DNA of 64,000 nucleotides from an uncultured Candidatus Peregrinibacteria bacterium (GTDB lineage Bacteria > Patescibacteriota > Gracilibacteria > Peribacterales > Peribacteraceae), in the NCBI GenBank assembly GCA_903825315.1, contig CAIKAD010000005.1:186001-250000 (forward strand), written 5' to 3'. A program made the translations under genes and the position numbers. Below, piece after piece: positions 1 to 64,000 of this stretch (its first letter is position 1; each line of letters opens with the position of its first letter). The notes under the pieces are model-generated. The model saw nothing but the letters and a program-made list of their open reading frames with translations, did not search any database and was not told the DNA's origin.

Positions 1-269
1 GGGCCGGGCAGGTACTTCCGCGCGAGGCGCTCTGCCTCGTCGTTCCATTCCACATACTTCTTCGCCTCATCGATTGACGCGAAAAGGGCGCTCACGGGCG
101 ACGTGAACGGCCGGTTCTTGAGAGCAAAGAGGTTGGCAACGGCGCCGAGGCTTGTTACATCGCAGGCAAAGCCGTAGCAGGTCTCGGTTGCGTGCGCGAT
201 AATGCCGCCATCTCTGAGAGTGGAAAGCGCGCGTTCAATTCCTTTCCCATCGGCAGGGAGGATATCCAT
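1..269 (-). CDS. tsaC: L-threonylcarbamoyladenylate synthase (Sua5/YrdC family), truncated by window edge
   Basis: The minus-strand reading frame opens with ATG at 267-269 and runs off the left edge, so only about 89 N-terminal residues are visible. They read as a YrdC-fold start: a GGIIAHATETCYGF segment (family pattern PTETVYGL), then LFALKNRP and SPVSALF, matching the conserved KxRP and P-L-S segments. The family makes threonylcarbamoyl-AMP from Thr, bicarbonate and ATP for t6A37 modification of ANN-decoding tRNAs in the cytoplasm. The usual first Pro of PTET is Ala here. The gene is co-directional with dnaE, 32 bp downstream of the dnaE stop, so it is probably co-transcribed. Family assignment is fairly safe; completeness cannot be judged. 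Confidence 0.78.
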   Translation of the reverse strand, partial: MDILPADGKGIERALSTLRDGGIIAHATETCYGFACDVTSLGAVANLFALKNRPFTSPVSALFASIDEAKKYVEWNDEAERLARKYLPG

Positions 270-301
270 ACGCGCATTCTATCGTTTAGGGGGGTGTTCT
301 G

Positions 302-3300
302 TCAGGCCTGGGCTGCGTAGGCGGCAATAGCATCCTCGATTTTCTTCTCCAGGATCGTGGACATGGTCACCGTGAGGGGCAACGGCATGAGCTGCTCGCC
401 GATTTTGAGCTGGATCTTCTCTTTGCCAGGAAAGGTCTCGAAGATCCTCTTAAGCTCTAAGAGCAGTTGGCGCGGAGCTTTTGCAGGGAGGGCGACGGTG
501 TGGACGTGGATGCTTGTGGGAGAAGAATCCGATGAAACCGAAGAAGCCGAGGAATCCGAGGGTGGCTTCGGCTTACTTTTCTTCCCATCGGTTTCTTCGG
601 TTCCCTTGGTTTCCTCGGTTTCTTTTCCTTTGATCCACCCCAAACGACCCAAGGGCCCGCTCATGCTCATGCCTCCAACAATCCACTTCCCCAGCGGCCC
701 AAAATATTCATCCGATTCCTCTTCCTTTCCACTCACCTTTACCTGCTCCCCGGCGATCACGTTCCCCTCCTCATCGACCATCTCTACCGTCTCTTCCTCA
801 TCTTCTGCGCGCTTGCGGAGCATAAAGCCCTGCTTTGCTTCTTCCTCGTCGAAGAAATTCTCCTCCTTGGCGCGTTTGATCATAGTGGAGAGAGAGGCCT
901 TCTTGAGAGCATCGGCGCGCATCTGCAGCTGGCCCGCGCGCATGTCCAGCATACCGCCTACTACCAGCACTGTGTCCGACAAGCCGAAGAGGCCGGCCGC
1001 CTGTGTGTAGGTGCGCGGAAAGAGCGTCACTTCCATTTTTCCCGTGGGGTCTTCGAGCGTGAGGATGGCCATAGTCTCCCCTTTCTTGGTCATGATCTTC
1101 TTGAGGCCCTCCTCCAGTCCCGCAATCGTGATCTTCTTGCCTGTGTCCTTGGCCGTGAGGTTGGCGATGAGCTGCGCTTTCTTGCCGATGTACTTGCGCA
1201 GGCCTGCGAGGGGATGGCTGCTGACGTACATGCCGAGCGTCTCTTTTTCCCACTTCAGTTTTTCCGCCGCCGTTGCCTTGGGCGTCTCCGGGAACTTGAT
1301 CTTGGCTGCTTCCGAACCTGTGGAGAGGCTGCCGAAGAGATCAGCCTGCGCATGGCCCACATCCCCTGCCGCTTTGGAGTAATCCGAAATCATCTCGTAG
1401 TGCTCTGTGAGCAAGCGGCGGTCGGCGAGGCCGTCCAAGGCGCCGCTCTTGGCGAGAGCCTCGATGGTCTTCTTGTTCAGGATCTTACTGGGGATACGAC
1501 CTGCGAAGTCCTCAATGGACGTAAAGGGGCCAGATTGTTGCCGCAGGGCGATAATCTGCTGCACGGTGCTGTCCCCTATTCCTTTAATGGCACTGAGTCC
1601 GAAGCGGATGGAGCCCTTGGGAGCGCTGCCCTTCGTCAATTTCTTTCCCGGGGGAATTGCCGTGAAGTGACGCAGCGACTCGTTGATTTCCGGCGGGAGA
1701 ACAGCGATGCCCTGCTGCCGGCACTCCTCAATCTCGATCATCACGCGGTCGGTCCGCTGCGCATCGGAACTGAGGAGCGCCGCCATGAACTCCGTGGGGA
1801 AGTGGGCTTTGAGGTAAGCGGTCTGGTATGCGATGAGGGCGTAACCGGCAGCGTGGGACTTGTTGAAGCCGTATCCGGCGAACGGCGTGATAACGTCGTC
1901 AAAGATCTCCTCGGCGAGTTTTTTGGCGTAGCCTTTCTGCTGCGCGCCCGCGATGAACTTGTCGCGCTGAGCCTTCATTTCCTTCACGATCTTCTTTCCC
2001 ATGGCGCGGCGGAGGAGGTCAGCTTCGCCCAGTGTGTAACCAGCGAACGCCTGTGCAATCTGTAGCACCTGTTCCTGGTACACACCGATGCCGTAGGTGG
2101 GCTCCAGGATCTGCTTGAGGTCATCGTGCTGGTATGCCACTTCCTCGTTGCCGTTTTTGCGTTTGATGAAGCTGGGAATCCAGTCCATGGGACCCGGGCG
2201 GTAGAGCGCTACCATGGCCGTGATGTCGCCGAAGTGCGTGGGCTTGAGTTGCTTCAAATAGCGGCGCATTCCGCCGGATTCCAGCTGGAAGACGCCGGTG
2301 GTGTCTCCCTTTTGGAGAAGCTCGTACGTCGCCTTGTCATCGAGCGGGAGCTCGGCCATGTTCAGTTTGAGCCCGTACAACCGTTCAATGATTTCCAGTG
2401 TCGTCTGGATCACCGTAAGGTTCGTGAGTCCCAGGAAGTCCATCTTCAATAGCCCCAGCGCTTCCAGGGGCTTGGCGCCGTACTGGGTGATGATGACGTT
2501 CTCATCTTTGGGTGCGCGCTGCACTGCCGTGTAAGCCGTGGCGGGTTGTTCCGTGATCACGACACCGCATGCGTGCACCGAAACGTGGCGCGCCTTGCCT
2601 TCCAGCTTGAACGCCGTGTCGATGATTTTGCGGTAGGTTTCGTTGCTGTCGTAGGCGGCTTTGAGCTCCGAGGTCTCGAGCGCTTCTTTGAGCTTGGTGC
2701 CCGGCCGCTCGGGAATCAGTTTTGCCAGGCTGTTCATTTCCAAAAACGGCACGCCATATGCGCGACCTACGTCCTTTACCGCGGCGCGCGCTGCCAGTGT
2801 TCCGAATGTGCAAATCTGTACCACCTTGTCCGTCCCGTATTTGCCGCGCACGTATTCGAGCACTTCGTCACGGCGGTTATCCGCGAAGTCCAGATCGATA
2901 TCCGGCATGGAGATGCGTTCCGGGTTGAGGAAGCGCTCGAAGAGCAGTCCGTGATCCATCGGGTTGATCCCCGTGATTCCCAGACAGTAGCTCACCATGG
3001 ATCCCGCCGCCGATCCCCGTCCCGGTCCCACCGTAATCTCTCGTCGTTTCGCCTCATTTACGAAGTCTGCAACGATGAGGAAGTAGCCGGAGAAGCCGAC
3101 CTGCTTGATGATCTTGAGCTCGTACTCAAGCCTTTCCTTAAATTCATCTGTGGCATTGGGGTACAGCCGAGCAAAGCCTTCGTGGGCGAGGCGCGTCACC
3201 TCCTCTTCCTCCGTGGTTCCCTTGGGCACCGGGTAGCGTGGGATCTGGTACTTGCCGAAGGTAAAGTCCACCGTGCACCGGTCAGCGATGGCGCGTGTGT

Positions 3301-4099
3301 TTTCCAGTGCTTCCGGTACATGGGCGAAGGCCTTTTCCATTTCCTCGAAGGGGCGCATCGAGTAGTCACTGTCCCGCATGGTGAACCGGCCCGGATCATT
3401 CACGTTGGCGTTCTTCTGGATGCAGAGGAGGACGTCGTGTGCTTCGCCGTCTTCCGGACGGCAGTAGTGGCTGTAGCAGGTGGCGACCACGGGTACGTTC
3501 ATTTCCTTCCCGAATTTGATCAGTTGTTGGTTCGCTTCCGCTTGGCCCGGAACGTTGGGCAGGTCCATCAGCTCCAGGTACAGGTTGTCCCTGCCAAAGT
3601 ATCCGCGGTATTCCTCCACGAGCTGTTGCATCCGTTCCGTGTCCTCGGCGAGCGCGGCCTGCGGAAGGGCGCCGCTCAGCGGCCCCGAGAGCGCAATCAA
3701 ACCCTTGCCAAACCTGGCGAGCAGCTCCTTGTCCACGCGCGGCTTGTAGTACATCCCTTCGAGCGCCGCGAGCGTGGCGAGTTGCAGCAGGTTCTCGTAT
3801 CCCTCCTGCGTCTCGGCGAGGAGCGTAAGGGGCGCGCGCTTGGTATCTGTTCCGCTCTCCTTGTCCCTGCGCGAGCGCGGGGCGATGTACACGTCCATCC
3901 CAAGAATAGGCTTCATGCCTTCCTTTTGCGCCTCCTTATAGAACTCTATCAGTCCGTACGTGTACCCTTTGTCCGCCAGCCCCACAGCGTTCTGTCCCAG
4001 CTCCTTTGCGCGCGCCACGATCTCCCCTGTAAACGGAAGCGCCTCGAGGAGGGAATAGGTCGAATGGCAATGCAGATGGACAAATTCAGAGGGTTTCAT
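302..4099 (-). CDS. dnaE: DNA polymerase III alpha subunit (DnaE)
   Basis: This is the replicative DNA polymerase, about 1265 aa. The N-terminal PHP domain starts at once (FVHLHCHSTYSLL, residues ~5-18). The palm carries PDIDLDFAD at about residue 398, with the catalytic Asp pair, and a C-terminal OB fold starts near residue 990. I chose ATG at 4099 (MKPSEF) because the PHP domain begins right after it. In-frame ATG 4117 and TTG 4201 would only add unconserved residues, and none has a clear Shine-Dalgarno site. The C-terminal part is odd: an acidic low-complexity stretch is followed, at about residues 1157-1193, by a Ser/Thr/Glu-rich segment encoded by a dispersed palindromic repeat (521-628), before a normal-looking C-terminal tail. 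tsaC follows it downstream. Confidence 0.97.
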   Translation of the reverse strand: MKPSEFVHLHCHSTYSLLEALPFTGEIVARAKELGQNAVGLADKGYTYGLIEFYKEAQKEGMKPILGMDVYIAPRSRRDKESGTDTKRAPLTLLAETQEGYENLLQLATLAALEGMYYKPRVDKELLARFGKGLIALSGPLSGALPQAALAEDTERMQQLVEEYRGYFGRDNLYLELMDLPNVPGQAEANQQLIKFGKEMNVPVVATCYSHYCRPEDGEAHDVLLCIQKNANVNDPGRFTMRDSDYSMRPFEEMEKAFAHVPEALENTRAIADRCTVDFTFGKYQIPRYPVPKGTTEEEEVTRLAHEGFARLYPNATDEFKERLEYELKIIKQVGFSGYFLIVADFVNEAKRREITVGPGRGSAAGSMVSYCLGITGINPMDHGLLFERFLNPERISMPDIDLDFADNRRDEVLEYVRGKYGTDKVVQICTFGTLAARAAVKDVGRAYGVPFLEMNSLAKLIPERPGTKLKEALETSELKAAYDSNETYRKIIDTAFKLEGKARHVSVHACGVVITEQPATAYTAVQRAPKDENVIITQYGAKPLEALGLLKMDFLGLTNLTVIQTTLEIIERLYGLKLNMAELPLDDKATYELLQKGDTTGVFQLESGGMRRYLKQLKPTHFGDITAMVALYRPGPMDWIPSFIKRKNGNEEVAYQHDDLKQILEPTYGIGVYQEQVLQIAQAFAGYTLGEADLLRRAMGKKIVKEMKAQRDKFIAGAQQKGYAKKLAEEIFDDVITPFAGYGFNKSHAAGYALIAYQTAYLKAHFPTEFMAALLSSDAQRTDRVMIEIEECRQQGIAVLPPEINESLRHFTAIPPGKKLTKGSAPKGSIRFGLSAIKGIGDSTVQQIIALRQQSGPFTSIEDFAGRIPSKILNKKTIEALAKSGALDGLADRRLLTEHYEMISDYSKAAGDVGHAQADLFGSLSTGSEAAKIKFPETPKATAAEKLKWEKETLGMYVSSHPLAGLRKYIGKKAQLIANLTAKDTGKKITIAGLEEGLKKIMTKKGETMAILTLEDPTGKMEVTLFPRTYTQAAGLFGLSDTVLVVGGMLDMRAGQLQMRADALKKASLSTMIKRAKEENFFDEEEAKQGFMLRKRAEDEEETVEMVDEEGNVIAGEQVKVSGKEEESDEYFGPLGKWIVGGMSMSGPLGRLGWIKGKETEETKGTEETDGKKSKPKPPSDSSASSVSSDSSPTSIHVHTVALPAKAPRQLLLELKRIFETFPGKEKIQLKIGEQLMPLPLTVTMSTILEKKIEDAIAAYAAQA
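521..628. repeat. GAAACCGAG-word palindromic repeat inside dnaE
   Basis: The left arm (523-560) is built from GAAACCGAA/GAAGCCGAG/GAATCCGAG words. The right arm (about 585-626) is the inverted form (TCGGTTTCTTCGG, TCCTCGGTTTC). The two arms can pair and sit wholly inside the dnaE frame, where they encode Glu-Thr-Glu-Glu and Ser-Ser-Val-Ser-Ser type peptides. The same words occur between genes at 36.5, 39.0, 43.0, 43.5 and 59.6 kb. Confidence 0.8.
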
Positions 4100-4201
4100 A
4101 ATCACGTGAAGGTTCATCGCGGCGAAGCGGTATCGCCAGTGATGATTGAAGAATGACGGGGATCGCGTGGGATCTTTCTTGTCGCGAAGCCGGATGGACA
4201 A

Positions 4202-4815
4202 AACCCTGAGCTTTCACAAGGGCATCATAACCTGTTCGGGAGTGCTTGGGGAGTAAGCGGGGCATAGGAATAATGGAGTGACGAGGTTTTCTTTCGTAAC
4301 TCTCTAAAACTTCGAGGAACTTTCCTTCCTTTTACTTCCATCCGGATGGTTCGGTACCGGAGGAGGCTGATACTGTGCAATCCGCGCTCACTCTGTACGC
4401 GGGCGTGTGCAAAATATCGAAAGGGAATTGAGACGATCTATGCTCCGAACCATTCGGAGATCATCACCGGGGAAAGTCTCCATCGCCAGCTCGATTATTG
4501 ACACATATTATAATAGTTGCATCAATTAAGTAATATCATTTAATCAAAGCATTGAAGTATTATTCTGAGATATAAACGACTTGACCAATAACAATCAATA
4601 TATTGTTAAATATATAATAGAAGGTTTGTGTACACACTGGACATTGCCAAGAAAAGTGAGACCAATAGAATGACCTGCTACGAGCATCGAATGGCCAGTT
4701 CGTAGGACTTGGTCATTCATTCCATCGGCATTCGTGTGTAATGCAGAGAGAACGCTCGTGGGTAAATTTGTGGATAGTAGGTGTTGCAACCCTATTGTGT
4801 TAGTGGAGGTCTTTC
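4202..4815. other. 614-bp non-coding spacer with AT-rich segment and a 14-bp inverted repeat
   Basis: No convincing gene is present. A 14-bp inverted repeat with 13/14 identity lies at 4341-4354 and 4445-4458 and encloses about 90 bp. Positions 4495-4625 are much more AT-rich than the rest of the window and contain several TATAAT-like strings. This drop in GC right before the LEPR-XLL gene fits an import boundary. No properly spaced -35/-10 pair could be fixed. Confidence 0.5.
4805..4809 (+). promoter_or_regulatory. Strong Shine-Dalgarno site (GGAGG)
   Basis: GGAGG stands 6 nt before the ATG at 4816. Shine-Dalgarno sites this good are rare in this window, so it both fixes this start and marks the gene as different from its neighbours. 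Confidence 0.75.
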
Positions 4816-6162
4816 ATGAAAGCGCTTTGGAATCGCCTCTTTCGCAAGAGGCACAGGAAGCTGGCAGACCGCCGGCAAACCCATGGCTACAAAAGCCTGG
4901 GAGTGGAAACCTTGGAGAGTAGGACTCTCCTCGCAGTGGCGCCGATCGCGCTAAATGCTCACTGCGGGAACCTGACTCTCACGGGGGGTGCAGGCCCCGA
5001 CAACCTGCGCATGGAAGTGGCGCCGGATCAGGCCAATGTGCTGAGGATTACCCTCAACGGGTCGGTGGCGACCTTCCAAACCAGTCAGATCCGCAACATC
5101 AGCGTCAAGCTGAACGGCGGGGACGACAAGATGGTTACGGAAGGGAACCTCTCTTGGCCCGGCCTGAAGAAGTTCACGATCTCCACGGATGGAGGGAACG
5201 ATGAGGTTTGGTTGAGTGCCACTAATGCCGCCGTCACAGTGAAGCTGGGCACCGGGAACGACAAGTTCTTCGCCACGTGCGAAGGTCTCGGTTCCCTTCG
5301 TATCAATGCCGACGGGGGAGACGACTTCCTCGATGCCCGTTGGTGGAGAGGGCCGGTGACGTTCGCGCCCGGAAAAGGCAATGACATCGCTATCGGCCCC
5401 ACGGCAGGGGCACAGGCGAAGTTCTTGCTTCAGGGCGACAACGGGTTTCATGACGAAGCCCGGGGACGTGCGACAGACAAGTTTTGCCTCGACTCGACAG
5501 ATTCGTTGACGTTCTGGCAGAACGTTTCCCTCCCAAGGGGGGTTGTCTACGATGTATCCGTCAGGACGCTCACCATCGACCTCGGAAAGGTTCCCAGTAG
5601 CTTCGGTTACTGGACCGATCCGGCGAACCGCCATCTGGTGGGGGTGTGTTGGGATGGGGCTTTCGGTCAGGAAGTGCAGATGTTCCAGGTCGATACGCTG
5701 GTCATCCGCTGCCCCAATTGGGAGAGCGAGGTCACCGTGGATGGGTTTGCAGGTAACGTCATCATCTACGGGAGTGATGCCTGCAACCACATCGTGACGT
5801 CGAACTGCGGGCCGGTCACCTTCTATGGTGGTCCGGGTGACACATGGGAGGGCTACTGCCCGCCCAAGGACATCTGGTACGGCAAGCCGAGTGATCCTCC
5901 TCCTGCAGGTCTTCAGGTGATCGATTCCTGGAACGACCAAACGGGGGTCGCGACGATTCAGGGGAACAAAGTGCGTCTCGAACGGGTCACGTACCCGGGC
6001 GTGGACGGTATCTTTTACCGCCTCTGGATCAATGACCAGCTGCGGCCTCTCGATCGCCGGGCCAACGGGCTCGTCGGTATTAGGGCGCACGAGGTCTTTA
6101 TCGACGCCGCGCTCGAAGCCGATCTCCGGGCGCACAATTGGCTCACGGTCGAGATCGTTTAA
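4816..6162 (+). CDS. Secreted protein with LEPR-XLL-like signal and RTX-like glycine/aspartate repeats
   Basis: The protein has 448 aa. A basic N-terminus (residues 1-25) is followed by VETLESRTLLAV at about 31-42, which matches the LEPR-XLL sorting/secretion signature (LE-x-R-x-LLA) known mainly from Planctomycetes surface proteins. Residues ~55-200 then contain repeated Gly/Asp turns of the calcium-binding RTX type: GGAGPDNL, NGGDDKM, DGGNDEV, GTGNDKF, DGGDDFL, GKGNDI. The remainder looks like a beta-rich domain with scattered Cys and Trp that I do not recognise. It is probably exported and surface-bound; the ligand is unknown. It is monocistronic, follows an AT-rich spacer, has a strong Shine-Dalgarno site and ends at a clear terminator. 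Signal plus context suggest horizontal gain. Confidence 0.75.
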   Translation: MKALWNRLFRKRHRKLADRRQTHGYKSLGVETLESRTLLAVAPIALNAHCGNLTLTGGAGPDNLRMEVAPDQANVLRITLNGSVATFQTSQIRNISVKLNGGDDKMVTEGNLSWPGLKKFTISTDGGNDEVWLSATNAAVTVKLGTGNDKFFATCEGLGSLRINADGGDDFLDARWWRGPVTFAPGKGNDIAIGPTAGAQAKFLLQGDNGFHDEARGRATDKFCLDSTDSLTFWQNVSLPRGVVYDVSVRTLTIDLGKVPSSFGYWTDPANRHLVGVCWDGAFGQEVQMFQVDTLVIRCPNWESEVTVDGFAGNVIIYGSDACNHIVTSNCGPVTFYGGPGDTWEGYCPPKDIWYGKPSDPPPAGLQVIDSWNDQTGVATIQGNKVRLERVTYPGVDGIFYRLWINDQLRPLDRRANGLVGIRAHEVFIDAALEADLRAHNWLTVEIV

Positions 6163-6193
6163 TCACGCGAATGCTGTTACGGATGGCCGAAAG

Positions 6194-6229
6194 AAACCGC
6201 CCACTCCTTTAGGGAGTAGGGCGGTTTTT
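6194..6229. terminator. Bidirectional intrinsic terminator between convergent genes
   Basis: The arms AAACCGCCC + ACTCC and GGAGT + GGGCGGTTT pair around a 5-nt loop, with one bulged A in the 3' arm. TTTTT follows on the plus strand and a TTTCTTT-like run on the minus strand. It sits between the LEPR-XLL gene and the 3' end of the minus-strand five-gene operon and can serve both. Confidence 0.88.
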
Positions 6230-6336
6230 CGTGCTCTTGTTTTTCATCGGCAGCTGCATGCCGTTGTCTTTTATTGGAGGGGAATCTGGGAAAACTGCTA
6301 TTCAATATACGAGATACCAGATTCAAAAATTCCCCA

Positions 6337-7788
6337 TCATAATTGGTCTTGCGGCACCCCCGACTGCGCGGAGCACTTCTGCTTAAGATCCTTGATTTTC
6401 TGGTCCCGCTCGTCCTGTGTCGCATCATCCGGGAGGTCGGCAACGCCGCGCGTGTAGGGGAAGCAGTCATCCGCGCTGATGATGTTCATTACGCGTTCCA
6501 GCGTGGGATTGCAGTCGCGGTTCATGCAGCTGCGGCGCAGGAAGAACGTGGCGTCGCGCACCATATCGCGGAGGCTGCGGTCGTCGCTCTTCTTGTCTCC
6601 CTGGTCCGGGTGGATATCCTGCACCAGTCGCGAGAACGTGCCGATGGCCTGCGTGAGCGGGGAGAAGGCCTCATCAATGCCCTGCGATTCCACGATGCCG
6701 ATGCGGATGAGGGCGTTGCCCTTTACTTGCTGCGTGTTGAATTCCTGGAAGTCGCGGGCAAGTTCGGGGTTAAAGACAGAGAGCCCGAGGTTCCATGTGA
6801 AAGGGCTTTGAGGCTGGAAGGGAGAGACGCGCAGGAGCTCCAGGTGGAGCAAGAGGCGGACCATTGTGAGGAAGCGAGCGCCGGGCGCGGCCAGAAAGTG
6901 GCCAGCAGACCACGTGCGGAGGCTGGGCGGCCACTCTTCGATGCATCCTTCCACCTGCTCCGGGGCGGGAGGCGGGGTTTCACCGGGGAGGCGTACCTCA
7001 TTGAGCTTGTCCAAAAGCTTCTGGAGTGCTTCCTGCTCTGCCTGAGTGGCTTCCACGCCCTTGTCCATGTCTCCGCCAAATTCCGACTGGAGCTGGGAGA
7101 GGGCGGTGGAGATGTCGTCCACCGAGCAGCCGGGAGAACCTTCCAGGCCCGTCTCCATATAGAGGGTGCTGAAGGGGCAGAGCTTTTCATCAACAATCCC
7201 GTCCGCCGTATCCTTCGTATCAAAGCTGAGGGGAGTGTTCCATTCCTGGTCCACATATCCGGGGCGTGTCCCTCCTCCTTCCAGCACCTTCAGGCGCTGG
7301 TTGAGGAAGTCGTACACATTCCCCAGTTGGCGTACGGCGACGGAATCTGTACGGTCGCGTGCCGTCTTGATCTCTCCGCGCGTCTTCTCCATTTCGTGAA
7401 GAATGAGCATGACATCGGCATACTGGCAGGCTGTCATGCCGGGAAGACGTTGCTGCTCTGCCGTGCGTGTTACGTCCGAATCGCGCGTGGAGAAGATGTC
7501 GGACATGCCGTATTGGAGCCAGTGCCACACGTCGCTCGGCTGCCAAGACTCGCTTTTGCCTTCCCCCAGGTTCGCGGAGCGGGCGCGCTCAATGACGCGA
7601 CGGGTGTAGTTGGTGAGGCCGGGGGCGGCAAACGCTTGTGGCGTGACAGCGAAGGAGCTACACAGCACACAAAGTGAAATCCCAAGCACCAATTTCCAAT
7701 AATCAACACGTCCGACACCCTGAACGTTTTGGTTATTGGTGCTTGGGATTTGGTCATTTGCCGATGAGCGGAGGGAGAGTGTGAACAT
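6337..7788 (-). CDS. Exported protein of unknown function (operon gene 5 of 5)
   Basis: This 483-aa protein is not recognised. A hydrophobic segment (LVLGISLCVLCSSFAV, then AFAAPG) at about residues 33-56 looks like a signal peptide with an Ala-x-Ala cleavage site, preceded by an unusually long polar N-terminus. Eight Cys lie after it, which would suit disulfides outside the membrane. A Gln/Glu-rich helical middle and a charged C-terminus follow. The N-terminal 35 codons overlap a perfect 17-bp inverted repeat (7677-7751), so the ATG at 7788 is uncertain; a start near the signal peptide at about 7690 using TTG or GTG is possible. It is the last gene of the operon, 10 bp after gene 4. Confidence 0.7.
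   Translation of the reverse strand: MFTLSLRSSANDQIPSTNNQNVQGVGRVDYWKLVLGISLCVLCSSFAVTPQAFAAPGLTNYTRRVIERARSANLGEGKSESWQPSDVWHWLQYGMSDIFSTRDSDVTRTAEQQRLPGMTACQYADVMLILHEMEKTRGEIKTARDRTDSVAVRQLGNVYDFLNQRLKVLEGGGTRPGYVDQEWNTPLSFDTKDTADGIVDEKLCPFSTLYMETGLEGSPGCSVDDISTALSQLQSEFGGDMDKGVEATQAEQEALQKLLDKLNEVRLPGETPPPAPEQVEGCIEEWPPSLRTWSAGHFLAAPGARFLTMVRLLLHLELLRVSPFQPQSPFTWNLGLSVFNPELARDFQEFNTQQVKGNALIRIGIVESQGIDEAFSPLTQAIGTFSRLVQDIHPDQGDKKSDDRSLRDMVRDATFFLRRSCMNRDCNPTLERVMNIISADDCFPYTRGVADLPDDATQDERDQKIKDLKQKCSAQSGVPQDQL
7677..7751. repeat. Perfect 17-bp inverted repeat (TTGGTGCTTGGGATTT type) at a gene start
   Basis: AAATCCCAAGCACCAAT at 7677-7693 is the exact reverse complement of 7735-7751. The 41-nt loop itself holds related words (CCAATAATC, GGTTATTGG). 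It overlaps the 5' coding end of the neighbouring exported protein. A single arm of a similar word (ATTGGTTATTTGGGAT) lies near 25,715. Confidence 0.85.
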
Positions 7789-7798
7789 GAGGGGTTAC

Positions 7799-9676
7799 TC
7801 AGTGGACATTGGCATCGCAGACATCCAGGTCATCCTTCGGGTTCAATGGACACATCACAGTGGGGAAGACATCTTGCGCCATGCGCTTGAGCATCTCCAC
7901 CGCAGAGCCGATGGTCCCTTCCAGCGAGGCACTGATGCGGCGCAGGTACTCGCGGTACAGCGCGGTTCCTGCGTCCATGCCCATACCTTCCATGGCGTCC
8001 CGCTGGTCGACTTCGGCGCGCGTATTGAGTTCGCGGACAAACGTGAGGGCGGCGATGCCGGGATTGGCATTGGATAGGCCGAGGGAATCCGTCCCCGTGA
8101 GTTGGCAGATGCCGGTGGGCGAAAGGGGTGGCCTGGCGCGTTGCTGGCAGTATTCGATGAGGAGTTCCTTCATGCTCTCGCCTGGGTTATTGACGGGGAA
8201 GACGGGGAGAGTGAGAGTGACGGGGACCTTGATGGGTTCTTCCGGTTGGGTCTCCCGGCATTCTGGCCAGGAGAGAAAAGTTTCCTGTGCCACGAGCGGC
8301 TCCCGCCCCGGCAGGAGTGAGTGGGAGAAGGCGCGTTCGGCGCACTCCCGAATAAAGCATGTGTGGCCAAGGATGGTATAAGGATAGGCGGCTTGTTCAC
8401 CGGGAGAGCAGGGGGCGAGGCTACCGGTTGCCGTTCCGTGTTCGCGCATGTCCCTGCAGATGTCCCGTGCGCTGGTATTGGAAGAATCGGAAGATGAGGA
8501 GCTGGAGGCGGGCGGCGAGCAATCGGTGAGGATGATGGTGTGTTCCTCCGGGTCCGGCGCTTCCTCTGCGCATTGGGCTGCATCATTCCGGCCGCTACGC
8601 CCACGGCAGAGGTACCCCTGTCGGCCGCTCAGTGTTTCGCACAGACCGCCTCCGCCCTTGATGACAATGGCGCTGTCCTCCTGCTTCTCGGGCGCCGGCG
8701 GATAGACGCCGCCCAGAATAAGAGTTCCGTCCTCTTGCGTGAGGGAGGGGAAGATGGGGTCGAGAGGCAGGTTCCAGCGGAAGCCTGCATCCTTTTTGGG
8801 CAGAGGATGTTCGTTGTTGTCCAGGCTCGTGTCGCGCACGTGCACCCATGCCACCAAGTCGTCACGTAGCGGGAGGAGGGACACGGCTGCTTCGCCTGGG
8901 TGGAGGGGCGGGTCGATGCGGCTTTCCACCTGGTCCCGCAGGTCCGTTAGATGGTTTTCCAGATTCTCATATCTTTTGAAGAGGAGCTTGCGCTCCGTTT
9001 GGGGACCGCTCTCCCCGTCCGGATTCTCATCACTGCTCATGTTTTGCACAAAGTCTAGGCCGTTCTGGTACCGCCACGCCGCAGCATTGGCCTGGTCCGG
9101 AGGCAGTGCATCCAGATCATTCCGGATGTCGTCGAGGAGGCTATTGAGGCTGTCATCTTCCGGAGGTGGAATGTAGCGAAGGAGGCTAGCGTCCGTCACT
9201 CCCGCTTCTGCACGGATACCCCATATCTGCAGGGTATCCGCGTACGCCGTTGTCAGTGCTCCCGGCTGCAGGCTAAAGGCACTGATGGGATCCTCGTATC
9301 CGGAGACGGCTGCCTGGAGACGGCGGCCCATCCGCAGCACTTCCATCTCGCGTTGTGCGATCTTCCGGAGTTCCCGTTCCACATCCATGCAGGCCGTGGG
9401 TGTCCATTCCGGGTGGCTCGGGCAAAGGATGCCAATGAGCGGAGACCGCATGACTGTAGTCACGTCGTTTGCGGTGAGAGAGAGGGAGACGGAATCGTCG
9501 AGTGACGGCACGCCGGATTTGTTCAGTGCTTGCGCGGCAAAGTTCGCAATGTCCTGCCGTGCGTCCTTTTCCTCCATCACGCGCTGTTCCACCCGGTCGA
9601 AGAGCGACTGCCCAGCTATGGCTCCTACGGGGAGCAGGAGAAGCGGGAAGCCGATGAGAAGGAGAGAATGTCTCAT
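7799..9676 (-). CDS. Exported Cys-rich protein of unknown function (operon gene 4 of 5)
   Basis: The protein has 625 aa. The start at 9676 is fixed by an ATGA overlap with the stop of gene 3 (ATG 9674-9676, TGA 9673-9675), which implies translational coupling. Residues 1-22 are a clean signal peptide (LLLIGFPLLLLPVGAIAG). A helical, charged N-terminal half, a central region with a long Ser run (about residues 380-390) and roughly 15 Cys spread over the mature chain follow. No known domain could be recognised. Secretion plus many Cys suggests a disulfide-stabilised envelope protein. It is probably a partner of the other four products, since all are exported and the gene order is compact. Confidence 0.75.
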   Translation of the reverse strand: MRHSLLLIGFPLLLLPVGAIAGQSLFDRVEQRVMEEKDARQDIANFAAQALNKSGVPSLDDSVSLSLTANDVTTVMRSPLIGILCPSHPEWTPTACMDVERELRKIAQREMEVLRMGRRLQAAVSGYEDPISAFSLQPGALTTAYADTLQIWGIRAEAGVTDASLLRYIPPPEDDSLNSLLDDIRNDLDALPPDQANAAAWRYQNGLDFVQNMSSDENPDGESGPQTERKLLFKRYENLENHLTDLRDQVESRIDPPLHPGEAAVSLLPLRDDLVAWVHVRDTSLDNNEHPLPKKDAGFRWNLPLDPIFPSLTQEDGTLILGGVYPPAPEKQEDSAIVIKGGGGLCETLSGRQGYLCRGRSGRNDAAQCAEEAPDPEEHTIILTDCSPPASSSSSSDSSNTSARDICRDMREHGTATGSLAPCSPGEQAAYPYTILGHTCFIRECAERAFSHSLLPGREPLVAQETFLSWPECRETQPEEPIKVPVTLTLPVFPVNNPGESMKELLIEYCQQRARPPLSPTGICQLTGTDSLGLSNANPGIAALTFVRELNTRAEVDQRDAMEGMGMDAGTALYREYLRRISASLEGTIGSAVEMLKRMAQDVFPTVMCPLNPKDDLDVCDANVH

Positions 9677-10464
9677 TCGGAAAGTTGACGGAGTGGGCCG
9701 AGAGCATCCCATGTGCGTACGGGGGTGCAGGCGGAGGCTTCCCCCAGCAAGCCGAGAATATTGCGGAGGTCTTTGGAGGCGCGGTTGAAACACGTAAAGA
9801 CGCGGTTGAGAGGATCCAGTTTCCGTTCCCCCATGAGGAGCAGGAGCGAGCGGCGTACGGTCTCGGTGGCAATGCCCAGTTGGCTATCGCTCTGGTCAAA
9901 CCATTCAGTGTTCTGCTCCAGGAAGTCAAAGAGGGAGAGCGGTTGGCCCTTCTGTTGCGCATACAGTGCCATGTCATAGGGGAGCACTACCCCCTTCGCC
10001 TTGAGTGCGCACCCGTATGTTTCCAGGTAATCGAGGATGACGGCGGGAGTGTCGCTGGAGTAGAGCGGATCGTGGTCTCGCCATAGGGGTAATTTGGCAG
10101 CGAGGTCCTTGAGCTGTTGGGACGCGGGCATGCGCGCATTGTCGGTGCAGGAGAGCTGAGTGTTTACTGTTTCGGCATCGATGACACCCTTTACCGTGTC
10201 GCGGAAGATTTGCTGCCACTGGAGCGCCTTGGGGTCGCCGGGATCATCGGGGAACAGTTCGGGGGCAGACTGGCAGGGCGGGAGACCAGGGAAGACGGAA
10301 GTCGCGGAATCCTCGAGCTGCACGAGGGATGCCTGCATTGGGCGGCTATGCGTGAGAGGGAAGGCGACGATGATGGTCACCAGTGCGAGGGGCAGCAGTA
10401 TTGCCGTCAGGCGCGGGGAGCGGGAGCGGGAAGGCCGATGGTGGAAGTCCGGGGGTTTGGGCAT
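9673..10464 (-). CDS. Exported or membrane-anchored protein of unknown function (operon gene 3 of 5)
   Basis: The protein has 263 aa when started at ATG 10464, 1 nt after the TGA of gene 2; an in-frame codon at 10485 would add only seven residues. A very basic N-terminus (HHRPSRSRSPR) is followed by one hydrophobic segment (LTAILLPLALVTIIVAF) at about residues 20-37, which could be an uncleaved anchor. The outside part is about 220 residues with five Cys and a mostly helical look. No family is recognised. It overlaps gene 4 by an ATGA junction. Confidence 0.72.
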   Translation of the reverse strand: MPKPPDFHHRPSRSRSPRLTAILLPLALVTIIVAFPLTHSRPMQASLVQLEDSATSVFPGLPPCQSAPELFPDDPGDPKALQWQQIFRDTVKGVIDAETVNTQLSCTDNARMPASQQLKDLAAKLPLWRDHDPLYSSDTPAVILDYLETYGCALKAKGVVLPYDMALYAQQKGQPLSLFDFLEQNTEWFDQSDSQLGIATETVRRSLLLLMGERKLDPLNRVFTCFNRASKDLRNILGLLGEASACTPVRTWDALGPLRQLSE

Positions 10465-10465
10465 A

Positions 10466-11338
10466 TCACTGGTCTTTCTGCGCACAGAAAGGCAGGAAGC
10501 AGGGAGAGGCGGTCCATTGCAGGAAGAAGTTGCTCACCTGACGGATGGGCGTGAGGAAGGGGAAGCGCACAGAATTGAGGAACGGTTCCAGATATCCGGC
10601 GAACTGGCGGAGCGTGCGATGCGCGGCATCCTGGTGGGCGAGGAACAGAAGTTGGGAACCCTGGTAGCGGACCAGTTCCGTTGCCAGTGACTGACATTCG
10701 TCCGCGAGGGTGGCAAAGTCGGTGAACGACATAATGGCTGAGGGCCTGCAGGTGGAAAATTCTTTCAGTTCTATTTCCCGGCAGCCGGGTAGCCGGACGG
10801 TTACGGACGAGGCCGGCGAGGCGGAGCTTCCCATGCCGCTCCGGATCGCCATGGCCACTGCTTCGCAGACGCTTTGGACGCGGCACTGGAAGCCGCGGTA
10901 GCCCTGCAGGATGGGGGGGATGATGTCGGAGGTGAGGGCACGTTGCGCTTCCAAAAGGCCTGGATGGATGGCGGAGCGGGAGGAGGAAGATCCTTCTACA
11001 GCCGGGAGGGCGTCAAACGCCGTGCGGTTGTCCATGTCATCATCGGAAATCGCGTCCTCACTTACCGCGGGCGAAACCCATCGGTCATTCTCCGTCTTGA
11101 TCCACGTGAAACCTTTGTTGTCCACGCGCGTCGCGCCCGTCCGCTCATCCGATGCCTTCTGTACTCCTACAAGGATCGACTCAAAGAGGAAGCGCTCGCG
11201 GTTGAGGGCAGCATTGAAACTGCTGCGGCAGAGCGTGCCGCCGTCTGCCGGCGCGGAGGAGGAGCTCGCCGATGCTGCGAAACACTGCATGGGAAGCAGG
11301 AGCAGCAACAGGGCCAACGGAAAGGCGCGCAGGTTCAT
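10466..11338 (-). CDS. Exported protein of unknown function (operon gene 2 of 5)
   Basis: The protein has 290 aa. The signal peptide at residues 1-21 (FPLALLLLLLPMQCFAAS) could be cleaved after FAA. A short Ser run follows, then a mixed domain with eight Cys in the mature part. The start codon overlaps the stop of gene 1 (ATG 11336-11338, TGA 11335-11337), which supports coupled translation. No family is recognised. A helical C-terminal half (about residues 190-270) suggests protein contacts, but that is only an impression. Confidence 0.73.
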   Translation of the reverse strand: MNLRAFPLALLLLLLPMQCFAASASSSSAPADGGTLCRSSFNAALNRERFLFESILVGVQKASDERTGATRVDNKGFTWIKTENDRWVSPAVSEDAISDDDMDNRTAFDALPAVEGSSSSRSAIHPGLLEAQRALTSDIIPPILQGYRGFQCRVQSVCEAVAMAIRSGMGSSASPASSVTVRLPGCREIELKEFSTCRPSAIMSFTDFATLADECQSLATELVRYQGSQLLFLAHQDAAHRTLRQFAGYLEPFLNSVRFPFLTPIRQVSNFFLQWTASPCFLPFCAQKDQ

Positions 11339-14220
11339 GGTGCGGAAGAACTGGAGGAGTTTGGGGTGAAGAGGGGCACGTCCCGCGGGACGGGGTAGGA
11401 TTCAAAGAGGCGGTCGTCCTTTTCCTCAAAGAGCGGAACATCGCTCCCCTGCTGAATGAGCTTGCCGTCGTCATCGAGTATCTGCTGTCGCATCTGCAGG
11501 CGCAGAGGGTCGTAGGCATCGCCGTTCCCTTCAGACTCCTTGGGCAGCGTTACGCGCAGCCCCCTCTTGAGGAGCTGTTCCTGCAGGAGGCACTGGTCAT
11601 CCCCTGCCGGGCACTGGGAGGAAGGTCCTAGGGGATACAGCGGCGGAGGTACCGGCGGTTTATTAAAATCCAGAAATGCTCCGATGGGAGACCAGATGCG
11701 CATGAACACGTTCCACAATTTGGTTTCCGGAAAGACGCATCCGTCGCTTCCCGGATTGGGGCAGGAGAAATCTTCATGCTGTTCCTCCGTCCACAGGTTG
11801 TCATCGTACTGCTGGCGCACATCCGAGAGCTGGTTGGCCAGATCGTCGAATTTGTTCGCAAGCTCCTCGTAATTGAGGGGTATCTCGGGCGTTGGCTCCG
11901 TTTCGTATTCCTTGCTGATGTCTATGGGATCCGTGGAAAGCTCGGGGAGCTCGGGCACGGGCGGAAGGTCCGGAAGAGGGTCGGGATGAGGGAGGGGCGG
12001 AAGCGGGAGCTTGATAGCCACCTGTACCACGCGGAAGACGGGGACGCGGATGGCGGCGGCCTCCTCTGCACCCTCAATAAAAACGTTGCTGAAGTCGAAG
12101 ACGAGGTGGCGCGGAGTCTCCGGTGGGATTTCCGGCGGCTCAAAATTATCCTGCTTTTCCAGCCAAGGCAGGAAAGCGGAAGTCATGTCGTTCTTGCAAT
12201 ACTGCTGGTTGAGTTGGACGATATTCGTGAGTTTCTCCTTCAGGTTCCTCCAGGAACCCACCAGGCGCTGTACGGCATCCTGGCTTATCATAGCTTGCTG
12301 ATAGGGGGCGAGGCGGGATGCTACCCACTCGTCCACGGCTTGGCTCAATTCCTCCCTTCGCGTGAGGGCGGCAGCGAGAGCGGAGGGCAGAGCGGCGCGC
12401 ATCTTGCGGTAGTCCTGCATTTGCCGGCGGTACTCCTGGAGTTTTGCGATGATTGCGTCCGTGCCCGTGGTATTAAGAGAAGGGTTGAGCTCTCCTTCCT
12501 TCTTCCATCCTTCCCATGCTTCGATAGCGGACTGTAGCTCCGTTTCCGAAAGGAGGGGGACAACCACGGGGATCGGTTCCTCGCGGATGCGGGAGAAGAT
12601 GGCATGGCGCAGGACCTCGCGCACTGCCTCAATGAGGCCCGGCCGCAGGGGGACGGTGATATCCGTGAGGGGGGAAGGCTGGGCATCGGGATCTGTCGGA
12701 GGGAAGAGGAGGGCCAGCTCGTCCCGGGTTTTTACGGATGGAAGGATGAGCTGGATGGTGGGAGGAAGGCCTTCCATCCTCCGCTCGAGTGTATTCATGG
12801 CGGTGACATACTTGCCCTCCTGCGTCTCGCCGAGGATTCTCCCCGTCTCTGTCTCGGGGAGCGCGGGAGCGGAAAAGGTGCTGTCATTCTTATGAGCGGG
12901 GTCCAGCGTAAAGCCGCCTGCCTTGTGTTCTATGGAAGAGGAACTCTGCATGCGGCAGGTGCAAGTGCTTGCGCCGATGGCGCTTTCGCAAGCTTGGCCG
13001 GGAGGACAGGAGCCGCCGCCGCAACCGGGCCACGGTTGGGCGGTGCAGGGGCCAGCGGAGGAGGAAGATTCCTGCTTGTTCCACTCTTCATTCCCTTTCT
13101 CCATCTTCCGTGACGTGAGTTTGTACAATTGCAGGTCATCAGCGATGCAGGCGCGGTCACCGGGGTTGGAGGGATCCAGGTCCGCCTCCTTGTACCACTT
13201 GTAGCAGGCGAGATTAACCTCGATGTTCTTGTCATTCTCTTCCGTGGAGTTGGTCTGCGGGATGTCCGCCAGGGTGTGGGTGGCCACGTAACGGCGGTAG
13301 AAGGAGTCGTAGCGGGAGCCGTTGAGTGGGTCGTACTGCGGGTCCTTCACAGGTGACGGCACTTCCGGCGCGGAGCGGCACTCGCTCCCCTTACAGTCCG
13401 TGCAATTGGGATATTCTTTTTGCTCCTTTGTCCACAGCGCCTTGCACCAGTCAGCTGCGTTTTCTAGCGCAGGGCTGTCGCCGTCCCACACCCATCCGTA
13501 CCCCACGCGCAGGAGGCCCGACTGTTGCTCCTCCCAGTCTCCGGTGCACTCATACTTTTCGCCAAAGTACTCGCGCGTCTCCACAGTGGGGTCGCACTCG
13601 GGGGAACTCGCCGGACAAGAGTTGCAGTCCCCTGCCACCTCGTCGGTGCGGAACGATGTGGTTTCGCAGTGGTCGAACGTCCAATCCACAACGTTTCCGT
13701 CGTCATCAAAAACCGGAGCGTACACTGCCGTTTGCACGTCGCAGGCGGCGATGCGTTCTACGCTATACCGCATGTCTGCGTTCACAGCATCGCAGATGTT
13801 CTGGCATTGATTCGGATCCGTGCACCGGTTTTCGTTGTACTCGGGCAGATCACGGCTGCGGAAATCCTCACAATAGGGATTGTCATGGTACGCGGCGAAG
13901 GATTTGCCGTAGGCACCTTGAGGATACGGATTGTCCTCTGATGCTCCGGTGGACCGGTCATGCCATGTATCCGGCCGCAATGGCACACCGTTTACGGTGG
14001 TCATGTAATCAAGTTCATGTTCGTCCGTTATGCGAAAACCGCAATTTGCCTTATTGAGCTGGTCGGGAATATCGGCATTCACAATGCTCTTCATCGTGTC
14101 CGTATCCCGTCCTTCCGGAATCGTATAGAGATCTGCAAAAGCAGGAAGCGCCAGTACGCACCCCGCCAGGGCAACAATGCCCCACGCGAATCCCCTGTGG
14201 TGAGCGTAGAAAAAGCGCAC
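11335..14220 (-). CDS. Large exported Cys-rich protein of unknown function (operon gene 1 of 5)
   Basis: The protein has 961 aa with a GTG start; AGGGG stands about 7 nt upstream. A signal peptide covers residues ~1-30 (GIVALAGCVLALPAFA). Residues ~55-440 are rich in Cys, Asn, Trp and Tyr, with pairs such as CNSCPAS and CPPGQACES resembling small disulfide-rich modules. Residues ~450-700 are predicted helical and charged. A Pro/Leu-rich linker follows (LPLPPLPHPDPLPDLPP, about residue 760), then a shorter C-terminal region ending in a Ser run. It is the first gene of the operon and transcribed away from ssb. No homolog family is recognised; size and make-up suggest an extracellular scaffold or adhesin-like component. 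Confidence 0.75.
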   Translation of the reverse strand: MRFFYAHHRGFAWGIVALAGCVLALPAFADLYTIPEGRDTDTMKSIVNADIPDQLNKANCGFRITDEHELDYMTTVNGVPLRPDTWHDRSTGASEDNPYPQGAYGKSFAAYHDNPYCEDFRSRDLPEYNENRCTDPNQCQNICDAVNADMRYSVERIAACDVQTAVYAPVFDDDGNVVDWTFDHCETTSFRTDEVAGDCNSCPASSPECDPTVETREYFGEKYECTGDWEEQQSGLLRVGYGWVWDGDSPALENAADWCKALWTKEQKEYPNCTDCKGSECRSAPEVPSPVKDPQYDPLNGSRYDSFYRRYVATHTLADIPQTNSTEENDKNIEVNLACYKWYKEADLDPSNPGDRACIADDLQLYKLTSRKMEKGNEEWNKQESSSSAGPCTAQPWPGCGGGSCPPGQACESAIGASTCTCRMQSSSSIEHKAGGFTLDPAHKNDSTFSAPALPETETGRILGETQEGKYVTAMNTLERRMEGLPPTIQLILPSVKTRDELALLFPPTDPDAQPSPLTDITVPLRPGLIEAVREVLRHAIFSRIREEPIPVVVPLLSETELQSAIEAWEGWKKEGELNPSLNTTGTDAIIAKLQEYRRQMQDYRKMRAALPSALAAALTRREELSQAVDEWVASRLAPYQQAMISQDAVQRLVGSWRNLKEKLTNIVQLNQQYCKNDMTSAFLPWLEKQDNFEPPEIPPETPRHLVFDFSNVFIEGAEEAAAIRVPVFRVVQVAIKLPLPPLPHPDPLPDLPPVPELPELSTDPIDISKEYETEPTPEIPLNYEELANKFDDLANQLSDVRQQYDDNLWTEEQHEDFSCPNPGSDGCVFPETKLWNVFMRIWSPIGAFLDFNKPPVPPPLYPLGPSSQCPAGDDQCLLQEQLLKRGLRVTLPKESEGNGDAYDPLRLQMRQQILDDDGKLIQQGSDVPLFEEKDDRLFESYPVPRDVPLFTPNSSSSSAP

Positions 14221-14456
14221 GGTTTACCCCTTATAGTAGTACGCGAGTTTGTCGCTTCAGAAACGCAAGAGATCACAATCTATTGACTCATATTCCAGCT
14301 CCATTCGAATCAGTGAATGTCAATCATGGGACAATAATTCCACCAATTATCCAGATTATTGATTTGTGGCTGGCATGTTCGGGGTGTACAAATGTCCACG
14401 TCATCATCGGCACGCGCTGCCAGTGACATCCTCTACTTCCATTCCCCCTCAGCGAC

Positions 14457-15320
14457 ATGTTCTCCTACAATCGCGTGTCCATCATCGGTTACCAAACACA
14501 ACCTGTCCAGGTACGACAGACTCCTTCCGGTGCGAGCGTCACGGATCTCAATCTCGTCGTGCCCTATGCGTTCCGTGCCGAAAGCGGCGAGATGCTCGAA
14601 GGCAAAGGGTTTCACACGATCACATTGTGGGGGCCTATGGCCGATGTGGCGGGCAAGTACGTGCGCGCCGGCAGCCAGGTGTTTATTTCCGGACGTTTGC
14701 AGACCGATAGCTGGGAAGACGAGAAGACGAGCGAGAAGAAGTCCAAGACCAAGATCATTGCTCTCGATCTCATCATGCTCGATCCCAAGGATGGCCTGCT
14801 CCCCCGCCCCGAGGGCGTTGCGGCTACGGGATGCAACCTCAACCGCGCCGAGGCGATTGGCAACGTTACCAAAGATCCGGAGGTGCGCACCACTACCGGC
14901 GGCCAGCAGGTGCTCACGCTCGGCGTTGCGACCAATGAGCGGTGGAAGGACAAGGCCTCCGGAGAAATGCGCGAGCGCACGGAGTTCCATAACGTGGTCA
15001 TCTGGGGCGCGCTTGCGGCCGAAGTGGCTAAGACGGTTAAGAAGGGCAACCGCGTCTATGCCTGCGGACGTGTGCAAACCCGCAGTTGGGAAACCAAGGA
15101 TGGGCAGAAGCGCTACACCACGGAAATCGTTGCCGATCAGATTTCGCTCCTCGGCACGCGCCACCCGCTCGCCGACAGCTCCATCCAGGCCGATGCCATC
15201 GACCGCGGGGTTTCTGCCGCCACGCCGCGTGCAGCTTCCGCTGCCGAACCGGCAGCTGACCTTCCTGCTCCCGAAGTGACGTACGCGTCGGAGATCAAGG
15301 TGGAGGATTTGCCGTTTTGA
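14457..15320 (+). CDS. ssb: Single-stranded DNA-binding protein with two tandem OB folds
   Basis: The protein has 287 aa. Two SSB-type OB folds follow each other. The first (about residues 1-110) begins FSYNRVSIIGYQTQPVQVR, with FHTITLWGPMADVAGKYVRAG. The second (about 121-240) begins NLNRAEAIGNVTKDPEVRTT, with FHNVVIWGALAAEVAKTVKKG. A flexible Ala/Pro tail ends in an acidic-hydrophobic tip, VEDLPF, the usual partner-docking tip. Bacterial SSB normally has one OB fold per chain and works as a tetramer; two per chain working as a dimer is the Deinococcus-Thermus arrangement. It is divergent from the exported-protein operon across a 236-bp spacer. Confidence 0.92.
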   Translation: MFSYNRVSIIGYQTQPVQVRQTPSGASVTDLNLVVPYAFRAESGEMLEGKGFHTITLWGPMADVAGKYVRAGSQVFISGRLQTDSWEDEKTSEKKSKTKIIALDLIMLDPKDGLLPRPEGVAATGCNLNRAEAIGNVTKDPEVRTTTGGQQVLTLGVATNERWKDKASGEMRERTEFHNVVIWGALAAEVAKTVKKGNRVYACGRVQTRSWETKDGQKRYTTEIVADQISLLGTRHPLADSSIQADAIDRGVSAATPRAASAAEPAADLPAPEVTYASEIKVEDLPF

Positions 15321-15397
15321 GACAGGCATCCGTCGCTTTTTGTCCGGCATGGGGTGCGTTATTTGAGAGAGCCCAAGAGAAGCCAAAAATTCAACAA

Positions 15398-15425
15398 TTG
15401 ACTCAATACAAAACAGTTCTATAGT
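15398..15425 (+). promoter_or_regulatory. Sigma70-type promoter driving a leaderless start
   Basis: -35 TTGACT (15398-15403), a 16-nt spacer, -10 TATAGT (15420-15425). The ATG at 15434 is 8 nt after the -10 box, so transcription would start at or next to the start codon. Confidence 0.7.
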
Positions 15426-15433
15426 ATTTTTCA

Positions 15434-15697
15434 ATGTCAGAAACCTTGCCCACCGGCTCTCCGAAGCACTTGTATGTCCTCGCGCTCGATAAGGGTGCAG
15501 AACATTACGTCTTTATCTACGATCATGCGTCACGTTCAAGGCTCCTCCGGACGCTCGAGATGTTTGCGTCCAATCCCGATTTGTCCTTTACCTGGCAAGA
15601 AGCCGCTATTCTCTCGCAGAAGGTACGGCAACAATCACTTGCAATCTTGTCTGAGAAGAAGCCCAACCCACCGACTGACGATAAAGACATTGTATAG
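15434..15697 (+). CDS. Small hypothetical protein
   Basis: The product has 87 aa and is not recognised. It starts 8 nt after a good -10 box, so it is probably leaderless. The sequence is soluble and mixed, with LYVLALDKGAEHYVFIYDH suggesting a small beta-alpha unit and a Pro/Asp/Lys-rich tail. It is convergent with murB (stop codons 30 bp apart), and short AT-rich TGTATATAC strings lie in the gap. The promoter makes it more credible than length alone would. Confidence 0.55.
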   Translation: MSETLPTGSPKHLYVLALDKGAEHYVFIYDHASRSRLLRTLEMFASNPDLSFTWQEAAILSQKVRQQSLAILSEKKPNPPTDDKDIV

Positions 15698-15726
15698 ACA
15701 TTGTATATACACGTGACACGCAAACA

Positions 15727-16593
15727 TCATGCGGAAATGACCTTCCCATTCTCCCCGACCAGCCGCATTTCGATGCCCTGCAGCTGCGGCACTTTTTCAC
15801 GCGTGGCGGCAATAAGCTGAAGGAGGTCTACAAAGGTTCCCGTGCCAGTGTTGATGAGAAAGTTTGCGTGCCTGTCACTGATTTGCACGCCGCCAACATG
15901 GAATCCTCTTAACCCGGCCTTGTCGATCAGTTTCCACGCAGGCGTACCGTCCACGGCCTTAAAGCACGAGCCGGCGGTGAAGCGGTACGGCTGTATTTCC
16001 AGTCGTTTCTTGAGGGCAAGGTTGATGGCTTCTTTGACTTCTGCGGTGGGGCGGGACGGGAGTGAGAGGCGTGCTTCCCACAGGATTACGTCCGGCATCG
16101 TCTTAAAGCCGCTCTCGCGGTACCGGAAATTACACTCTTCCCTTGCGAATGTTTGCCACTGTCCGTTAACGAGTGCTGTCACGCTCACCACAAAAGAGTC
16201 GAGCCACACGCCCTGGGGTCCCTGCCCTGCATTGCCCATGAGCGCGCCGCCGAGCGTGCCGGGGATGCCGGTGAGCGCCGAGAGGTCGAGGTTTGCTTCC
16301 GCGCACCGATTGAGGAGCGTGGCGAGGATGCAGCCGGCTGCTGCTGTCACGTCATTCCCCTTGATCGCGATATTGTCAGAGATGACCTTTACCACGAGCG
16401 CTTCAATGGTCCCGTCCGCAAACACCGTGTTCGCTCCCCCGCCGAGGACGAGGAGCGGGACGTTCTTCTCACGGGAAAATTTCCACGCGTCTTCCACATC
16501 CTCCTTTGTCTTGAGCTCCGCGAACCACCGCGCCTTGCCGCCGATTTTCATCGTGGTCTTGGGGCCGAGAGGGATGAGTTCCTGAATAGTCAT
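15727..16593 (-). CDS. murB: UDP-N-acetylmuramate dehydrogenase (UDP-N-acetylenolpyruvoylglucosamine reductase)
   Basis: The protein has 288 aa from ATG 16593; an upstream TTG at 16614 lies in a repeat array and is unlikely. It reduces UDP-GlcNAc-enolpyruvate to UDP-MurNAc with NADPH and FAD in the cytoplasm, the step after MurA. FAD-binding signatures are TTMKIGGKARWF and VLGGGANTVF; the active-site region has YRESGF, AGSCFK and HANFLIN. The length fits the shorter class of MurB without the extra loop. It sits apart from murA, murG and ftsW, as often in reduced genomes. Confidence 0.94.
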   Translation of the reverse strand: MTIQELIPLGPKTTMKIGGKARWFAELKTKEDVEDAWKFSREKNVPLLVLGGGANTVFADGTIEALVVKVISDNIAIKGNDVTAAAGCILATLLNRCAEANLDLSALTGIPGTLGGALMGNAGQGPQGVWLDSFVVSVTALVNGQWQTFAREECNFRYRESGFKTMPDVILWEARLSLPSRPTAEVKEAINLALKKRLEIQPYRFTAGSCFKAVDGTPAWKLIDKAGLRGFHVGGVQISDRHANFLINTGTGTFVDLLQLIAATREKVPQLQGIEMRLVGENGKVISA

Positions 16594-16607
16594 GAACGGG
16601 AGAGGAA

Positions 16608-16679
16608 TGACCAATGATCAACGGTCAATGACCAAAATGTTTGATACTCCAGACCATGGCCTCGTTCACGTTTGGTCAT
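16608..16679. repeat. TGACCAA-word array with inverted arm
   Basis: A 7-nt word is repeated four times in degenerate form (TGACCAA, TGATCAA, CGGTCAA, TGACCAA; 16608-16636). The inverted form TTTGGTCAT at 16671-16679 pairs with ATGACCAAA at 16628-16636. It fills the gap between gltX and murB. Confidence 0.65.
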
Positions 16680-16693
16680 GGCAGACATGGTAA

Positions 16694-18184
16694 TCAAGAT
16701 GTCGTGAGGGCTAAAGCAGTTTGCACTCTTTGTAGCACTGCTTCAGTTCCCTGTTCCTCTGCCATTGCTTCCGCCACTTCAACGGCGCCGGGACTGTAGG
16801 CTCTTCCAGTGAGGGCGACCCGGAGCGGCCAGAGCAATTGGCCCAGCTTCCATTCCCCTTCTTTCACTTTCTCCTGGAATGCGGCAAGAAGGCGGTCACT
16901 GGTCCATTCTTTCCCCGGGATGCTCTTGAGGATATTCTCGATCACTTCGAGTGCGCGCGGAAGATTCTCCTTAGTTACTTTCTGCTTGGAGCTAATGAGG
17001 AGGTCTAGGCTCACGTTCGGCTTGATGTAGAAGAAACTGAGCATGTCCGGCGCTTCCGCGAAAAAAGTAATGCGTTCCTGGATCAATGCGGCTTTCTTCT
17101 CGAGCATCTTGTCCGTGGCGGCATCCGGATACTTCTCCGCAACGAGCGGGCGGATTCTTTCCATGAATTCTTTCAAAGGGATCTTCCGGATCCACTGTCC
17201 CTGCAGCCAGTCGAGCTTTTCGGTATCAAACACCGCTCCCGCCTTTTGCACGCGGTCGAGGGAGAACGCAGAAACGAGTTCCTCCATTGTAAAGAGCTCC
17301 TGTGTCGTGCCCGGGTTCCACCCCAGGAGCGCGAGGAAGTTTACAAGCGCCTCCGGCAGGTAGCCTTTTTGCATGTACTCCTCCACAGCCACGGAATTCT
17401 GACGTTTGCTCAACTTGGTCCGGTCCTTATTAAGGAGGAGCGGAACGTGCGCGTAGCGCGGCGGCTTCCATCCCAGGAACTCGAAGAGAAGGAGATGCTT
17501 GGGGAGCGAGCTGAGCCATTCCTCGCCGCGGATCACGAGGTCGATTTCCATCAGATGATCGTCAACAACGTGCGCGAGATGGTACGTGGGGAATCCGTCG
17601 CTCTTGAGGAGCACCTGGTCGTCCACGGTGTGTCCCTGGAACTGCACCTTGCCGCGGATCTCATCCTCAAAAGCAATGATGCGTTCGTGCGGGACTTTCA
17701 TGCGGATCACGTATCGCTCGCCGGCTTTCAGTTTTGCATCCACTTCTTCCGGGCTGAGCTTTACGCATTGGCGGTCGTACATCGGTGCTTGCTTGCGCGC
17801 TTCCTGCTTCTTGCGCATTTCCTCCAGGCGCTGCGGGGTGCAGAAGCAGTGATAGGCGTGGCCGCTCTTGAGCAGTTCATCCGCGTACTTCCCGTAGAGA
17901 CCTTGAGCCTGGCGCTCGGATTGTATATACGGTCCTTTCGTGCCCTTCTGAACGGCGCTGTCGCCCTGAAGCATTACGCCTTCATCGGGCTGCATGCCCG
18001 CCCATGCGAGCGTCTTGAGGATATTCTCCGTTGCGCCTGCGACGCTTCGTTCCTGATCCGTGTCCTCAATCCGCAGGAGGAATGCTCCCTTGGACTGTCG
18101 CGCCACGAGCCAGCTCATGAGCGCAGTACGGAGTCCTCCCACGTGGAGGTAGCCGGTAGGCGACGGTGCGAATCTCGTTCTCAT
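16694..18184 (-). CDS. gltX: Glutamyl-tRNA synthetase
   Basis: The protein has 496 aa, the usual length. The class I Rossmann core has the HIGH-type motif in PSPTGYLHVGGLRTA (residues ~6-20), YHCFCTP in the connective region, and the KMSKS-type loop as DRTKLSKRQ near residue 262. The C-terminal helical anticodon-binding part is present. It charges tRNA-Glu; in lineages lacking GlnRS it also misacylates tRNA-Gln, but this cannot be decided here. The start at 18184 lies 7 nt after a TATGCT box preceded by TGC, so translation may be leaderless. Confidence 0.97.
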   Translation of the reverse strand: MRTRFAPSPTGYLHVGGLRTALMSWLVARQSKGAFLLRIEDTDQERSVAGATENILKTLAWAGMQPDEGVMLQGDSAVQKGTKGPYIQSERQAQGLYGKYADELLKSGHAYHCFCTPQRLEEMRKKQEARKQAPMYDRQCVKLSPEEVDAKLKAGERYVIRMKVPHERIIAFEDEIRGKVQFQGHTVDDQVLLKSDGFPTYHLAHVVDDHLMEIDLVIRGEEWLSSLPKHLLLFEFLGWKPPRYAHVPLLLNKDRTKLSKRQNSVAVEEYMQKGYLPEALVNFLALLGWNPGTTQELFTMEELVSAFSLDRVQKAGAVFDTEKLDWLQGQWIRKIPLKEFMERIRPLVAEKYPDAATDKMLEKKAALIQERITFFAEAPDMLSFFYIKPNVSLDLLISSKQKVTKENLPRALEVIENILKSIPGKEWTSDRLLAAFQEKVKEGEWKLGQLLWPLRVALTGRAYSPGAVEVAEAMAEEQGTEAVLQRVQTALALTTS

Positions 18185-18191
18185 ATTTCAG

Positions 18192-18200
18192 AGCATAGCA
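18192..18200 (-). promoter_or_regulatory. Extended -10 box for gltX (leaderless)
   Basis: Read on the minus strand: TGC-TATGCT, then 7 nt to the ATG at 18184. No good -35 element is seen, which is usual for extended -10 promoters. Confidence 0.5.
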
Positions 18201-18362
18201 GAGAAAATAATGCTTGACTTCAGAGATGAGAAGTTCACAATTCGCGCCGTCATGTTTTTCCGCTTGCTTCCGCCGCGCTGTCAGATCCTCTCCTAAGGAG
18301 GCGGTGGAAACAGATATCCATTCCATTCCCTCCGCGGAGAGTACGAAGCGGATCTCTTTCTT

Positions 18363-19733
18363 ATGCAACAGACAATCGAGTCTTCCTTCATCGATACGGA
18401 CTACGTTTCCCCTCTTACCGCGGAGGCGTACCTGCAGATGTACCGGGATCAAGGACAGCAACTTGTCATCAAGGCGAGTGGCAGGGAATTGACCACAGAG
18501 AAACTGCGGGCGCTGGTGCCGCAGATTGAATACCTCACGGCGAATGGCATCTACACAGTGCTTGTTTACGGGGGCGGTGAGCAAATTACCCAAGAATGGA
18601 AAGACCTGCATCCCGGCGTAGACCGGCCCAAAGTAAATGGTGTGGGTATCACCACGGACGAGGTGCGACGGGATGCAGTGCGTCCCGCTTACGAGAAGAT
18701 CCGCCGGCGCCTCCAAGATGCACTTCCAGATTTTCTGTTCTTCAATCCGGAGGACATGCCGTGCGACCGGGTGGAATCTGTGATCGGGAAAGATGGCCAA
18801 CCTGTCGATCCCCGATGGGTGGGAAAACCCAGAGGGTTAGTGATCCCCCAGGGGAGAAATGTTGCCATCGGTTTTATGGGCATGATGGGGAAGGAAGATC
18901 TGAATGTGAATGCTGATTGGATTGCGCGTGGCGTGGGAGAGCTCGATCAGACCGGAGAAATATTCTTCCTTACGGAAACCCGCGGCGTCCTCGATCGTCA
19001 GAAGAATGTGGTGCCGGTTCTCCTTGCAAACGAGATTCGGTCCGACGGCGGCTATCCGGGTCTGGATATCGATGGCGGCATGGGGCTCAAAACACTGGAA
19101 GTGAAGAATCTTCTCGCAGCGACACGGGGCAGGCTGCAGAAAGTGGTGTTTACCGACGGTGCCGGTTTGCGCCGCGAAATTGAGGATTGGAGAGGAGGCG
19201 GTACGCTCGTGTTCGATCCGTGCGATCTTGAATGTTCCCCGGCAACGGCAATAGAGCACACCATCGTCGATACCATTGATGCCGAATATGAGGAGCAAGG
19301 ATTATTCCGGCGGCTCATGCCGGAGGGGAAGGAGCGCGCGAGGCGGGAACGGAGAGTTGTGCGCATCGGCAACTCGCCCATGGGAGGATTCTCCCTGCTC
19401 GACCATCCCAGTGATAATGCCGTGGAGTTTGCACGGTACTGGGCGGGATATCCGGGGAACGGGATTGGGAAGCATATCGTGGGACATGCTCAACGGCAGT
19501 TTGGGATCATGGGTCGGAACGAGTTGTTTGCCCTCAGTGCTCCCCTCAATCCTTCCGACGAGACAAGCAAGCAGAAGCTCATAGAGCTCTACCAAAGCTA
19601 CGGTTTCCAGTGCAGGGGGAAGGTGAGCGAGTTTCAAGGCAAGGATGGTGTTCCGCATCACGTATCCGCATATGATCCGGCGACGCGTGGCCGGGATCCG
19701 TATTACTTCATATACAAACGTCCCGGGAGTTGA
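18363..19733 (+). CDS. N-acetylglutamate kinase-like / GNAT acetyltransferase fusion
   Basis: The protein has 456 aa. The N-terminal ~310 residues are an amino-acid-kinase fold: LVIKASGREL early and VLVYGGGEQI for substrate binding, with GVGITTDEVRR and DGGMGLKTLEVKNLL later. The C-terminal ~140 residues look like a GNAT domain (FARYWAGYPGNGIGKHIVGHAQRQFG; ELYQSYGFQCRG at the end). This is the layout of bifunctional or DUF619-type acetylglutamate synthase/kinase proteins acting at the start of arginine synthesis. No other arg gene lies in the window, so the pathway is not confirmed. The kinase core is divergent; it might instead act mainly as synthase (ArgA type). Confidence 0.75.
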   Translation: MQQTIESSFIDTDYVSPLTAEAYLQMYRDQGQQLVIKASGRELTTEKLRALVPQIEYLTANGIYTVLVYGGGEQITQEWKDLHPGVDRPKVNGVGITTDEVRRDAVRPAYEKIRRRLQDALPDFLFFNPEDMPCDRVESVIGKDGQPVDPRWVGKPRGLVIPQGRNVAIGFMGMMGKEDLNVNADWIARGVGELDQTGEIFFLTETRGVLDRQKNVVPVLLANEIRSDGGYPGLDIDGGMGLKTLEVKNLLAATRGRLQKVVFTDGAGLRREIEDWRGGGTLVFDPCDLECSPATAIEHTIVDTIDAEYEEQGLFRRLMPEGKERARRERRVVRIGNSPMGGFSLLDHPSDNAVEFARYWAGYPGNGIGKHIVGHAQRQFGIMGRNELFALSAPLNPSDETSKQKLIELYQSYGFQCRGKVSEFQGKDGVPHHVSAYDPATRGRDPYYFIYKRPGS

Positions 19734-19769
19734 AGCCCGGGACAAGGAATCTCGAGATGTGAGGGAGGA

Positions 19770-20537
19770 TCAGTTGACGACCTCTACCGTGAATGTCACG
19801 GCTTCGTTGGGCTTGTCCTGATCGTTGCGCGGGACGTTAACGATGGCATCCACCACGTCCAGGCCCTCCGTTACCTTGCCGAAGACCGTATGCTGGCCGT
19901 TGAGCCAAGGCGTGGAATCTGCCTGGATGATAAAGAACTGGCTGCCATTGGTGTTAGGTCCGCGGTTGGCCATGGCGATAGCGCCCTTTTCCAGAGGCAG
20001 CGACTGCAACTGGTCGTTGTAGACGTAGCCGCGGCGCTCGTAGTACTGCTTGAGCGTGAGGTTGGCGATTTCCGGCGAGAGCTGCTGACCGCCCGACGCC
20101 TGCGCAACGGTGGTGTCGCTGAGGCCGTAGCTGTCTGCATTGATCTCATCCTCAAACGTGTCACCGAAGATGCTCTTTCCTCCCGTGCCGTCGCCGTTGG
20201 GATCGCCGCCCTGGATCATGAAGTCCGGAATGACGCGGTGGAAGGTGAGGCCGTTGTAGTAGCCGTTCTTGGCGAGCGTGATGAAGTTGGTAACTGTCTT
20301 GGGGGCGGCGTCCGCATCCAGTTCCAGCGTGATGTCTCCCTTGCTCGTCTTGAGAATCACGGTGTGCTTGCCGGATAGGATGGTGCCATCGAATGCGAAC
20401 ATATCAGGTGCGGCGGAATTGAGAGCTCCCGAAGAAGAAGAAGCGGATGCTTCCGGAGGGGAGGCTGGCGGAGTGGGGCTGCCACAGCTCACAAGGAGAA
20501 AAGCCAGCGCAAAAAGCGGGATGAGGAATTTATACAT
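19770..20537 (-). CDS. Cyclophilin-type peptidyl-prolyl isomerase, lipoprotein
   Basis: The protein has 255 aa. The N-terminus is a lipoprotein signal with lipobox LVSC (Cys ~18), followed by a Pro/Ser/Ala linker, so the enzyme is tethered outside the cytoplasmic membrane; lspA is nearby. The cyclophilin domain starts at about residue 60 ([20 protein letters not shown]) and has the core [15 protein letters not shown] and [15 protein letters not shown]. An insertion of about 35 residues ([20 protein letters not shown]) enlarges the usual fold. It is convergent with the acetylglutamate kinase-like gene. Confidence 0.93.
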
Positions 20538-20738
20538 ACGCGGGAGAGCCTACTGAGGAGGTCGTATATACGCAAGCAGTGAGCCAAGTATTCCATTCCT
20601 GCCCTTGCTGCGCGGAATGTGTACATTCTCAACTCCAAAGCACAAAAACAGGCTCATCGCTTCTGTTACACCTGCTGATCATTTTCCACTTGTCGTCTCG
20701 GAGTTTCAATGTTTTCGTCCCTTCTCGATGAGTTTCCT

Positions 20739-21785
20739 TTATTTCCTTGCTTGCGAAAGGATGTTAGCGATTTCCTTTGCGGCCTCGGGACGGTACAGCG
20801 TTCGCATCTTTTCTCCCATGGTTGCGAGAGCTGTCTTGTCCTTTAGGTATCGTGTGAGCGTGGGGACGAGAGCGGCAGGCAAGTTCTTCTGTTCCATAAC
20901 GATGCATCCCCCACTCTTTTCCGCGGCACGTGCGTTGGTTTCCTGGTGGTCTTGTGCAACACCTCTTAAAGGAACGAGGATGGTAGGGATGCCGTTGGCG
21001 GCGAGTTCGGTAATGACGCTTGCGCCGCTCCGGCTCAATGCAAGGTTGGCCGTGGCAAAAAGGTGGGGCATGTATTCCTGTGCAAAGGGGCAGGACCAGT
21101 ATCCCGGCCTGGGGGACGCTCCTGCTTTTCCTGGTCCGGTGATGTGGATGATGTCGCACTGCTGGAGGAGCGCATCGAGATGTGCAGTGACAACCTCATT
21201 GAGTGCCTGTGCCCCCTGGCTCCCGCCGATTACGAGGAGGACGGGCTTCTTGCCCGGAAGTCCCGTGATGGCCAGTCCCTGCAATCGCGAACCCTGCGTG
21301 AGTGCAGGCCGTATCGGATTCCCGGTGTGGACGATGTTGTAGGTTGCAGGCGATAAGCGGTAGGACAATGGCATTCCTGTACAAACGGTCTTGGCCCATT
21401 TGGCGATGAGACGGTTAGCACGACCCATGACTGCATCGGACTCATGGAGGACGATGGGAATCCGACGGCGGCGCGCGGCGAGTGCCACCGGCACGCTCAC
21501 GGCGCCTCCTTTGGAGAAGATAGCGTCGGGACGGAACGCATCAAGCGCCCTTCCCGCCTCGCGCAGCGCACGGAAAAAAATGAACGGGAACTTCCAGGAC
21601 CGGCGCGGGAGTGAGATGGGTGTAAACGGCAAGCCTTCCTTGCGGAGAAACTCCTGCTCTTCCGGGCGGTCGGAGCAGAGGAAATGAAGTTCCATCCCCG
21701 GCTCCTGTTCCCGAAGTGCGTGGGCCACCGCGACACAGGGGGCCACGTGGCCGATCGATCCGCCGCCCGAGAGGAGAATCTTCAT
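20739..21785 (-). CDS. murG: UDP-N-acetylglucosamine--MurNAc-pentapeptide N-acetylglucosamine transferase
   Basis: The protein has 348 aa. MurG adds GlcNAc to lipid I to make lipid II at the inner face of the membrane. The N-terminal loop GGGSIGHVAP (family GGTGGHxxPA), KGGAVSVP, HESDAVMGRANR and the C-terminal donor-site GGSQGAQALN with RSGASVITELAANGIPTI are all present. The first loop has GGSIGH instead of GGTGGH but keeps His. The start lies 8 nt after TGA-TAACCT (21794-21802 on the minus strand), a possible leaderless promoter. ftsW lies upstream, separated by a repeat array. Confidence 0.95.
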   Translation of the reverse strand: MKILLSGGGSIGHVAPCVAVAHALREQEPGMELHFLCSDRPEEQEFLRKEGLPFTPISLPRRSWKFPFIFFRALREAGRALDAFRPDAIFSKGGAVSVPVALAARRRRIPIVLHESDAVMGRANRLIAKWAKTVCTGMPLSYRLSPATYNIVHTGNPIRPALTQGSRLQGLAITGLPGKKPVLLVIGGSQGAQALNEVVTAHLDALLQQCDIIHITGPGKAGASPRPGYWSCPFAQEYMPHLFATANLALSRSGASVITELAANGIPTILVPLRGVAQDHQETNARAAEKSGGCIVMEQKNLPAALVPTLTRYLKDKTALATMGEKMRTLYRPEAAKEIANILSQARK

Positions 21786-21797
21786 GGAGGGTTAGGT

Positions 21798-21922
21798 TAT
21801 CAGAGTATTGAAGGAGAAGAATATTGGAATATTCGATTACTCGAGTATTGGGGATACATTCAGAAGAAGGTGCGAAGTCGTATCTTGATGATCCCGTATA
21901 CCAATACTCCAATATTCCTTTT
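21798..21922. repeat. AGTATTG/AATATTGG-word inverted repeat between murG and ftsW
   Basis: The left arm (21804-21853) contains GAGTATTGAAGG, GAATATTGGAATATTCG and CGAGTATTGGGG. The right arm (21894-21919) is the inverted form ATACCAATACTCCAATATTCC. The same word set occurs at 42568-42600 inside a glycosyltransferase and at 52690-52770 before pheT. Confidence 0.75.
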
Positions 21923-23150
21923 AACGAGTAGCCAAACCAAACGCAAATCGCCTCTTCTCTTGACGGGGAGCTCTGGTGATCGCGTGTTCCGTGGAGTGCA
22001 TGGAGATGTTCAGGAGGATGCCGATACCGCAGAGCGTGGCAAGGAGCGAGGAACCGCCGTAGCTCACAAAGGGAAGTGTGAGGCCGGTGATGGGGAAGAG
22101 GCCGATGTTGACCGCAATGTTGATGGAAGTCTGTACAGCCAGCATGGACGTGATGCCGGTGGCGAGGAGGAAGCCGAAGCGGTCCGGTGCGTTTTGTGCG
22201 ATGCGGTATCCGCGCGCGATGAGAATGGCGTACATCCCCAGCACGATGAGGAGGCGGAGAAAGCCCAGCTCCTCGGCCATGGCGGAAAAGATCATGTCTG
22301 CCTGCACTTCCGGCAGGTAGCCGAACTTTTGAATGGACTTGCCGTACCCCACGCCGAAGAGACCACCGCTCCCGATGGCGATGAGCGCCTGGCGGATCTG
22401 GAACCCGATAGATTCCACGATGGCCGGGTTATCGGGGAAGAGGAACGCGGTGAATCGAGCGCGGATATACTCTTTCTGGAGGATGAGCGGCAAGCCGAAG
22501 ACGCCGGCGAGCGATCCTCCCAGAAACAGGTGGAACACGTTCCCGCCCGCAATGAAGAACATGATGGTGGCGATGCCGCAGAGTACGAGGAAGGTGCCAA
22601 AGTCCGGTTCCAAAGCGATGATGACGGTGCTCGCGACGAGCAGTGTGGCAAAGGGCACGAAACCTTCCTTTAATGTTCCGATCAGCTGCTCCCGTTTTTG
22701 CAGCCATACTGCAAGATAGAAGATGAACGTGAGTTTGAAGAGCTCGGAGGGTTGGAGCGAAAGGGGGCCCAAGCGCAGCCAGCTGCTAGAGGTCCCCCAC
22801 CCCGCGCTGAGGCCAGGAATGAAGACGGCTACGAGGAGAGCGAGGGAGACGAAGTAGAGCGTACGGGCATGGCGTTCCCAGAAGTGGTACGGAATGAACA
22901 TCATTCCCAACATGACGCCAATCCCCTCGATAACGCGGAGGAAGTGCCGCGTGAGGTAAAATGCGTTAGTGGGTGCGGCCATTGCACCGGACTGGGTGAG
23001 CCTGAGAGTGAGTTGGTAGCTTTCGAAAACACTCACGCTCGCGATCATGGCGAGTCCGAACAGCGTCAGCACCGCGGTAATGCCTAACAAGAGGAGATCG
23101 ATACGGCGGAACACGGCGAGGAGCGTAGCGGATTGTTCCTGTCTCTGCAT
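21921..23150 (-). CDS. ftsW: Lipid II polymerase / cell-division protein FtsW (SEDS family)
   Basis: The protein has 409 aa with about ten membrane segments. FtsW/RodA proteins polymerise lipid II with a class B PBP. Visible landmarks are WGTSSSWLRLGPLSLQPSE (family pattern GA-RW--G----QPSE), the ALEPDFGT loop carrying the catalytic Asp region, and LPFVSYGGSS near the end. The start at 23150 is set by a good SD (GAGGAG, 6 nt upstream). The start codon overlaps the divergent lspA start in the tetranucleotide CATG, so neither gene has a private 5' region. Downstream is murG. Confidence 0.95.
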   Translation of the reverse strand: MQRQEQSATLLAVFRRIDLLLLGITAVLTLFGLAMIASVSVFESYQLTLRLTQSGAMAAPTNAFYLTRHFLRVIEGIGVMLGMMFIPYHFWERHARTLYFVSLALLVAVFIPGLSAGWGTSSSWLRLGPLSLQPSELFKLTFIFYLAVWLQKREQLIGTLKEGFVPFATLLVASTVIIALEPDFGTFLVLCGIATIMFFIAGGNVFHLFLGGSLAGVFGLPLILQKEYIRARFTAFLFPDNPAIVESIGFQIRQALIAIGSGGLFGVGYGKSIQKFGYLPEVQADMIFSAMAEELGFLRLLIVLGMYAILIARGYRIAQNAPDRFGFLLATGITSMLAVQTSINIAVNIGLFPITGLTLPFVSYGGSSLLATLCGIGILLNISMHSTEHAITRAPRQEKRRFAFGLATR

Positions 23151-23583
23151 GTATACTCCTCTCGTGTTTGTGTTCCTGATCTCCGCCATTGCCGCCTTCC
23201 TGGTCAGCGGAGCGGCAACCCTTCTCAGCAAAACGTTCCTCCATGGGCGTATTGCCCTCTTGGGTTCATTTGCCGGATTGGAACGGTCGTTCAATCCGGG
23301 CATAGCCTTCGGGATACGCCTTCCCATCCAGGATGCCCTCATCACTGCCGCTCTCTGTGCGGTGGTGTACTTTGCATGGCGTTTCCGGCAGTTGCGGTTC
23401 CAGCAATTGGCGTTCGGCCTCATTGCAGGTGGCGCTATTGCCAATATTGCCGATCGCCTCGCTGACGGTTATGTGACCGATTATTTCCAGGTCGGCTCCT
23501 TTCCTGTCTTTAACGTAGCGGACAGCTGTATTACGGTGGGTGTATTTCTCCTCTTAATGGAGGGGCTGTGGAGGAAACGATAG
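23149..23583 (+). CDS. lspA: Lipoprotein signal peptidase
   Basis: The protein has 144 aa with four membrane segments. It cleaves the signal peptide of prolipoproteins before the lipidated Cys. The catalytic Asp pair is in IANIADRLADGYVTDYFQ and FNVADSCITVG, matching the family's GxxxNxxDR...VxDF and FNxAD blocks. The ATG at 23149 shares the palindrome CATG with the oppositely oriented ftsW start. No SD is visible, and its upstream DNA is ftsW coding sequence. The lipobox cyclophilin at 19.8-20.5 kb is a likely substrate. Confidence 0.92.
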   Translation: MYTPLVFVFLISAIAAFLVSGAATLLSKTFLHGRIALLGSFAGLERSFNPGIAFGIRLPIQDALITAALCAVVYFAWRFRQLRFQQLAFGLIAGGAIANIADRLADGYVTDYFQVGSFPVFNVADSCITVGVFLLLMEGLWRKR

Positions 23584-23592
23584 GGTTGATTG

Positions 23593-23658
23593 GTTACGGG
23601 GTCATTTGGTCGCAACCGATCCCGGAGTTTTGTTCCAATGAACCAAATGGCCAGTAAC
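23593..23658. repeat. Inverted repeat (GTTAC..CATTTGGT) between lspA and murA
   Basis: GTTACGGGGTCATTTGGT (23593-23610) pairs imperfectly with ACCAAATGGCCAGTAAC (23642-23658). The arms use the TCATTTGGT word seen in other spacers of this window. Confidence 0.65.
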
Positions 23659-23701
23659 TATATGGTCGAGCCTTCTACTTCATATAGGCTTCCCTCTGCG
23701 C

Positions 23702-23707
23702 TATACT
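23702..23707 (+). promoter_or_regulatory. -10 box for murA (leaderless)
   Basis: TATACT, then 9 nt to the murA ATG at 23717. No SD is present. Confidence 0.5.
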
Positions 23708-23716
23708 CCGAACCCC

Positions 23717-24988
23717 ATGCCCCTTACGTATCACGTTCGTGGAGGCAGGCCTCTCCACGGGGAAGTCTCCGTCGGCGGGTCCAAGAACGCGGCACTCCCC
23801 CTCATTGCGGGCTCACTCCTCGCGGATGGCGAAACGGTGCTCACGAACGTGCCTAAGCTACGAGATACGCTCGCCATGCTTCGCATCCTCGATTTCCTCG
23901 GTGCGGAGACCAGCTTTGAGGACGGCACCGTGCGCATCCGCACGGACAGCCTCCGCAGCAAGCCTATTCCGGCTGAGTACGTTTCCACACTGCGCGGCGC
24001 CATCGTCCTCCTCGGCCCGCTTCTCGTTCGCTTTGGCGTGGTGGAGATGTCGTATCCCGGCGGGTGCGTGCTGGGAAAGCGTCCCGTTGGCGCGCACATT
24101 GAGGCGTTTAAACAGATGGGGGCAAAAGATATGAGTACGGACAATGTCCTGCACTTGCAGGGCGCCCTAAAGCCTGCTCGCGTGATTCTGCCGGAGTTCT
24201 CGGTGACTGCGACGGAGAACGTGATCCTCGCTGCCGCACTTCTCCCCGGCGAAACGACCATCGAGCTGGCTGCGGCAGAACCGCACGTGAAGGACGTGGA
24301 GGACTTTGTGGAAAAGATGGGGGCGGAGGTGGAAGGAAAGGGCTCGCATACTGTTACTATCCGTGGCAAGAAGGATCTCCATCCCGTCTCGCACCACGTC
24401 ATTCCCGACTATCTGGAAGCGGGAGCGCTGGCGCTCGCCGGCCTGGTGACGCGTGGCAAGGTCTCCGTGCGTGGCGTGGATGTGTCACACCTCACCTCCT
24501 TCCTGGACGTTCTGCGGCGTGGAGGCTGCTGTTGGGATTTTAAGGAAGAAGGAGGCGTTCTCACTATGGATGGCGACGCCTCGCAATGTCATGCCATGCA
24601 CGTACGCACGAACATCTTTCCAGGTTTTCCCACCGATCTGCAGGCGCCGCTGGGCGTGGCGCTCACTCAGGCAAACGGCGTGAGTCGCATCTTTGAACGT
24701 CTCTACGAAGGCCGGTTTGGATACCTCTACGAGCTGGAGAAGATGGGGGCGCATGTGGAGATTCTCAATGCGCACCAAGCTCTCATCATCGGTCCCACTC
24801 CTTTGCGAGGGCGGGTTGTGGCGAGCAATGACATCCGTGCAGGTTCGGCTATGGTGCTTGCCGCGCTTTGTGCCGAAGGTGAAACGACTATCACCGACAT
24901 CCGCTATATCGAGCGCGGGTACGACCGCCTGGATGAGAAGCTGCGGAGTATGGGGGCGGAGATTGAGAGGGTGGAGACGAAAGACTAA
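23717..24988 (+). CDS. murA: UDP-N-acetylglucosamine 1-carboxyvinyltransferase
   Basis: The protein has 423 aa, normal length. MurA transfers enolpyruvate from PEP to UDP-GlcNAc, the first committed peptidoglycan step. Seen: VGGSKNAALPLIAG near the N-terminus (Lys and Asn of the UDP-sugar site), and PGGCVLGKRPVGAH at about residue 113, whose Cys is the catalytic and fosfomycin-reactive residue. DLQAPLGVALTQANG and the C-terminal GYDRLDEKL segment are also typical. Translation probably begins on a leaderless transcript. A word-repeat hairpin follows the stop codon at once. Confidence 0.97.
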   Translation: MPLTYHVRGGRPLHGEVSVGGSKNAALPLIAGSLLADGETVLTNVPKLRDTLAMLRILDFLGAETSFEDGTVRIRTDSLRSKPIPAEYVSTLRGAIVLLGPLLVRFGVVEMSYPGGCVLGKRPVGAHIEAFKQMGAKDMSTDNVLHLQGALKPARVILPEFSVTATENVILAAALLPGETTIELAAAEPHVKDVEDFVEKMGAEVEGKGSHTVTIRGKKDLHPVSHHVIPDYLEAGALALAGLVTRGKVSVRGVDVSHLTSFLDVLRRGGCCWDFKEEGGVLTMDGDASQCHAMHVRTNIFPGFPTDLQAPLGVALTQANGVSRIFERLYEGRFGYLYELEKMGAHVEILNAHQALIIGPTPLRGRVVASNDIRAGSAMVLAALCAEGETTITDIRYIERGYDRLDEKLRSMGAEIERVETKD

Positions 24989-24990
24989 GG

Positions 24991-25107
24991 ATGCGGAAGA
25001 ATCAGAAGATGCAGAGGAAGCAGAAGAGAAGGGATTCTTGGTGAACAGAGCGGTTTTGGGGGTTCCTCTGCATCTTCTGCATCCTTTGCTTCCTCTGCAT
25101 CCCTCCG
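24991..25107. repeat. GATGCAGAGGAAGCAG-word inverted repeat between murA and the MBL gene
   Basis: The left arm (24991-25030) repeats GAAGAATCAGAAGATGCAGAGG-like words. The right arm (25067-25107) is the inverse, CCTCTGCATCTTCTGCATCC and TTTGCTTCCTCTGCATCC. The same words are translated inside the deacetylase at 48550-48592 and the GT4 at 42325-42366. Confidence 0.78.
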
Positions 25108-25153
25108 ATAAACCCTTTTCTCTCACCCGCTCTTTCACTACCATAAGCGTCCG

Positions 25154-25693
25154 ATGGCTCTCACCTTTTCCACACTTGGCGGTTGTACAGTCCGTGTTAC
25201 CGGCGCGGCGCGGCCGGCCATAATCTTTCCCGCTTCCTCCGGATCGGCGAAAGATGTGTTGGAGCTCCTCTCCTCTCCGGAGGAGGAGCAGCGCGAGGGT
25301 GCTGTGTCCTGGCCGGGCGAGTACAACATCGGTGGAGTGTCCGTGTGGGGGATTGGCCATAGTGAAGGCCAGCAGATTTCCTACGTTGCGGAACTGGATG
25401 GTATCCGCTGCGCTTTTCTCTCCTCCCCTCTTCAGGATTGGACGGACAGGCAGCTGGAGATGGTAGGAGAAATTGATGTGCTGGTGTTGCCTGCTGAGGA
25501 TCAGAAGGTTGCGCAGAAGCTTATTGACGAGTTCGATCCGCGCATTCTCATTATTATTCCCACAGAAGACAAGGAGGCGTACGCAGCCATTGCCAAACTG
25601 GTGGGAGTTAAACCCGATTCCACGATGGCGGAATACAAAATGAAGAGCACGTTGCCGGCGGAGGGGCGGGAAGTGGTGGTGCTGAGGAAGTGA
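25154..25693 (+). CDS. Degenerate metallo-beta-lactamase-fold protein
   Basis: The protein has 179 aa. It follows the pattern of the UPF0173/L-ascorbate-6-P-lactonase-like branch (SWPGEYNIGGVSVWGI; AFLSSPLQD; IDVLVLPAEDQ). It lacks the HxHxDH metal-binding motif and is shorter than an active MBL hydrolase. It is therefore probably a non-catalytic or binding protein. The ATG at 25154 lies 9 nt after TACCAT, so a leaderless start is possible. It follows murA on the same strand, with a repeat array between them. Confidence 0.65.
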   Translation: MALTFSTLGGCTVRVTGAARPAIIFPASSGSAKDVLELLSSPEEEQREGAVSWPGEYNIGGVSVWGIGHSEGQQISYVAELDGIRCAFLSSPLQDWTDRQLEMVGEIDVLVLPAEDQKVAQKLIDEFDPRILIIIPTEDKEAYAAIAKLVGVKPDSTMAEYKMKSTLPAEGREVVVLRK

Positions 25694-25845
25694 AGGATGG
25701 TCGTTACTTCGTTCATTGGTTATTTGGGATGGAAGTTTCGGCGTTTTGAGAGGGGTATCGAATACAGAAAACCGGCAATGAAATAAGGTTCTTCATGGTA
25801 CGGTCAGGAACAGGTAGAGTATGCAGGCGATCTTTCGAAGGCCAT

Positions 25846-25920
25846 GCTCCCGTAGTTCAACGGATAGAACGACCCTCTCCTAAGGGGTAAATGCAGGTTC
25901 GATTCCCGCCGGGAGTACCA
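25846..25920 (+). tRNA. tRNA-Arg (anticodon CCT)
   Basis: Acceptor GCTCCCG pairs with CGGGAGT. The anticodon loop CTCCTAA holds CCT at 34-36 and closes with stem ACCCT/GGGGT. The T-loop TTCGATT is present and CCA is encoded. One A-C mismatch lies in the T-stem. It reads AGG codons. Confidence 0.93.
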
Positions 25921-26009
25921 TCGTATGATGAAGCAGGATGAAGGAGAGAGGGATCCGTGCAGGCCTGTCATCCAAAGTTTATTTAGCGAAGAGTGAAGGG
26001 GGCGAGGGG

Positions 26010-26037
26010 AATTCAATTCCCGCCGGGGGTTAACACC
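26010..26037 (+). pseudogene. Partial copy of a tRNA 3' end
   Basis: TTCAATTCCCGCCGGGGGTTA resembles the T-arm and acceptor end of the tRNA-Arg 100 bp upstream (TTCGATTCCCGCCGGGAGTACCA). It has no 5' half. It may be a leftover of an integration at the tRNA 3' end, or an eroded tandem copy. Confidence 0.5.
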
Positions 26038-26069
26038 GCAGTATTTCTGTTCTTCAGAAACATAACGGT

Positions 26070-26075
26070 TACACT
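26070..26075 (+). promoter_or_regulatory. -10 box for the P-loop kinase gene
   Basis: TACACT with 6 nt to the ATG at 26082; no SD site. Confidence 0.4.
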
Positions 26076-26081
26076 ATATGT

Positions 26082-26714
26082 ATGGCCGTCTATCTGATTG
26101 GAGGACCACCGAAATGCGGGAAGACAACGTTGGCGAAAGCACTTAGTAAAAAGCTGCTTGTTCCTTGGATTTCTTCCGACACTCTGGAGAATATTGTCCG
26201 GGTTTATACCCAGAAAGAGCAACACCCTCTACTATTCCCTCACAGTTATGTACGGGGAAAAAGTAATGACAAGTTCTATGCATATCACACTCCCGAAGCA
26301 ATAGTTCAGGGTTATGTGGAACAATCGAAAGCAACGTACGACGCCGTAAGCATGATTGTGGAAACCTATCTCACAGACCAAGATGATTTCATTGTGGAGG
26401 GATATCAGGTTACTCCGGAAATCGTCTATCGCATTCTGAAGAAATTCGGTGATGAACATATAAGGGCAGTATTTCTTCTAAGGCGAGATGAGGGGAGAAT
26501 GGTGCAGGACTTTCATAAATCCACAACTCCGAACGATTGGATTCTGCGAAAGACAAAGGAAGAAGCTACCTTTGCAAAAATTGCGAAGATGATTTCGGTG
26601 TATGCGGACTACACCGAGAAAGAAGCCAAGAAATACAAATTGCCTGTATTTGAAATGGATACGAATTTCAGTATTTCTCTTGAGAAGGTGATACAGCAAC
26701 TGTTATTCGGCTGA
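26082..26714 (+). CDS. P-loop kinase-like protein
   Basis: The protein has 210 aa. It begins with a nucleotide-binding strand and Walker A loop, YLIGGPPKCGKTTLAKALS (residues ~4-22). Features of a small-molecule kinase fold follow: ISSDTLENIVR, DDFIVEGYQVTPE, and an Arg-rich lid-like LLRRDEGRMVQDFHK. The family resembles 2-phosphoglycerate-kinase or AAA-type ATPase proteins; the substrate is unknown. Base composition is clearly lower in GC than the flanking genes. It lies just behind tRNA-Arg and a tRNA fragment, so acquisition is plausible. Confidence 0.7.
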   Translation: MAVYLIGGPPKCGKTTLAKALSKKLLVPWISSDTLENIVRVYTQKEQHPLLFPHSYVRGKSNDKFYAYHTPEAIVQGYVEQSKATYDAVSMIVETYLTDQDDFIVEGYQVTPEIVYRILKKFGDEHIRAVFLLRRDEGRMVQDFHKSTTPNDWILRKTKEEATFAKIAKMISVYADYTEKEAKKYKLPVFEMDTNFSISLEKVIQQLLFG

Positions 26715-26870
26715 ACGCTGGCTTAGATGCAAATAGTGCCTGCAGAATATACGTATGAATATCCTGACTTTATACCGTTTTCCCATTAGGGCTGAGGGAT
26801 ATCGGCAGCAGTCGGATGGTGGCATCGCAAGCAGTGGCTTCCGTGTCACGAACATGCTTCAATCCTGATC

Positions 26871-27647
26871 ATGACGCTCCTCCACGCCATCCTCCTTGGC
26901 ATTGTCGAAGGCATTTCCGAGTTCTTGCCGATCTCTTCCACGGCACACCTCATTCTCGCGTCGTCGCTCCTGCGGATACCGGCATCGGAATTCCTCAAGA
27001 GCTTTGAGATTTCCATCCAACTCGGCGCCATACTCGCCGTGGTCGTCCTCTACGCCAAGGCGATGGTTCGGCGTTTTGATGTGTGGCTGCGCGTGCTCGC
27101 GGCGTTCATTCCCACGGCGGTTCTGGGCCTGCTCTTCTACCACATCATCAAGAATTACCTGATGGAGAGCATCCCCGTGATCCTCGCCGCGCTCTTACTG
27201 GGCGGCATTGCGCTCATCGTTTTTGAGATGCTTCACCGTGAAGGTGCGGATTCTGCTGACGATCTTTCCAAGATCACCTATAGGCAGGCAGTTGCCATCG
27301 GCGTGTTCCAATCTCTCGCCTTCGTCCCCGGCGTCTCGCGCGCGGCGGCGACCATTGTGGGCGGCCTGCTCCTGGGCATCCGACGGAAGACAATCGTGGA
27401 ATTCTCATTTCTTCTTGCTGTGCCCACCATGGCAGCCGCGGTCGCGCTGGATCTTACAGAGACTGCTTTCTTGTTCACGCCACAGGAATGGATACTCCTT
27501 GGCGTCGGTCTTGCTGTCGCTTTCTTCGTTGCGCTTCTCAGTATTGCCTGGCTCCTCCGGTTCATTCAGCGGCGCTCCTTTATTCCATTCGGGTGGTATC
27601 GCATAGTGATCGCCGTGGTGTTTGCCCTTCTCTATTTCCGGGTGTGA
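26871..27647 (+). CDS. uppP: Undecaprenyl-diphosphatase
   Basis: The protein has 258 aa with about eight membrane segments (BacA/UppP type). It hydrolyses undecaprenyl-PP so that the carrier can be reused for peptidoglycan and glycans. The first signature EGISEFLPISSTAHL (residues ~13-27) and the second PGVSRAAATIVGG (about 152-164), with the catalytic Glu and Arg/Ser positions, are intact. The start is given by the EGI motif spacing; no SD is seen. It complements murG/ftsW, encoded 5 kb away. Confidence 0.96.
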   Translation: MTLLHAILLGIVEGISEFLPISSTAHLILASSLLRIPASEFLKSFEISIQLGAILAVVVLYAKAMVRRFDVWLRVLAAFIPTAVLGLLFYHIIKNYLMESIPVILAALLLGGIALIVFEMLHREGADSADDLSKITYRQAVAIGVFQSLAFVPGVSRAAATIVGGLLLGIRRKTIVEFSFLLAVPTMAAAVALDLTETAFLFTPQEWILLGVGLAVAFFVALLSIAWLLRFIQRRSFIPFGWYRIVIAVVFALLYFRV

Positions 27648-28252
27648 GGTCTTTGCTTATAGAAGGAGTACATACAGCAATTTCCACGTTCCCAAATACA
27701 TGAGGATCGCTGCCACGGTGAACCAGAATGGCCTTGTATGTTCCATCCGCGCACGTTGACGGTCTGCTTGTACATTTCTTTCATCTAACGATCGTTATGC
27801 AACCCTTCGACACTCTTTCAATATTTCTCCTGTAAGGATTCCGGAAGCGGCTCGTCTTAGCTTTTGTCCCCTCAGTCTGTCTTCGACATCGACACCCTCC
27901 GGTTTCCGGAGGAACGACTAGTGACTCGGACGGGCAGGGGTAATTTTTATTACCGAGAAGAGGCGTCGAATGGTTTCTCTCCTGCGGGTATTTTCCATTC
28001 TTCCGCAGGTGTTCTTCGCCAGCAAGAAGCGGGTGCTACCTCAGTGCCGGCCCCCGCCGACTGTCGAAAGAAGCATTCGCAGGAGAAGAGGAAACTCTGA
28101 GGGGGAGAGAAAGAGGAGTGTCGCGCGCACCAAGAGGAGAGGTAAGGCACTGAGTGTCGTACAATCGCTGCGGGAAGCCGCAAGTTCTTCTCGCCGGCAT
28201 TGTGCGTAAACTAGGATGCCGCCTCATCCGGCTTCCTTTTCCACCCCGTCGT
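27648..28252 (+). other. 605-bp spacer with several strong hairpins; possible structured leader or ncRNA
   Basis: No gene is supported. Clear stem-loops are CCTCCGG-TTT-CCGGAGG (about 27897-27914), GGTAAT-TTTT-ATTACC (about 27938-27953) and CCTGCGG...CCGCAGG (about 27983-28012), with GA-rich sequence downstream to 28150. I looked for RNase P, tmRNA and SRP signatures and did not find them. It could be a long 5' leader of the SLH gene or an independent RNA. Confidence 0.4.
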
Positions 28253-30016
28253 ATGCGCCGCTTTCTCCTGCTCTGCCTCGCATTCGTCCTGCCTGTAGCC
28301 GCACTTGCTCTCGATTATACCGACCATACCAGTCGCTACACCGACGCCCCCTTTTCCAAGCCGGAAGCTACTGCCATCAGTCTGCTCACGAACCTTGGGG
28401 CGGTGTCCGGGAATCCGGACGGGACCTTTGCTCCCAACCGCGCCATAAACCGCGCCGAGTTCCTCAAGATTGCTTTCCTCAGTATGCCTTCCGTGGCTGT
28501 TACAAGTTCGGATGCAGCATCCTGCTTCCCCGACGTCCGTAGCAGCGACTGGTTTAGTTCCTTTGTTTGTTTGGCGAAGAGGCGTGGCACTGTACAGGGG
28601 TACACCGACGGCAAGTTCCATCCTGAGCGGATCGTGAGCTACGCCGAGGCGCTTAAAATGACAGCGGAGCTCTATCGGGGCGGAGTGGATCCCGCCCCCT
28701 GGGAGAAGCGTTGCGCCAAGGCGGATGCCCTCAGCAATTGTCTTGTGTACGAAGACATCACCTACGCGGCCAATACGCCCTGGTACACGCGGTACGTGGA
28801 TTGGGCGCGCGGGCAGGGGTTGCTCCTTCCCATTTCTCTTTCGTACGATGCCCCGCTCACGCGCGGGCAGATGGCGCGTCTCGTTGCCAGCTTCGTGGCT
28901 GACCATGCAGGAGAACTGGAGGAGTACCGCGCACAGGAGCAGGGACGTTCGCTTTCTTCCGGCGCATCGAGCAGCAGCCGCACTTCTTCGTTGTCCAGTT
29001 CCGCCTCCAGCATCTCCTCAAGCATGTCATCGTCCCTGCCGTCTTCGTCCTCCTCTTCTTCCTCAGTTACTTCCTCCTCTTCTTCGCGAGTCTCTTACAT
29101 CCCTTCCCTGCCGGTACGCAGCAGGTTTCTCGTGCTGGGGACGTGGAGCGAGCCTATTGCAAGCGCGACGTTTCGGCCGGATCTGGAAGCAGTAGTTATT
29201 CGGATCATCCAGGTGAAATTGAAGACGAAGATCGTCTCTATCGACCGATTACAGGTGATGGATCGTGATGGCGTGGTGGTGGGCGATTTATACCTGGATC
29301 CGTATGATCATAATGACCTCACTTGGAAGGGGTCATTCAACAGCAGCGGAGCCTACCAAATTCCGAAGAATGACGAACGCGTTCTTGTTCTCCGTGCTCA
29401 CATAAAGGCAGGTAAGGACGGCGGGAAGACGGAGCAGCTGGTGCAGGTGGATACTTTTACGCTCTCGGTCGTCGGGCTTTCGAGCGGCGACACCTACAAT
29501 TCCGCATCCGAGACCTTCGTGTATCCCAAACATCAGACCGCAATGGGGCGCATTATGTCCGTACAGAGCGTTCTCCCCGCGCAGGGCATTTTGCCCATCG
29601 GGCAGCACCAACTCATTGCCTCCTTTACGATCACGGGTTCCGGCACAGCAGAGTCTGCGATGCGCGTGGAAAGTCTGATGTTCCAAGTGTCCAAGTCCTC
29701 CTCCATCGCTATTTCCAACTGGGAGCTGCGTGCGGTGCAGGGCGATGAGCGCGCTCCGTGCTCCGTCTCGGAAGGCGTGGTGGACTGTCTCGCATTGTCA
29801 CAGGAAGTCGGATCCCTGCAAGGCTCCCGTACGTATGAACTCCTGGGAGATGTTGCTGTGGACCAGGGGGCCCAGAATCCTTATCTCCAGGTGACGCTCG
29901 GCAATCCAGGGACAGTTGGCGAGAACGGCGGCATCCGCTGGACGGACGGTTCCGGCCACTTCACGTGGACGGAGCTCAATAATCCGATTGCCACGGGGAC
30001 GAAGTGGCAAGGCTAA
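28253..30016 (+). CDS. Surface protein with three S-layer homology (SLH) domains
   Basis: The protein has 587 aa from ATG 28253, where a signal peptide starts (RRFLLLCLAFVLPVAALA). In-frame codons back to 28154 give no better start. SLH repeats occupy about residues 20-75 (FSKPEATAISLLTNLG...NRAEFLKIAF), 85-140 (CFPDVRSSDWFSSFVCLAK...GYTDGKFHPER) and 165-225 (YTRYVDWARGQG...TRGQMARLV). SLH domains bind pyruvylated wall polymers. A Ser-only-like linker (~235-281) leads to a beta-rich C-terminal domain of about 300 residues, unrecognised. Long structured upstream DNA may regulate it. Confidence 0.88.
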   Translation: MRRFLLLCLAFVLPVAALALDYTDHTSRYTDAPFSKPEATAISLLTNLGAVSGNPDGTFAPNRAINRAEFLKIAFLSMPSVAVTSSDAASCFPDVRSSDWFSSFVCLAKRRGTVQGYTDGKFHPERIVSYAEALKMTAELYRGGVDPAPWEKRCAKADALSNCLVYEDITYAANTPWYTRYVDWARGQGLLLPISLSYDAPLTRGQMARLVASFVADHAGELEEYRAQEQGRSLSSGASSSSRTSSLSSSASSISSSMSSSLPSSSSSSSSVTSSSSSRVSYIPSLPVRSRFLVLGTWSEPIASATFRPDLEAVVIRIIQVKLKTKIVSIDRLQVMDRDGVVVGDLYLDPYDHNDLTWKGSFNSSGAYQIPKNDERVLVLRAHIKAGKDGGKTEQLVQVDTFTLSVVGLSSGDTYNSASETFVYPKHQTAMGRIMSVQSVLPAQGILPIGQHQLIASFTITGSGTAESAMRVESLMFQVSKSSSIAISNWELRAVQGDERAPCSVSEGVVDCLALSQEVGSLQGSRTYELLGDVAVDQGAQNPYLQVTLGNPGTVGENGGIRWTDGSGHFTWTELNNPIATGTKWQG

Positions 30017-30019
30017 TGA

Positions 30020-30082
30020 GTTTTCAGCTTTCAGTGATCAGCGGTCAGTACTCAGATTCTGAGCGCTGATAGCTGACAACTA
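30020..30082. repeat. TTTCAGCTATCAG-word hairpin between the SLH gene and pyrF
   Basis: Words TTTCAGCTTTCAGTGATCAGCGGTCAG (30020-30049) face inverted words CTGAGCGCTGATAGCTGAC (30059-30077), with CTCAG-ATT-CTGAG at the tip. It fills the gap between the convergent SLH and pyrF genes. A half-copy (CAGTTTTCAGCTTTCAGT) forms the last codons of sufS at 55337-55356. Confidence 0.7.
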
Positions 30083-30106
30083 ACCGCTTGCCGGAGAGAG
30101 ATCTCC

Positions 30107-30946
30107 CTAAAGGACTGCACGGATTTCAGCTGCCATTTTCTCCGCTGCCGCCTTTGCCGCGTCCTGCCAGTCGTCCTTATTTGAGGCGAAGATGACGGAG
30201 CGCGCCGCAACCACAATGGCGCCGGTGCCGTCCGGAATGAAGCCGAATTTTACGTCTTCCGCCTTGCCGCCCTGCGCGCCGTAGCCCGGGATGAGAATCG
30301 GAATGTGCGGCATGAGCGTTCGGAGGTACTTGAGTTCCTCCGGATACGTTGCTCCTACAACGGCGCCTACGAGCGAGAGGCTTGTCTCCGTGCCGAGCTG
30401 CTGGGCGCCCCAGCTTTCCACCAGTTGCGCCATATGTTCATGGACGGTCTCATCCCCCACCGGAAGGTCCTGCAGTTCGCCGGAAGAAGGGTTGCTCGTT
30501 TTGACGAGGACGAAGATGCCCTTGTCATTCCTAGAGGCCCGCTCCATGAATGGCTTGATACCATCGGAGCCGAGGTACGGGGAAACGGTGAGGGCGTCGA
30601 TCGGTGAACTGGCGCTGAGGTAGGCATCTGCGTATGCTTCGCATGTGGAGCCGATGTCGTTGCGCTTTCCGTCCGCGATGACGAGGAGCCCCTGCTTTTT
30701 GGCGTAGTCGCACACGTCCCAAAACACCTTCATCCCCTGCCAGCCGAGGACCTCGAAGTAAGCCATTTGCGGTTTGACGGATCCCGCGATGCCCTTTGTG
30801 GCATCGATAATCCCCTTGCAGAACGTGAGGACGCCTTCTGGCGTCTTGGGGAGGCTGGCGGGAAGTTTGCCCAGTTGAGGGTCGAGTCCCACGCAGACGG
30901 GGGATTTCTCCCTGGTGGCGAGGGTGAGGGAATCGGCGAAGTGCAT
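30107..30946 (-). CDS. pyrF: Orotidine 5'-phosphate decarboxylase
   Basis: The protein has 279 aa. It makes UMP from OMP in pyrimidine synthesis. The TIM-barrel opens with SPVCVGLDPQLGKLP. The catalytic Lys/Asp segment is IADGKRNDIGST (about residues 90-101), typical of the longer subfamily 2 (archaeal/mycobacterial-type PyrF). LVGAVVGATYPEEL and IPILIPGYGAQGG are phosphate-binding segments. No other pyr gene is in the window, so pathway context is missing, and no SD is visible. Confidence 0.95.
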   Translation of the reverse strand: MHFADSLTLATREKSPVCVGLDPQLGKLPASLPKTPEGVLTFCKGIIDATKGIAGSVKPQMAYFEVLGWQGMKVFWDVCDYAKKQGLLVIADGKRNDIGSTCEAYADAYLSASSPIDALTVSPYLGSDGIKPFMERASRNDKGIFVLVKTSNPSSGELQDLPVGDETVHEHMAQLVESWGAQQLGTETSLSLVGAVVGATYPEELKYLRTLMPHIPILIPGYGAQGGKAEDVKFGFIPDGTGAIVVAARSVIFASNKDDWQDAAKAAAEKMAAEIRAVL

Positions 30947-31013
30947 ACTTCTTTGGGTACTCAGTACAAGTGGTCCTATCGTAGCGGAGTGTTTGCCGCG
31001 AGCGAAGGGCGGA

Positions 31014-32048
31014 TCAGCGCCTCAGCATGGGGTTGGCGCATTCTCCCCGCTTGATGGCCCGCTGCGTGCAGGTGACTGTACCCTGGGAGGAGGTTTTTGC
31101 ATCGTCACTGCCCGTGTTTGGTTCTTCCTGCGTCCACTCAGTTTCGTCCGGCGTCAGTGCGGGCGATTCCGAGGAAGAGCCGGTTGTGCCGGGTAAGCTG
31201 TTCAGGAGGCCGCCGGTATCGAGGCCGGATTGCTCTATTTTTCCTACTGCCTCATCCAGTGTGATGGTATCTGTGGGGGCAACCACCACGAGGGGGCCAT
31301 TGTGCAGCTTTCCCTTTCCCTTGAGTGACAGCGCGAAGAACGTGTGGGTTACGTTGCAGGTGATGTCCGATGAGCGCAGCCCCGCTCTGTCCATAGTCAT
31401 GCTGATATTGAACGTGAAGGAGGGGGGGATGTGCTTGAGAGGAATGGTGATACCGGGCATGTCTTCGGCCGTGGCATCACGCAGGGCTTTCATGATCTCC
31501 TTCAGGACTTCCCGCTTGAGGGTGATGGTGTACACGGTCATGTCCTTCTTCTCTAGGGAGGAAATAGTAAAGAACTGGTCCAGTTCCTCGAGAGCTGACA
31601 GCAGAGATTCGTCTTGTGTATTCCATTCGCTGTTCATCTCGTCGAGAGGCAGTGCAATCCACTGCTTCATGGTGAGCTTACTGAGAACGTTCGTCCCGTC
31701 CCGCTGGAATTTTCCGTCCACGGATTCCACTCGTACATATACCGTGCGGTCCACCACGCGCATCTGCAGCTTGGCGCGCAGGTTCACCTCCTCTCCCTTC
31801 ACATCCACGGTCATCTTCATTGTGCTCTTCATGTCCAGTCCCTTGCCTTCCGTACTCCCCGAAAGCCAAGCAGAGAAGTAGTAGTTTGCGTAGCGACCGT
31901 GCATTTCCATGGAGGAATCCATCGGCCGCTGCTCCATGGCGAGGAGCGCCCCATAGAGTTCACTGAATGAGGAGTACGCCTGCGCCAGGTTCCCGATGGG
32001 AGCGGCGAGAAGCGTAAGGGCAAGACAGGCTGAGAGGGCACGACGCAT
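31014..32048 (-). CDS. Exported protein of unknown function, LolA/LppX-like in outline
   Basis: The protein has 344 aa from ATG 32048; the signal peptide is RALSACLALTLLAAPIGNLAQA. The mature part has alternating strands with patterns such as MEMHGRYANYYFSAWLSG and TMKMTVDVKGEEVNLRAKLQ, then VYVRVESVDGKF and YTITLKREVLKEIM. This outline recalls half-barrel lipid or lipoprotein carriers (LolA/LppX, DUF6612-like), but no diagnostic motif is present. There is no lipobox Cys. A C-terminal acidic Ser/Thr tail holds a few Cys. A TGT-TATACT box lies about 22 nt upstream. Confidence 0.55.
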   Translation of the reverse strand: MRRALSACLALTLLAAPIGNLAQAYSSFSELYGALLAMEQRPMDSSMEMHGRYANYYFSAWLSGSTEGKGLDMKSTMKMTVDVKGEEVNLRAKLQMRVVDRTVYVRVESVDGKFQRDGTNVLSKLTMKQWIALPLDEMNSEWNTQDESLLSALEELDQFFTISSLEKKDMTVYTITLKREVLKEIMKALRDATAEDMPGITIPLKHIPPSFTFNISMTMDRAGLRSSDITCNVTHTFFALSLKGKGKLHNGPLVVVAPTDTITLDEAVGKIEQSGLDTGGLLNSLPGTTGSSSESPALTPDETEWTQEEPNTGSDDAKTSSQGTVTCTQRAIKRGECANPMLRR

Positions 32049-32101
32049 GGATAAGGGGGGAAACTGGACGGAGTATAACATTCCGGTCGATCGAGCCATT
32101 C

Positions 32102-33601
32102 TTACTCCATAATCCCCTGCCGGTACTGCAGGGCTTCCGCGATGTGTGTTGCTGCAATGGCATCCGCTCCTTCCAGGTCCGCGATGGTGCGCGCCACCTT
32201 AATCGTGCGATGAAATCCTCGTGCCGTGAGGTTGAGACGCTGCGTGGCTTGGTTGAGGAGCTTTTTGCAGGCAGCATCCAGCGGACAGAGCGTATCGATG
32301 TGTTTGACGCTCATTTCCTTATTGGTGCTCACCGGCAGTCCCCGGAACCGTTCCTGCTGCCGCTCCCGCGCACATTGAACGCGTTTCCGAATATCTTCCG
32401 AGGAAAGGCCGTTGATCTTTGGTGCTTTCTGGAGATCCTCGATGGGCACAGCTTTCACATCCACTTTAAGATCGATGCGGTCGAGGAGTGGCGCGCTGAT
32501 GCGCCGGCCGATCTTGAAGGCGCCGCCCGCGCTGAACTCCGGGGGGTTCATGGCAGCCACCAGAATAAAGTCCGCCGGAAAGGTGATGCTCCCCTGAGCG
32601 CGCGTGATGGTGATGGTGCGGTCCTCGAGCGGCTGGCGGAGCACTTCCAGTACCTGCGCGGGGAATTCCGCAAGTTCATCAAGGAAGAGAACGCCGCGGT
32701 GCGCGAGGGAGATTTCGCCCGGCCCCGGGATTTGCCCCCCACCCACAATACTCACGCCGCTTGCGGTGTGGTGCACCACGCGAAAGGGGCGTTGCCGGAG
32801 GAGCGGCGTATCTTCCGGGAGCAGGTTTGCGACGGAATAGATCTGTGTGACTTCGATGGACTCTTCCTGCGTGAGCGGCGGAAGGATGCCGCGGAATGCG
32901 CGTGCCAGGAGTGTCTTGCCCGATCCCGGCGTACCGCACAGGAGCACGTTGTGCCCGCCCGCCGCCGCGATCTCCATAGCGCGCTTGGCATGCTCCTGTC
33001 CGCGGATGTCGCGCAAGTCCACGATGTCCGCTGTGGTCAAGACGCTGCATGCGGGCGGATCAATCTTTTCCGGCTTCCGGTCACCCTGGAGGATATCCAC
33101 TACCTCATTGAGGCTCCCCGCCGCGATCACATCTACACCTGGAATGAGCGCCGCCTCCGGACCATTGACGACAGGGACGACGAGCGTCTTGATACCCATC
33201 TTCTTGCAGGCGATCGCTGCGGGGAGAACGCCTGTCACGTGCCGCAGCGTCCCGTCGAGCGCGAGTTCGCCGAGGAAAGCGGTGTTCCTCAGGATCCCCT
33301 CATTGAGTGTGAGCATGTCCATGGAAAGGAGAATGCCGAGCGCGATGGGCAGGTCGTACCGCGGTCCCACTTTGCGCAGGTCTGCCGGCGCAAGGTTCAC
33401 CGTGATCACGCGGCCGGTCTTGAGGCGGAACCCGCTCGAGCGCAGTGCCATCCGCACGCGCTGCTTACTCTCCTGCACGGCAGTGTCCCCCAGCCCGACG
33501 ATAAAGAAGAGCGCCCGCTCGCCGCCGGTGTGGCCTACTTCCACGGTGATGCGTTCGCATTCGAGTCCGACGTTGGCGAAGGAGGTGAGGGAGGCAGGCA
33601 T
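32102..33601 (-). CDS. comM: YifB/ComM family Mg-chelatase-like AAA+ ATPase
   Basis: The protein has 499 aa when started at ATG 33601, which aligns with the family N-terminus (SLTSFANVGLECERITVEV); a GTG at 33649 would add 16 residues. It has an N-terminal Lon-protease-S5-like fold (ALFFIVGLGDTAVQESKQRV), Walker A GTPGSGKTLLAR near residue 210, Walker B LFLDELAEF, and a C-terminal helical domain (RGFHRTIKVARTIADLE). In competent bacteria ComM is a branch-migration helicase that helps integrate taken-up DNA. It is divergent from yraN, a usual neighbour. Confidence 0.93.
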   Translation of the reverse strand: MPASLTSFANVGLECERITVEVGHTGGERALFFIVGLGDTAVQESKQRVRMALRSSGFRLKTGRVITVNLAPADLRKVGPRYDLPIALGILLSMDMLTLNEGILRNTAFLGELALDGTLRHVTGVLPAAIACKKMGIKTLVVPVVNGPEAALIPGVDVIAAGSLNEVVDILQGDRKPEKIDPPACSVLTTADIVDLRDIRGQEHAKRAMEIAAAGGHNVLLCGTPGSGKTLLARAFRGILPPLTQEESIEVTQIYSVANLLPEDTPLLRQRPFRVVHHTASGVSIVGGGQIPGPGEISLAHRGVLFLDELAEFPAQVLEVLRQPLEDRTITITRAQGSITFPADFILVAAMNPPEFSAGGAFKIGRRISAPLLDRIDLKVDVKAVPIEDLQKAPKINGLSSEDIRKRVQCARERQQERFRGLPVSTNKEMSVKHIDTLCPLDAACKKLLNQATQRLNLTARGFHRTIKVARTIADLEGADAIAATHIAEALQYRQGIME

Positions 33602-33705
33602 GTGGCGTGGGAGAAGAGAAGGCTTTGCGGATAGTGTACTTTCGTTCACCTATTGTTCGGCAAGAGGAATGGGTAGACAAATGTACACCTTTAGTATAAT
33701 TTGAA

Positions 33706-33714
33706 TGGTATAGT
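33706..33714 (+). promoter_or_regulatory. Extended -10 promoter for yraN (leaderless)
   Basis: TGG-TATAGT followed by 8 nt to the ATG at 33723. A second TATAAT lies at 33695-33700; its complement offers a -10 for comM in the other direction. Confidence 0.55.
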
Positions 33715-33722
33715 GCATTCCC

Positions 33723-34124
33723 ATGGCCGTTTCTCTTCACCATTCGCCCACAGCTTCCCATCTCTGTTTGGGACGGGAGGGCGAGAGAATTGCCGAACGG
33801 TTCCTGGAGCATCTCGGGTACAGGATTCTCGACCGCAACGTGCGGTTGGGAAGGGATGAGATCGACCTTGTGGCATTCGATCCGGTTGATCAGGTGAGGG
33901 TCTTCGTGGAGGTGAAATCGCGCAGATCACAGAGTGAAGAATATCCGGCACGCATGAATGCAAGTCCCTTCAAAATCCGAAAGTTCCAGCGCGCGGTGGA
34001 TCGGTGGCTTGCGGAGCATGATGAGGATGGGTATGTCCGCCTCGATCTTGTCTGCGTGGAAGAAGGAAAAGTGACGGAGCACTTCAAAGAGATCGGGGCA
34101 CAGGACGGGGAAACCTACGAGTGA
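33723..34124 (+). CDS. yraN: YraN/UPF0102 family endonuclease-like protein
   Basis: The protein has 133 aa. It has the restriction-endonuclease-like core of UPF0102: GREGERIAERFLEHLGYRILDRNVR, GRDEIDLVAFD (Asp of the PD-D/ExK site) and VFVEVKSRRS (ExK). It is thought to act on branched DNA, and its role is not settled. It is next to comM, as in many bacteria, supporting a link with DNA processing or uptake. The start is leaderless by the -10 position. Confidence 0.93.
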   Translation: MAVSLHHSPTASHLCLGREGERIAERFLEHLGYRILDRNVRLGRDEIDLVAFDPVDQVRVFVEVKSRRSQSEEYPARMNASPFKIRKFQRAVDRWLAEHDEDGYVRLDLVCVEEGKVTEHFKEIGAQDGETYE

Positions 34125-34170
34125 TCATGCTTCTTCCGACGGCCCTTCAACTGCGCTCAGAGCCTCGAGG

Positions 34171-34214
34171 AATTTCAACATTCTCTATTCTTGATTCTGC
34201 ATTCATCATTCTCC
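34171..34214. repeat. ATTCTTGATTCTGCATTC-word array (single arm)
   Basis: ATTCTCTATTCTTGATTCTG and CATTCATCATTCTCC words run up to and into the pgl stop codon; no inverted partner was found close by. It is a one-armed member of the spacer word repeats. Confidence 0.45.
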
Positions 34215-34913
34215 TGACTCCGGCCATTCCGCCACAACGATCGCGCGCCCCGTTGCCAGTACAGCATGCGCAGGCCAGTCGCGGGAGTTGAGTCCCCCTT
34301 CGAGCATCTTTGTCCACGTGCGCTTCTTCAGCCTGCCTGCCAGGAGAAAGACCGGCGCCAGCGCCTCGGTGAGAACGGGGATGGTGACGGTGATGCGGTC
34401 GGGGACGGAGAGATCGTCCTTGTGTGTGGATACGGCGAGGCGGCCGGGCTCAAACGCTTCCGGCGCAAGCGGCGGAAAGAGCGAGCCGATAGATCCGTCC
34501 TCCGCCATGCCGAGCGTGACCACGTCCGGTTGCCCTTTGGCGAAGAGGTCCTTGAGTTGCGCTTCGTACAGGTCGACGCATTCCGGCAGTGCCTTCCACG
34601 TGTCCGGTGCAATAAGATGGTCCGGAGGAAGTCCTACTTTATCCAGGAGCGTCTGCTTGATGATGCGCTGGTTGCTTTCCTCATGGTCCGGCGCGACGTA
34701 GCGTTCATCCACCAAAAAGACCCACACGTTCTGCCATTCGAGCGGTCGTTCCGACAGCGCGGCGTAGATGTCGAGCGGCGTCTTTCCCCCGCTCAGGCCC
34801 AGCACGCAGCGTCCGCTCTTCACGAGCGCGGAGGCGATCTGTTTTTCGAGGAGGTTTGCGGCCTCCTTGATGAATTTTTCTGCCGTATCGGTCTCGATGA
34901 GTTCGCACTGCAT
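34206..34913 (-). CDS. pgl: 6-phosphogluconolactonase (DevB/SOL family), active-site motif degenerate
   Basis: The protein has 235 aa from ATG 34913, which follows TGC-TATCAT by 10 nt. The fold is clear: LGLSGGKTPLDIYAAL (family LSGGSTP), FLVDERYVAPDHEESN and LGMAEDGSIGSLFP. The last is normally LGMGxDGHTASLFP; here the conserved His is Ser and Thr-Ala is Ile-Gly. The protein may be weakly active or have a different substrate. Pgl hydrolyses 6-phosphogluconolactone in the oxidative pentose phosphate pathway; no zwf or gnd gene is present here. It could instead belong to the related glucosamine-6-phosphate deaminase-like group. Confidence 0.83.
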   Translation of the reverse strand: MQCELIETDTAEKFIKEAANLLEKQIASALVKSGRCVLGLSGGKTPLDIYAALSERPLEWQNVWVFLVDERYVAPDHEESNQRIIKQTLLDKVGLPPDHLIAPDTWKALPECVDLYEAQLKDLFAKGQPDVVTLGMAEDGSIGSLFPPLAPEAFEPGRLAVSTHKDDLSVPDRITVTIPVLTEALAPVFLLAGRLKKRTWTKMLEGGLNSRDWPAHAVLATGRAIVVAEWPESGE

Positions 34914-34923
34914 GGGACGGCGG

Positions 34924-34932
34924 ATGATAGCA
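34924..34932 (-). promoter_or_regulatory. Extended -10 box for pgl
   Basis: On the minus strand TGC-TATCAT, then 10 nt to the ATG at 34913. Confidence 0.45.
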
Positions 34933-34986
34933 CGGAGCGCGTGGAGGTGCACGGTTCTCCGCAGGGAGGGATGAGGGATTGGTAAA

Positions 34987-35072
34987 CTGGGGATTAGGGC
35001 TTGTTGTATTGATTTTTTAGACTGATGCTTTGGTTTTATTCTTTCCTAATACACTAATCTCTAACCCCTAAC
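34987..35072. repeat. CTAACCCC-word inverted repeat between pgl and the SAM riboswitch
   Basis: TGGGGATTAGGGC (34987-35000) and inverted CTAATCTCTAACCCCTAACCCC (35051-35072) can pair with a bulge. Confidence 0.5.
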
Positions 35073-35139
35073 CCCTTCTCTGAAAAAACCTACGCTTGCA
35101 CCAACCCTGAGACGTGCTACGATGCGTTTACATCACCGC

Positions 35140-35238
35140 CTATCCAGAGAGGCGCTTAGGGTACTGGCCCGTTCGAAGCGTCCCCCAACCTCCTCAACGG
35201 GAACGGTGGGAACTCCAGCCCCATCCGGGGACAGATAG
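35140..35238 (+). ncRNA. SAM-I (S-box) riboswitch upstream of metK
   Basis: P1 is closed by CTATC (35140-35144) and GATAG (35234-35238). Conserved S-box blocks follow in order: CCAGAGAGGCG, a short P2 strand, TACTGGCCCG, AAGCGTCCCCCAACCT, GGTGGGAACTCCAGCC, and a P4 hairpin (CCCCATCCGGGG). The order and spacing match class I SAM aptamers. It lies 150 bp before the SAM synthetase gene, so SAM would repress its own production. Between aptamer and gene lies a long palindromic repeat (35282-35371) that could act as expression platform. No classical terminator with a U-run is seen. Confidence 0.87.
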
Positions 35239-35281
35239 CTCGCATTCCACGCTTTCTCGGATCGGGAAGGCGGCGTTCATT

Positions 35282-35371
35282 TGTTTCTCGTTTTTCGACC
35301 GTTTCTCGTTTCTCGATTTGTTCTTCGGAGCACGAAATCGAAAAACGAATAACGAGACATAGTCGAAAAAC
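35282..35371. repeat. TTTCTCG-word palindromic element, copy 1 (before metK)
   Basis: The left arm GTTTCTCGTTTTTCGACCGT (and on) pairs with the right arm, which includes the 21-nt core 35351-35371. The second copy lies at 53965-54060 in inverse orientation: its arms are closely similar, the core at 53970-53990 is identical, and the loop differs completely. Confidence 0.85.
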
Positions 35372-35387
35372 AATCCCCCCACCCGTT

Positions 35388-36545
<1,158 letters not shown>

Positions 36546-36547
36546 TT

Positions 36548-36639
36548 GAGGAATCCAAGGTATCCGAAGAAACCGAGGGGTGAAATTCCTTCCCTTCGGT
36601 TTCTTCGGCGATGCTGGCATCTTCTGAATCCTCGGCATC
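36548..36639. repeat. GAAACCGAG-word inverted repeat after metK
   Basis: GAGGAATCCAAGGTATCCGAAGAAACCGAGG (36548-36578) faces the inverted CCCTTCGGTTTCTTCGGC and CTTCTGAATCCTCGG (36592-36635). It starts 3 nt after the metK stop and could end metK transcription. Confidence 0.75.
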
Positions 36640-36692
36640 ACTTAGCCTCTTCCTGTAGCCAATTTCTAAGAGTAGTCAAATACTTAAAATGA

Positions 36693-36701
36693 TGGTATAA
36701 T
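36693..36701 (+). promoter_or_regulatory. Extended -10 promoter for the coiled-coil gene pair
   Basis: TGG-TATAAT, a consensus extended -10, with 16 nt to the ATG at 36718. Confidence 0.6.
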
Positions 36702-36717
36702 AATAAGTAATACACAC

Positions 36718-37017
36718 ATGGATTTCTCGGTATTCCAGACGACCGTCCAGGCCTTTGTCTTTACGCCCGAAGAGCAGCGCAAGCGTGCTCTTTCTGTGGC
36801 GCAGGTGCTGGAGGACGCGGACCGCGTGGAATTTTTGCGCGGGCTCCAGGAGACGGAACGGCAACTGGCGGAGACTGCGAAGGAGCAGATGGAATGCATG
36901 GACCAGTATGAACATGTCGTCACCGAAGCAGAACATCTCCTTCGTAAAGTGAAGGAAGAGGAGGGACAGGAGCAGGACCTGCTGCTTGCCGAGCAGAATC
37001 TTTCTACTTCCTCCTGA
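36718..37017 (+). CDS. Small coiled-coil protein, unknown
   Basis: The protein has 99 aa. After ~20 mixed residues it is almost entirely helical with heptad-like Leu/Val spacing and many Glu/Gln (GLQETERQLAETAKEQMECM, VVTEAEHLLRKVKEEEGQE). It has no signal peptide or membrane segment. It has its own extended -10 promoter and is followed at 2 nt by the next gene (TGA-T-ATG), so both are probably expressed together and may interact. No family is recognised. Confidence 0.65.
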   Translation: MDFSVFQTTVQAFVFTPEEQRKRALSVAQVLEDADRVEFLRGLQETERQLAETAKEQMECMDQYEHVVTEAEHLLRKVKEEEGQEQDLLLAEQNLSTSS

Positions 37018-37018
37018 T

Positions 37019-38581
37019 ATGGGCGGCTTAAATACACCCACCTACGGCCCTGACAGTTTGCAGCCCGAGAGCCAACAGCAGCCGCAACGCTCAGTAATTG
37101 AGCAGTACAAGAATGTGCTGGCGCAGTTAGCGGAGATACGGAGGCGGGAGGCAGCTTTAGGGATGAGGCATCAGCCTTTCAGTTCCAATGCTGATTCATC
37201 GGTCAATTCTGCTGACTCCGCTATTCAGTGGCAGCAGTGGAACGAACTTCTGCAGCGGGTGAACCAGAGGAGCCAGGAAATGGATGTGATAATGAAGAAC
37301 AGGCAAGACATTCTCCGGCAGCAAGATGAATGGATTACAGAAACTGGGCAGAAGCATGGACTTACGTCTGCTCCAACTCTTCTGCGCTCCGGTAGCCAGT
37401 CTCCTGGCGAATTATCCGGTAAGGAAAAACCGGAACCTCTTCCCTACAAGATCCGCACGCGGTTCGACAGGAATTTGAAGACGAGATATAACGAACGGTT
37501 GGCGGATAATGGCCAGTGGCAACCCATCCAGGCGGGCGAGCCGGGGTATAAGGCGGACCTGGTGGGCTATCACAGTAGTACCCCGGGGGCGGGAACAGTT
37601 CCGCCGGAACAGGACAGAGCGGGGGCGCCGTCTTCGGTGGAGCATGGCGTCTCCGACGAGCGCACACTTTCCACGATGGCGGAGAAGGTGAAAGACCTCA
37701 CGGATCAGTATGCGAATCTCCAGAAGATACGGCTGGACATCGCTACCCTTCCGCAGGATGCATCTTGGAACCGGTCACTCCCGCTACTAGGGCCGGATGC
37801 GCGGCAATTGTTTCAATCGACCGACAGAGCTATTCGCGTCTATCTTCAGCAACAGGGCTGGCATGTGCAGGAGATTGCACGCGTTGCCCCGCGCACGCCG
37901 GGCCAGCTCATCCGGTTTATCGACATGATCATGGGCGGGGGGGAGACGATGGTTGAGCCGGGAGGAAGCGGAGAGGCAATGCCGAGCGAGGCGCCAACGC
38001 CGGGTGTTCCGTTTGCGCCATCCCCCACTGCCGTCCCCTCCTCTGCTTCGGTAGCTCCTGAAGCATCGACGCCAGCGAATGCGTTTTTTGAGTCGCTCTC
38101 CAAGATTCCTGTCATTGGCAACCTGATCAAGTCCTTGGGGTTGGAGAAGTGGTTAGGGAAGAAGAAGGAGGAGGTATCGGTGAAAAAGGAATCGGGTCTA
38201 AATGAGGAAAGCCGCCGCAGACTGGAGAATCAATTTCCGGTATTACGTAAGGAGATCAAGGAGATGCGGACCGTCGCCGATGCCAATGCTTACTTCGCAA
38301 AGCAATCAGATTTGAAGGATCTTGATAGTTTCGTTCGTTTCCTGTTACAGGATGATAAGAAGCAGGTCAAAGAAGTCGAACGCAATATGGAAGAGATGTA
38401 CAGCTTTATACTTTCTTCCTTCGAACAACAGTTGCCTCTGCAGGTCGGGGATGGCACGCAATGCCGGCTCAAGTTTGATCGGTTGAAGCACATTTTCTAT
38501 TTGGAGAAGATACAGCCAGCGCCGACGACTGTGGCGAAGCAGAAGGCGGCGGCACCTGCCACACCTGCGATCAATCCATAA
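37019..38581 (+). CDS. Coiled-coil and Pro/Ser-rich protein, unknown
   Basis: The protein has 520 aa from ATG 37019, next to the stop of the preceding gene; an earlier in-frame codon at 36986 would overlap that gene by 32 nt. Gln-rich helical N-terminus (residues ~20-110), middle part (~220-300) containing a helical unit (LPLLGPDARQLFQSTDRAIRV), Ala/Pro/Ser linker (~310-360), then a charged helical C-terminal region (~385-500). No signal peptide or TM segment is present. Function is unknown; the overall look is of a structural or scaffold protein. Confidence 0.62.
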   Translation: MGGLNTPTYGPDSLQPESQQQPQRSVIEQYKNVLAQLAEIRRREAALGMRHQPFSSNADSSVNSADSAIQWQQWNELLQRVNQRSQEMDVIMKNRQDILRQQDEWITETGQKHGLTSAPTLLRSGSQSPGELSGKEKPEPLPYKIRTRFDRNLKTRYNERLADNGQWQPIQAGEPGYKADLVGYHSSTPGAGTVPPEQDRAGAPSSVEHGVSDERTLSTMAEKVKDLTDQYANLQKIRLDIATLPQDASWNRSLPLLGPDARQLFQSTDRAIRVYLQQQGWHVQEIARVAPRTPGQLIRFIDMIMGGGETMVEPGGSGEAMPSEAPTPGVPFAPSPTAVPSSASVAPEASTPANAFFESLSKIPVIGNLIKSLGLEKWLGKKKEEVSVKKESGLNEESRRRLENQFPVLRKEIKEMRTVADANAYFAKQSDLKDLDSFVRFLLQDDKKQVKEVERNMEEMYSFILSSFEQQLPLQVGDGTQCRLKFDRLKHIFYLEKIQPAPTTVAKQKAAAPATPAINP

Positions 38582-38621
38582 CTATCTGTCTAGAACAGTC
38601 TTTTTGCGAAGATGAATGAGA

Positions 38622-38627
38622 TACCAT
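38622..38627 (+). promoter_or_regulatory. -10 box for the RF-like gene
   Basis: TACCAT, 6 nt before the ATG at 38634; supports that start over the ATG at 38616. Confidence 0.4.
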
Positions 38628-38633
38628 CCCCTC

Positions 38634-39044
38634 ATGCGTATGCCTTTCCCCATCGAGCTGTCGCCGGAATATCAGGAAAAAGCCCACGGCGTGGGGCTGA
38701 GGCCGGAGGATGTGCGTGAGAACTTCATCCGCGGGACGGGGCATGGCGGGCAGAAGGTCAATAAGACTGCGAGTACGGTGCAGCTGGTCCATCAGCCCAC
38801 GGAGATAATCGTGCGTTCTCAGCGGTTCCGGGAGCAGCATCTCAACCGTCTCGATGCGTGGAAGCTCCTGATCCTCAAGATCGAGGAGCGCGTGAAGGGC
38901 AGAGAATCAAAATTGCAGCAGGAGATCTATAAGATCCGCAAGCAGAAGGCGCGGCGGTCGCGGAAGTCAAAGGAGAAGATGCTGCAGGAGAAACATCAGC
39001 ACGGTACGATCAAGGAGATGCGGCAGTCTATCGATGCGGATTGA
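38634..39044 (+). CDS. Peptide chain release factor-like GGQ protein (probable ribosome rescue factor)
   Basis: The protein has 136 aa. The GGQ motif is in FIRGTGHGGQKVNKTASTVQ (about residues 31-50), followed by the rest of the RF domain III fold and a very basic C-terminal tail (KIRKQKARRSRKSKEKM). It lacks codon-recognition domains, so it should not read stop codons. The layout matches ArfB/YaeJ or C12orf65-type factors, which hydrolyse peptidyl-tRNA on stalled ribosomes with the basic tail in the mRNA channel. Gene order gives no further hint. ATG at 38616 would add six residues. Confidence 0.85.
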   Translation: MRMPFPIELSPEYQEKAHGVGLRPEDVRENFIRGTGHGGQKVNKTASTVQLVHQPTEIIVRSQRFREQHLNRLDAWKLLILKIEERVKGRESKLQQEIYKIRKQKARRSRKSKEKMLQEKHQHGTIKEMRQSIDAD

Positions 39045-39082
39045 TTCCGAGGAAACCGAAGAAACCGAGGAAACCGACGGAA
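39045..39082. repeat. GAAACCGAG-word array (single arm)
   Basis: TTCCGAGGAAACCGAAGAAA then CCGAGGAAACCGACGGAA, directly after the stop of the RF-like gene. No inverted arm is adjacent. Confidence 0.7.
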
Positions 39083-39107
39083 TGGAATCTCATGCCCGCA
39101 TCAGTCA

Positions 39108-41687
39108 CTATTTGTCGAACTGATCGATAACTGTTCCCGGATAATAATATTGCAGAATCTCCGAGTAGGTCTTTCCTTCATACGCCTGGCCGCGTGCACC
39201 GCAGCCGGACATGCCCACACCGTGGCCGCGCATCGACATGCCCTGGCACCAGGGATCGGGTTTGCTTACGAAGACCTCCGCAAAGGGAAAGTTGGGCCAC
39301 CCCGCCTCGGCGGGCGACCGCGTGCGGCCGTCATCGGTGGAGAAGTAGGGGGCGCGGAGGATAAGGCCGTCCTTTTTGAGCACCTGCCCGCCCGTCAATT
39401 TTACAGCCTGTACCCACTGCGGATTGGATTCCTCAAATGCGGCGCCGCCGTACACCTGGAACTCTGCCGGGTTGTCCGACCCATCGAAGGGCTTGCCGGG
39501 GAACTTGCGGTGCGCGGGATCCATGTAGTAGGCGGCATAGGTTCGTGCGGCAACCGCAAACGCCCGTTGTTTTTCCCATGGTTCCGTGTCCGGCTCCTCC
39601 GCAAGGCCGAGCATGTAGTCTTCCAGCGGCAGTTCATTGATCAGCGTAAGCGTGTTATCCACGACCCGGCACTCGAGGACGCCGCGGTACCGCTTCTGCG
39701 CCTTTACCATGCTCGTGACGGTCAGAATACGACCCAGGGGATCAATCCTTATCACACCCTGGCCTCCATCAATTCCACTGGGAGAAACCACAACACAGTA
39801 ATCTCCGTCTTTCTGAAGCTGAATCGTGCTTGCGCTGACGGACGAACCATTTACAAGGCCGGAGCCGGGAAGGGAAACGGTCATCGTATCGGGTGGCGGA
39901 TCCTGTTTGTCCGTAAGGCGGATGCGGATGAGGGGGCTGTTTCCATTCATTGATAGCGAGGAGGAGCTTCCACCTCCATCTCCTTCCCCAGAGGGAGGGA
40001 GGGGAGTTGGCTGTTTGTAGTTGTTTGTACTGCTGCTTGAGCTTTGCGAATAAGAAGACGATGAAGACGCGGGTGGCGTGTATGTCTGGCGCGTGGGGGG
40101 CGTGCGCGGGGCCGGAATGGAGCGGCCTTCTGTGGTGAGACTGTACGTTACGTCTCCGATGCGCAGCGAGTGGGTTCCTCGGTCCCGCGGGAACTGGATC
40201 TTTACACGAATCGTGGAAGCCTGGTTGGCGCCGATGGCGACGGGAGACAGAAGGGTGGTGCGTGATCGGAGGTAGCGGTCCTCCTTTGCGACCCACACGC
40301 CGATTTTGGGATTGGAGCGCGTAATGTTGGCAAGCTTCTGTCCTCTGCGGACCAGTTTGTTTCCAGCCTGATAACGCAGGGTCACCGTCAGTTCCCCTCC
40401 GGGCCGTCCGGTAAGAGCGGTAGCCCCTACGGGAGTAAGGCCCTGGCGGACAGGGATGCGCGGTTGGCTGGAACGGGAGGAGGAAGAAGAGCGCGGCGGT
40501 GGGAAGACTACCGAGGCGAAGAGATCGCCTGTCCGCAAATGGGAGCGTACCTGGTCCATGACGCCGTACATGTAGTACCCGGGGCACGTGGTAGAGAGGA
40601 GGTCGCGGTGGCCCACGACAGGGGGCATGGACTTACCGTGGTACGTGGTATTGCGCGTGAGGTCGATCGAGTACTGATTCGCCAGCAGATCCAGTAACCA
40701 CTGCAAGCTTTTTACCTGCGTTTGTGACGGCTGTTCCTGTTCAAAATTCCCCATTAGGGAGATGCCGATGGTACCCACGTTGTTGCACCACGCATGTCCT
40801 CCCACAACGCCAGCGCCACCCGCGCGTCCTTCGAAAATAAATCCCTTCTCGTCGATCACGTAGTGGTAACCAATGTCGCCCCATCCTTTGGTCTGGCTGT
40901 GGTACTGGTAGATGGCCTGCATGCGCTCGGCGCCGGGGCGGCTATCTCCTTCCACTCGGACGGCGGTGTGGTGAACGACGAGGAGCTTGACCGATGGCGA
41001 GTGGTCCTGAGGCCAACGGTAGCGCTTACCGCTGAGGTCGCCTGTCACACGGTTTACAGTCTTAAACTCGTCAGGGTAGAACTGCTGCGCAAGGTCGCAA
41101 TTGCGTACGCGATCGGAAACCGAGGAGGCGCTTCCGCCGTTCCCGTTGCCATTGCCAGTATCGTTGTCCGATGCATCCTCGGTGGGCGTGGACGCATCGG
41201 GAGGCGGTGCATTCGTATAGAGGAGTGCGTCGTTCGCGCCCCATTCATTGCGGGAGTAGATGAGCGGTCGATCCACGGTTCCCGTGGAGGCGACTTTGAC
41301 TTTGATTGGTTCGTGCGAGACGCGGATGGGATGGATCACCACGTCCGTATTCCCCCGAAGACGGATGCGCGTGACCGGATGCGCGAACATGACGAGGTTA
41401 GATTCCCGTGAGAGCGGATCCTGCTCCGTGTCATTCGTCAGTGTCATCCACTCCCCCCATTGTTGACCGTCAAAACCGATGACCTGTGCATCAATCACTT
41501 CTCCTGCAACGCTGAGGGCGTCGATTGGCTTATCAAAAGATTCTTCACGGATTTGCGCGCTTGAATCTTGAGCCTGCGGGTCGGAAACTCGCGTAGATTC
41601 AGGGGGAGGTGCTGCTGCGGAAATCCCGAAGGTTGGTACTTGGGACAGTGAAAGGACGGCCAACAGGAAGAGCGAAAGACGGCGCAT
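39108..41687 (-). CDS. Secreted N-acetylmuramoyl-L-alanine amidase (PGRP) fused to a SpoIID-type domain
   Basis: The protein has 859 aa. Signal peptide 1-26. The amidase_2/PGRP domain spans about residues 185-390: RNEWGANDALL, VVHHTAV (Zn His), GIGYHYV-like GDIGYHYVIDEKG, GHAWCNNVGTIGISLMGNF, and VVGHRD...TCPG (His and Cys ligands). A Ser/Pro/Thr-rich middle (~395-600) includes a TPLPPSGEGDGGG stretch encoded by a repeat. The C-terminal SpoIID domain (~670-857) has LPLEDYMLGLAEE, FAVAARTYAAYY, FQVYGGAA and MRGHGVGMSGCGARGQA. PGRP amidases cut the stem peptide and SpoIID cuts the naked glycan, so both steps would be combined in one envelope enzyme. Confidence 0.93.
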   Translation of the reverse strand: MRRLSLFLLAVLSLSQVPTFGISAAAPPPESTRVSDPQAQDSSAQIREESFDKPIDALSVAGEVIDAQVIGFDGQQWGEWMTLTNDTEQDPLSRESNLVMFAHPVTRIRLRGNTDVVIHPIRVSHEPIKVKVASTGTVDRPLIYSRNEWGANDALLYTNAPPPDASTPTEDASDNDTGNGNGNGGSASSVSDRVRNCDLAQQFYPDEFKTVNRVTGDLSGKRYRWPQDHSPSVKLLVVHHTAVRVEGDSRPGAERMQAIYQYHSQTKGWGDIGYHYVIDEKGFIFEGRAGGAGVVGGHAWCNNVGTIGISLMGNFEQEQPSQTQVKSLQWLLDLLANQYSIDLTRNTTYHGKSMPPVVGHRDLLSTTCPGYYMYGVMDQVRSHLRTGDLFASVVFPPPRSSSSSRSSQPRIPVRQGLTPVGATALTGRPGGELTVTLRYQAGNKLVRRGQKLANITRSNPKIGVWVAKEDRYLRSRTTLLSPVAIGANQASTIRVKIQFPRDRGTHSLRIGDVTYSLTTEGRSIPAPRTPPTRQTYTPPASSSSSYSQSSSSSTNNYKQPTPLPPSGEGDGGGSSSSLSMNGNSPLIRIRLTDKQDPPPDTMTVSLPGSGLVNGSSVSASTIQLQKDGDYCVVVSPSGIDGGQGVIRIDPLGRILTVTSMVKAQKRYRGVLECRVVDNTLTLINELPLEDYMLGLAEEPDTEPWEKQRAFAVAARTYAAYYMDPAHRKFPGKPFDGSDNPAEFQVYGGAAFEESNPQWVQAVKLTGGQVLKKDGLILRAPYFSTDDGRTRSPAEAGWPNFPFAEVFVSKPDPWCQGMSMRGHGVGMSGCGARGQAYEGKTYSEILQYYYPGTVIDQFDK

Positions 41688-41804
41688 GAGTCGGTGAAAA
41701 AGTATACGTCCATCAACTGAGATTGGGCTGGGTTTTTGGGCTATGGCTAGCCGAGATGTTTACATGCAAGATTTGTGGGCTCTTTCGTCCAATTCTTCAA
41801 GTTT

Positions 41805-43025
41805 TTATAAATTCTTACCTTTCAACAGTGTCTCGTATCGCTCTGTCATCTTTTCCAAAGAAAACTCGGTACGGGCGAACATTCTCCCCTTCTCTGCTAT
41901 TGATGCCCGTTTTGCCTGATCCAGGAGTGAGCGGATGCCGTCACGAAGGGCGGAAACATCATCTGCCTTAACGATGACAGCGTTGTCATCGTGTTTCAGA
42001 TAGGCGGCGATGCCGCAGGCGTCCGTCACCATCACCGGCACGCCGAGGGACATTGCCTCTGCAGCCACAAGACCGAAGGGATCATTTGTCCGTGAGGGGA
42101 GGACGAGGAGGTCAATGGATCGGTAGAAGGTGCCGAGGTTCGGGACATTGGGGGCCAAATGAACGCGGTCGGGGTGTGGGAGCGTCCTCATCAGATTCCG
42201 GAGATTCGCCTCCTCACGGCCGGTTCCCACGATGGTAAGCGAGACGTTTGGTAGATCTCGGATGGACTGAAGAAGGAGGTCGAGGCCTTTTTCTTTCTCG
42301 AGGCGGGCGATGGTTCCTATCTTCAATGAGGAAGCAGAAGATACAGAGGATGCAGGGGGGGCAGAAGAGAATCTCGAGAGGTCAATCCCGTTCGGAATTG
42401 CCACCACGCGATCAGGATCAAATCCCATGTGTATATACAACGCACGGCTCAGTTCTGAGACGGTAATAATCGTCACGTTCTTGCTCAGGCGGAGAAGCTG
42501 CGGGAGCCAAGGGTTCTGCGTCAGCCATCGTCCCACCGGATCGTGCTCTAACCAGAAGATGTGCGGGGGGTTATGAGAATATTCGAGTATTGGAGTATTG
42601 GGGCCGGTGACAAGAGGGGTAAGGAGGAGTTTTTCGGTAAGACTCAGCATCACGATCGCATCGAGATCATGCCCTTCGACTCCTCCTCGACTCGCTCCGC
42701 TCGCTCGGAGTCGCTCAGGGTGCCGTTGTTTATTTGCAGTGGAGTGGCAGAAACTGTTGAGGAGGATCTGCAGTTTTTTTTGCATGTGCCGTTTTCTCCA
42801 TGCAAAACTCACAGCGTTCCACTTGGTCACAGGGGGAGGTCCGATCTCGAAGGAGGTGGAAGGGATATTCCTTCCGAGGCATAGTTCCAGCAGTGCGGGG
42901 CAGCTCCCCGCAAAGGCCACGGCATTGCCGCGCTTGAGGAGCCCCTCCATCAGCGAAATGGTCTGCAGCTCCGCACCGCCGTTTGTGCGGCTCTCGAGGG
43001 GGAATCTGGTGAAGAGGATTTTCAT
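41805..43025 (-). CDS. Glycosyltransferase family 4 (GT-B) with repeat-encoded insertions
   Basis: The protein has 406 aa from ATG 43025 (KILFTRFPLESRTNGGAEL, nucleotide-sugar-type N-terminus). An upstream codon at 43055 only adds repeat-derived residues. The C-terminal donor domain has IGTIARLEKEKGLDLLL, VGTGREEANL, and NDPFGLVAAEAMSLGVPV with the E-x7-E pattern. Three segments come from dispersed repeats: RHPERLRASGASRGGVEGHD (about residues 99-118; DNA 42669-42726), the NTPILEYS region (42568-42600) and PPASSVSSASS (42325-42366). It probably builds surface polysaccharide; acceptor unknown. Confidence 0.87.
   Translation of the reverse strand: MKILFTRFPLESRTNGGAELQTISLMEGLLKRGNAVAFAGSCPALLELCLGRNIPSTSFEIGPPPVTKWNAVSFAWRKRHMQKKLQILLNSFCHSTANKQRHPERLRASGASRGGVEGHDLDAIVMLSLTEKLLLTPLVTGPNTPILEYSHNPPHIFWLEHDPVGRWLTQNPWLPQLLRLSKNVTIITVSELSRALYIHMGFDPDRVVAIPNGIDLSRFSSAPPASSVSSASSLKIGTIARLEKEKGLDLLLQSIRDLPNVSLTIVGTGREEANLRNLMRTLPHPDRVHLAPNVPNLGTFYRSIDLLVLPSRTNDPFGLVAAEAMSLGVPVMVTDACGIAAYLKHDDNAVIVKADDVSALRDGIRSLLDQAKRASIAEKGRMFARTEFSLEKMTERYETLLKGKNL
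42669..42726. repeat. Palindromic repeat coding RHPER...GVEGHD inside the GT4 gene
   Basis: CGACTC...GAGTCG pairs within CGACTCGCTCCGCTCGCTCG plus GAGTCG, flanked by CCCTTCGACTCC and CGCTCAGGGTG, words well known as dispersed bacterial palindromes. It is in frame in the glycosyltransferase. Confidence 0.7.
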
Positions 43026-43067
43026 GGAGGAATCCGAAGGAACCGAAGAAACCAAGGAAACCGAGGG
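43026..43067. repeat. 42-bp GAAACCGAG-type direct repeat, copy 1
   Basis: Identical over 42 bp to 43125-43166. It lies directly before the GT4 start codon, in its 5' flank. Confidence 0.9.
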
Positions 43068-43124
43068 CTAAGCATAGCATGCCTCGAAGCGTTGGGATGG
43101 AGTCCCTCGGGGGGTGTATTTAAG

Positions 43125-43166
43125 GAGGAATCCGAAGGAACCGAAGAAACCAAGGAAACCGAGGGG
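43125..43166. repeat. 42-bp GAAACCGAG-type direct repeat, copy 2
   Basis: Perfect copy of 43026-43067, 99 bp away. It lies 1 bp past the stop codon of the S23-like gene (43168), and the inverted form on the other side of that gene is at 43549-43592. Confidence 0.9.
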
Positions 43167-43167
43167 T

Positions 43168-43530
43168 TTATGTAGGAAGGGAAGATCGGAGACGGGTGAG
43201 AAGATAGCTGACGCGCTGGGTATGATCATCGAGTGTCTCAGAGGTTTCTCCGGACAGGTATTTCAAGTCTCGAGCCAGCATGCATTGGTACGATAGTTCC
43301 TCGAGGGAGCAATGAGCGGTTTCATAGAAGTGAGCCTTTTCCTTCCATGATTTCTTTCCATTCCCCTCAGCAATATTCGTGGGAACGCTATAGGAAGATC
43401 GCTGCATCTGGCTGATGAGTCCGAAGCGCTCATCGGAAGGGAATGATTTTGTAGCCTGATAGACCGAGAGGCAAAGTCTATGGGCCTCTTGCCAGACAAT
43501 CATCTTCTCGAAAGGACGTTGGTGAGCCAT
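43168..43530 (-). CDS. Four-helix bundle protein (23S rRNA intervening-sequence / S23 family)
   Basis: The protein has 120 aa. Family marks: FEKMIVWQEAHRL at the start, then SFPSDERFGLISQMQRSSYSVP, the signature SVPTNIAEGNG, and ETAHCSLEELSYQ in the third helix. Relatives are found in intervening sequences of 23S rRNA genes, as lone genes, and as Avd of diversity-generating retroelements. Here it is in neither rRNA nor a visible retroelement. Inverted GAAACCGAG-word repeats flank the gene on both sides (43125-43166 and 43549-43592), like the stem that encloses rRNA IVS genes. Function is unknown; a basic surface for nucleic acid binding is usual. Confidence 0.88.
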   Translation of the reverse strand: MAHQRPFEKMIVWQEAHRLCLSVYQATKSFPSDERFGLISQMQRSSYSVPTNIAEGNGKKSWKEKAHFYETAHCSLEELSYQCMLARDLKYLSGETSETLDDHTQRVSYLLTRLRSSLPT

Positions 43531-43548
43531 GCCACAACAGTACCCCCT

Positions 43549-43592
43549 TCGGATTCTTCGGATGCCTCGGTTTCCTCGGTTTCTATTCCTCT
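43549..43592. repeat. Inverted GAAACCGAG-word arm upstream of the S23-like gene
   Basis: TTCGGATTCTTCGGATGCCT then CGGTTTCCTCGGTTTC is the reverse-complement type of 43125-43166. Together they bracket the S23-like gene. Confidence 0.8.
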
Positions 43593-43630
43593 AGTCCGAG
43601 TTCGGGCTACCACAAGACCCGAAAGACGTT

Positions 43631-44950
43631 CTACGCCCCCAAAGAACCTCCCCTTACAATTCTCTCTTTCCCTCCCATATACGGTCGCAACACTTCGGGC
43701 ACTGTGACCGACCCATCTGCATTCTGGTAGATCTCCAGGATGGGAATCAGGATCCGCGGCGAGGCGATACAGGTGTTGTTGAGCGTGTGGACGAACTTCT
43801 TCTTACCGTCCGTATCCACGTACTTGATGTTCAATCGCCGTGCTTGGAAGTCACCGAGATACGAACAGCTATGAGTTTCCCCGTAGGCATTCCTGCTGGG
43901 CATCCACGTCTCGATGTCGTTCTGGATCAGTTTTCCCTTGCCCAGGTCTCCTGTGCAGATGGTGAGGACGCGGTACGGAAGCTTGAGCGCCTGAAGCACT
44001 TCCTCGGCGTTCGTCCGGATTTCCTCGAACATCTTGAGTCCCTCGTTCACGTCCGCCTTGCACAGTACGACCTGCTCGATCTTTTGGAACTGATGGATGC
44101 GGTAGAGGCCTTTGGTGTCCTTGCCGTAGGTCCCCGCCTCTCGCCGGAAACAGGGCGAGTAGCCGGCATAGCGCTTGGGCAACTGTTCCAGCGGCAACGT
44201 CTCGCCCATGTGGTAGCTCGCAACCGTCACTTCCGAAGTGCCGATCAAATAGAGGTTATCCGGTGTCACTGGCCCCTCTTTTTCCAACTGCTCCCCCACG
44301 GCGTAGATGTTTGCCTGGTCCCCGCCCGGGAAGAACCCCGTGCCCATGAAGCACTCGTAGCTCGCAAGGTACGGCGGCGTAAACTGCGTCCAGCCCTTTT
44401 TGCGCAAATGGTCGAGGGTGAACTGGAGGAGGGCCATTTCCAGCCAGGCGCCGTCACCCTTCAGATAATAACTGCGCGCTCCGGCGATTTTAACGCCACG
44501 CTCGATATCGAGGATGTCCAGCCCTTCCCCGAGCGTCACGTGGTCCCTTGGCTCAAAGTCGAACGTCGGCAAATCGCCTTTGCGGTATGCTTCCACATTC
44601 TCCGACTCGTCCTTTCCCACGGGTACCTGCGGGAGCGGAACCACAGGGAGTCGAAGCTGTATATCGTTCCAGCGGCTCTCTACTTCCTGTAGTTGCACTT
44701 CATTTTCCTTGAGTGTTACGTCGAGCTTTTTCATGTCTGCGATGGCCTTCTTTTTCTCATCACCCTTCATCTGCGGCACGGCTTTGCTCACGGCGTTTTT
44801 CTGTGCCCGCATCTCTTCCACCTCCTTAATGAGGGACCGGTGCTCCTCATCCAGTTTGAGGAATGCATCAATATCCACTTTGATGTTCTTCTTCTTTGCG
44901 GCGTCCTTGTAGGCGTCGGGGCGTTGGCGGAGATCCTGGATATCAATCAT
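43631..44950 (-). CDS. serS: Seryl-tRNA synthetase
   Basis: The protein has 439 aa. The N-terminal coiled-coil tRNA-binding arm (about residues 27-110) is followed by the class II core: TPPYLASYECFMGTGFFPGG, motif 2 YAGYSPCFRREAGTYGKDTK, and motif 3 in the C-terminal segment (HTLNNTCIASPRILIPILE). Normal SerS has NGSGLA before motif 3; NNTCIAS is a variant but keeps the pattern. It charges the tRNA-Ser family, one member of which is at 53.2 kb. The upstream promoter suggests a leaderless start. Confidence 0.96.
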   Translation of the reverse strand: MIDIQDLRQRPDAYKDAAKKKNIKVDIDAFLKLDEEHRSLIKEVEEMRAQKNAVSKAVPQMKGDEKKKAIADMKKLDVTLKENEVQLQEVESRWNDIQLRLPVVPLPQVPVGKDESENVEAYRKGDLPTFDFEPRDHVTLGEGLDILDIERGVKIAGARSYYLKGDGAWLEMALLQFTLDHLRKKGWTQFTPPYLASYECFMGTGFFPGGDQANIYAVGEQLEKEGPVTPDNLYLIGTSEVTVASYHMGETLPLEQLPKRYAGYSPCFRREAGTYGKDTKGLYRIHQFQKIEQVVLCKADVNEGLKMFEEIRTNAEEVLQALKLPYRVLTICTGDLGKGKLIQNDIETWMPSRNAYGETHSCSYLGDFQARRLNIKYVDTDGKKKFVHTLNNTCIASPRILIPILEIYQNADGSVTVPEVLRPYMGGKERIVRGGSLGA

Positions 44951-44958
44951 AGTGATGG

Positions 44959-44988
44959 ATTGTAGCGTTGTTGGAGATTGTACAGCAA
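44959..44988 (-). promoter_or_regulatory. serS promoter
   Basis: On the minus strand: -35 TTGCTG (44983-44988), 18-nt spacer, -10 TACAAT (44959-44964), and 8 nt to the ATG. Confidence 0.6.
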
Positions 44989-45079
44989 AATCCCGAGCGG
45001 CAATCCCATTGTGGGCTTACGGGAAAGAGAACATTTGTTTCTCCTCGGGTTTGCATTCCGTCTTCTTTACCAGAAAGGA

Positions 45080-45120
45080 TATGATGATCTTCGTATGTCC
45101 CGCCTGATCATCACCGCAGA
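45080..45120 (+). pseudogene. 5' remnant of a second ChbG-like gene (promoter box plus nine codons)
   Basis: TATGAT at 45080-45085, 9 nt, then ATG at 45095. The next codons read MSRLIITAD exactly as in the intact gene at 45231, but four codons differ at the third base, so this is a diverged homologous copy. After the ninth codon the homology stops at the motif ATCCGGCTTCGCGGTGA, which gives PASR and a stop. Any product would be 13 aa. Confidence 0.75.
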
Positions 45121-45136
45121 TCCGGCTTCGCGGTGA
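45120..45136 (+). repeat. 17-bp junction motif ATCCGGCTTCGCGGTGA, copy 1
   Basis: Identical to 53610-53626 and 14-15/17 to 53673-53689. With the TCACCGC at 45111-45117 it can form a 7-bp stem. Its ATCC end abuts the gene remnant, as at the bL28 site. Confidence 0.75.
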
Positions 45137-45230
45137 GAGTCATTTTGATTGTTATCTTTGGTCTGTTTGCACAGAACATGCGATACCGCTATGCCGTGAT
45201 CGGTTTATGAACTGAGGGTACTATGGAGTC

Positions 45231-46067
45231 ATGTCACGTCTGATCATCACCGCAGACGACCTGGGCGTAAACACGCAGCGTTCCCATGGGATATTCCAGT
45301 GTGTCGAGTTCGGTGCGGTAACCGGGACGTCCGTTATTCCCAACGGGACCGATAGCGACACGGCAGCGCGCCATGCACGGGAGCGGAAAGTGCCGTGCGG
45401 CCTGCAGCTCACGCTTACGCAGGAGTATCCCAGGAGCAGGCCGGAGGACATCGCCACGCTCCTCCAGGCAAACGGACTCTTTCTGGAAGATCACCAGCTG
45501 CGTGCCGCGCTTGAGGAGGAGCAGATTGAGCACGACCATCTCCAGCGGGAAATCCGCGCCCAGGTGGAGTGGTTCTTCGACAGCTACGGTACGCCCACGC
45601 ACATCTGCAGCACGGATCACATTCACGTGCATCCGATGGTGATCCATGCTCTCATTCCGGTACTGGAACGCTACGGCATCCGGTTCATCAGGATTCCCAA
45701 CGAAGAACCTTTGCCGCCGTTCGGGTTCGAAGTCCCCGAGGGGACGCTGGCGCTGGCACGCAGGATCAGCGAAGAGGCGCGCGGTGCCCGCCCCCTCTAC
45801 GAGGCCGCGGGCATTCAGAGCACAGATGCGTTCCGCGGACTCGCGATCCTCGGCAATGCTTCAGCCAGGAATCTCCGCCACCTCATCAGCCGCTTTCCGG
45901 AAGGCACGATTGAATTGATGGTCCATCCCGGAAGTCCCTGCTCCTACGGCACGCCGTTCGACCTCGATCCCCAGCGCCAGACGGAACTGCGCATGCTCAT
46001 GGATGAGTCGTTGAAGAAGGTTCTTGCGGAGAAGAAGGTGGAGTTGGCGGGATGGGGGGATGTCTAA
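45231..46067 (+). CDS. ChbG/YdjC-family carbohydrate deacetylase
   Basis: The protein has 278 aa. It starts MSRLIITADDLGVN, the ADD metal/catalytic motif of the family. TGTSVIPNG and LQLTLTQEYP follow, then DHIHVHPMVIHAL with metal-binding His residues, and IELMVHPGSPCSYG near the end. Relatives remove acetyl groups from chito-oligosaccharides or other GlcNAc-containing sugars. TACTAT 6 nt before ATG suggests leaderless expression. The preceding 136 bp hold a remnant of a second copy of its own start. Two NodB-type deacetylases lie 2-5 kb away. Confidence 0.88.
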   Translation: MSRLIITADDLGVNTQRSHGIFQCVEFGAVTGTSVIPNGTDSDTAARHARERKVPCGLQLTLTQEYPRSRPEDIATLLQANGLFLEDHQLRAALEEEQIEHDHLQREIRAQVEWFFDSYGTPTHICSTDHIHVHPMVIHALIPVLERYGIRFIRIPNEEPLPPFGFEVPEGTLALARRISEEARGARPLYEAAGIQSTDAFRGLAILGNASARNLRHLISRFPEGTIELMVHPGSPCSYGTPFDLDPQRQTELRMLMDESLKKVLAEKKVELAGWGDV

Positions 46068-46273
46068 ATTCCTTGTGGCAAGGGGTTTGTCTGTGCGGCT
46101 AAGCGTTGGGAAAAGTATGAATTGTCAATTTCCCACGTTTATCTTCAGGGTTTTCCTCTCTTCCATGCCACGAAATGGCATAGTACAATGGACGAACGCC
46201 TCTACATTGTATGCAGACTCTGCCCTTCAAGCCCTTCCGCCTGTGAGCGTCAGGGCAAGCTCGTCTCCTTACT
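46068..46273 (+). other. Spacer before uvrB
   Basis: 206 bp. A hairpin ATGCCA-CGAAA-TGGCAT lies at about 46168-46184, followed by ATAGTACAAT, a possible -10 region. No LexA-type palindrome was recognised. Confidence 0.35.
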
Positions 46274-48250
<1,977 letters not shown>

Positions 48251-48257
48251 AACAGGA

Positions 48258-48312
48258 GGAGACTTTAGTCTCCCCCTTACTCATCCTGAGTACACTTGCC
48301 TGAGTGTATTTT
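48258..48312 (+). terminator. Probable terminator region after uvrB
   Basis: Two adjacent hairpins: GGAGAC-TTTA-GTCTCC (48258-48273), and TACACT-TGCCTG-AGTGTA (48291-48308) followed by TTTT. The second has a better U-tract. A wider inverted repeat CATCCTGAG (48282-48290) / CTCAGGATG (48327-48335) overlaps it. Confidence 0.55.
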
Positions 48313-48393
48313 GTAATGGCTGTATTCTCAGGATGTACTATCCATGACGGGGTGCAGGAGAAGCTCTGTCGAATGTTGCGGGTTTTTTCTGAG

Positions 48394-49287
48394 ATGCGCG
48401 TTTTTGCCAAGGCATGCTACCCTTTCGTCGCTGTGCGTCGCCTCCTCATTCTTGCCATCGCGCTTCTCACCTTTGTCGGCGTGGTGACGGCTTCTGCGAA
48501 GACGGTGCAGGAGAGAAGGGCTGAACGTCTGTTGCGCCTACAGAAAATTTCTTCTGCATCCTCTGCTTCATTTGCATCTTCTGCATCATCCAATACATCA
48601 ACAATCAACAAGCAGACCAGTCGCTTTGCTATTCCCCTTCTCGTCTACCATCACATCCGTCCTACTACGGGGTACGACAAGGCGACGTGGAGCTGGAAGA
48701 TGTCCGTTTCCCCCAAAGTCTTCGATGTGCAGATGCAGTGGCTGGATGATCATCAGTACACGCCCATCACGCTCGATACGTTTGTTAAGATCGCACGGAG
48801 GGAAATGCAGGGTCCGGTGAAGCCTATTGTGATCACTTTCGACGATAGCCATAGCAGCCAGTATGACGTGGCGTTCCCGGTCCTCAAAAAGCACGGCTTT
48901 ACCACCGTGTTCTACGTGATCACCAAGACACTCGACGTGGCCGGAGCCCTTTCTCGCGTACAGGTGCAGGAGATGTCGGCGGCAGGGATGGACATGGAGT
49001 CCCACACAGCCAAGCATCAGGTTCTCACCAAACTGCCACAGAACGAGATGGATTGGGAACTTGCGGAGAGCAAGCGCGTGCTGGAGGGGCTTACGGGCAA
49101 GCCCGTACGGCACATTGCCTATCCCGCCACCACGCAGAATGCGCTTGTCCGCGAGAGAACTTCCGCCGCCGGTTACGTCACGGGCACGCTCATGGATCCC
49201 CGCCGTGCGACGGAGAAGGACGATTTGCTCCGAATCCCGCGGATCATGATGACGGATGATACGGACCTTAAGAAGATTCTTCCTTGA
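48394..49287 (+). CDS. Exported polysaccharide deacetylase (NodB family), copy 1
   Basis: The protein has 297 aa from ATG 48394. A signal/anchor segment (LLILAIALLTFVGVVTASA) is followed by a Ser/Ala linker at about residues 53-68, encoded by a GCATCTTCTGCATC-word repeat (48550-48592). The NodB domain has PIVITFDDSHS (catalytic and metal Asp; usual TFDDG), SHTAKH (metal His pair) and HIAYPATTQN. It probably deacetylates GlcNAc or MurNAc residues of wall glycans. It lies directly before a second deacetylase with similar order of motifs, so the two arose by tandem duplication. Confidence 0.9.
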   Translation: MRVFAKACYPFVAVRRLLILAIALLTFVGVVTASAKTVQERRAERLLRLQKISSASSASFASSASSNTSTINKQTSRFAIPLLVYHHIRPTTGYDKATWSWKMSVSPKVFDVQMQWLDDHQYTPITLDTFVKIARREMQGPVKPIVITFDDSHSSQYDVAFPVLKKHGFTTVFYVITKTLDVAGALSRVQVQEMSAAGMDMESHTAKHQVLTKLPQNEMDWELAESKRVLEGLTGKPVRHIAYPATTQNALVRERTSAAGYVTGTLMDPRRATEKDDLLRIPRIMMTDDTDLKKILP

Positions 49288-49330
49288 GCGGGTCAATACA
49301 TCTGGGCAGGTATATTGACGATAGTTGCGT

Positions 49331-49336
49331 TATGAT
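49331..49336 (+). promoter_or_regulatory. -10 box for deacetylase copy 2
   Basis: TATGAT, 9 nt before the ATG at 49346; supports this start rather than the TTG at 49325. Confidence 0.45.
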
Positions 49337-49345
49337 GGCGCTTCC

Positions 49346-50116
49346 ATGCGCGCACATCTTTCCCTTCTCGGCTTTCTGTTTCTTGCGTTTCCCTGGGCTG
49401 CGCAGGCAGATCACGCCCCGTCTGTCCGCGTTCCCATTCTCACGTATCATCATGTGGGAGACTGTGGGGAGGAGTGCATGAAACATCCCAAGGCTGCCAG
49501 CTTGTGGGTATCCACCAAGGCATTCAATCGTCAGATGCAGTGGATTGCGGATCGTGGTTACACCACGGTGACCATGGATGCGGTTTCTGCTCTCTTCCAT
49601 CCGCAGACCGGCACAGCATCTCTCGTCGGCAATTTCAAACTTCCTGCCAAGCCCGTGGTGGTGACCTTCGACGACGGCTACAGCGACACGTACGACAATG
49701 CATTTCCCCTCCTTCTCTCCCGCAAGCAGAAAGGCGTGTTCTACGTCCTTCCGGGTTTTGCGGGACAACCGGGTTACATCACAGCGGACCAGATGCGGAA
49801 GATGAGCGGATCGGGGATGGACATTGGATCCCACACGGTAGACCACAAGCCGCTGCGCCGGCTCGGGCCGCTCACGCGGGTGTGGGAGCTTACGGAGAGC
49901 AGACGGATGCTCGAGGAGATCCTGGGCAAGCCGGTCCGGCACGTCTGCTACCCTTACGGCGACTATAATAGATTCGTCGAAATGGATGCGCAGGAGGCGG
50001 GCTACCTCACCGGCACGACAACACAACGGCGTGTGGCCACGAAGGAGTGGGATTCCTTCGCGCTTCCGCGTATTTCCGTGCGGGAGCGGACAGACCTGAG
50101 GAGAATTCTTCCGTAA
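49346..50116 (+). CDS. Exported polysaccharide deacetylase (NodB family), copy 2
   Basis: The protein has 256 aa from ATG 49346. Signal peptide RAHLSLLGFLFLAFPWAAQA. The catalytic domain has VPILTYHHVGDCGEEC, PVVVTFDDGYSDTYDNAF (full motif 1), DIGSHTVDHKPL (motif 2) and VRHVCYPYGDYN (motif 3), then a conserved ending (LPRISVRERTDLRRILP) similar to copy 1. It has an intact TFDDG, unlike copy 1. Both face the cell exterior. Confidence 0.93.
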   Translation: MRAHLSLLGFLFLAFPWAAQADHAPSVRVPILTYHHVGDCGEECMKHPKAASLWVSTKAFNRQMQWIADRGYTTVTMDAVSALFHPQTGTASLVGNFKLPAKPVVVTFDDGYSDTYDNAFPLLLSRKQKGVFYVLPGFAGQPGYITADQMRKMSGSGMDIGSHTVDHKPLRRLGPLTRVWELTESRRMLEEILGKPVRHVCYPYGDYNRFVEMDAQEAGYLTGTTTQRRVATKEWDSFALPRISVRERTDLRRILP

Positions 50117-50253
50117 GCGGGCATCGGAAGAGCAGGACGGGAATCGCTAGCAGTGTTCAGGAAGTCCTCCCCGCATGCGTTGCCAGAAGAATATTGCCAC
50201 CACCTTGCTGCAGTTCTGATAACACTGTGTGCTGACAGCAATTCTTGGGGCAA

Positions 50254-52677
50254 TCAGGCAAGAGCTTGCAGAACTTTCTCCTGCTCCTTCTGTGCCTCGT
50301 TTTCCGTGAGTGTGCGGTCCGGTGCGCGGTAGGTGAAGCGGAGCGTTAGGTTGAAGGTTCCTTGCTTGCCGTTCGCCGGCTGCTGCCCGGATGGTTTTCC
50401 GCTGTAGAGGTCAATAATCTCAATGTTCTCGAGGAGCGGCGAGGTCTTCTGCAATGTACAGAGAAGCGCTTCCGTCGACTGGTTCTGCTCGCGTGGGACC
50501 GTTACGTCGTATGTGATGGCCGGGAAGGCGGGAAGAGCACGGGGAATCTGGGGTTTTCTTCCCTGCGCGAGGACCGTGGAAAGGTTGATGGCTGCGATGG
50601 CAGCACGGTGCGGCAGGTCGAAGGCAGACCGGACATCCGGATGCACTTCGGAGAGGTAGCCGACATCGTTCCCGTTGATAATGATCCGCGCGGCGCGACC
50701 AGGATGGGCGGCGGACGGAGGGTTGTCTTGCTTCTTCCACTCCGCGGTGAGGCTAATGGCCTGAAGCGCGAGTTCGATGTCCTGTTTGAGGAGGAGAAAG
50801 GGGTCCCGTTTCAAATCATGATCGCCCGATCCTTCCAGATCCGCCCTCAGCATCCCAAGTTCAGGCCATTCGTCGCTTCCCCCTCGGCTTTGCTCGGGGT
50901 CTGCGACTTTCTTAAAGACATGGGAGACAGTGAACGTCTGCAGTTCCTTCCCTGCCGTCAGGAGATTTCTCTGTGCATGCTCGAGGAGTCCGGGAAGCGT
51001 GGACGTGTGCAGGAGGCTGGTCTCCTCCCCGATGGGATTCTGAATCTTGATGGCATCATCAGGATTCATTCTTGCCTTTTGTAAGAGAGCAGGACCGACG
51101 AGCGAGAGCGGAAGTACTTCCGCAAAGACGGATTCCTTGAGCGAGTCGCGTACCATGTTCACGCGTGGATCGCGTGGTGGAGGATTGATTGTAGCGGCCG
51201 GCATGACCGGAGCGATTGCGTCATATCCCACGACGCGGCCGATCTCTTCAATGAGATCCTGTTCCAGCCGCAGGTCGCCGAGGCGCCAGAGCGGCGTTGT
51301 CACCTTGAGAGTCTTTCCGTTCGCTTCCACGGTGCAGCCGAGGTCAGTGAGGATTTTCTTTGCGCGTTCTGCACTCACATCCGTCCCGAGCACGCTCTGG
51401 ACGCGGCTGAGCTTGAGCGAGATGGTCTTTGCCGTTCCATCCTCTCCCCAGGAGATTGGCGCGGAAGCGATGCGGGCCCCGGGGACGAGCTGTAGGAAGA
51501 GCTGAATGGCGCGGAACAAGCCGGTTTCCGCAGATACGGGCGGAACGCCTTTTTCGTACACTGTCGCGGCGTCCGTACGGTGTCCCATGGCGATCACGGT
51601 CTGGCGCGTGTTGACGGGATCTACGACGGCACCGTGGAGCCAGACCCTGCGGGTGCTCTCCTTGGTCGATCCGCGCAGGCCGCCCATAATGCCCAGCAGG
51701 TCGAAAATGCCTTCCGCATCTTCCATAATGAGTGCGCCTTTGGAGAGCCCGCGCTCCTCACCGTCGAGCGTGGTAATCTTTTCTCCCTTCTTCGCGCGGC
51801 GCATTATTACGTCTCCTGTAATGTCCGCCGCATCAAAGCTATGCAGCGGCATGCCGGTCTCCATCATCACATAATTCGTGATGTCGATGGGTGGATTGAT
51901 GGAACGCCAGCCCGTTGCCTCCAATCGCCTCTTCATCCAGTCCGGTGTTTGGCCGAGCCCGTCAATCTCCAGCATGACGGCCACGTAGCGCGGCACGAGC
52001 TTCCTCTGTTCCACGGTAATGGCGAAAGGGAAGGGCGTCTGCGGGAAGTTGAGGGACGGTTTTTGAGGACGGTCTGCCTTCCAGTCTGCCAGGCCGAGTG
52101 CAACGAACTCGCGCGCAAAGCCCCAGTGCGCAAAAAGGTCAGCGCGGTTGGTGATGGCGTGGTTGTCCACGTGGAGGACGGCGCCATTCAATCCCAGATA
52201 GTCCTGCAGCGGTTTCCCCACTCCCTCATCCCCATCTCCCATATCGATGATGTTGCGGTCTGTCGCCTGAGGAAACTGCGCTACCAGGTCCAGTTCCTCC
52301 GCGGCGCAAATCATCCCTTCGCTCTCCTCGCCGCGCACTTTGGCCTTTTCCAGCGTCACCATTTCCGTCCCGTGCCATCGGACGCGCGCGCCTACATGCG
52401 CAAAGGCGACGCGCATTCCTGCTCGAAGATTGGAGCCTCCGCACACTACCTTCTTTTCGCCGCGGTCGGTCTGTACGTCGCACAGCGAGAGACGGTCGGC
52501 ATTGGGATGCTTGCGCACGGTGAGCACCTTTCCCACCACCACGTCACGGAGCAGGGCGCTCTGTGAGACCACCTCGTCCACTTCCGCGACTTTCGCCGTC
52601 ACCGCCCGTGCGATGGTCTCGGGATCGGTTTCCTTGAGCGTGACAAAATCCTGGAGCCAATTGAGGGAGATTTTCAT
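50254..52677 (-). CDS. pheT: Phenylalanyl-tRNA synthetase beta subunit
   Basis: The protein has 807 aa from ATG 52677 (KISLNWLQDFVTL); in-frame upstream codons are repeat-derived. It has the N-terminal tRNA-binding EMAP/OB domain (VVGKVLTVRKHPNADRLSLC; VCGGSNLRAGMRVAFA), B3/B4 editing domain (about residues 200-370), B5 domain (about 400-470; IEEIGRVVGYDAI), catalytic-like core, and C-terminal ferredoxin-fold anticodon-binding domain (FPAITYDVTVPREQN). It works as alpha2beta2 with PheS, which is not in the window; beta and alpha are usually adjacent, so this is a split arrangement. Confidence 0.96.
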   Translation of the reverse strand: MKISLNWLQDFVTLKETDPETIARAVTAKVAEVDEVVSQSALLRDVVVGKVLTVRKHPNADRLSLCDVQTDRGEKKVVCGGSNLRAGMRVAFAHVGARVRWHGTEMVTLEKAKVRGEESEGMICAAEELDLVAQFPQATDRNIIDMGDGDEGVGKPLQDYLGLNGAVLHVDNHAITNRADLFAHWGFAREFVALGLADWKADRPQKPSLNFPQTPFPFAITVEQRKLVPRYVAVMLEIDGLGQTPDWMKRRLEATGWRSINPPIDITNYVMMETGMPLHSFDAADITGDVIMRRAKKGEKITTLDGEERGLSKGALIMEDAEGIFDLLGIMGGLRGSTKESTRRVWLHGAVVDPVNTRQTVIAMGHRTDAATVYEKGVPPVSAETGLFRAIQLFLQLVPGARIASAPISWGEDGTAKTISLKLSRVQSVLGTDVSAERAKKILTDLGCTVEANGKTLKVTTPLWRLGDLRLEQDLIEEIGRVVGYDAIAPVMPAATINPPPRDPRVNMVRDSLKESVFAEVLPLSLVGPALLQKARMNPDDAIKIQNPIGEETSLLHTSTLPGLLEHAQRNLLTAGKELQTFTVSHVFKKVADPEQSRGGSDEWPELGMLRADLEGSGDHDLKRDPFLLLKQDIELALQAISLTAEWKKQDNPPSAAHPGRAARIIINGNDVGYLSEVHPDVRSAFDLPHRAAIAAINLSTVLAQGRKPQIPRALPAFPAITYDVTVPREQNQSTEALLCTLQKTSPLLENIEIIDLYSGKPSGQQPANGKQGTFNLTLRFTYRAPDRTLTENEAQKEQEKVLQALA

Positions 52678-52683
52678 GGGGAG

Positions 52684-52770
52684 AGTATACAGTATTACGA
52701 ATTGAGTATTGAGTATGAAACTGTAGCTCGGCTGGTCCTCTTCATACTCCATACCCAATACTCAATACTC
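52684..52770. repeat. ATTGAGTATTGAGTATG-word inverted repeat upstream of pheT
   Basis: The left arm 52701-52719 is matched by the inverted CATACCCAATACTCAATACTC (52750-52770) and TTCATACTCC. The outer part contains GTATAC, whose minus-strand reading TATACT (52684-52689) is the -10-like box 6 nt before pheT ATG. Confidence 0.8.
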
Positions 52771-52858
52771 TTTCCTGTCGAGCCAACTGCGTTAGCCTTC
52801 CTTGAAGGGGCGATAGCGGACACTGTAGGCTTTCTTCCGCCCCTTTCCCCGGTTCCCC

Positions 52859-53137
52859 ATGCTCGCGAAGAAGAACAGTTCCAAGAATGGAGAGTCCTCG
52901 TACTGCTCCATGTCCTGCTATATCGGCCACGTCGTGGTCGTCATCCTCCTCCTCATCGCCACTGTCGTGGCGGCGGCGGATATGGTGCTTGCGCACGTCC
53001 TGCAAGGCGGTCTTGTGTTTGGCACGGCCGGCGCTTCCCTCTCGGTCATCGCCTTTGTAGCTGCGCTCACGGTCTTCTTTAAGAAGGTGAAGAAGATGTG
53101 CTGCGGATGCTGCGGGGGCGGAAGCTGCTGTCGGTGA
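52859..53137 (+). CDS. Small membrane protein with Cys-rich C-terminus
   Basis: The protein has 92 aa. Two hydrophobic segments (residues ~22-42 and ~52-75) are joined by a short loop. The C-terminus after KKVKK reads CCGCCGGGSCC, with six more Cys following one; two further Cys are at 16 and 20. The tail should face the cytoplasm by the positive-inside rule and could bind metal or lipid. No family is recognised. It is followed by a hairpin terminator and tRNA-Ser. No SD is seen. Confidence 0.6.
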   Translation: MLAKKNSSKNGESSYCSMSCYIGHVVVVILLLIATVVAAADMVLAHVLQGGLVFGTAGASLSVIAFVAALTVFFKKVKKMCCGCCGGGSCCR

Positions 53138-53163
53138 CCGGAAGGGTGCGGATTACACGTTCC

Positions 53164-53190
53164 AGAGAGGGTTTCCTTCCTCTCTCCTTT
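53164..53190 (+). terminator. Hairpin terminator before tRNA-Ser
   Basis: AGAGAGG-GTTTCCTT-CCTCTCT, followed by CCTTTA. Weak U-tract. Confidence 0.55.
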
Positions 53191-53209
53191 ATGGCAAAGT
53201 ACGCAACAC

Positions 53210-53302
<93 letters not shown>

Positions 53303-53399
53303 TGCTTCGCAAGCTTCGCAGAATGGCTGTTGATCGTGGTGAGAAGTAACCCCCTGGAATCTGCAGACGCCAGGGGGAGAGTGACCAGCAAGTTGCTGA

Positions 53400-53507
53400 T
53401 CAATTGATCGGCCACCCGCAATGAGGGCAGCGACGGCGAGGCCTGCCCGGTTTCTTTATGGCAGATCTTCGCGGTGTCCGTTTTCTTGCCACCTTCTTCT
53501 TGGCCAT
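53400..53507 (-). CDS. Small basic protein (35 aa) with a CPHC metal-binding half-motif
   Basis: ATG at 53507 preceded by AGGAGG with 5-nt spacing, one of the best SD sites in the window. The product has 35 aa with a Lys/Arg-rich first two thirds (KKKVARKRTPRRS, RPRRRC) and ends CPHCGWPIN. One CxxC knuckle could bind Zn as a dimer or with rRNA/DNA. Being close to bL28 and basic, it resembles a small ribosome- or nucleic-acid-associated protein. It lies downstream of a hairpin and of a bL28 remnant on the same strand. Confidence 0.6.
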   Translation of the reverse strand: MAKKKVARKRTPRRSAIKKPGRPRRRCPHCGWPIN

Positions 53508-53538
53508 GAAGGCCTCCTTTCTACAACAAAGAAGAGAG

Positions 53539-53560
53539 ATGTTACAAGGACTGTAACATG
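53539..53560. other. Hairpin between bL28 remnant and small basic gene
   Basis: ATGTTAC-AAGGACT-GTAACAT, 7-bp perfect stem, about 32 nt upstream of the 35-aa gene start. It may be a leader structure or an old terminator. Confidence 0.45.
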
Positions 53561-53564
53561 TCTT

Positions 53565-53610
53565 TAGTACGCCGGCTTGCCTTCCTGCATCCTCTTGGCG
53601 AGTGTCCTCA
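53565..53610 (-). pseudogene. 3' remnant of a second bL28 gene
   Basis: 46 bp with 39/46 identity to the 3' end of rpmB (53705-53750). The frame reads RTLAKRMQEGKPAY and a stop, against RTLAKRMQEGKAAY in the intact gene. Most differences are silent, as expected for a real former gene. Upstream of the fragment the homology ends exactly at the motif ATCCGGCTTCGCGGTGA. Confidence 0.78.
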
Positions 53611-53689
53611 TCCGGCTTCGCGGTGAAAGAGTTCCCAGGTCATCGGACATTCAGATTCAATCAAAAATGACGATCCTGCTTCGCCGTGA
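53610..53689 (+). repeat. Pair of 17-bp junction motifs, period 63 bp
   Basis: ATCCGGCTTCGCGGTGA at 53610-53626 and ATCCTGCTTCGCCGTGA at 53673-53689 are direct repeats. The intervening AATCAAAAATGAC is the inverse of GTCATTTTGATTG that follows copy 1 at 45120-45136, so the three sites share more than the 17-mer. Confidence 0.7.
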
Positions 53690-53703
53690 TGATGAATGAG
53701 ATA

Positions 53704-53916
53704 TCAGTAAGCAGCCTTCCCCTCCTGCATCCTCTTGGCGAGCGTCCTCAGATAACTCGCGGCGACCTTGATGGTCTTGTATTCCCCCGTCTTGGGGTCG
53801 AACACGCGCTTCTTCTGGATGTTTGCCCTCCACGTTCTGCGGGTGTGGCGCAGCGAGTGGCTGCGGGTGTTCCCGAAGCCTGTTCCCTTGCCGGTGCGGA
53901 CGCATCTGCGTGCCAT
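53704..53916 (-). CDS. rpmB: Ribosomal protein bL28
   Basis: The protein has 70 aa: MARRCVRTGKGTGFGNTRSH is the bL28 N-terminus, then SLRHTRRTWRANIQKKRVFD and a C-terminal LRTLAKRM. Length fits. The usual Cys pair is reduced to one early Cys. A TATCCT box ends 11 nt before the ATG. It is flanked downstream by the remnant of another bL28 copy. Confidence 0.95.
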   Translation of the reverse strand: MARRCVRTGKGTGFGNTRSHSLRHTRRTWRANIQKKRVFDPKTGEYKTIKVAASYLRTLAKRMQEGKAAY

Positions 53917-53964
53917 AAAGCCGAGGGAGGATACGTATCTTGTAGGGGTTTGTCAACGTCTGAA

Positions 53965-54060
53965 GATTCGTTTTTCGACTATGTCTCGTTGTTCGTTTTT
54001 TGATTGGTATGACAAGTGTCCCATCGAGAAACGAGAAAGGGTCGAGAAACGAAAAACGTC
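53965..54060. repeat. TTTCTCG-word palindromic element, copy 2 (before M50 gene)
   Basis: Reverse orientation relative to the copy at 35282-35371. A 21-nt core (53970-53990) is identical to 35351-35371 in reverse complement; arm words GAGAAACGAGAAAGGGTCGA match the other arm. The loop (about 54007-54021) is unrelated. It lies in the divergent region between rpmB and the M50 gene. Confidence 0.85.
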
Positions 54061-54111
54061 TTCAGATCCTTCCAAAACATCACGAAAAGCCGTACAATCC
54101 CATAACTTCAT

Positions 54112-54786
54112 ATGACCCCCTTCCTCAATCCCGTCTTTATCATCGCTATCCTCATCGCCCTGTCGTTCCATGAGGCGGCGCACGCGTACGTGGCCAAACG
54201 GCTCGGGGACCACACGGCGGAAGTGGCTGGCCGTGTCACCCTCAATCCCATCGCCCATCTCGATCCACTCGGAACCATTCTCTTCCTGTTCGTTGGGTTC
54301 GGGTGGGGCAAGCCCGTACCGGTGAATCCTTATAACTTCCGCAATCCCCGGCGGGACAATGCGCTCGTGTCGCTTGCGGGTCCTATGAGCAACCTTCTCC
54401 TCGCCGCACTCTCCTTTATAGCGCTTGCGCTCGTCGAGCGTTCCGTGCCCGGCTCCCTCGGCAGTCTCCTTTCTCCTGCACAGGGTGCGTCTGTGGGTAT
54501 GACGTTCCTCACGTCACTCCTCGGCAGTCTGCTCTTTATCGACCTGGCGCTCATGGCATTCAACCTCATTCCCATCGCGCCGCTGGATGGTTCCCACATT
54601 CTCGAAGCATTTATTCCCTACCAGTACCAGGAATCGTTCGACCAGATGATGCGGTACGGGCCGTACATCCTGCTTGGCCTGCTCCTCGCGGAAAATTTCC
54701 TTGGCATTCCGTTCCTCTCCATGTGGATTGAAGGAATTGCGGGCGGGGTTCTGCATCTGTTGCAGGCGGTGTTTGGGTGGATTTGA
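54112..54786 (+). CDS. M50 family site-2-type membrane metalloprotease
   Basis: The protein has 224 aa with about five membrane segments. Zinc site HEAAH (in LSFHEAAHAYVAKRLGD, residues ~17-33) and the second ligand block NLIPIAPLDGSHIL (about 147-160) are intact. It lacks PDZ or CBS domains, so it is the short YwhC/Rv-type S2P-like branch. Likely function is intramembrane cleavage of a regulator or clearance of signal peptides. TACAAT lies 13 nt upstream of the ATG. tRNA-Thr follows convergently. Confidence 0.9.
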   Translation: MTPFLNPVFIIAILIALSFHEAAHAYVAKRLGDHTAEVAGRVTLNPIAHLDPLGTILFLFVGFGWGKPVPVNPYNFRNPRRDNALVSLAGPMSNLLLAALSFIALALVERSVPGSLGSLLSPAQGASVGMTFLTSLLGSLLFIDLALMAFNLIPIAPLDGSHILEAFIPYQYQESFDQMMRYGPYILLGLLLAENFLGIPFLSMWIEGIAGGVLHLLQAVFGWI

Positions 54787-54788
54787 AA

Positions 54789-54863
<75 letters not shown>

Positions 54864-54894
54864 ATTCGTGCGGGGAGTGTACGTCAGTCCCTCC

Positions 54895-55305
54895 TCATGC
54901 TTCCAGTGTTTCTTTCCATGTCTGCGGTTCCTTTCCATGACGTGTACGGAGCGCATTCTTGAGTGCGTGGAGGGAAAGGAGGGCGCATTTGATGCGTTGG
55001 AGGCCCACATCGATACCGAGAAGGTCATGGATGGCGGATGGTCTCATCTGTTCCAGTTCTCCTTCCGTCTTCCCCATCAGTTCATCGGAAAGGAGGGACA
55101 TGGACGCTTGGCTAATGGCGCAGCCGGTACCTTCCCAGCCGACGTCTGCCACCTTCCCCTCCTCTATAATCAGCTGCAGCGTGATCTTGTCGCCGCAGCT
55201 CGCATTGATTTCCTCGTGTGTGACCGTCGCATCCGTCAGCGTGTGTTTGTGCTGGGGGTGGCGGTAGTGCTCGAGGATGTTTTCGGCGTAAAGCGTGTCG
55301 GACAT
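54895..55305 (-). CDS. sufU: SufU-type Fe-S cluster assembly scaffold / sulfur-transfer protein
   Basis: The protein has 136 aa. Three conserved Cys are present: NASCGD (about residue 37, with Asp two after it), GCAIS (about 62) and IKCALL (about 107). It has the LYAENILEHYRHP N-terminus. SufU accepts persulfide sulfur from SufS and passes it to the Fe-S assembly machinery. It follows sufS on the same strand 31 bp downstream, which makes a SUF unit, though sufBCD are not in the window. Confidence 0.94.
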   Translation of the reverse strand: MSDTLYAENILEHYRHPQHKHTLTDATVTHEEINASCGDKITLQLIIEEGKVADVGWEGTGCAISQASMSLLSDELMGKTEGELEQMRPSAIHDLLGIDVGLQRIKCALLSLHALKNALRTRHGKEPQTWKETLEA

Positions 55306-55336
55306 TGCGGAGGGGGAGGAAGAATCGGAGAAGCGG

Positions 55337-56572
55337 TCAGTTTTCAGCTTTCAGTAATTGGAGAACGTCGCGGATGGCGGGAGCGACGGAGCGGATCTCG
55401 TCGGGCGTGTTGTAGAGCGCGACGGAGAGGCGGGTGGTGGCGGGGAGGGAGAAGCGCGCATGGAGCGGTTGCGCGCAGTGGTGGCCGGCACGCAGGCAGA
55501 TACCGCGCTCGCCCAAAAGGTGCGTGAGGTCATGGGGGTGGATGCCGTCTACCGTGAAGCAGATGGTGCCGGCCCGGTGCGCCACATCCTTCGGCCCCAG
55601 AATCGTAAGGCCCGGTACAGCGGTGAGTTCCTCTTGTGCGAGACCAAGGAGGGCGCGTTCATGATCCGCGATGTCCTTCCAGTCAAATTGCAACAGCCAA
55701 TCGATAGCCGCGTGCAGTCCCACTGCTTCCGCCACGGGAGGCGTGCCTCCCTCAAAACGTGCAGGGACATCGGCAGGGACGAACGACTGCTCGGTTACTT
55801 GCTGGATCATCATGCCCCCTCCCAGCAGAGGGGGGAGCGTGGCGAGGAGAGATTCCTTTCCGTACAGCACGCCGATGCCGGTAGGGCCGTAGAGCTTGTG
55901 CCCCGAGAAAACGAGAAAGTCACAATTGAGCGCGGCCACATCCGTCGGTCCGTGTGCCACGGACTGTGCGGCATCTACGAGTACCAATGCGCCCGCAGCA
56001 TGTGCGCGCCGGATGATTTCCTCGAGGGGCGGGCGGATGCCGAATACGTTGCTCAAGGCCGTCACGCTCACGAGGCGCACATTCCCCTTCTTCAGCAGCC
56101 GATCGAGGGAGGAGAGGTCAAGCTTTCCTTCTTCATCCACATCTATCCACTCCACGTCGATGCCGCGGGCCTCCTTCAATTGCAACCAGGGGACCACGTT
56201 GCTGTGGTGTTCCAGGACGCTCACTACTACGGCGTCACCTTTTGTCCATTTCTTTCCCAGTCCGTTCGCAACGATGTTGATGCCTTCCGTCGCGTTTTTA
56301 GTGAAGACGATTTCTCTCGGATGCCGTGCGTGGAGAAAGGAAGTGACGGACGCCCGGGCGTCTTCCAGTGCCGCGGTGGCGCGCTCGGCAAGGATGTGCA
56401 TGCCCCGGTGAGGGTTGGCGTTGTCGTGCAGGTAGAAGTGGCGCATGGCGTCCAGGACGGCGAGTGGTTTCTGTGCCGTGGCGGCGTTATCCAGGTAGAT
56501 CAGGGGACGGTTCCCCACTTTTTCTTCGAGGATGGGGAATTGCCGGCGGATAGTTGCGAGGTTGAGCGCCAT
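55337..56572 (-). CDS. sufS: Cysteine desulfurase SufS
   Basis: The protein has 411 aa from ATG 56572. It is a PLP enzyme that takes sulfur from cysteine. YLDNAATAQKP, LEHHSNVVPW, VDAAQSVAHGP, and SGHKLYGPTGIG with the PLP Lys are seen; the catalytic Cys lies in RAGHHCAQPLH (about residue 365). It is complete and typical of group II desulfurases. The last codons (LLKAEN) are formed by a TTTCAGCTTTCAG-type spacer repeat, suggesting the repeat extended into the gene end. TGC-TATCCT lies 10 nt upstream. Confidence 0.96.
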   Translation of the reverse strand: MALNLATIRRQFPILEEKVGNRPLIYLDNAATAQKPLAVLDAMRHFYLHDNANPHRGMHILAERATAALEDARASVTSFLHARHPREIVFTKNATEGINIVANGLGKKWTKGDAVVVSVLEHHSNVVPWLQLKEARGIDVEWIDVDEEGKLDLSSLDRLLKKGNVRLVSVTALSNVFGIRPPLEEIIRRAHAAGALVLVDAAQSVAHGPTDVAALNCDFLVFSGHKLYGPTGIGVLYGKESLLATLPPLLGGGMMIQQVTEQSFVPADVPARFEGGTPPVAEAVGLHAAIDWLLQFDWKDIADHERALLGLAQEELTAVPGLTILGPKDVAHRAGTICFTVDGIHPHDLTHLLGERGICLRAGHHCAQPLHARFSLPATTRLSVALYNTPDEIRSVAPAIRDVLQLLKAEN

Positions 56573-56582
56573 TTCTATTGAG

Positions 56583-56591
56583 AGGATAGCA
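56583..56591 (-). promoter_or_regulatory. Extended -10 box for sufS
   Basis: On the minus strand TGC-TATCCT, 10 nt before ATG 56572. Confidence 0.45.
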
Positions 56592-56691
56592 GAAATGTAC
56601 ATTTATTGTACTTTGGTTCTTTCGGTATTTGTCACGGGAACGAAATAACGGTTTTGTTGCTCAAGGTCCTCTGCTACGCTCCTCTCCGTTC

Positions 56692-59538
56692 ATGAAGCAG
56701 CGTACAGCGCAGATTCTTTCGGCTGTGCTCTTCCTCTTCCTCTTCGTGTGGGGAGGGTACTCGTTTCTCGCGTACATCGGAGTGCCTGTGCACGGCATGG
56801 TGCTCCTGCGCGATACGGCACAATCCGCAGTGAGCGGCGCTTGTCCCGGCGATGGCCTGATTTGCCGCGGCATCCATAGCTTTGTCCCCTTTCTTTCCCA
56901 TACCATTGCACGCGCGGCACCGTTTATGTGGTATGCCGTTTTGTGCATCATCATCTATTTCCTCTTCGTGGGATGGCAGGGTGTGCGCACGGGGGAATTC
57001 AGCCTTCGCTTCCGCTGGCATATCTGGCAGGTCATCTTGCTCTTTGTTGGGTGCGTGTGGCTCCTCTTTACCACGCTGAGCCTGAGTTCCACCGACGGCA
57101 CGCCAGCTTTGCAGATTGTGGAGCCCACGAAGCTGGCGTACGGGGACATTGGGGAAGGGCCGCTCCAGTCCCTGAAAGAGAATTTTGATGATCTCAACAC
57201 CCGCGGATGCCTTACGTATCTCGGCGATTCCACCGAGGGCATCAAGGTGTACAGCATGAAGGGCACCTGCGTGCAGTTGTCCTTTGTTACCCGCGTCATC
57301 CCGCAGATTCTCTTTGTTCTCGCGCTGTTCTTTGAGCTGCTGGTGGTGGGGCGGTTCCTGCTCACACTCCTGCGCGTGCGTCCCCGCAGTGACCTGCAGG
57401 AATTCGTGCTGAGCGCGGGGCTGGGCGGGGGCGCGTGGATTGCGACGCTCTGGTTCATTTCGGTCTTCGGCATCTTCACGTACGAGGTTGGTTGGGCGCT
57501 CGTTGTCTTTGTTCCCATCCTTCTCCTGCCGCACACCCGTCACTGGCTGCGGAAGGTCTTCCTCAACGCCTACGATCTCGATATGCCCTGGCAGAGCGCA
57601 GGGGTGCTGTTGTTCTGGCTTCTCGTGAGTTACTTTGCCCTCAATTTCCTCACGGTGGTCCGTCCCTTCCCCATCGGGTGGGATGACCTGGGCAGCTACC
57701 TCAACCGGCCGCGCCTCCTCGTGAGCTACGGCCACTTCCTCTTCTCCATGGCGTCGTTCCAGTGGGAGTATCTCACATCCCTGGGGTATCTCCTCTTCGG
57801 GTACGACAACACATTCGGCGCCACCGCCTCCATGCTCATTAACTGGTCGGCGGGCATTCTGGCCGTCCTTGCCATTATCACCATTGCGCGGACATTCCTG
57901 GGGAATGGCAAAGGCCTCATCGCTGCACTCCTCTTCTACACCCTGCCGCTCGTGGGGCATTTCTCGTTTGCGGACATGAAGGTGGACAACGCCGTGTTTG
58001 CCTTTGGGGCGCTGGCCATGTTCGCGGGATTCGCCGGGCTGTTCCCGGGGGCGGATGAGCATCAGGAGGGAGGCAAGGCAGCCGCGGCGCATGCCGTTGA
58101 GCCTGTGGCGAAGACCGGTTGGCGTGCTTTCCTCCCGCACCGCTGGGAGTGGCTCCTTCTCTCAGGCATCTTCGCGGGGCTCGCCCTCGGCTTTAAAATC
58201 ACTGCGGCGATGGTCTTTCTTGCGCTCATCGCGGTGTTCCTGGGCACCGCTCATTGGGGCGCGTTCGTCGGTGGGATATTTTTGGGCATCTTCGTACTCT
58301 CGCGCCAGGGGTTGAATATCAATGCCGTCGCCAATCGGCTCGGCATTACCATTTCCCACTCCGTCTTCTCCGTTTCCGCTCTTCTCTTGGGGCTGGCGTG
58401 CCTGGGCGCGGTGTTCCTGTACAAGCGGAAAAATCTGACTGTTTCTTTAAGTGGACTCGCATTGTTTCTGGCGGGGACAGCCATTGTTGTCTTTCCCTGG
58501 ATCGAGCATAACAACATTCTGCGTGGTCGCATCATCCCTCGCATGGAATTAGGTGCGGAGAACACCATCTCACCCACCATCGACTTTACGGGCGCCACCG
58601 GCCTGCCTCCCAGCAAGCATGTGCGCACGCTGCCCGCGGAACTCAAGCTGGATCGTAATAATCCCGCCTGCAAGGGAACCGGCGGCACAGAGGAGTTGGA
58701 CCGCTACTGGGGATTCAGCAAGGGGTGGGGTCACTACCTTACGCTGCCGTGGCGTTCAGTGCTCAATCTTGATTCCGCGGGATACTACGTCACCACCATT
58801 CCGGCGCTTCTCCTCTTCCCTCTCCTCCTGCTTCTCCCGTACTTTTGGAGCAAGAAGGGACGGTGGCTGCGATGGATGTTTGTCGCGACGGCGTTTATCC
58901 TGGTGGAATGGATGTTCCTCGCCAACGGCATCCCATGGTACGGCATTGGAGTGTTCCTCGGGTTGGTGCTGGCACTGGAAGCCCTTGTTGTACGCGCGCC
59001 GGATCCCTTTAACCGCGTGCTAGTTTCCCTTCTCATTGCGCTGTCCCTCTTCGTGGCGTATGCCAACCGCATCTGGCAGTTTGAGCAGCAGCGCAATCTC
59101 CTAGAATATCCTTTCGGCAAAGTGTCGGCGGACACGCTGCGTATCCGCACCATCCCCTATTACGACACCATCCGCAAATACGTGGTGGATCGCAATGCCA
59201 GCATGCCGGAGCGGCCCTACCTCTACCGTGTGGGGACGTTCATCACCTACTTTATCCCCCGCAACCTGGAGATCATTGGCTTGACGGACCACCAGCTGGA
59301 CCAATTCAACTGTCTCAACCAGGAGCGCGACCACGAGCTTACGCTCAAGCGTCTCAAGGCGCTCGGTTTCAACAGTATCGTCTTCGATACCAATACGGCT
59401 ACCATCGAGAAGGACCCCAATGGGACGTTGCACAAGAAGGCACAGGAATTCGTGGATTTCCTCAACGATCCCAAGCTGGGGCTGCAGGTGGTGATCAGTG
59501 ATCCGGGCCAGGGGGTGGCGTTCGTCTTGATTCCGTAA
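56692..59538 (+). CDS. Large polytopic membrane protein, probable GT39/PMT-like glycosyltransferase
   Basis: The protein has 948 aa from ATG 56692, 11 nt after TGC-TACGCT. About 18-20 hydrophobic segments cover residues 8-790. The region around residues 360-470 (DDLGSYLNRPRLL, then YLLFGYDNTFGATASML and FADMKVDNAVFAFGAL) has the look of GT-C enzymes that use lipid-linked sugars, with acidic residues in an early loop. A soluble C-terminal part of about 150 residues (LKRLKALGFNSIVFD) follows. No signature allows a firm family call. Neighbouring GT2 and DUF2304 genes support a role in transferring sugars from a polyprenyl carrier. Confidence 0.7.
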   Translation: MKQRTAQILSAVLFLFLFVWGGYSFLAYIGVPVHGMVLLRDTAQSAVSGACPGDGLICRGIHSFVPFLSHTIARAAPFMWYAVLCIIIYFLFVGWQGVRTGEFSLRFRWHIWQVILLFVGCVWLLFTTLSLSSTDGTPALQIVEPTKLAYGDIGEGPLQSLKENFDDLNTRGCLTYLGDSTEGIKVYSMKGTCVQLSFVTRVIPQILFVLALFFELLVVGRFLLTLLRVRPRSDLQEFVLSAGLGGGAWIATLWFISVFGIFTYEVGWALVVFVPILLLPHTRHWLRKVFLNAYDLDMPWQSAGVLLFWLLVSYFALNFLTVVRPFPIGWDDLGSYLNRPRLLVSYGHFLFSMASFQWEYLTSLGYLLFGYDNTFGATASMLINWSAGILAVLAIITIARTFLGNGKGLIAALLFYTLPLVGHFSFADMKVDNAVFAFGALAMFAGFAGLFPGADEHQEGGKAAAAHAVEPVAKTGWRAFLPHRWEWLLLSGIFAGLALGFKITAAMVFLALIAVFLGTAHWGAFVGGIFLGIFVLSRQGLNINAVANRLGITISHSVFSVSALLLGLACLGAVFLYKRKNLTVSLSGLALFLAGTAIVVFPWIEHNNILRGRIIPRMELGAENTISPTIDFTGATGLPPSKHVRTLPAELKLDRNNPACKGTGGTEELDRYWGFSKGWGHYLTLPWRSVLNLDSAGYYVTTIPALLLFPLLLLLPYFWSKKGRWLRWMFVATAFILVEWMFLANGIPWYGIGVFLGLVLALEALVVRAPDPFNRVLVSLLIALSLFVAYANRIWQFEQQRNLLEYPFGKVSADTLRIRTIPYYDTIRKYVVDRNASMPERPYLYRVGTFITYFIPRNLEIIGLTDHQLDQFNCLNQERDHELTLKRLKALGFNSIVFDTNTATIEKDPNGTLHKKAQEFVDFLNDPKLGLQVVISDPGQGVAFVLIP

Positions 59539-59576
59539 GTATCGGATCGGGTGGGAGTTGAAAGAGAATGGAGCAA

Positions 59577-59685
59577 GGAATCCGATGAAACCGAGGAAGC
59601 CGAGGGGGCATTCTTGGAGTCTTGGAGCATGTTTTTATCATTCCTCGGATTCTTCGGTTTCTTCGGCACCTTCGGTTTCCTTTTT
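59577..59685. repeat. GAAACCGAG-word inverted repeat with trailing T-run
   Basis: Left arm 59577-59608 (GGAATCCGATGAAACCGAGG and on), right arm 59641-59680 (TTCCTCGGATTCTTCGGTTT and on), then TTTTT at 59681-59685. In this case the repeat could work as an intrinsic terminator after the membrane glycosyltransferase gene. Confidence 0.78.
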
Positions 59686-59712
59686 CGAGTCATTCCTAAG
59701 CGAAGAAAGCTC

Positions 59713-59721
59713 TGATACGCT
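59713..59721 (+). promoter_or_regulatory. Extended -10 box for the GT2 gene (leaderless)
   Basis: TGA-TACGCT, 7 nt before the ATG at 59729. Confidence 0.45.
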
Positions 59722-59728
59722 TTGAGCG

Positions 59729-60394
59729 ATGATCATCGCCGTCATACCGGCTTTTAACGAAGGGAAGCGCGTGGCGCAGGTGGTGGCAGATGCGCGGAAG
59801 TTCGCTGACCGGGTTCTGGTGGTCGATGACGGATCCACGGATAATACGGGCGCGGTGTCGCAAGAGGCGGGGGCTACCGTCATCCGCCATGTGCAGAACG
59901 CGGGGCCGGGCGCAGCAACCATGACGGGTATTGAAGCTGCTCGGAGGATGGGGGCAACTGTCCTCATCACGTTGGACGCCGATGGCCAGCATGATCCGCG
60001 GGACATTCCCCTTCTCCTCAAGCCGATCGAGGAAAACCGCGCGGACATCGTCTTTGCCAACCGGTTTGGTCGCCGCAATCGGATCCCGTTCATCCGCCGG
60101 CTCTTTAACGGCATCGGTAACGTCCTCACGCTCCTCGCGGCGGGTAAATGGGTGAGCGACAGCCAGTGCGGGTTCAAGGTGTTCGGATCCAAGTCGCTGG
60201 CGGAAGTGGATCTGCGCATGAATGGGTTCGAATTCTGCACGGAGATTGTGCGAGAGGCGGCGCAGCGGCGTTGGAGGATTGCCCAGGTCCCGTCCAAAGT
60301 GATCTACTCCGAGTACACGATGGCCAAAGGACAGTCCTTCGCCAATGGCGTCAAAACAGCGCTCAAGATATTGCTGCGGTCCTTCCTCCGCTAA
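59729..60394 (+). CDS. GT2 glycosyltransferase, dolichol-phosphate-mannose-synthase-like
   Basis: The protein has 221 aa. GT-A fold: IIAVIPAFNEGKRVAQVV, VLVVDDGSTDNTGAV, LITLDADGQHDPRDI (DxD metal motif), and FANRFGRRNRIPFIRRLFN with DSQCGFKVFG. No membrane tail is present, so it is the soluble DPM1-like type that loads a sugar on a polyprenyl phosphate. It is followed by a DUF2304 protein 9 bp later, a partnership seen in many bacteria, which may provide the missing membrane anchor. Confidence 0.93.
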   Translation: MIIAVIPAFNEGKRVAQVVADARKFADRVLVVDDGSTDNTGAVSQEAGATVIRHVQNAGPGAATMTGIEAARRMGATVLITLDADGQHDPRDIPLLLKPIEENRADIVFANRFGRRNRIPFIRRLFNGIGNVLTLLAAGKWVSDSQCGFKVFGSKSLAEVDLRMNGFEFCTEIVREAAQRRWRIAQVPSKVIYSEYTMAKGQSFANGVKTALKILLRSFLR

Positions 60395-60403
60395 CATAGT
60401 CCC

Positions 60404-60757
60404 ATGCGCCTCACCCCCTACCAGATTGTTACTCCTCTCGTTGCCCTCCTCGCTGTGGTCTATGCGTGGAACCTGGTTCTGCGGCGCAAGAAATCCGTCC
60501 TCGAGGCCATTCTCTGGACGCTCTTCTGGGGAGCGCTGGCGCTGGTGGCTCTGCGCCCCACCATCGTTTCGTACCTCTCCGCGCTCACGGGTATCGAGAA
60601 TCAGGAGAGCGCTGCCATCGTCACCTTCGTGGGAATCCTCTTCTTCCTCGTCTTCTACCTCATCATCCGCGTGGAGGAGCTGGAGCAGCGCCAGGCAAAG
60701 CTTATCCGTCATCTTGCGTTGCGGGAGGCGGGATTGGAGAAGGAGAAGAGAGATTGA
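60404..60757 (+). CDS. DUF2304 membrane protein
   Basis: The protein has 117 aa with three hydrophobic segments (about residues 5-22, 32-50, 67-88). It has the family marks RRKKSVLEAILWTLFWGALA and ENQESAAIVTFVGILFFL, then a charged helix (EELEQRQAKLIRHLALRE). DUF2304 genes are usually next to polyprenyl-phosphate sugar transferases, as here. TAACAT, overlapping the stop of the preceding gene, lies 6 nt before ATG, so it may also have its own promoter. Confidence 0.85.
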   Translation: MRLTPYQIVTPLVALLAVVYAWNLVLRRKKSVLEAILWTLFWGALALVALRPTIVSYLSALTGIENQESAAIVTFVGILFFLVFYLIIRVEELEQRQAKLIRHLALREAGLEKEKRD

Positions 60758-60850
60758 AGAATAGGGCAGTAAATGCCCACTTTCTGCTCTCTTGTATGGA
60801 GGCGAATTCTGTGGAATAAATAACACTTGTTTACCCCTTTCCCATTTTGT

Positions 60851-61522
60851 ATGAGTACACATGATTTGATGCAAGGATTGGAGAGCATGCTTCAGGGGCG
60901 CGAGGATGCTGCTGTGGCGGAAGCGGAAGCAATGGCTGATAAGGTTCGCGCAGAACAACAAGCGAGAGCGGCGCTTGAACGTGGCAGAGCCGCTTTTCTC
61001 GCGGGTCTCATTGAAGGGGGCAATGCCAGGCTTACAGAGATGCTGAACCCCTCGTTCTTGAATGTTGCTTCCTCGCAAGAAGCATTTGCAGCACAAGTGC
61101 GGGCCTTGGGAGTGTTGGAGCAGGAGGCTTTTCATGAAGACTACGTTCCGGGACTTATGCATTTTGATCCATTGCCTCGTACTGACCGCACGAGTGCACG
61201 GCAGGAGCGGAAGATTCTCTCGTATGCCGAATGGTCAACCGATACACCCGTGAACGTCGGCAGAACTCATCAGTATTTCGGCGGGTTGCTTGGCACAACT
61301 CCCCGCAGCCACACTTCCTTTTCCACGAAGCACATAGTTGTTCCAACGGAAGAAGGCCTGCGCGTGGTGGATCAGTATCGCGCATCCGTCAATCTACCAT
61401 CGGTGCAAGAGCAGAAGGAGAGAAATGCTGAGGCTTCGCGTCGTGCGCACGAAGAATCCGCGGGCATTCTCTCGCGGTTGATGATAAAGTCGTACGGCGA
61501 GCGGATTCGCAGACAGCAGTAG
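60851..61522 (+). CDS. Hypothetical protein, partly coiled-coil
   Basis: The protein has 223 aa from ATG 60851. An N-terminal helical Ala/Glu/Arg-rich region (MLQGREDAAVAEAEAMADKV, residues ~12-60) is followed by a soluble mixed domain (DYVPGLMHFDPLPRTDRTSA; HQYFGGLLGTTPRSHTSFST) and a charged helical C-terminus. No signal peptide, TM or known motif is seen. It lies between the DUF2304 and GT4 genes on the same strand, but nothing ties it to glycans. Confidence 0.6.
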   Translation: MSTHDLMQGLESMLQGREDAAVAEAEAMADKVRAEQQARAALERGRAAFLAGLIEGGNARLTEMLNPSFLNVASSQEAFAAQVRALGVLEQEAFHEDYVPGLMHFDPLPRTDRTSARQERKILSYAEWSTDTPVNVGRTHQYFGGLLGTTPRSHTSFSTKHIVVPTEEGLRVVDQYRASVNLPSVQEQKERNAEASRRAHEESAGILSRLMIKSYGERIRRQQ

Positions 61523-61530
61523 AGGGCAAA

Positions 61531-62694
61531 TTGTTTTACTCTACAGACGTGAAGACCATCCTCCTCATCTCACCGTACTGGAAGGAGCCCCATCGCTGGA
61601 TGGTGAGCTCTGTGAAACTCGCTGACCTCTGGCAGCGGTTGGGGTATCGGGTCGTGATGGTGTGTATGGGATCACCTCCATCCTCCGATCCTTCTTCCTC
61701 TGGTCGGACGAACCGGGAGGTAGTTTCTGACACTCTCGTCATCTATCGAAAGAAGGATATCTTCTTCAAAGATCCATGGAATTATGGAATCGCGCTTGGC
61801 TTCTCCGGATTCGTGATGAGAGTGGCGAAGGAGGAGAAGCCAGATCTCATCGTCATCAACAAGCTCCTCTTTTGGACATCGCTCGTGGGAATCCGTCTCC
61901 GGCTCGCCGGTCGCAGGTTCATTCTCCTTACCGATGCGTTGGTAGGAATGACGTGGTGGCCGCGCGGATGGCTGCCCAAGGTGGGCGCGTTCCTCTATGC
62001 ATGGACGCTGGGGTGGCTCATCCTCTGTCTTGCCGAACGTGTGGTGACGTTTCATCCGCAGCCGGCGAACCTCTTGCGAAGATTGATGATTTCACGGAAG
62101 ACGCAGGTCATTCCAACGGGAATTGATCCAGCTCCCTACGGTCGCCGGAATGATCAAGCTTCAATTCACAATGATCAAAACGTCACGCTAACGTATGTGG
62201 GACGACTGGAGTCCATCAAAGGCGTGGAGGATTTTCTTGCCACCGCAGCTTCCGTAAAGCTGGATGCTCCCTCGCTGCGCATCCAGGTGGTCGGTTGGTA
62301 TGCTGACGGTCATCCGCTGGTGACGCGGTATGCGGACCGCGCGGATTTTACGGGGCTCCGTGATGATATTCCCACGATCCTCTCCCAAACGGACATCTTC
62401 GTGTTGCCGAGTTACAGCGAGGGGCTTTCCAATGCGCTCATGGAGGCGATGGCGTCTGGCTGTGCGTGTATTGCGAGCGAGGTAGGCGGCAACTGCTTCC
62501 TCATCCAGAACGGAGTGTCGGGCCTCCTCTTCCCCGCCGGAGACCGCGAAGCACTGGCGGCGCACATCCGGCGTCTGCTCAGCGATCCCGCCAAGCGCAA
62601 GGCGATGGGCGAGGCGGCGCGCAGGCGCATCGACGAGACGTTCAGTTGGAGTGTTGTGGGGGAACAGTATCGAGAGCTTTTTCAAACAGCATGA
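61531..62694 (+). CDS. GT4 glycosyltransferase
   Basis: The protein has 387 aa if started at TTG 61531 (GAGGG nearby); a GTG at 61549 is equally likely and would begin VKTILLISPYW. The N-terminal domain has ISPYWKEPHRWMVSSVKLAD and HPQPANLLRRL. The C-terminal GT-B donor site has LTYVGRLESIKGVEDFL and DIFVLPSYSEGLSNALMEAMASG with the E-x7-E pair. It probably acts in surface glycan assembly with the preceding genes. The 3' end overlaps the convergent downstream gene by 53 bp. Confidence 0.9.
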   Translation: MFYSTDVKTILLISPYWKEPHRWMVSSVKLADLWQRLGYRVVMVCMGSPPSSDPSSSGRTNREVVSDTLVIYRKKDIFFKDPWNYGIALGFSGFVMRVAKEEKPDLIVINKLLFWTSLVGIRLRLAGRRFILLTDALVGMTWWPRGWLPKVGAFLYAWTLGWLILCLAERVVTFHPQPANLLRRLMISRKTQVIPTGIDPAPYGRRNDQASIHNDQNVTLTYVGRLESIKGVEDFLATAASVKLDAPSLRIQVVGWYADGHPLVTRYADRADFTGLRDDIPTILSQTDIFVLPSYSEGLSNALMEAMASGCACIASEVGGNCFLIQNGVSGLLFPAGDREALAAHIRRLLSDPAKRKAMGEAARRRIDETFSWSVVGEQYRELFQTA

Positions 62695-64000
62695 GTTGTT
62701 TGTAGAGTGGAGGAACGTGTTCTACTGGCGCAGACAGATTTGTTTTGTCTCGCCGGAAGATTTTAAGCAATTCGGGATCTTCGGGCTGATACCCTTCGAG
62801 GGGGTATGCGGCAATGTCGCCCAGTCGCTCGACGTATCCACGCGTCCCGTCGATGACGAAGCGTACCGGCAATGCGAGGTTCCCATCGTTCAGAAGTTTG
62901 CGCACTTCCTCTTTTTGCAGGAGCGAGGGGTAAGGCACAACGAATGTGGCTGCAGGGGAGAACAGTTGCATGGCATTGAAGTGCCTGACAGATGCCTTCA
63001 ATAGATGGAAATCGATGTCGAAATCGCTGCCCATGCAGTGGACCTTCCTGTAAGGAAGCTGTGCCCCGAGGAGTACTTCCCGGTAATGAAAATCGAAGGC
63101 AGCGTCTACAGGTACTTTGTTCGTAGGGAGGTTGCGCAAAGAAAAGCAACGCAAGCGGCATTCTTCGCCGTTTTCGGGGGTCTTCCCCCGTACGAAATCT
63201 GCCGGTATGGCGCCGTCGGGAACACGGGAAATGGAAAAGGAGGGAGGATCGAACTTGCGCGTGTAGAGTGCCTGGAGGATGTAGTCACGCGCCTCTTCCT
63301 GCATCGACTGAATCTCGAGAAGAAGACAATGATCTGGGCCCAGGAGCGAGCGTACTCCTTCGTATGTTTCCACAAGGCGTTGTATGCATGATGCGGTGAG
63401 ATCCTTTTCCGCGTTCCGTTCCGCGAAGTGTCGTACCGATGCCCTGTCTACAACGGCATACCCATGCGTGTTCTCTCCACGGGAAAGCAAGTGATAACGG
63501 CCTTCTATCGCTGAATCGGCAACCATTTGTCTGTTGATCCCCGGCACATATTCCCAGTAAGAATAACTGGTTTCCTCGTCAAACTCCGAGGGATCAATGT
63601 TCTGCATACGGGAGAAGTCACTGCAGCTGGTCTTGCTCGTTCCGCGCATAAGGGTCTCGATGAATTGCTGACGTAGGATCCGCGCCTGTTCCGAGATAAG
63701 AATGTGAGGCAGCCATTGATTATGGAACTTATCACACCTCATCCGGATTAATTCCTCTGAGAGATATTGTTCCATAGCTTTCCCGTTGGGCTTATCAACC
63801 ACGATAGAATCGCGCACGCCCGAAATCCCATCAAGATCCTGCGGATGTTCGCTGCGGATGATAAAGGGTAACTTGCTCCTGCGCGCTTCGTCCAAATTCT
63901 CAAAGATGCGGGGGACGTCAAAACCGTGTGTCGCCAGATAGGCACAAACTTCCCGCTTGGGTTGATGCGGTCGGTGTTGAAGAAAATATCCTGGCTCCTG
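62642..64000 (-). CDS. Unknown protein, 5' end beyond the window
   Basis: The frame is open to the right edge, so at least 452 residues with no start visible. Upstream of residue 63895 the frame continues as CAYLATHGFDVPRIFENLDE. The segment KLPFIIRSEHPQDLDGISGV resembles the start of ATP-grasp or PEP-synthase-type nucleotide-binding domains (the RS-E-D pattern), but this is weak. The rest is mixed, with DFDIDFHLLKASVRHFNAMQ and LPVRFVIDGTRGYVERLGDI. It is convergent with the GT4 gene and overlaps it by 53 bp, unusual for this window. Confidence 0.6.
   Translation of the reverse strand, partial: QEPGYFLQHRPHQPKREVCAYLATHGFDVPRIFENLDEARRSKLPFIIRSEHPQDLDGISGVRDSIVVDKPNGKAMEQYLSEELIRMRCDKFHNQWLPHILISEQARILRQQFIETLMRGTSKTSCSDFSRMQNIDPSEFDEETSYSYWEYVPGINRQMVADSAIEGRYHLLSRGENTHGYAVVDRASVRHFAERNAEKDLTASCIQRLVETYEGVRSLLGPDHCLLLEIQSMQEEARDYILQALYTRKFDPPSFSISRVPDGAIPADFVRGKTPENGEECRLRCFSLRNLPTNKVPVDAAFDFHYREVLLGAQLPYRKVHCMGSDFDIDFHLLKASVRHFNAMQLFSPAATFVVPYPSLLQKEEVRKLLNDGNLALPVRFVIDGTRGYVERLGDIAAYPLEGYQPEDPELLKIFRRDKTNLSAPVEHVPPLYKQLMLFEKALDTVPPQHSN

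Follow-up and report, generated by a model that had tools for sequence, protein, structure and literature searches.

We found that five adjacent genes (g1 to g5) in the 64,000-nucleotide stretch of DNA analysed here (the window) encode exported, cysteine-containing proteins whose gene order is the same in every complete locus of the family Ca. Peribacteraceae, and that the first of these genes, g1, has relatives throughout the class. We judge it probable, though with considerable reservation, that g1-g5 are the Peribacteraceae version of a class-wide envelope cassette which was ancestrally co-expressed with pili and would specify a surface or attachment complex. The class consists of tiny, uncultured, mostly host-dependent bacteria, and the accessible parts of earlier accounts describe giant or Cys-rich surface proteins in the clade (PMC8080830, PMC4736985). 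The set bears on how members of the class attach to other cells and exploit them; for their surface machinery, the searchable literature offers no more than the terms 'giant' or 'Cys-rich' proteins. In the literature open to search, which covers few subscription papers, we found no published description of the five-gene set.

The operon and its conservation in Ca. Peribacteraceae

The operon comprises the following features.

11335..14220, minus strand: g1, exported protein of 961 aa with a GTG start (open reading frame, conservation, profile, structure model)
10466..11338, minus strand: g2, exported protein of 290 aa with 8 invariant Cys (conservation, cross-family profile match)
9673..10464, minus strand: g3, membrane-anchored protein of 263 aa with 5 invariant Cys (conservation, profile match, hydrophobic segment)
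7799..9676, minus strand: g4, exported Cys-rich protein of 625 aa (conservation; metallopeptidase insert site of other genera)
6337..7788, minus strand: g5, exported protein of 483 aa with 8 invariant Cys (conservation, cross-family profile match)
6194..6231, unstranded: bidirectional intrinsic terminator after g5 (-29.1 kcal/mol, z -5.0)

The coordinates and lengths of these five exported, Cys-containing reading frames are correct as given in an earlier note on this DNA, which had also held all five genes to be translationally coupled. Reading the junctions from the sequence, we found coupling at g1/g2 (ATGA overlap, 11338-11335), g2/g3 (TGATATG, 10468-10462) and g3/g4 (ATGA, 9676-9673), but not at g4/g5, where a 10-nt gap (7798-7789) leaves no overlap. 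The many Cys residues that the note had remarked on were counted as 29 in g1, 9 in g2, 5 in g3, 15 in g4 and 10 in g5. A signal peptide or anchor on each protein is likewise borne out, as every chain has a single strongly hydrophobic segment, at its N-terminus, and none elsewhere; as judged by eye, the segment of g3 resembles an uncleaved anchor, and those of g1, g2, g4 and g5 resemble cleavable signal peptides. On inspection these N-termini carry ordinary Sec-like signals or an anchor, with no class III prepilin signal (FTLIE-type). The one terminator expected at the operon's end is a strong hairpin common to the operon and to a convergent gene (4816-6162, plus strand). The 448-aa product of that gene has a long basic leader and the motif LESRTLLA at its N-terminus, and this start resembles the planctomycete extracellular signal (PF07595, E 0.043, under the cut-off).

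A palindromic repeat element (window 7677-7751; 23-nt arms, 91% complementary) lies over the start of g5, and its arm sequence also occurs at five further sites in the genome. The hydrophobic stretch YWKLVLGISL at the core of the g5 signal peptide is encoded by the arm, and this signal peptide is unlike those of the three same-genus g5 proteins; it would seem that the repeat was co-opted as a signal sequence.

With g4 as the query, relatives came up in 55 of 115 genomes, every one in the window's family. The usual order there, established from the regions around 20 g4-bearing relatives and later extended, is gltX-murB-ssb-g1-g2-g3-g4-g5-dnaE, and iterated profiles detect all five genes in every complete family locus; the conservation of gene order which the note had proposed as a check is therefore present. 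Cys columns are invariant across the family in g2 (8 columns, 28/28), g3 (5 columns, 28/28) and g5 (8 columns, 30/30), and the alignment of the Cys-rich N-terminal part of g1 covers this family only. We found g2 in 62 of 74 family genomes. The cassette is missing from some near-complete, small genomes (for example G008, G011 and G045; also G026), which indicates that the set is not essential.

None of the five proteins has a match above chance in Pfam, NCBIfam or PHROGs, in agreement with the absence of a recognisable family noted earlier, and PDB sequence-profile searches with g1, g2, g4 and g5 gave no solved relative (best E 0.045, at chance level). No internal homology was found within g1 or within g4. 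The AlphaFold model of window g1 has a mean pLDDT of 51 and is confident only at approximately aa 470-800, and that of an insert-bearing g4 from a relative (L122) has a mean of 55, with the insert at approximately 80. Foldseek searches with both models returned nothing under E 1, and VIA structure comparison gave Z of at most 4.1, with zincins in the top rows for g4 yet below significance. The five-gene set contains no ATPase, pilin or secretin, as had been observed, and Pfam and NCBIfam hold no clear secretion, pilus or conjugation match for any window protein, the kind of match that the note had named as contrary to its reading. F-type mating-pair proteins likewise include Cys-rich exported proteins, and g1-g5 might on that ground be taken for genes of a conjugation or type IV secretion system or of a mobile element. 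We find this scarcely conceivable, as window proteins have no VirB/Tra family match in Pfam or NCBIfam and none in PHROGs, g2 (the sole protein compared) has no plasmid match, and the locus is fixed between core genes throughout the family.

Relatives across the class and the link to type IV pili

The class-wide conserved part of g1 is a core at approximately aa 455-850, composed of beta-strands and a long helical hairpin, with the motifs W..W, C675, FDFS and a Pro-rich LPDLP; alignment of the core across families retains the Cys and the FDFS-like and LPxLPDLP motifs. With a profile of this core, g1 was detected in 291 of 353 class genomes (205 of the 236 of good quality), a count that concerns g1 only, the full five-gene set being known from sampled loci. 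A sample of 287 genomes over the phylum gave 25 matches to the core, all within the class.

Weak out-of-family matches led to loci in which four genes of fitting size stand behind a giant one. In these other families g1 is giant (about 4,000-5,500 aa), and in Peribacteraceae it is short. The three giant g1 proteins examined have SLH and FG-GAP domains, and two of the three also have Ig-like Big_1/Invasin_D3 domains; TSP3 was detected in giant g1 as well, while in window g1 we detected neither an SLH domain nor a propeller. Positional profiles from other families match those of the window's family at 96% for g2-g2, 96% for g3-g3, 68% for g4-g4 and 95% for g5-g5, and off-diagonal pairs among g2-g5 reach a probability of at most 10.5%. 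Five-gene order and matching profiles are thus kept in the sampled other families that use the standard code, with a weak match for g4, which is the weakest link between families and rests partly on position. Seven TGA-recoded genomes (G089, G495, G555, G579, G113, G535 and G499; L262-L275) keep the giant g1 (roughly 4,000 aa in those retrieved from end to end), and g2-g5 were not found beside it in the adjoining sequence. The description of the set as having no family had overlooked relatives of two kinds: g1 proteins of giant size with SLH, Ig and FG-GAP domains, and g4 proteins with an M76-like metallopeptidase domain.

In other families the usual order is pilN-pilO-pilB/T-pilC-prepilin(s)-g1-g2-g3-g4-g5, and prepilin motifs (FTLIELLIV) adjoin g1. 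Of 20 sampled other-family genomes, 16 have PilC no more than 20 kb upstream of the g1 core; it is upstream also in G381, G583 and G613 but not in G075, giving 19 of 24 sampled other-family loci. The upstream genes were checked in Pfam as T2SSE, T2SSF and (weakly) PilO. Because the same five genes stand directly behind a type IV pilus cluster in most other families, the set is linked to a known system. The earlier suggestion of an envelope apparatus that is not an evident standard secretion system holds for a conserved envelope or extracellular set, and is incomplete in leaving out the link to pili. Judged from its spread over families, the pilus linkage is probably ancestral.

In the window's family the cassette lies away from pilus genes, between ssb/murB and dnaE; the pilus loci of the window genome are at about 128-139 kb of contig C5 and about 187 kb of contig C1, the nearest being about 55 kb from the cassette. 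In the window genome a PilC-like protein of 720 aa (G000:C5:129590-131752; L055:9590-11752) has two T2SSF domains; its gene adjoins those of a PilB-like ATPase of 595 aa and a protein of 901 aa. By hand count, with PilC scored as PF00482, 48 family genomes have both cassette and PilC, 16 the cassette without PilC, five PilC without the cassette and five neither, which is a weak association (Fisher P = 0.13). Among the 16 genomes with the cassette and no PilC, 11 are at least 90% complete, including the same-genus G002 (10 contigs). Strict dependence of the cassette on pili in this family is unlikely, and was rejected on account of these 11 good-quality relatives. All 11 have at least one T2SSE-family ATPase match, in most of about 370-400 aa and hence PilT-sized. 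The cassette thus persists where the pilus platform has been lost, and in the window's family it cannot safely be labelled a 'pilus component'.

These data bear on whether the cassette is a true type IV pilus component in general, with g1 as a PilY1-like priming or tip adhesin and g2-g5 as accessory partners for assembly or function. The frequent presence upstream of PilC, usually with pilN/O/B and prepilins, is consistent with such a role, as are the FG-GAP propeller-type repeats of giant g1, PilY1 likewise bearing a beta-propeller (PMC12206443). We nevertheless consider it doubtful, given the eleven PilC-less relatives, the SLH wall-anchoring domains of giant g1, which would be odd at a pilus tip, and the absence of pilin and PilY1 family matches (for PilY1, in Pfam and NCBIfam with window g1 and in Pfam with three giant g1 proteins, of which one is complete). 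The SLH domains, the near-universal presence of g1 in the class, retention of the cassette without PilC and a family locus among core genes (gltX, murB, ssb, dnaE) would also suit a housekeeping wall or S-layer set, that is, a lattice or cross-linking complex for which pili are mere operon-mates and in which attachment is not involved. This we regard as unlikely, because the set is lost from the near-complete genomes named above, and its variable modules (the metallopeptidase; 10 DUF4215 repeats in the g4 of G042) look like surface diversification.

Proposed complex and comparison with known systems

An exported, disulfide-rich set that occurs class-wide, mostly behind pilus genes, suggests that an attachment structure is probably built on the cell surface, and from this conservation and context we infer a mechanism. 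The five proteins would be disulfide-folded outside the membrane and joined in a single complex on or within the wall or S-layer of the cell, with g3 as anchor and the helical-hairpin and Pro-rich core of g1 as organiser and carrier of outward-facing binding modules. Ancestrally co-expressed with type IV pili, it would plausibly be a wall-located docking or adhesin assembly, a wall-associated complex used in attachment, which holds a prey or host cell once the pilus has made contact. In Peribacteraceae the cassette would have been uncoupled from the pilus locus and the giant modules of g1 lost, and in one clade an extracellular zinc-metallopeptidase domain would have been added to g4. The PilQ secretin is missing from CPR (PMC6744442), and a bolder version of the proposal, which is possible but which we would not expect, makes the disulfide-bonded five-protein complex a class-specific organelle that replaces the missing secretin or tip apparatus and that grips a host or prey cell independently of pili in Peribacteraceae.

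The cassette provides five named proteins to test and ties giant surface proteins to a defined set of partners. Being widespread and apparently class-restricted, it may serve as a marker for the class, and the one family in which it is separated from pili provides a natural experiment on the complex's own role.

Type IV pili, fibres that grapple and retract, are tied to host binding in Saccharibacteria, another CPR class (PMC12206443, PMC11665869). Saccharibacterial pili with the propeller-bearing minor pilin PilX2 (PMC12206443), and PilY1, resemble the cassette in placing a large exported binding protein beside pilus assembly genes and in their propeller-type repeats, which occur here in the giant g1 of other families. 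They differ in that g1 has no pilin N-terminus, giant g1 has SLH domains, window g1 has no detected propeller or SLH, and the cassette includes four conserved Cys-containing partners and persists without PilC. In the same wider clade, Vampirococcus lugosii has adhesion-type giant surface proteins of 1,392-4,163 aa alongside type IV pili, according to the accessible parts of its description (PMC8080830), and one of them could be a candidate g1 orthologue; those parts present them as single large proteins and do not mention a five-gene set. For Ca. Peribacter, a role in attachment has been proposed for twenty large extracellular proteins rich in Cys, which average 1,655 aa and include a 14-gene cluster with 7.2% Cys (PMC4736985). 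They are exported, Cys-rich and from the same family, whereas g1-g5 are smaller, lower in Cys and in conserved operon order.

The metallopeptidase insert of g4

Many family g4 proteins have approximately 200 extra residues with the pattern HELxHAQQ-C-(n)-CC..E..AY..C, of the HExxH metallopeptidase type. The insert is present in about half of family g4 proteins, in one clade, with HExxH present in 13 relatives and degenerate in three. Its best Pfam matches are Peptidase_M76 (four members, best E 4.9e-4) and DUF6782, and its three best, weak structural neighbours are the zincins PprI, CapP and 6mdw (Z 3.6-4.1). Neither the insert nor HExxH occurs in window g4 or its genus, in a second deep lineage or in any of the 23 g4 proteins from other families; in the 625-aa window g4 the insert site falls between C407 and C423. 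This distribution fits one gain, within a single clade, and subsequent losses, four changes in all, on a tree whose root order is not firm.

Peptidase M76 (ATP23) and DUF6782 share the HExxH...C...CC..E motif with these g4 relatives. ATP23 is mitochondrial, whereas the g4 domain is inserted into a protein that is exported, and is missing in the window. The presence of the insert in about half of the family would accord with an extracellular proteolytic complex, in which g4 is a secreted M76-like metallopeptidase that the other proteins deliver or hold. However, an insert so patchy and partly degenerate is better seen as an add-on than as the core function; a proteolytic complex is accordingly very improbable, and disfavoured for window g4. 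The g4 protein of G042 (L059:7507-15375) is 2,623 aa long and contains 259 Cys and 10 DUF4215 repeats, which indicates that g4 is able to carry large binding modules.
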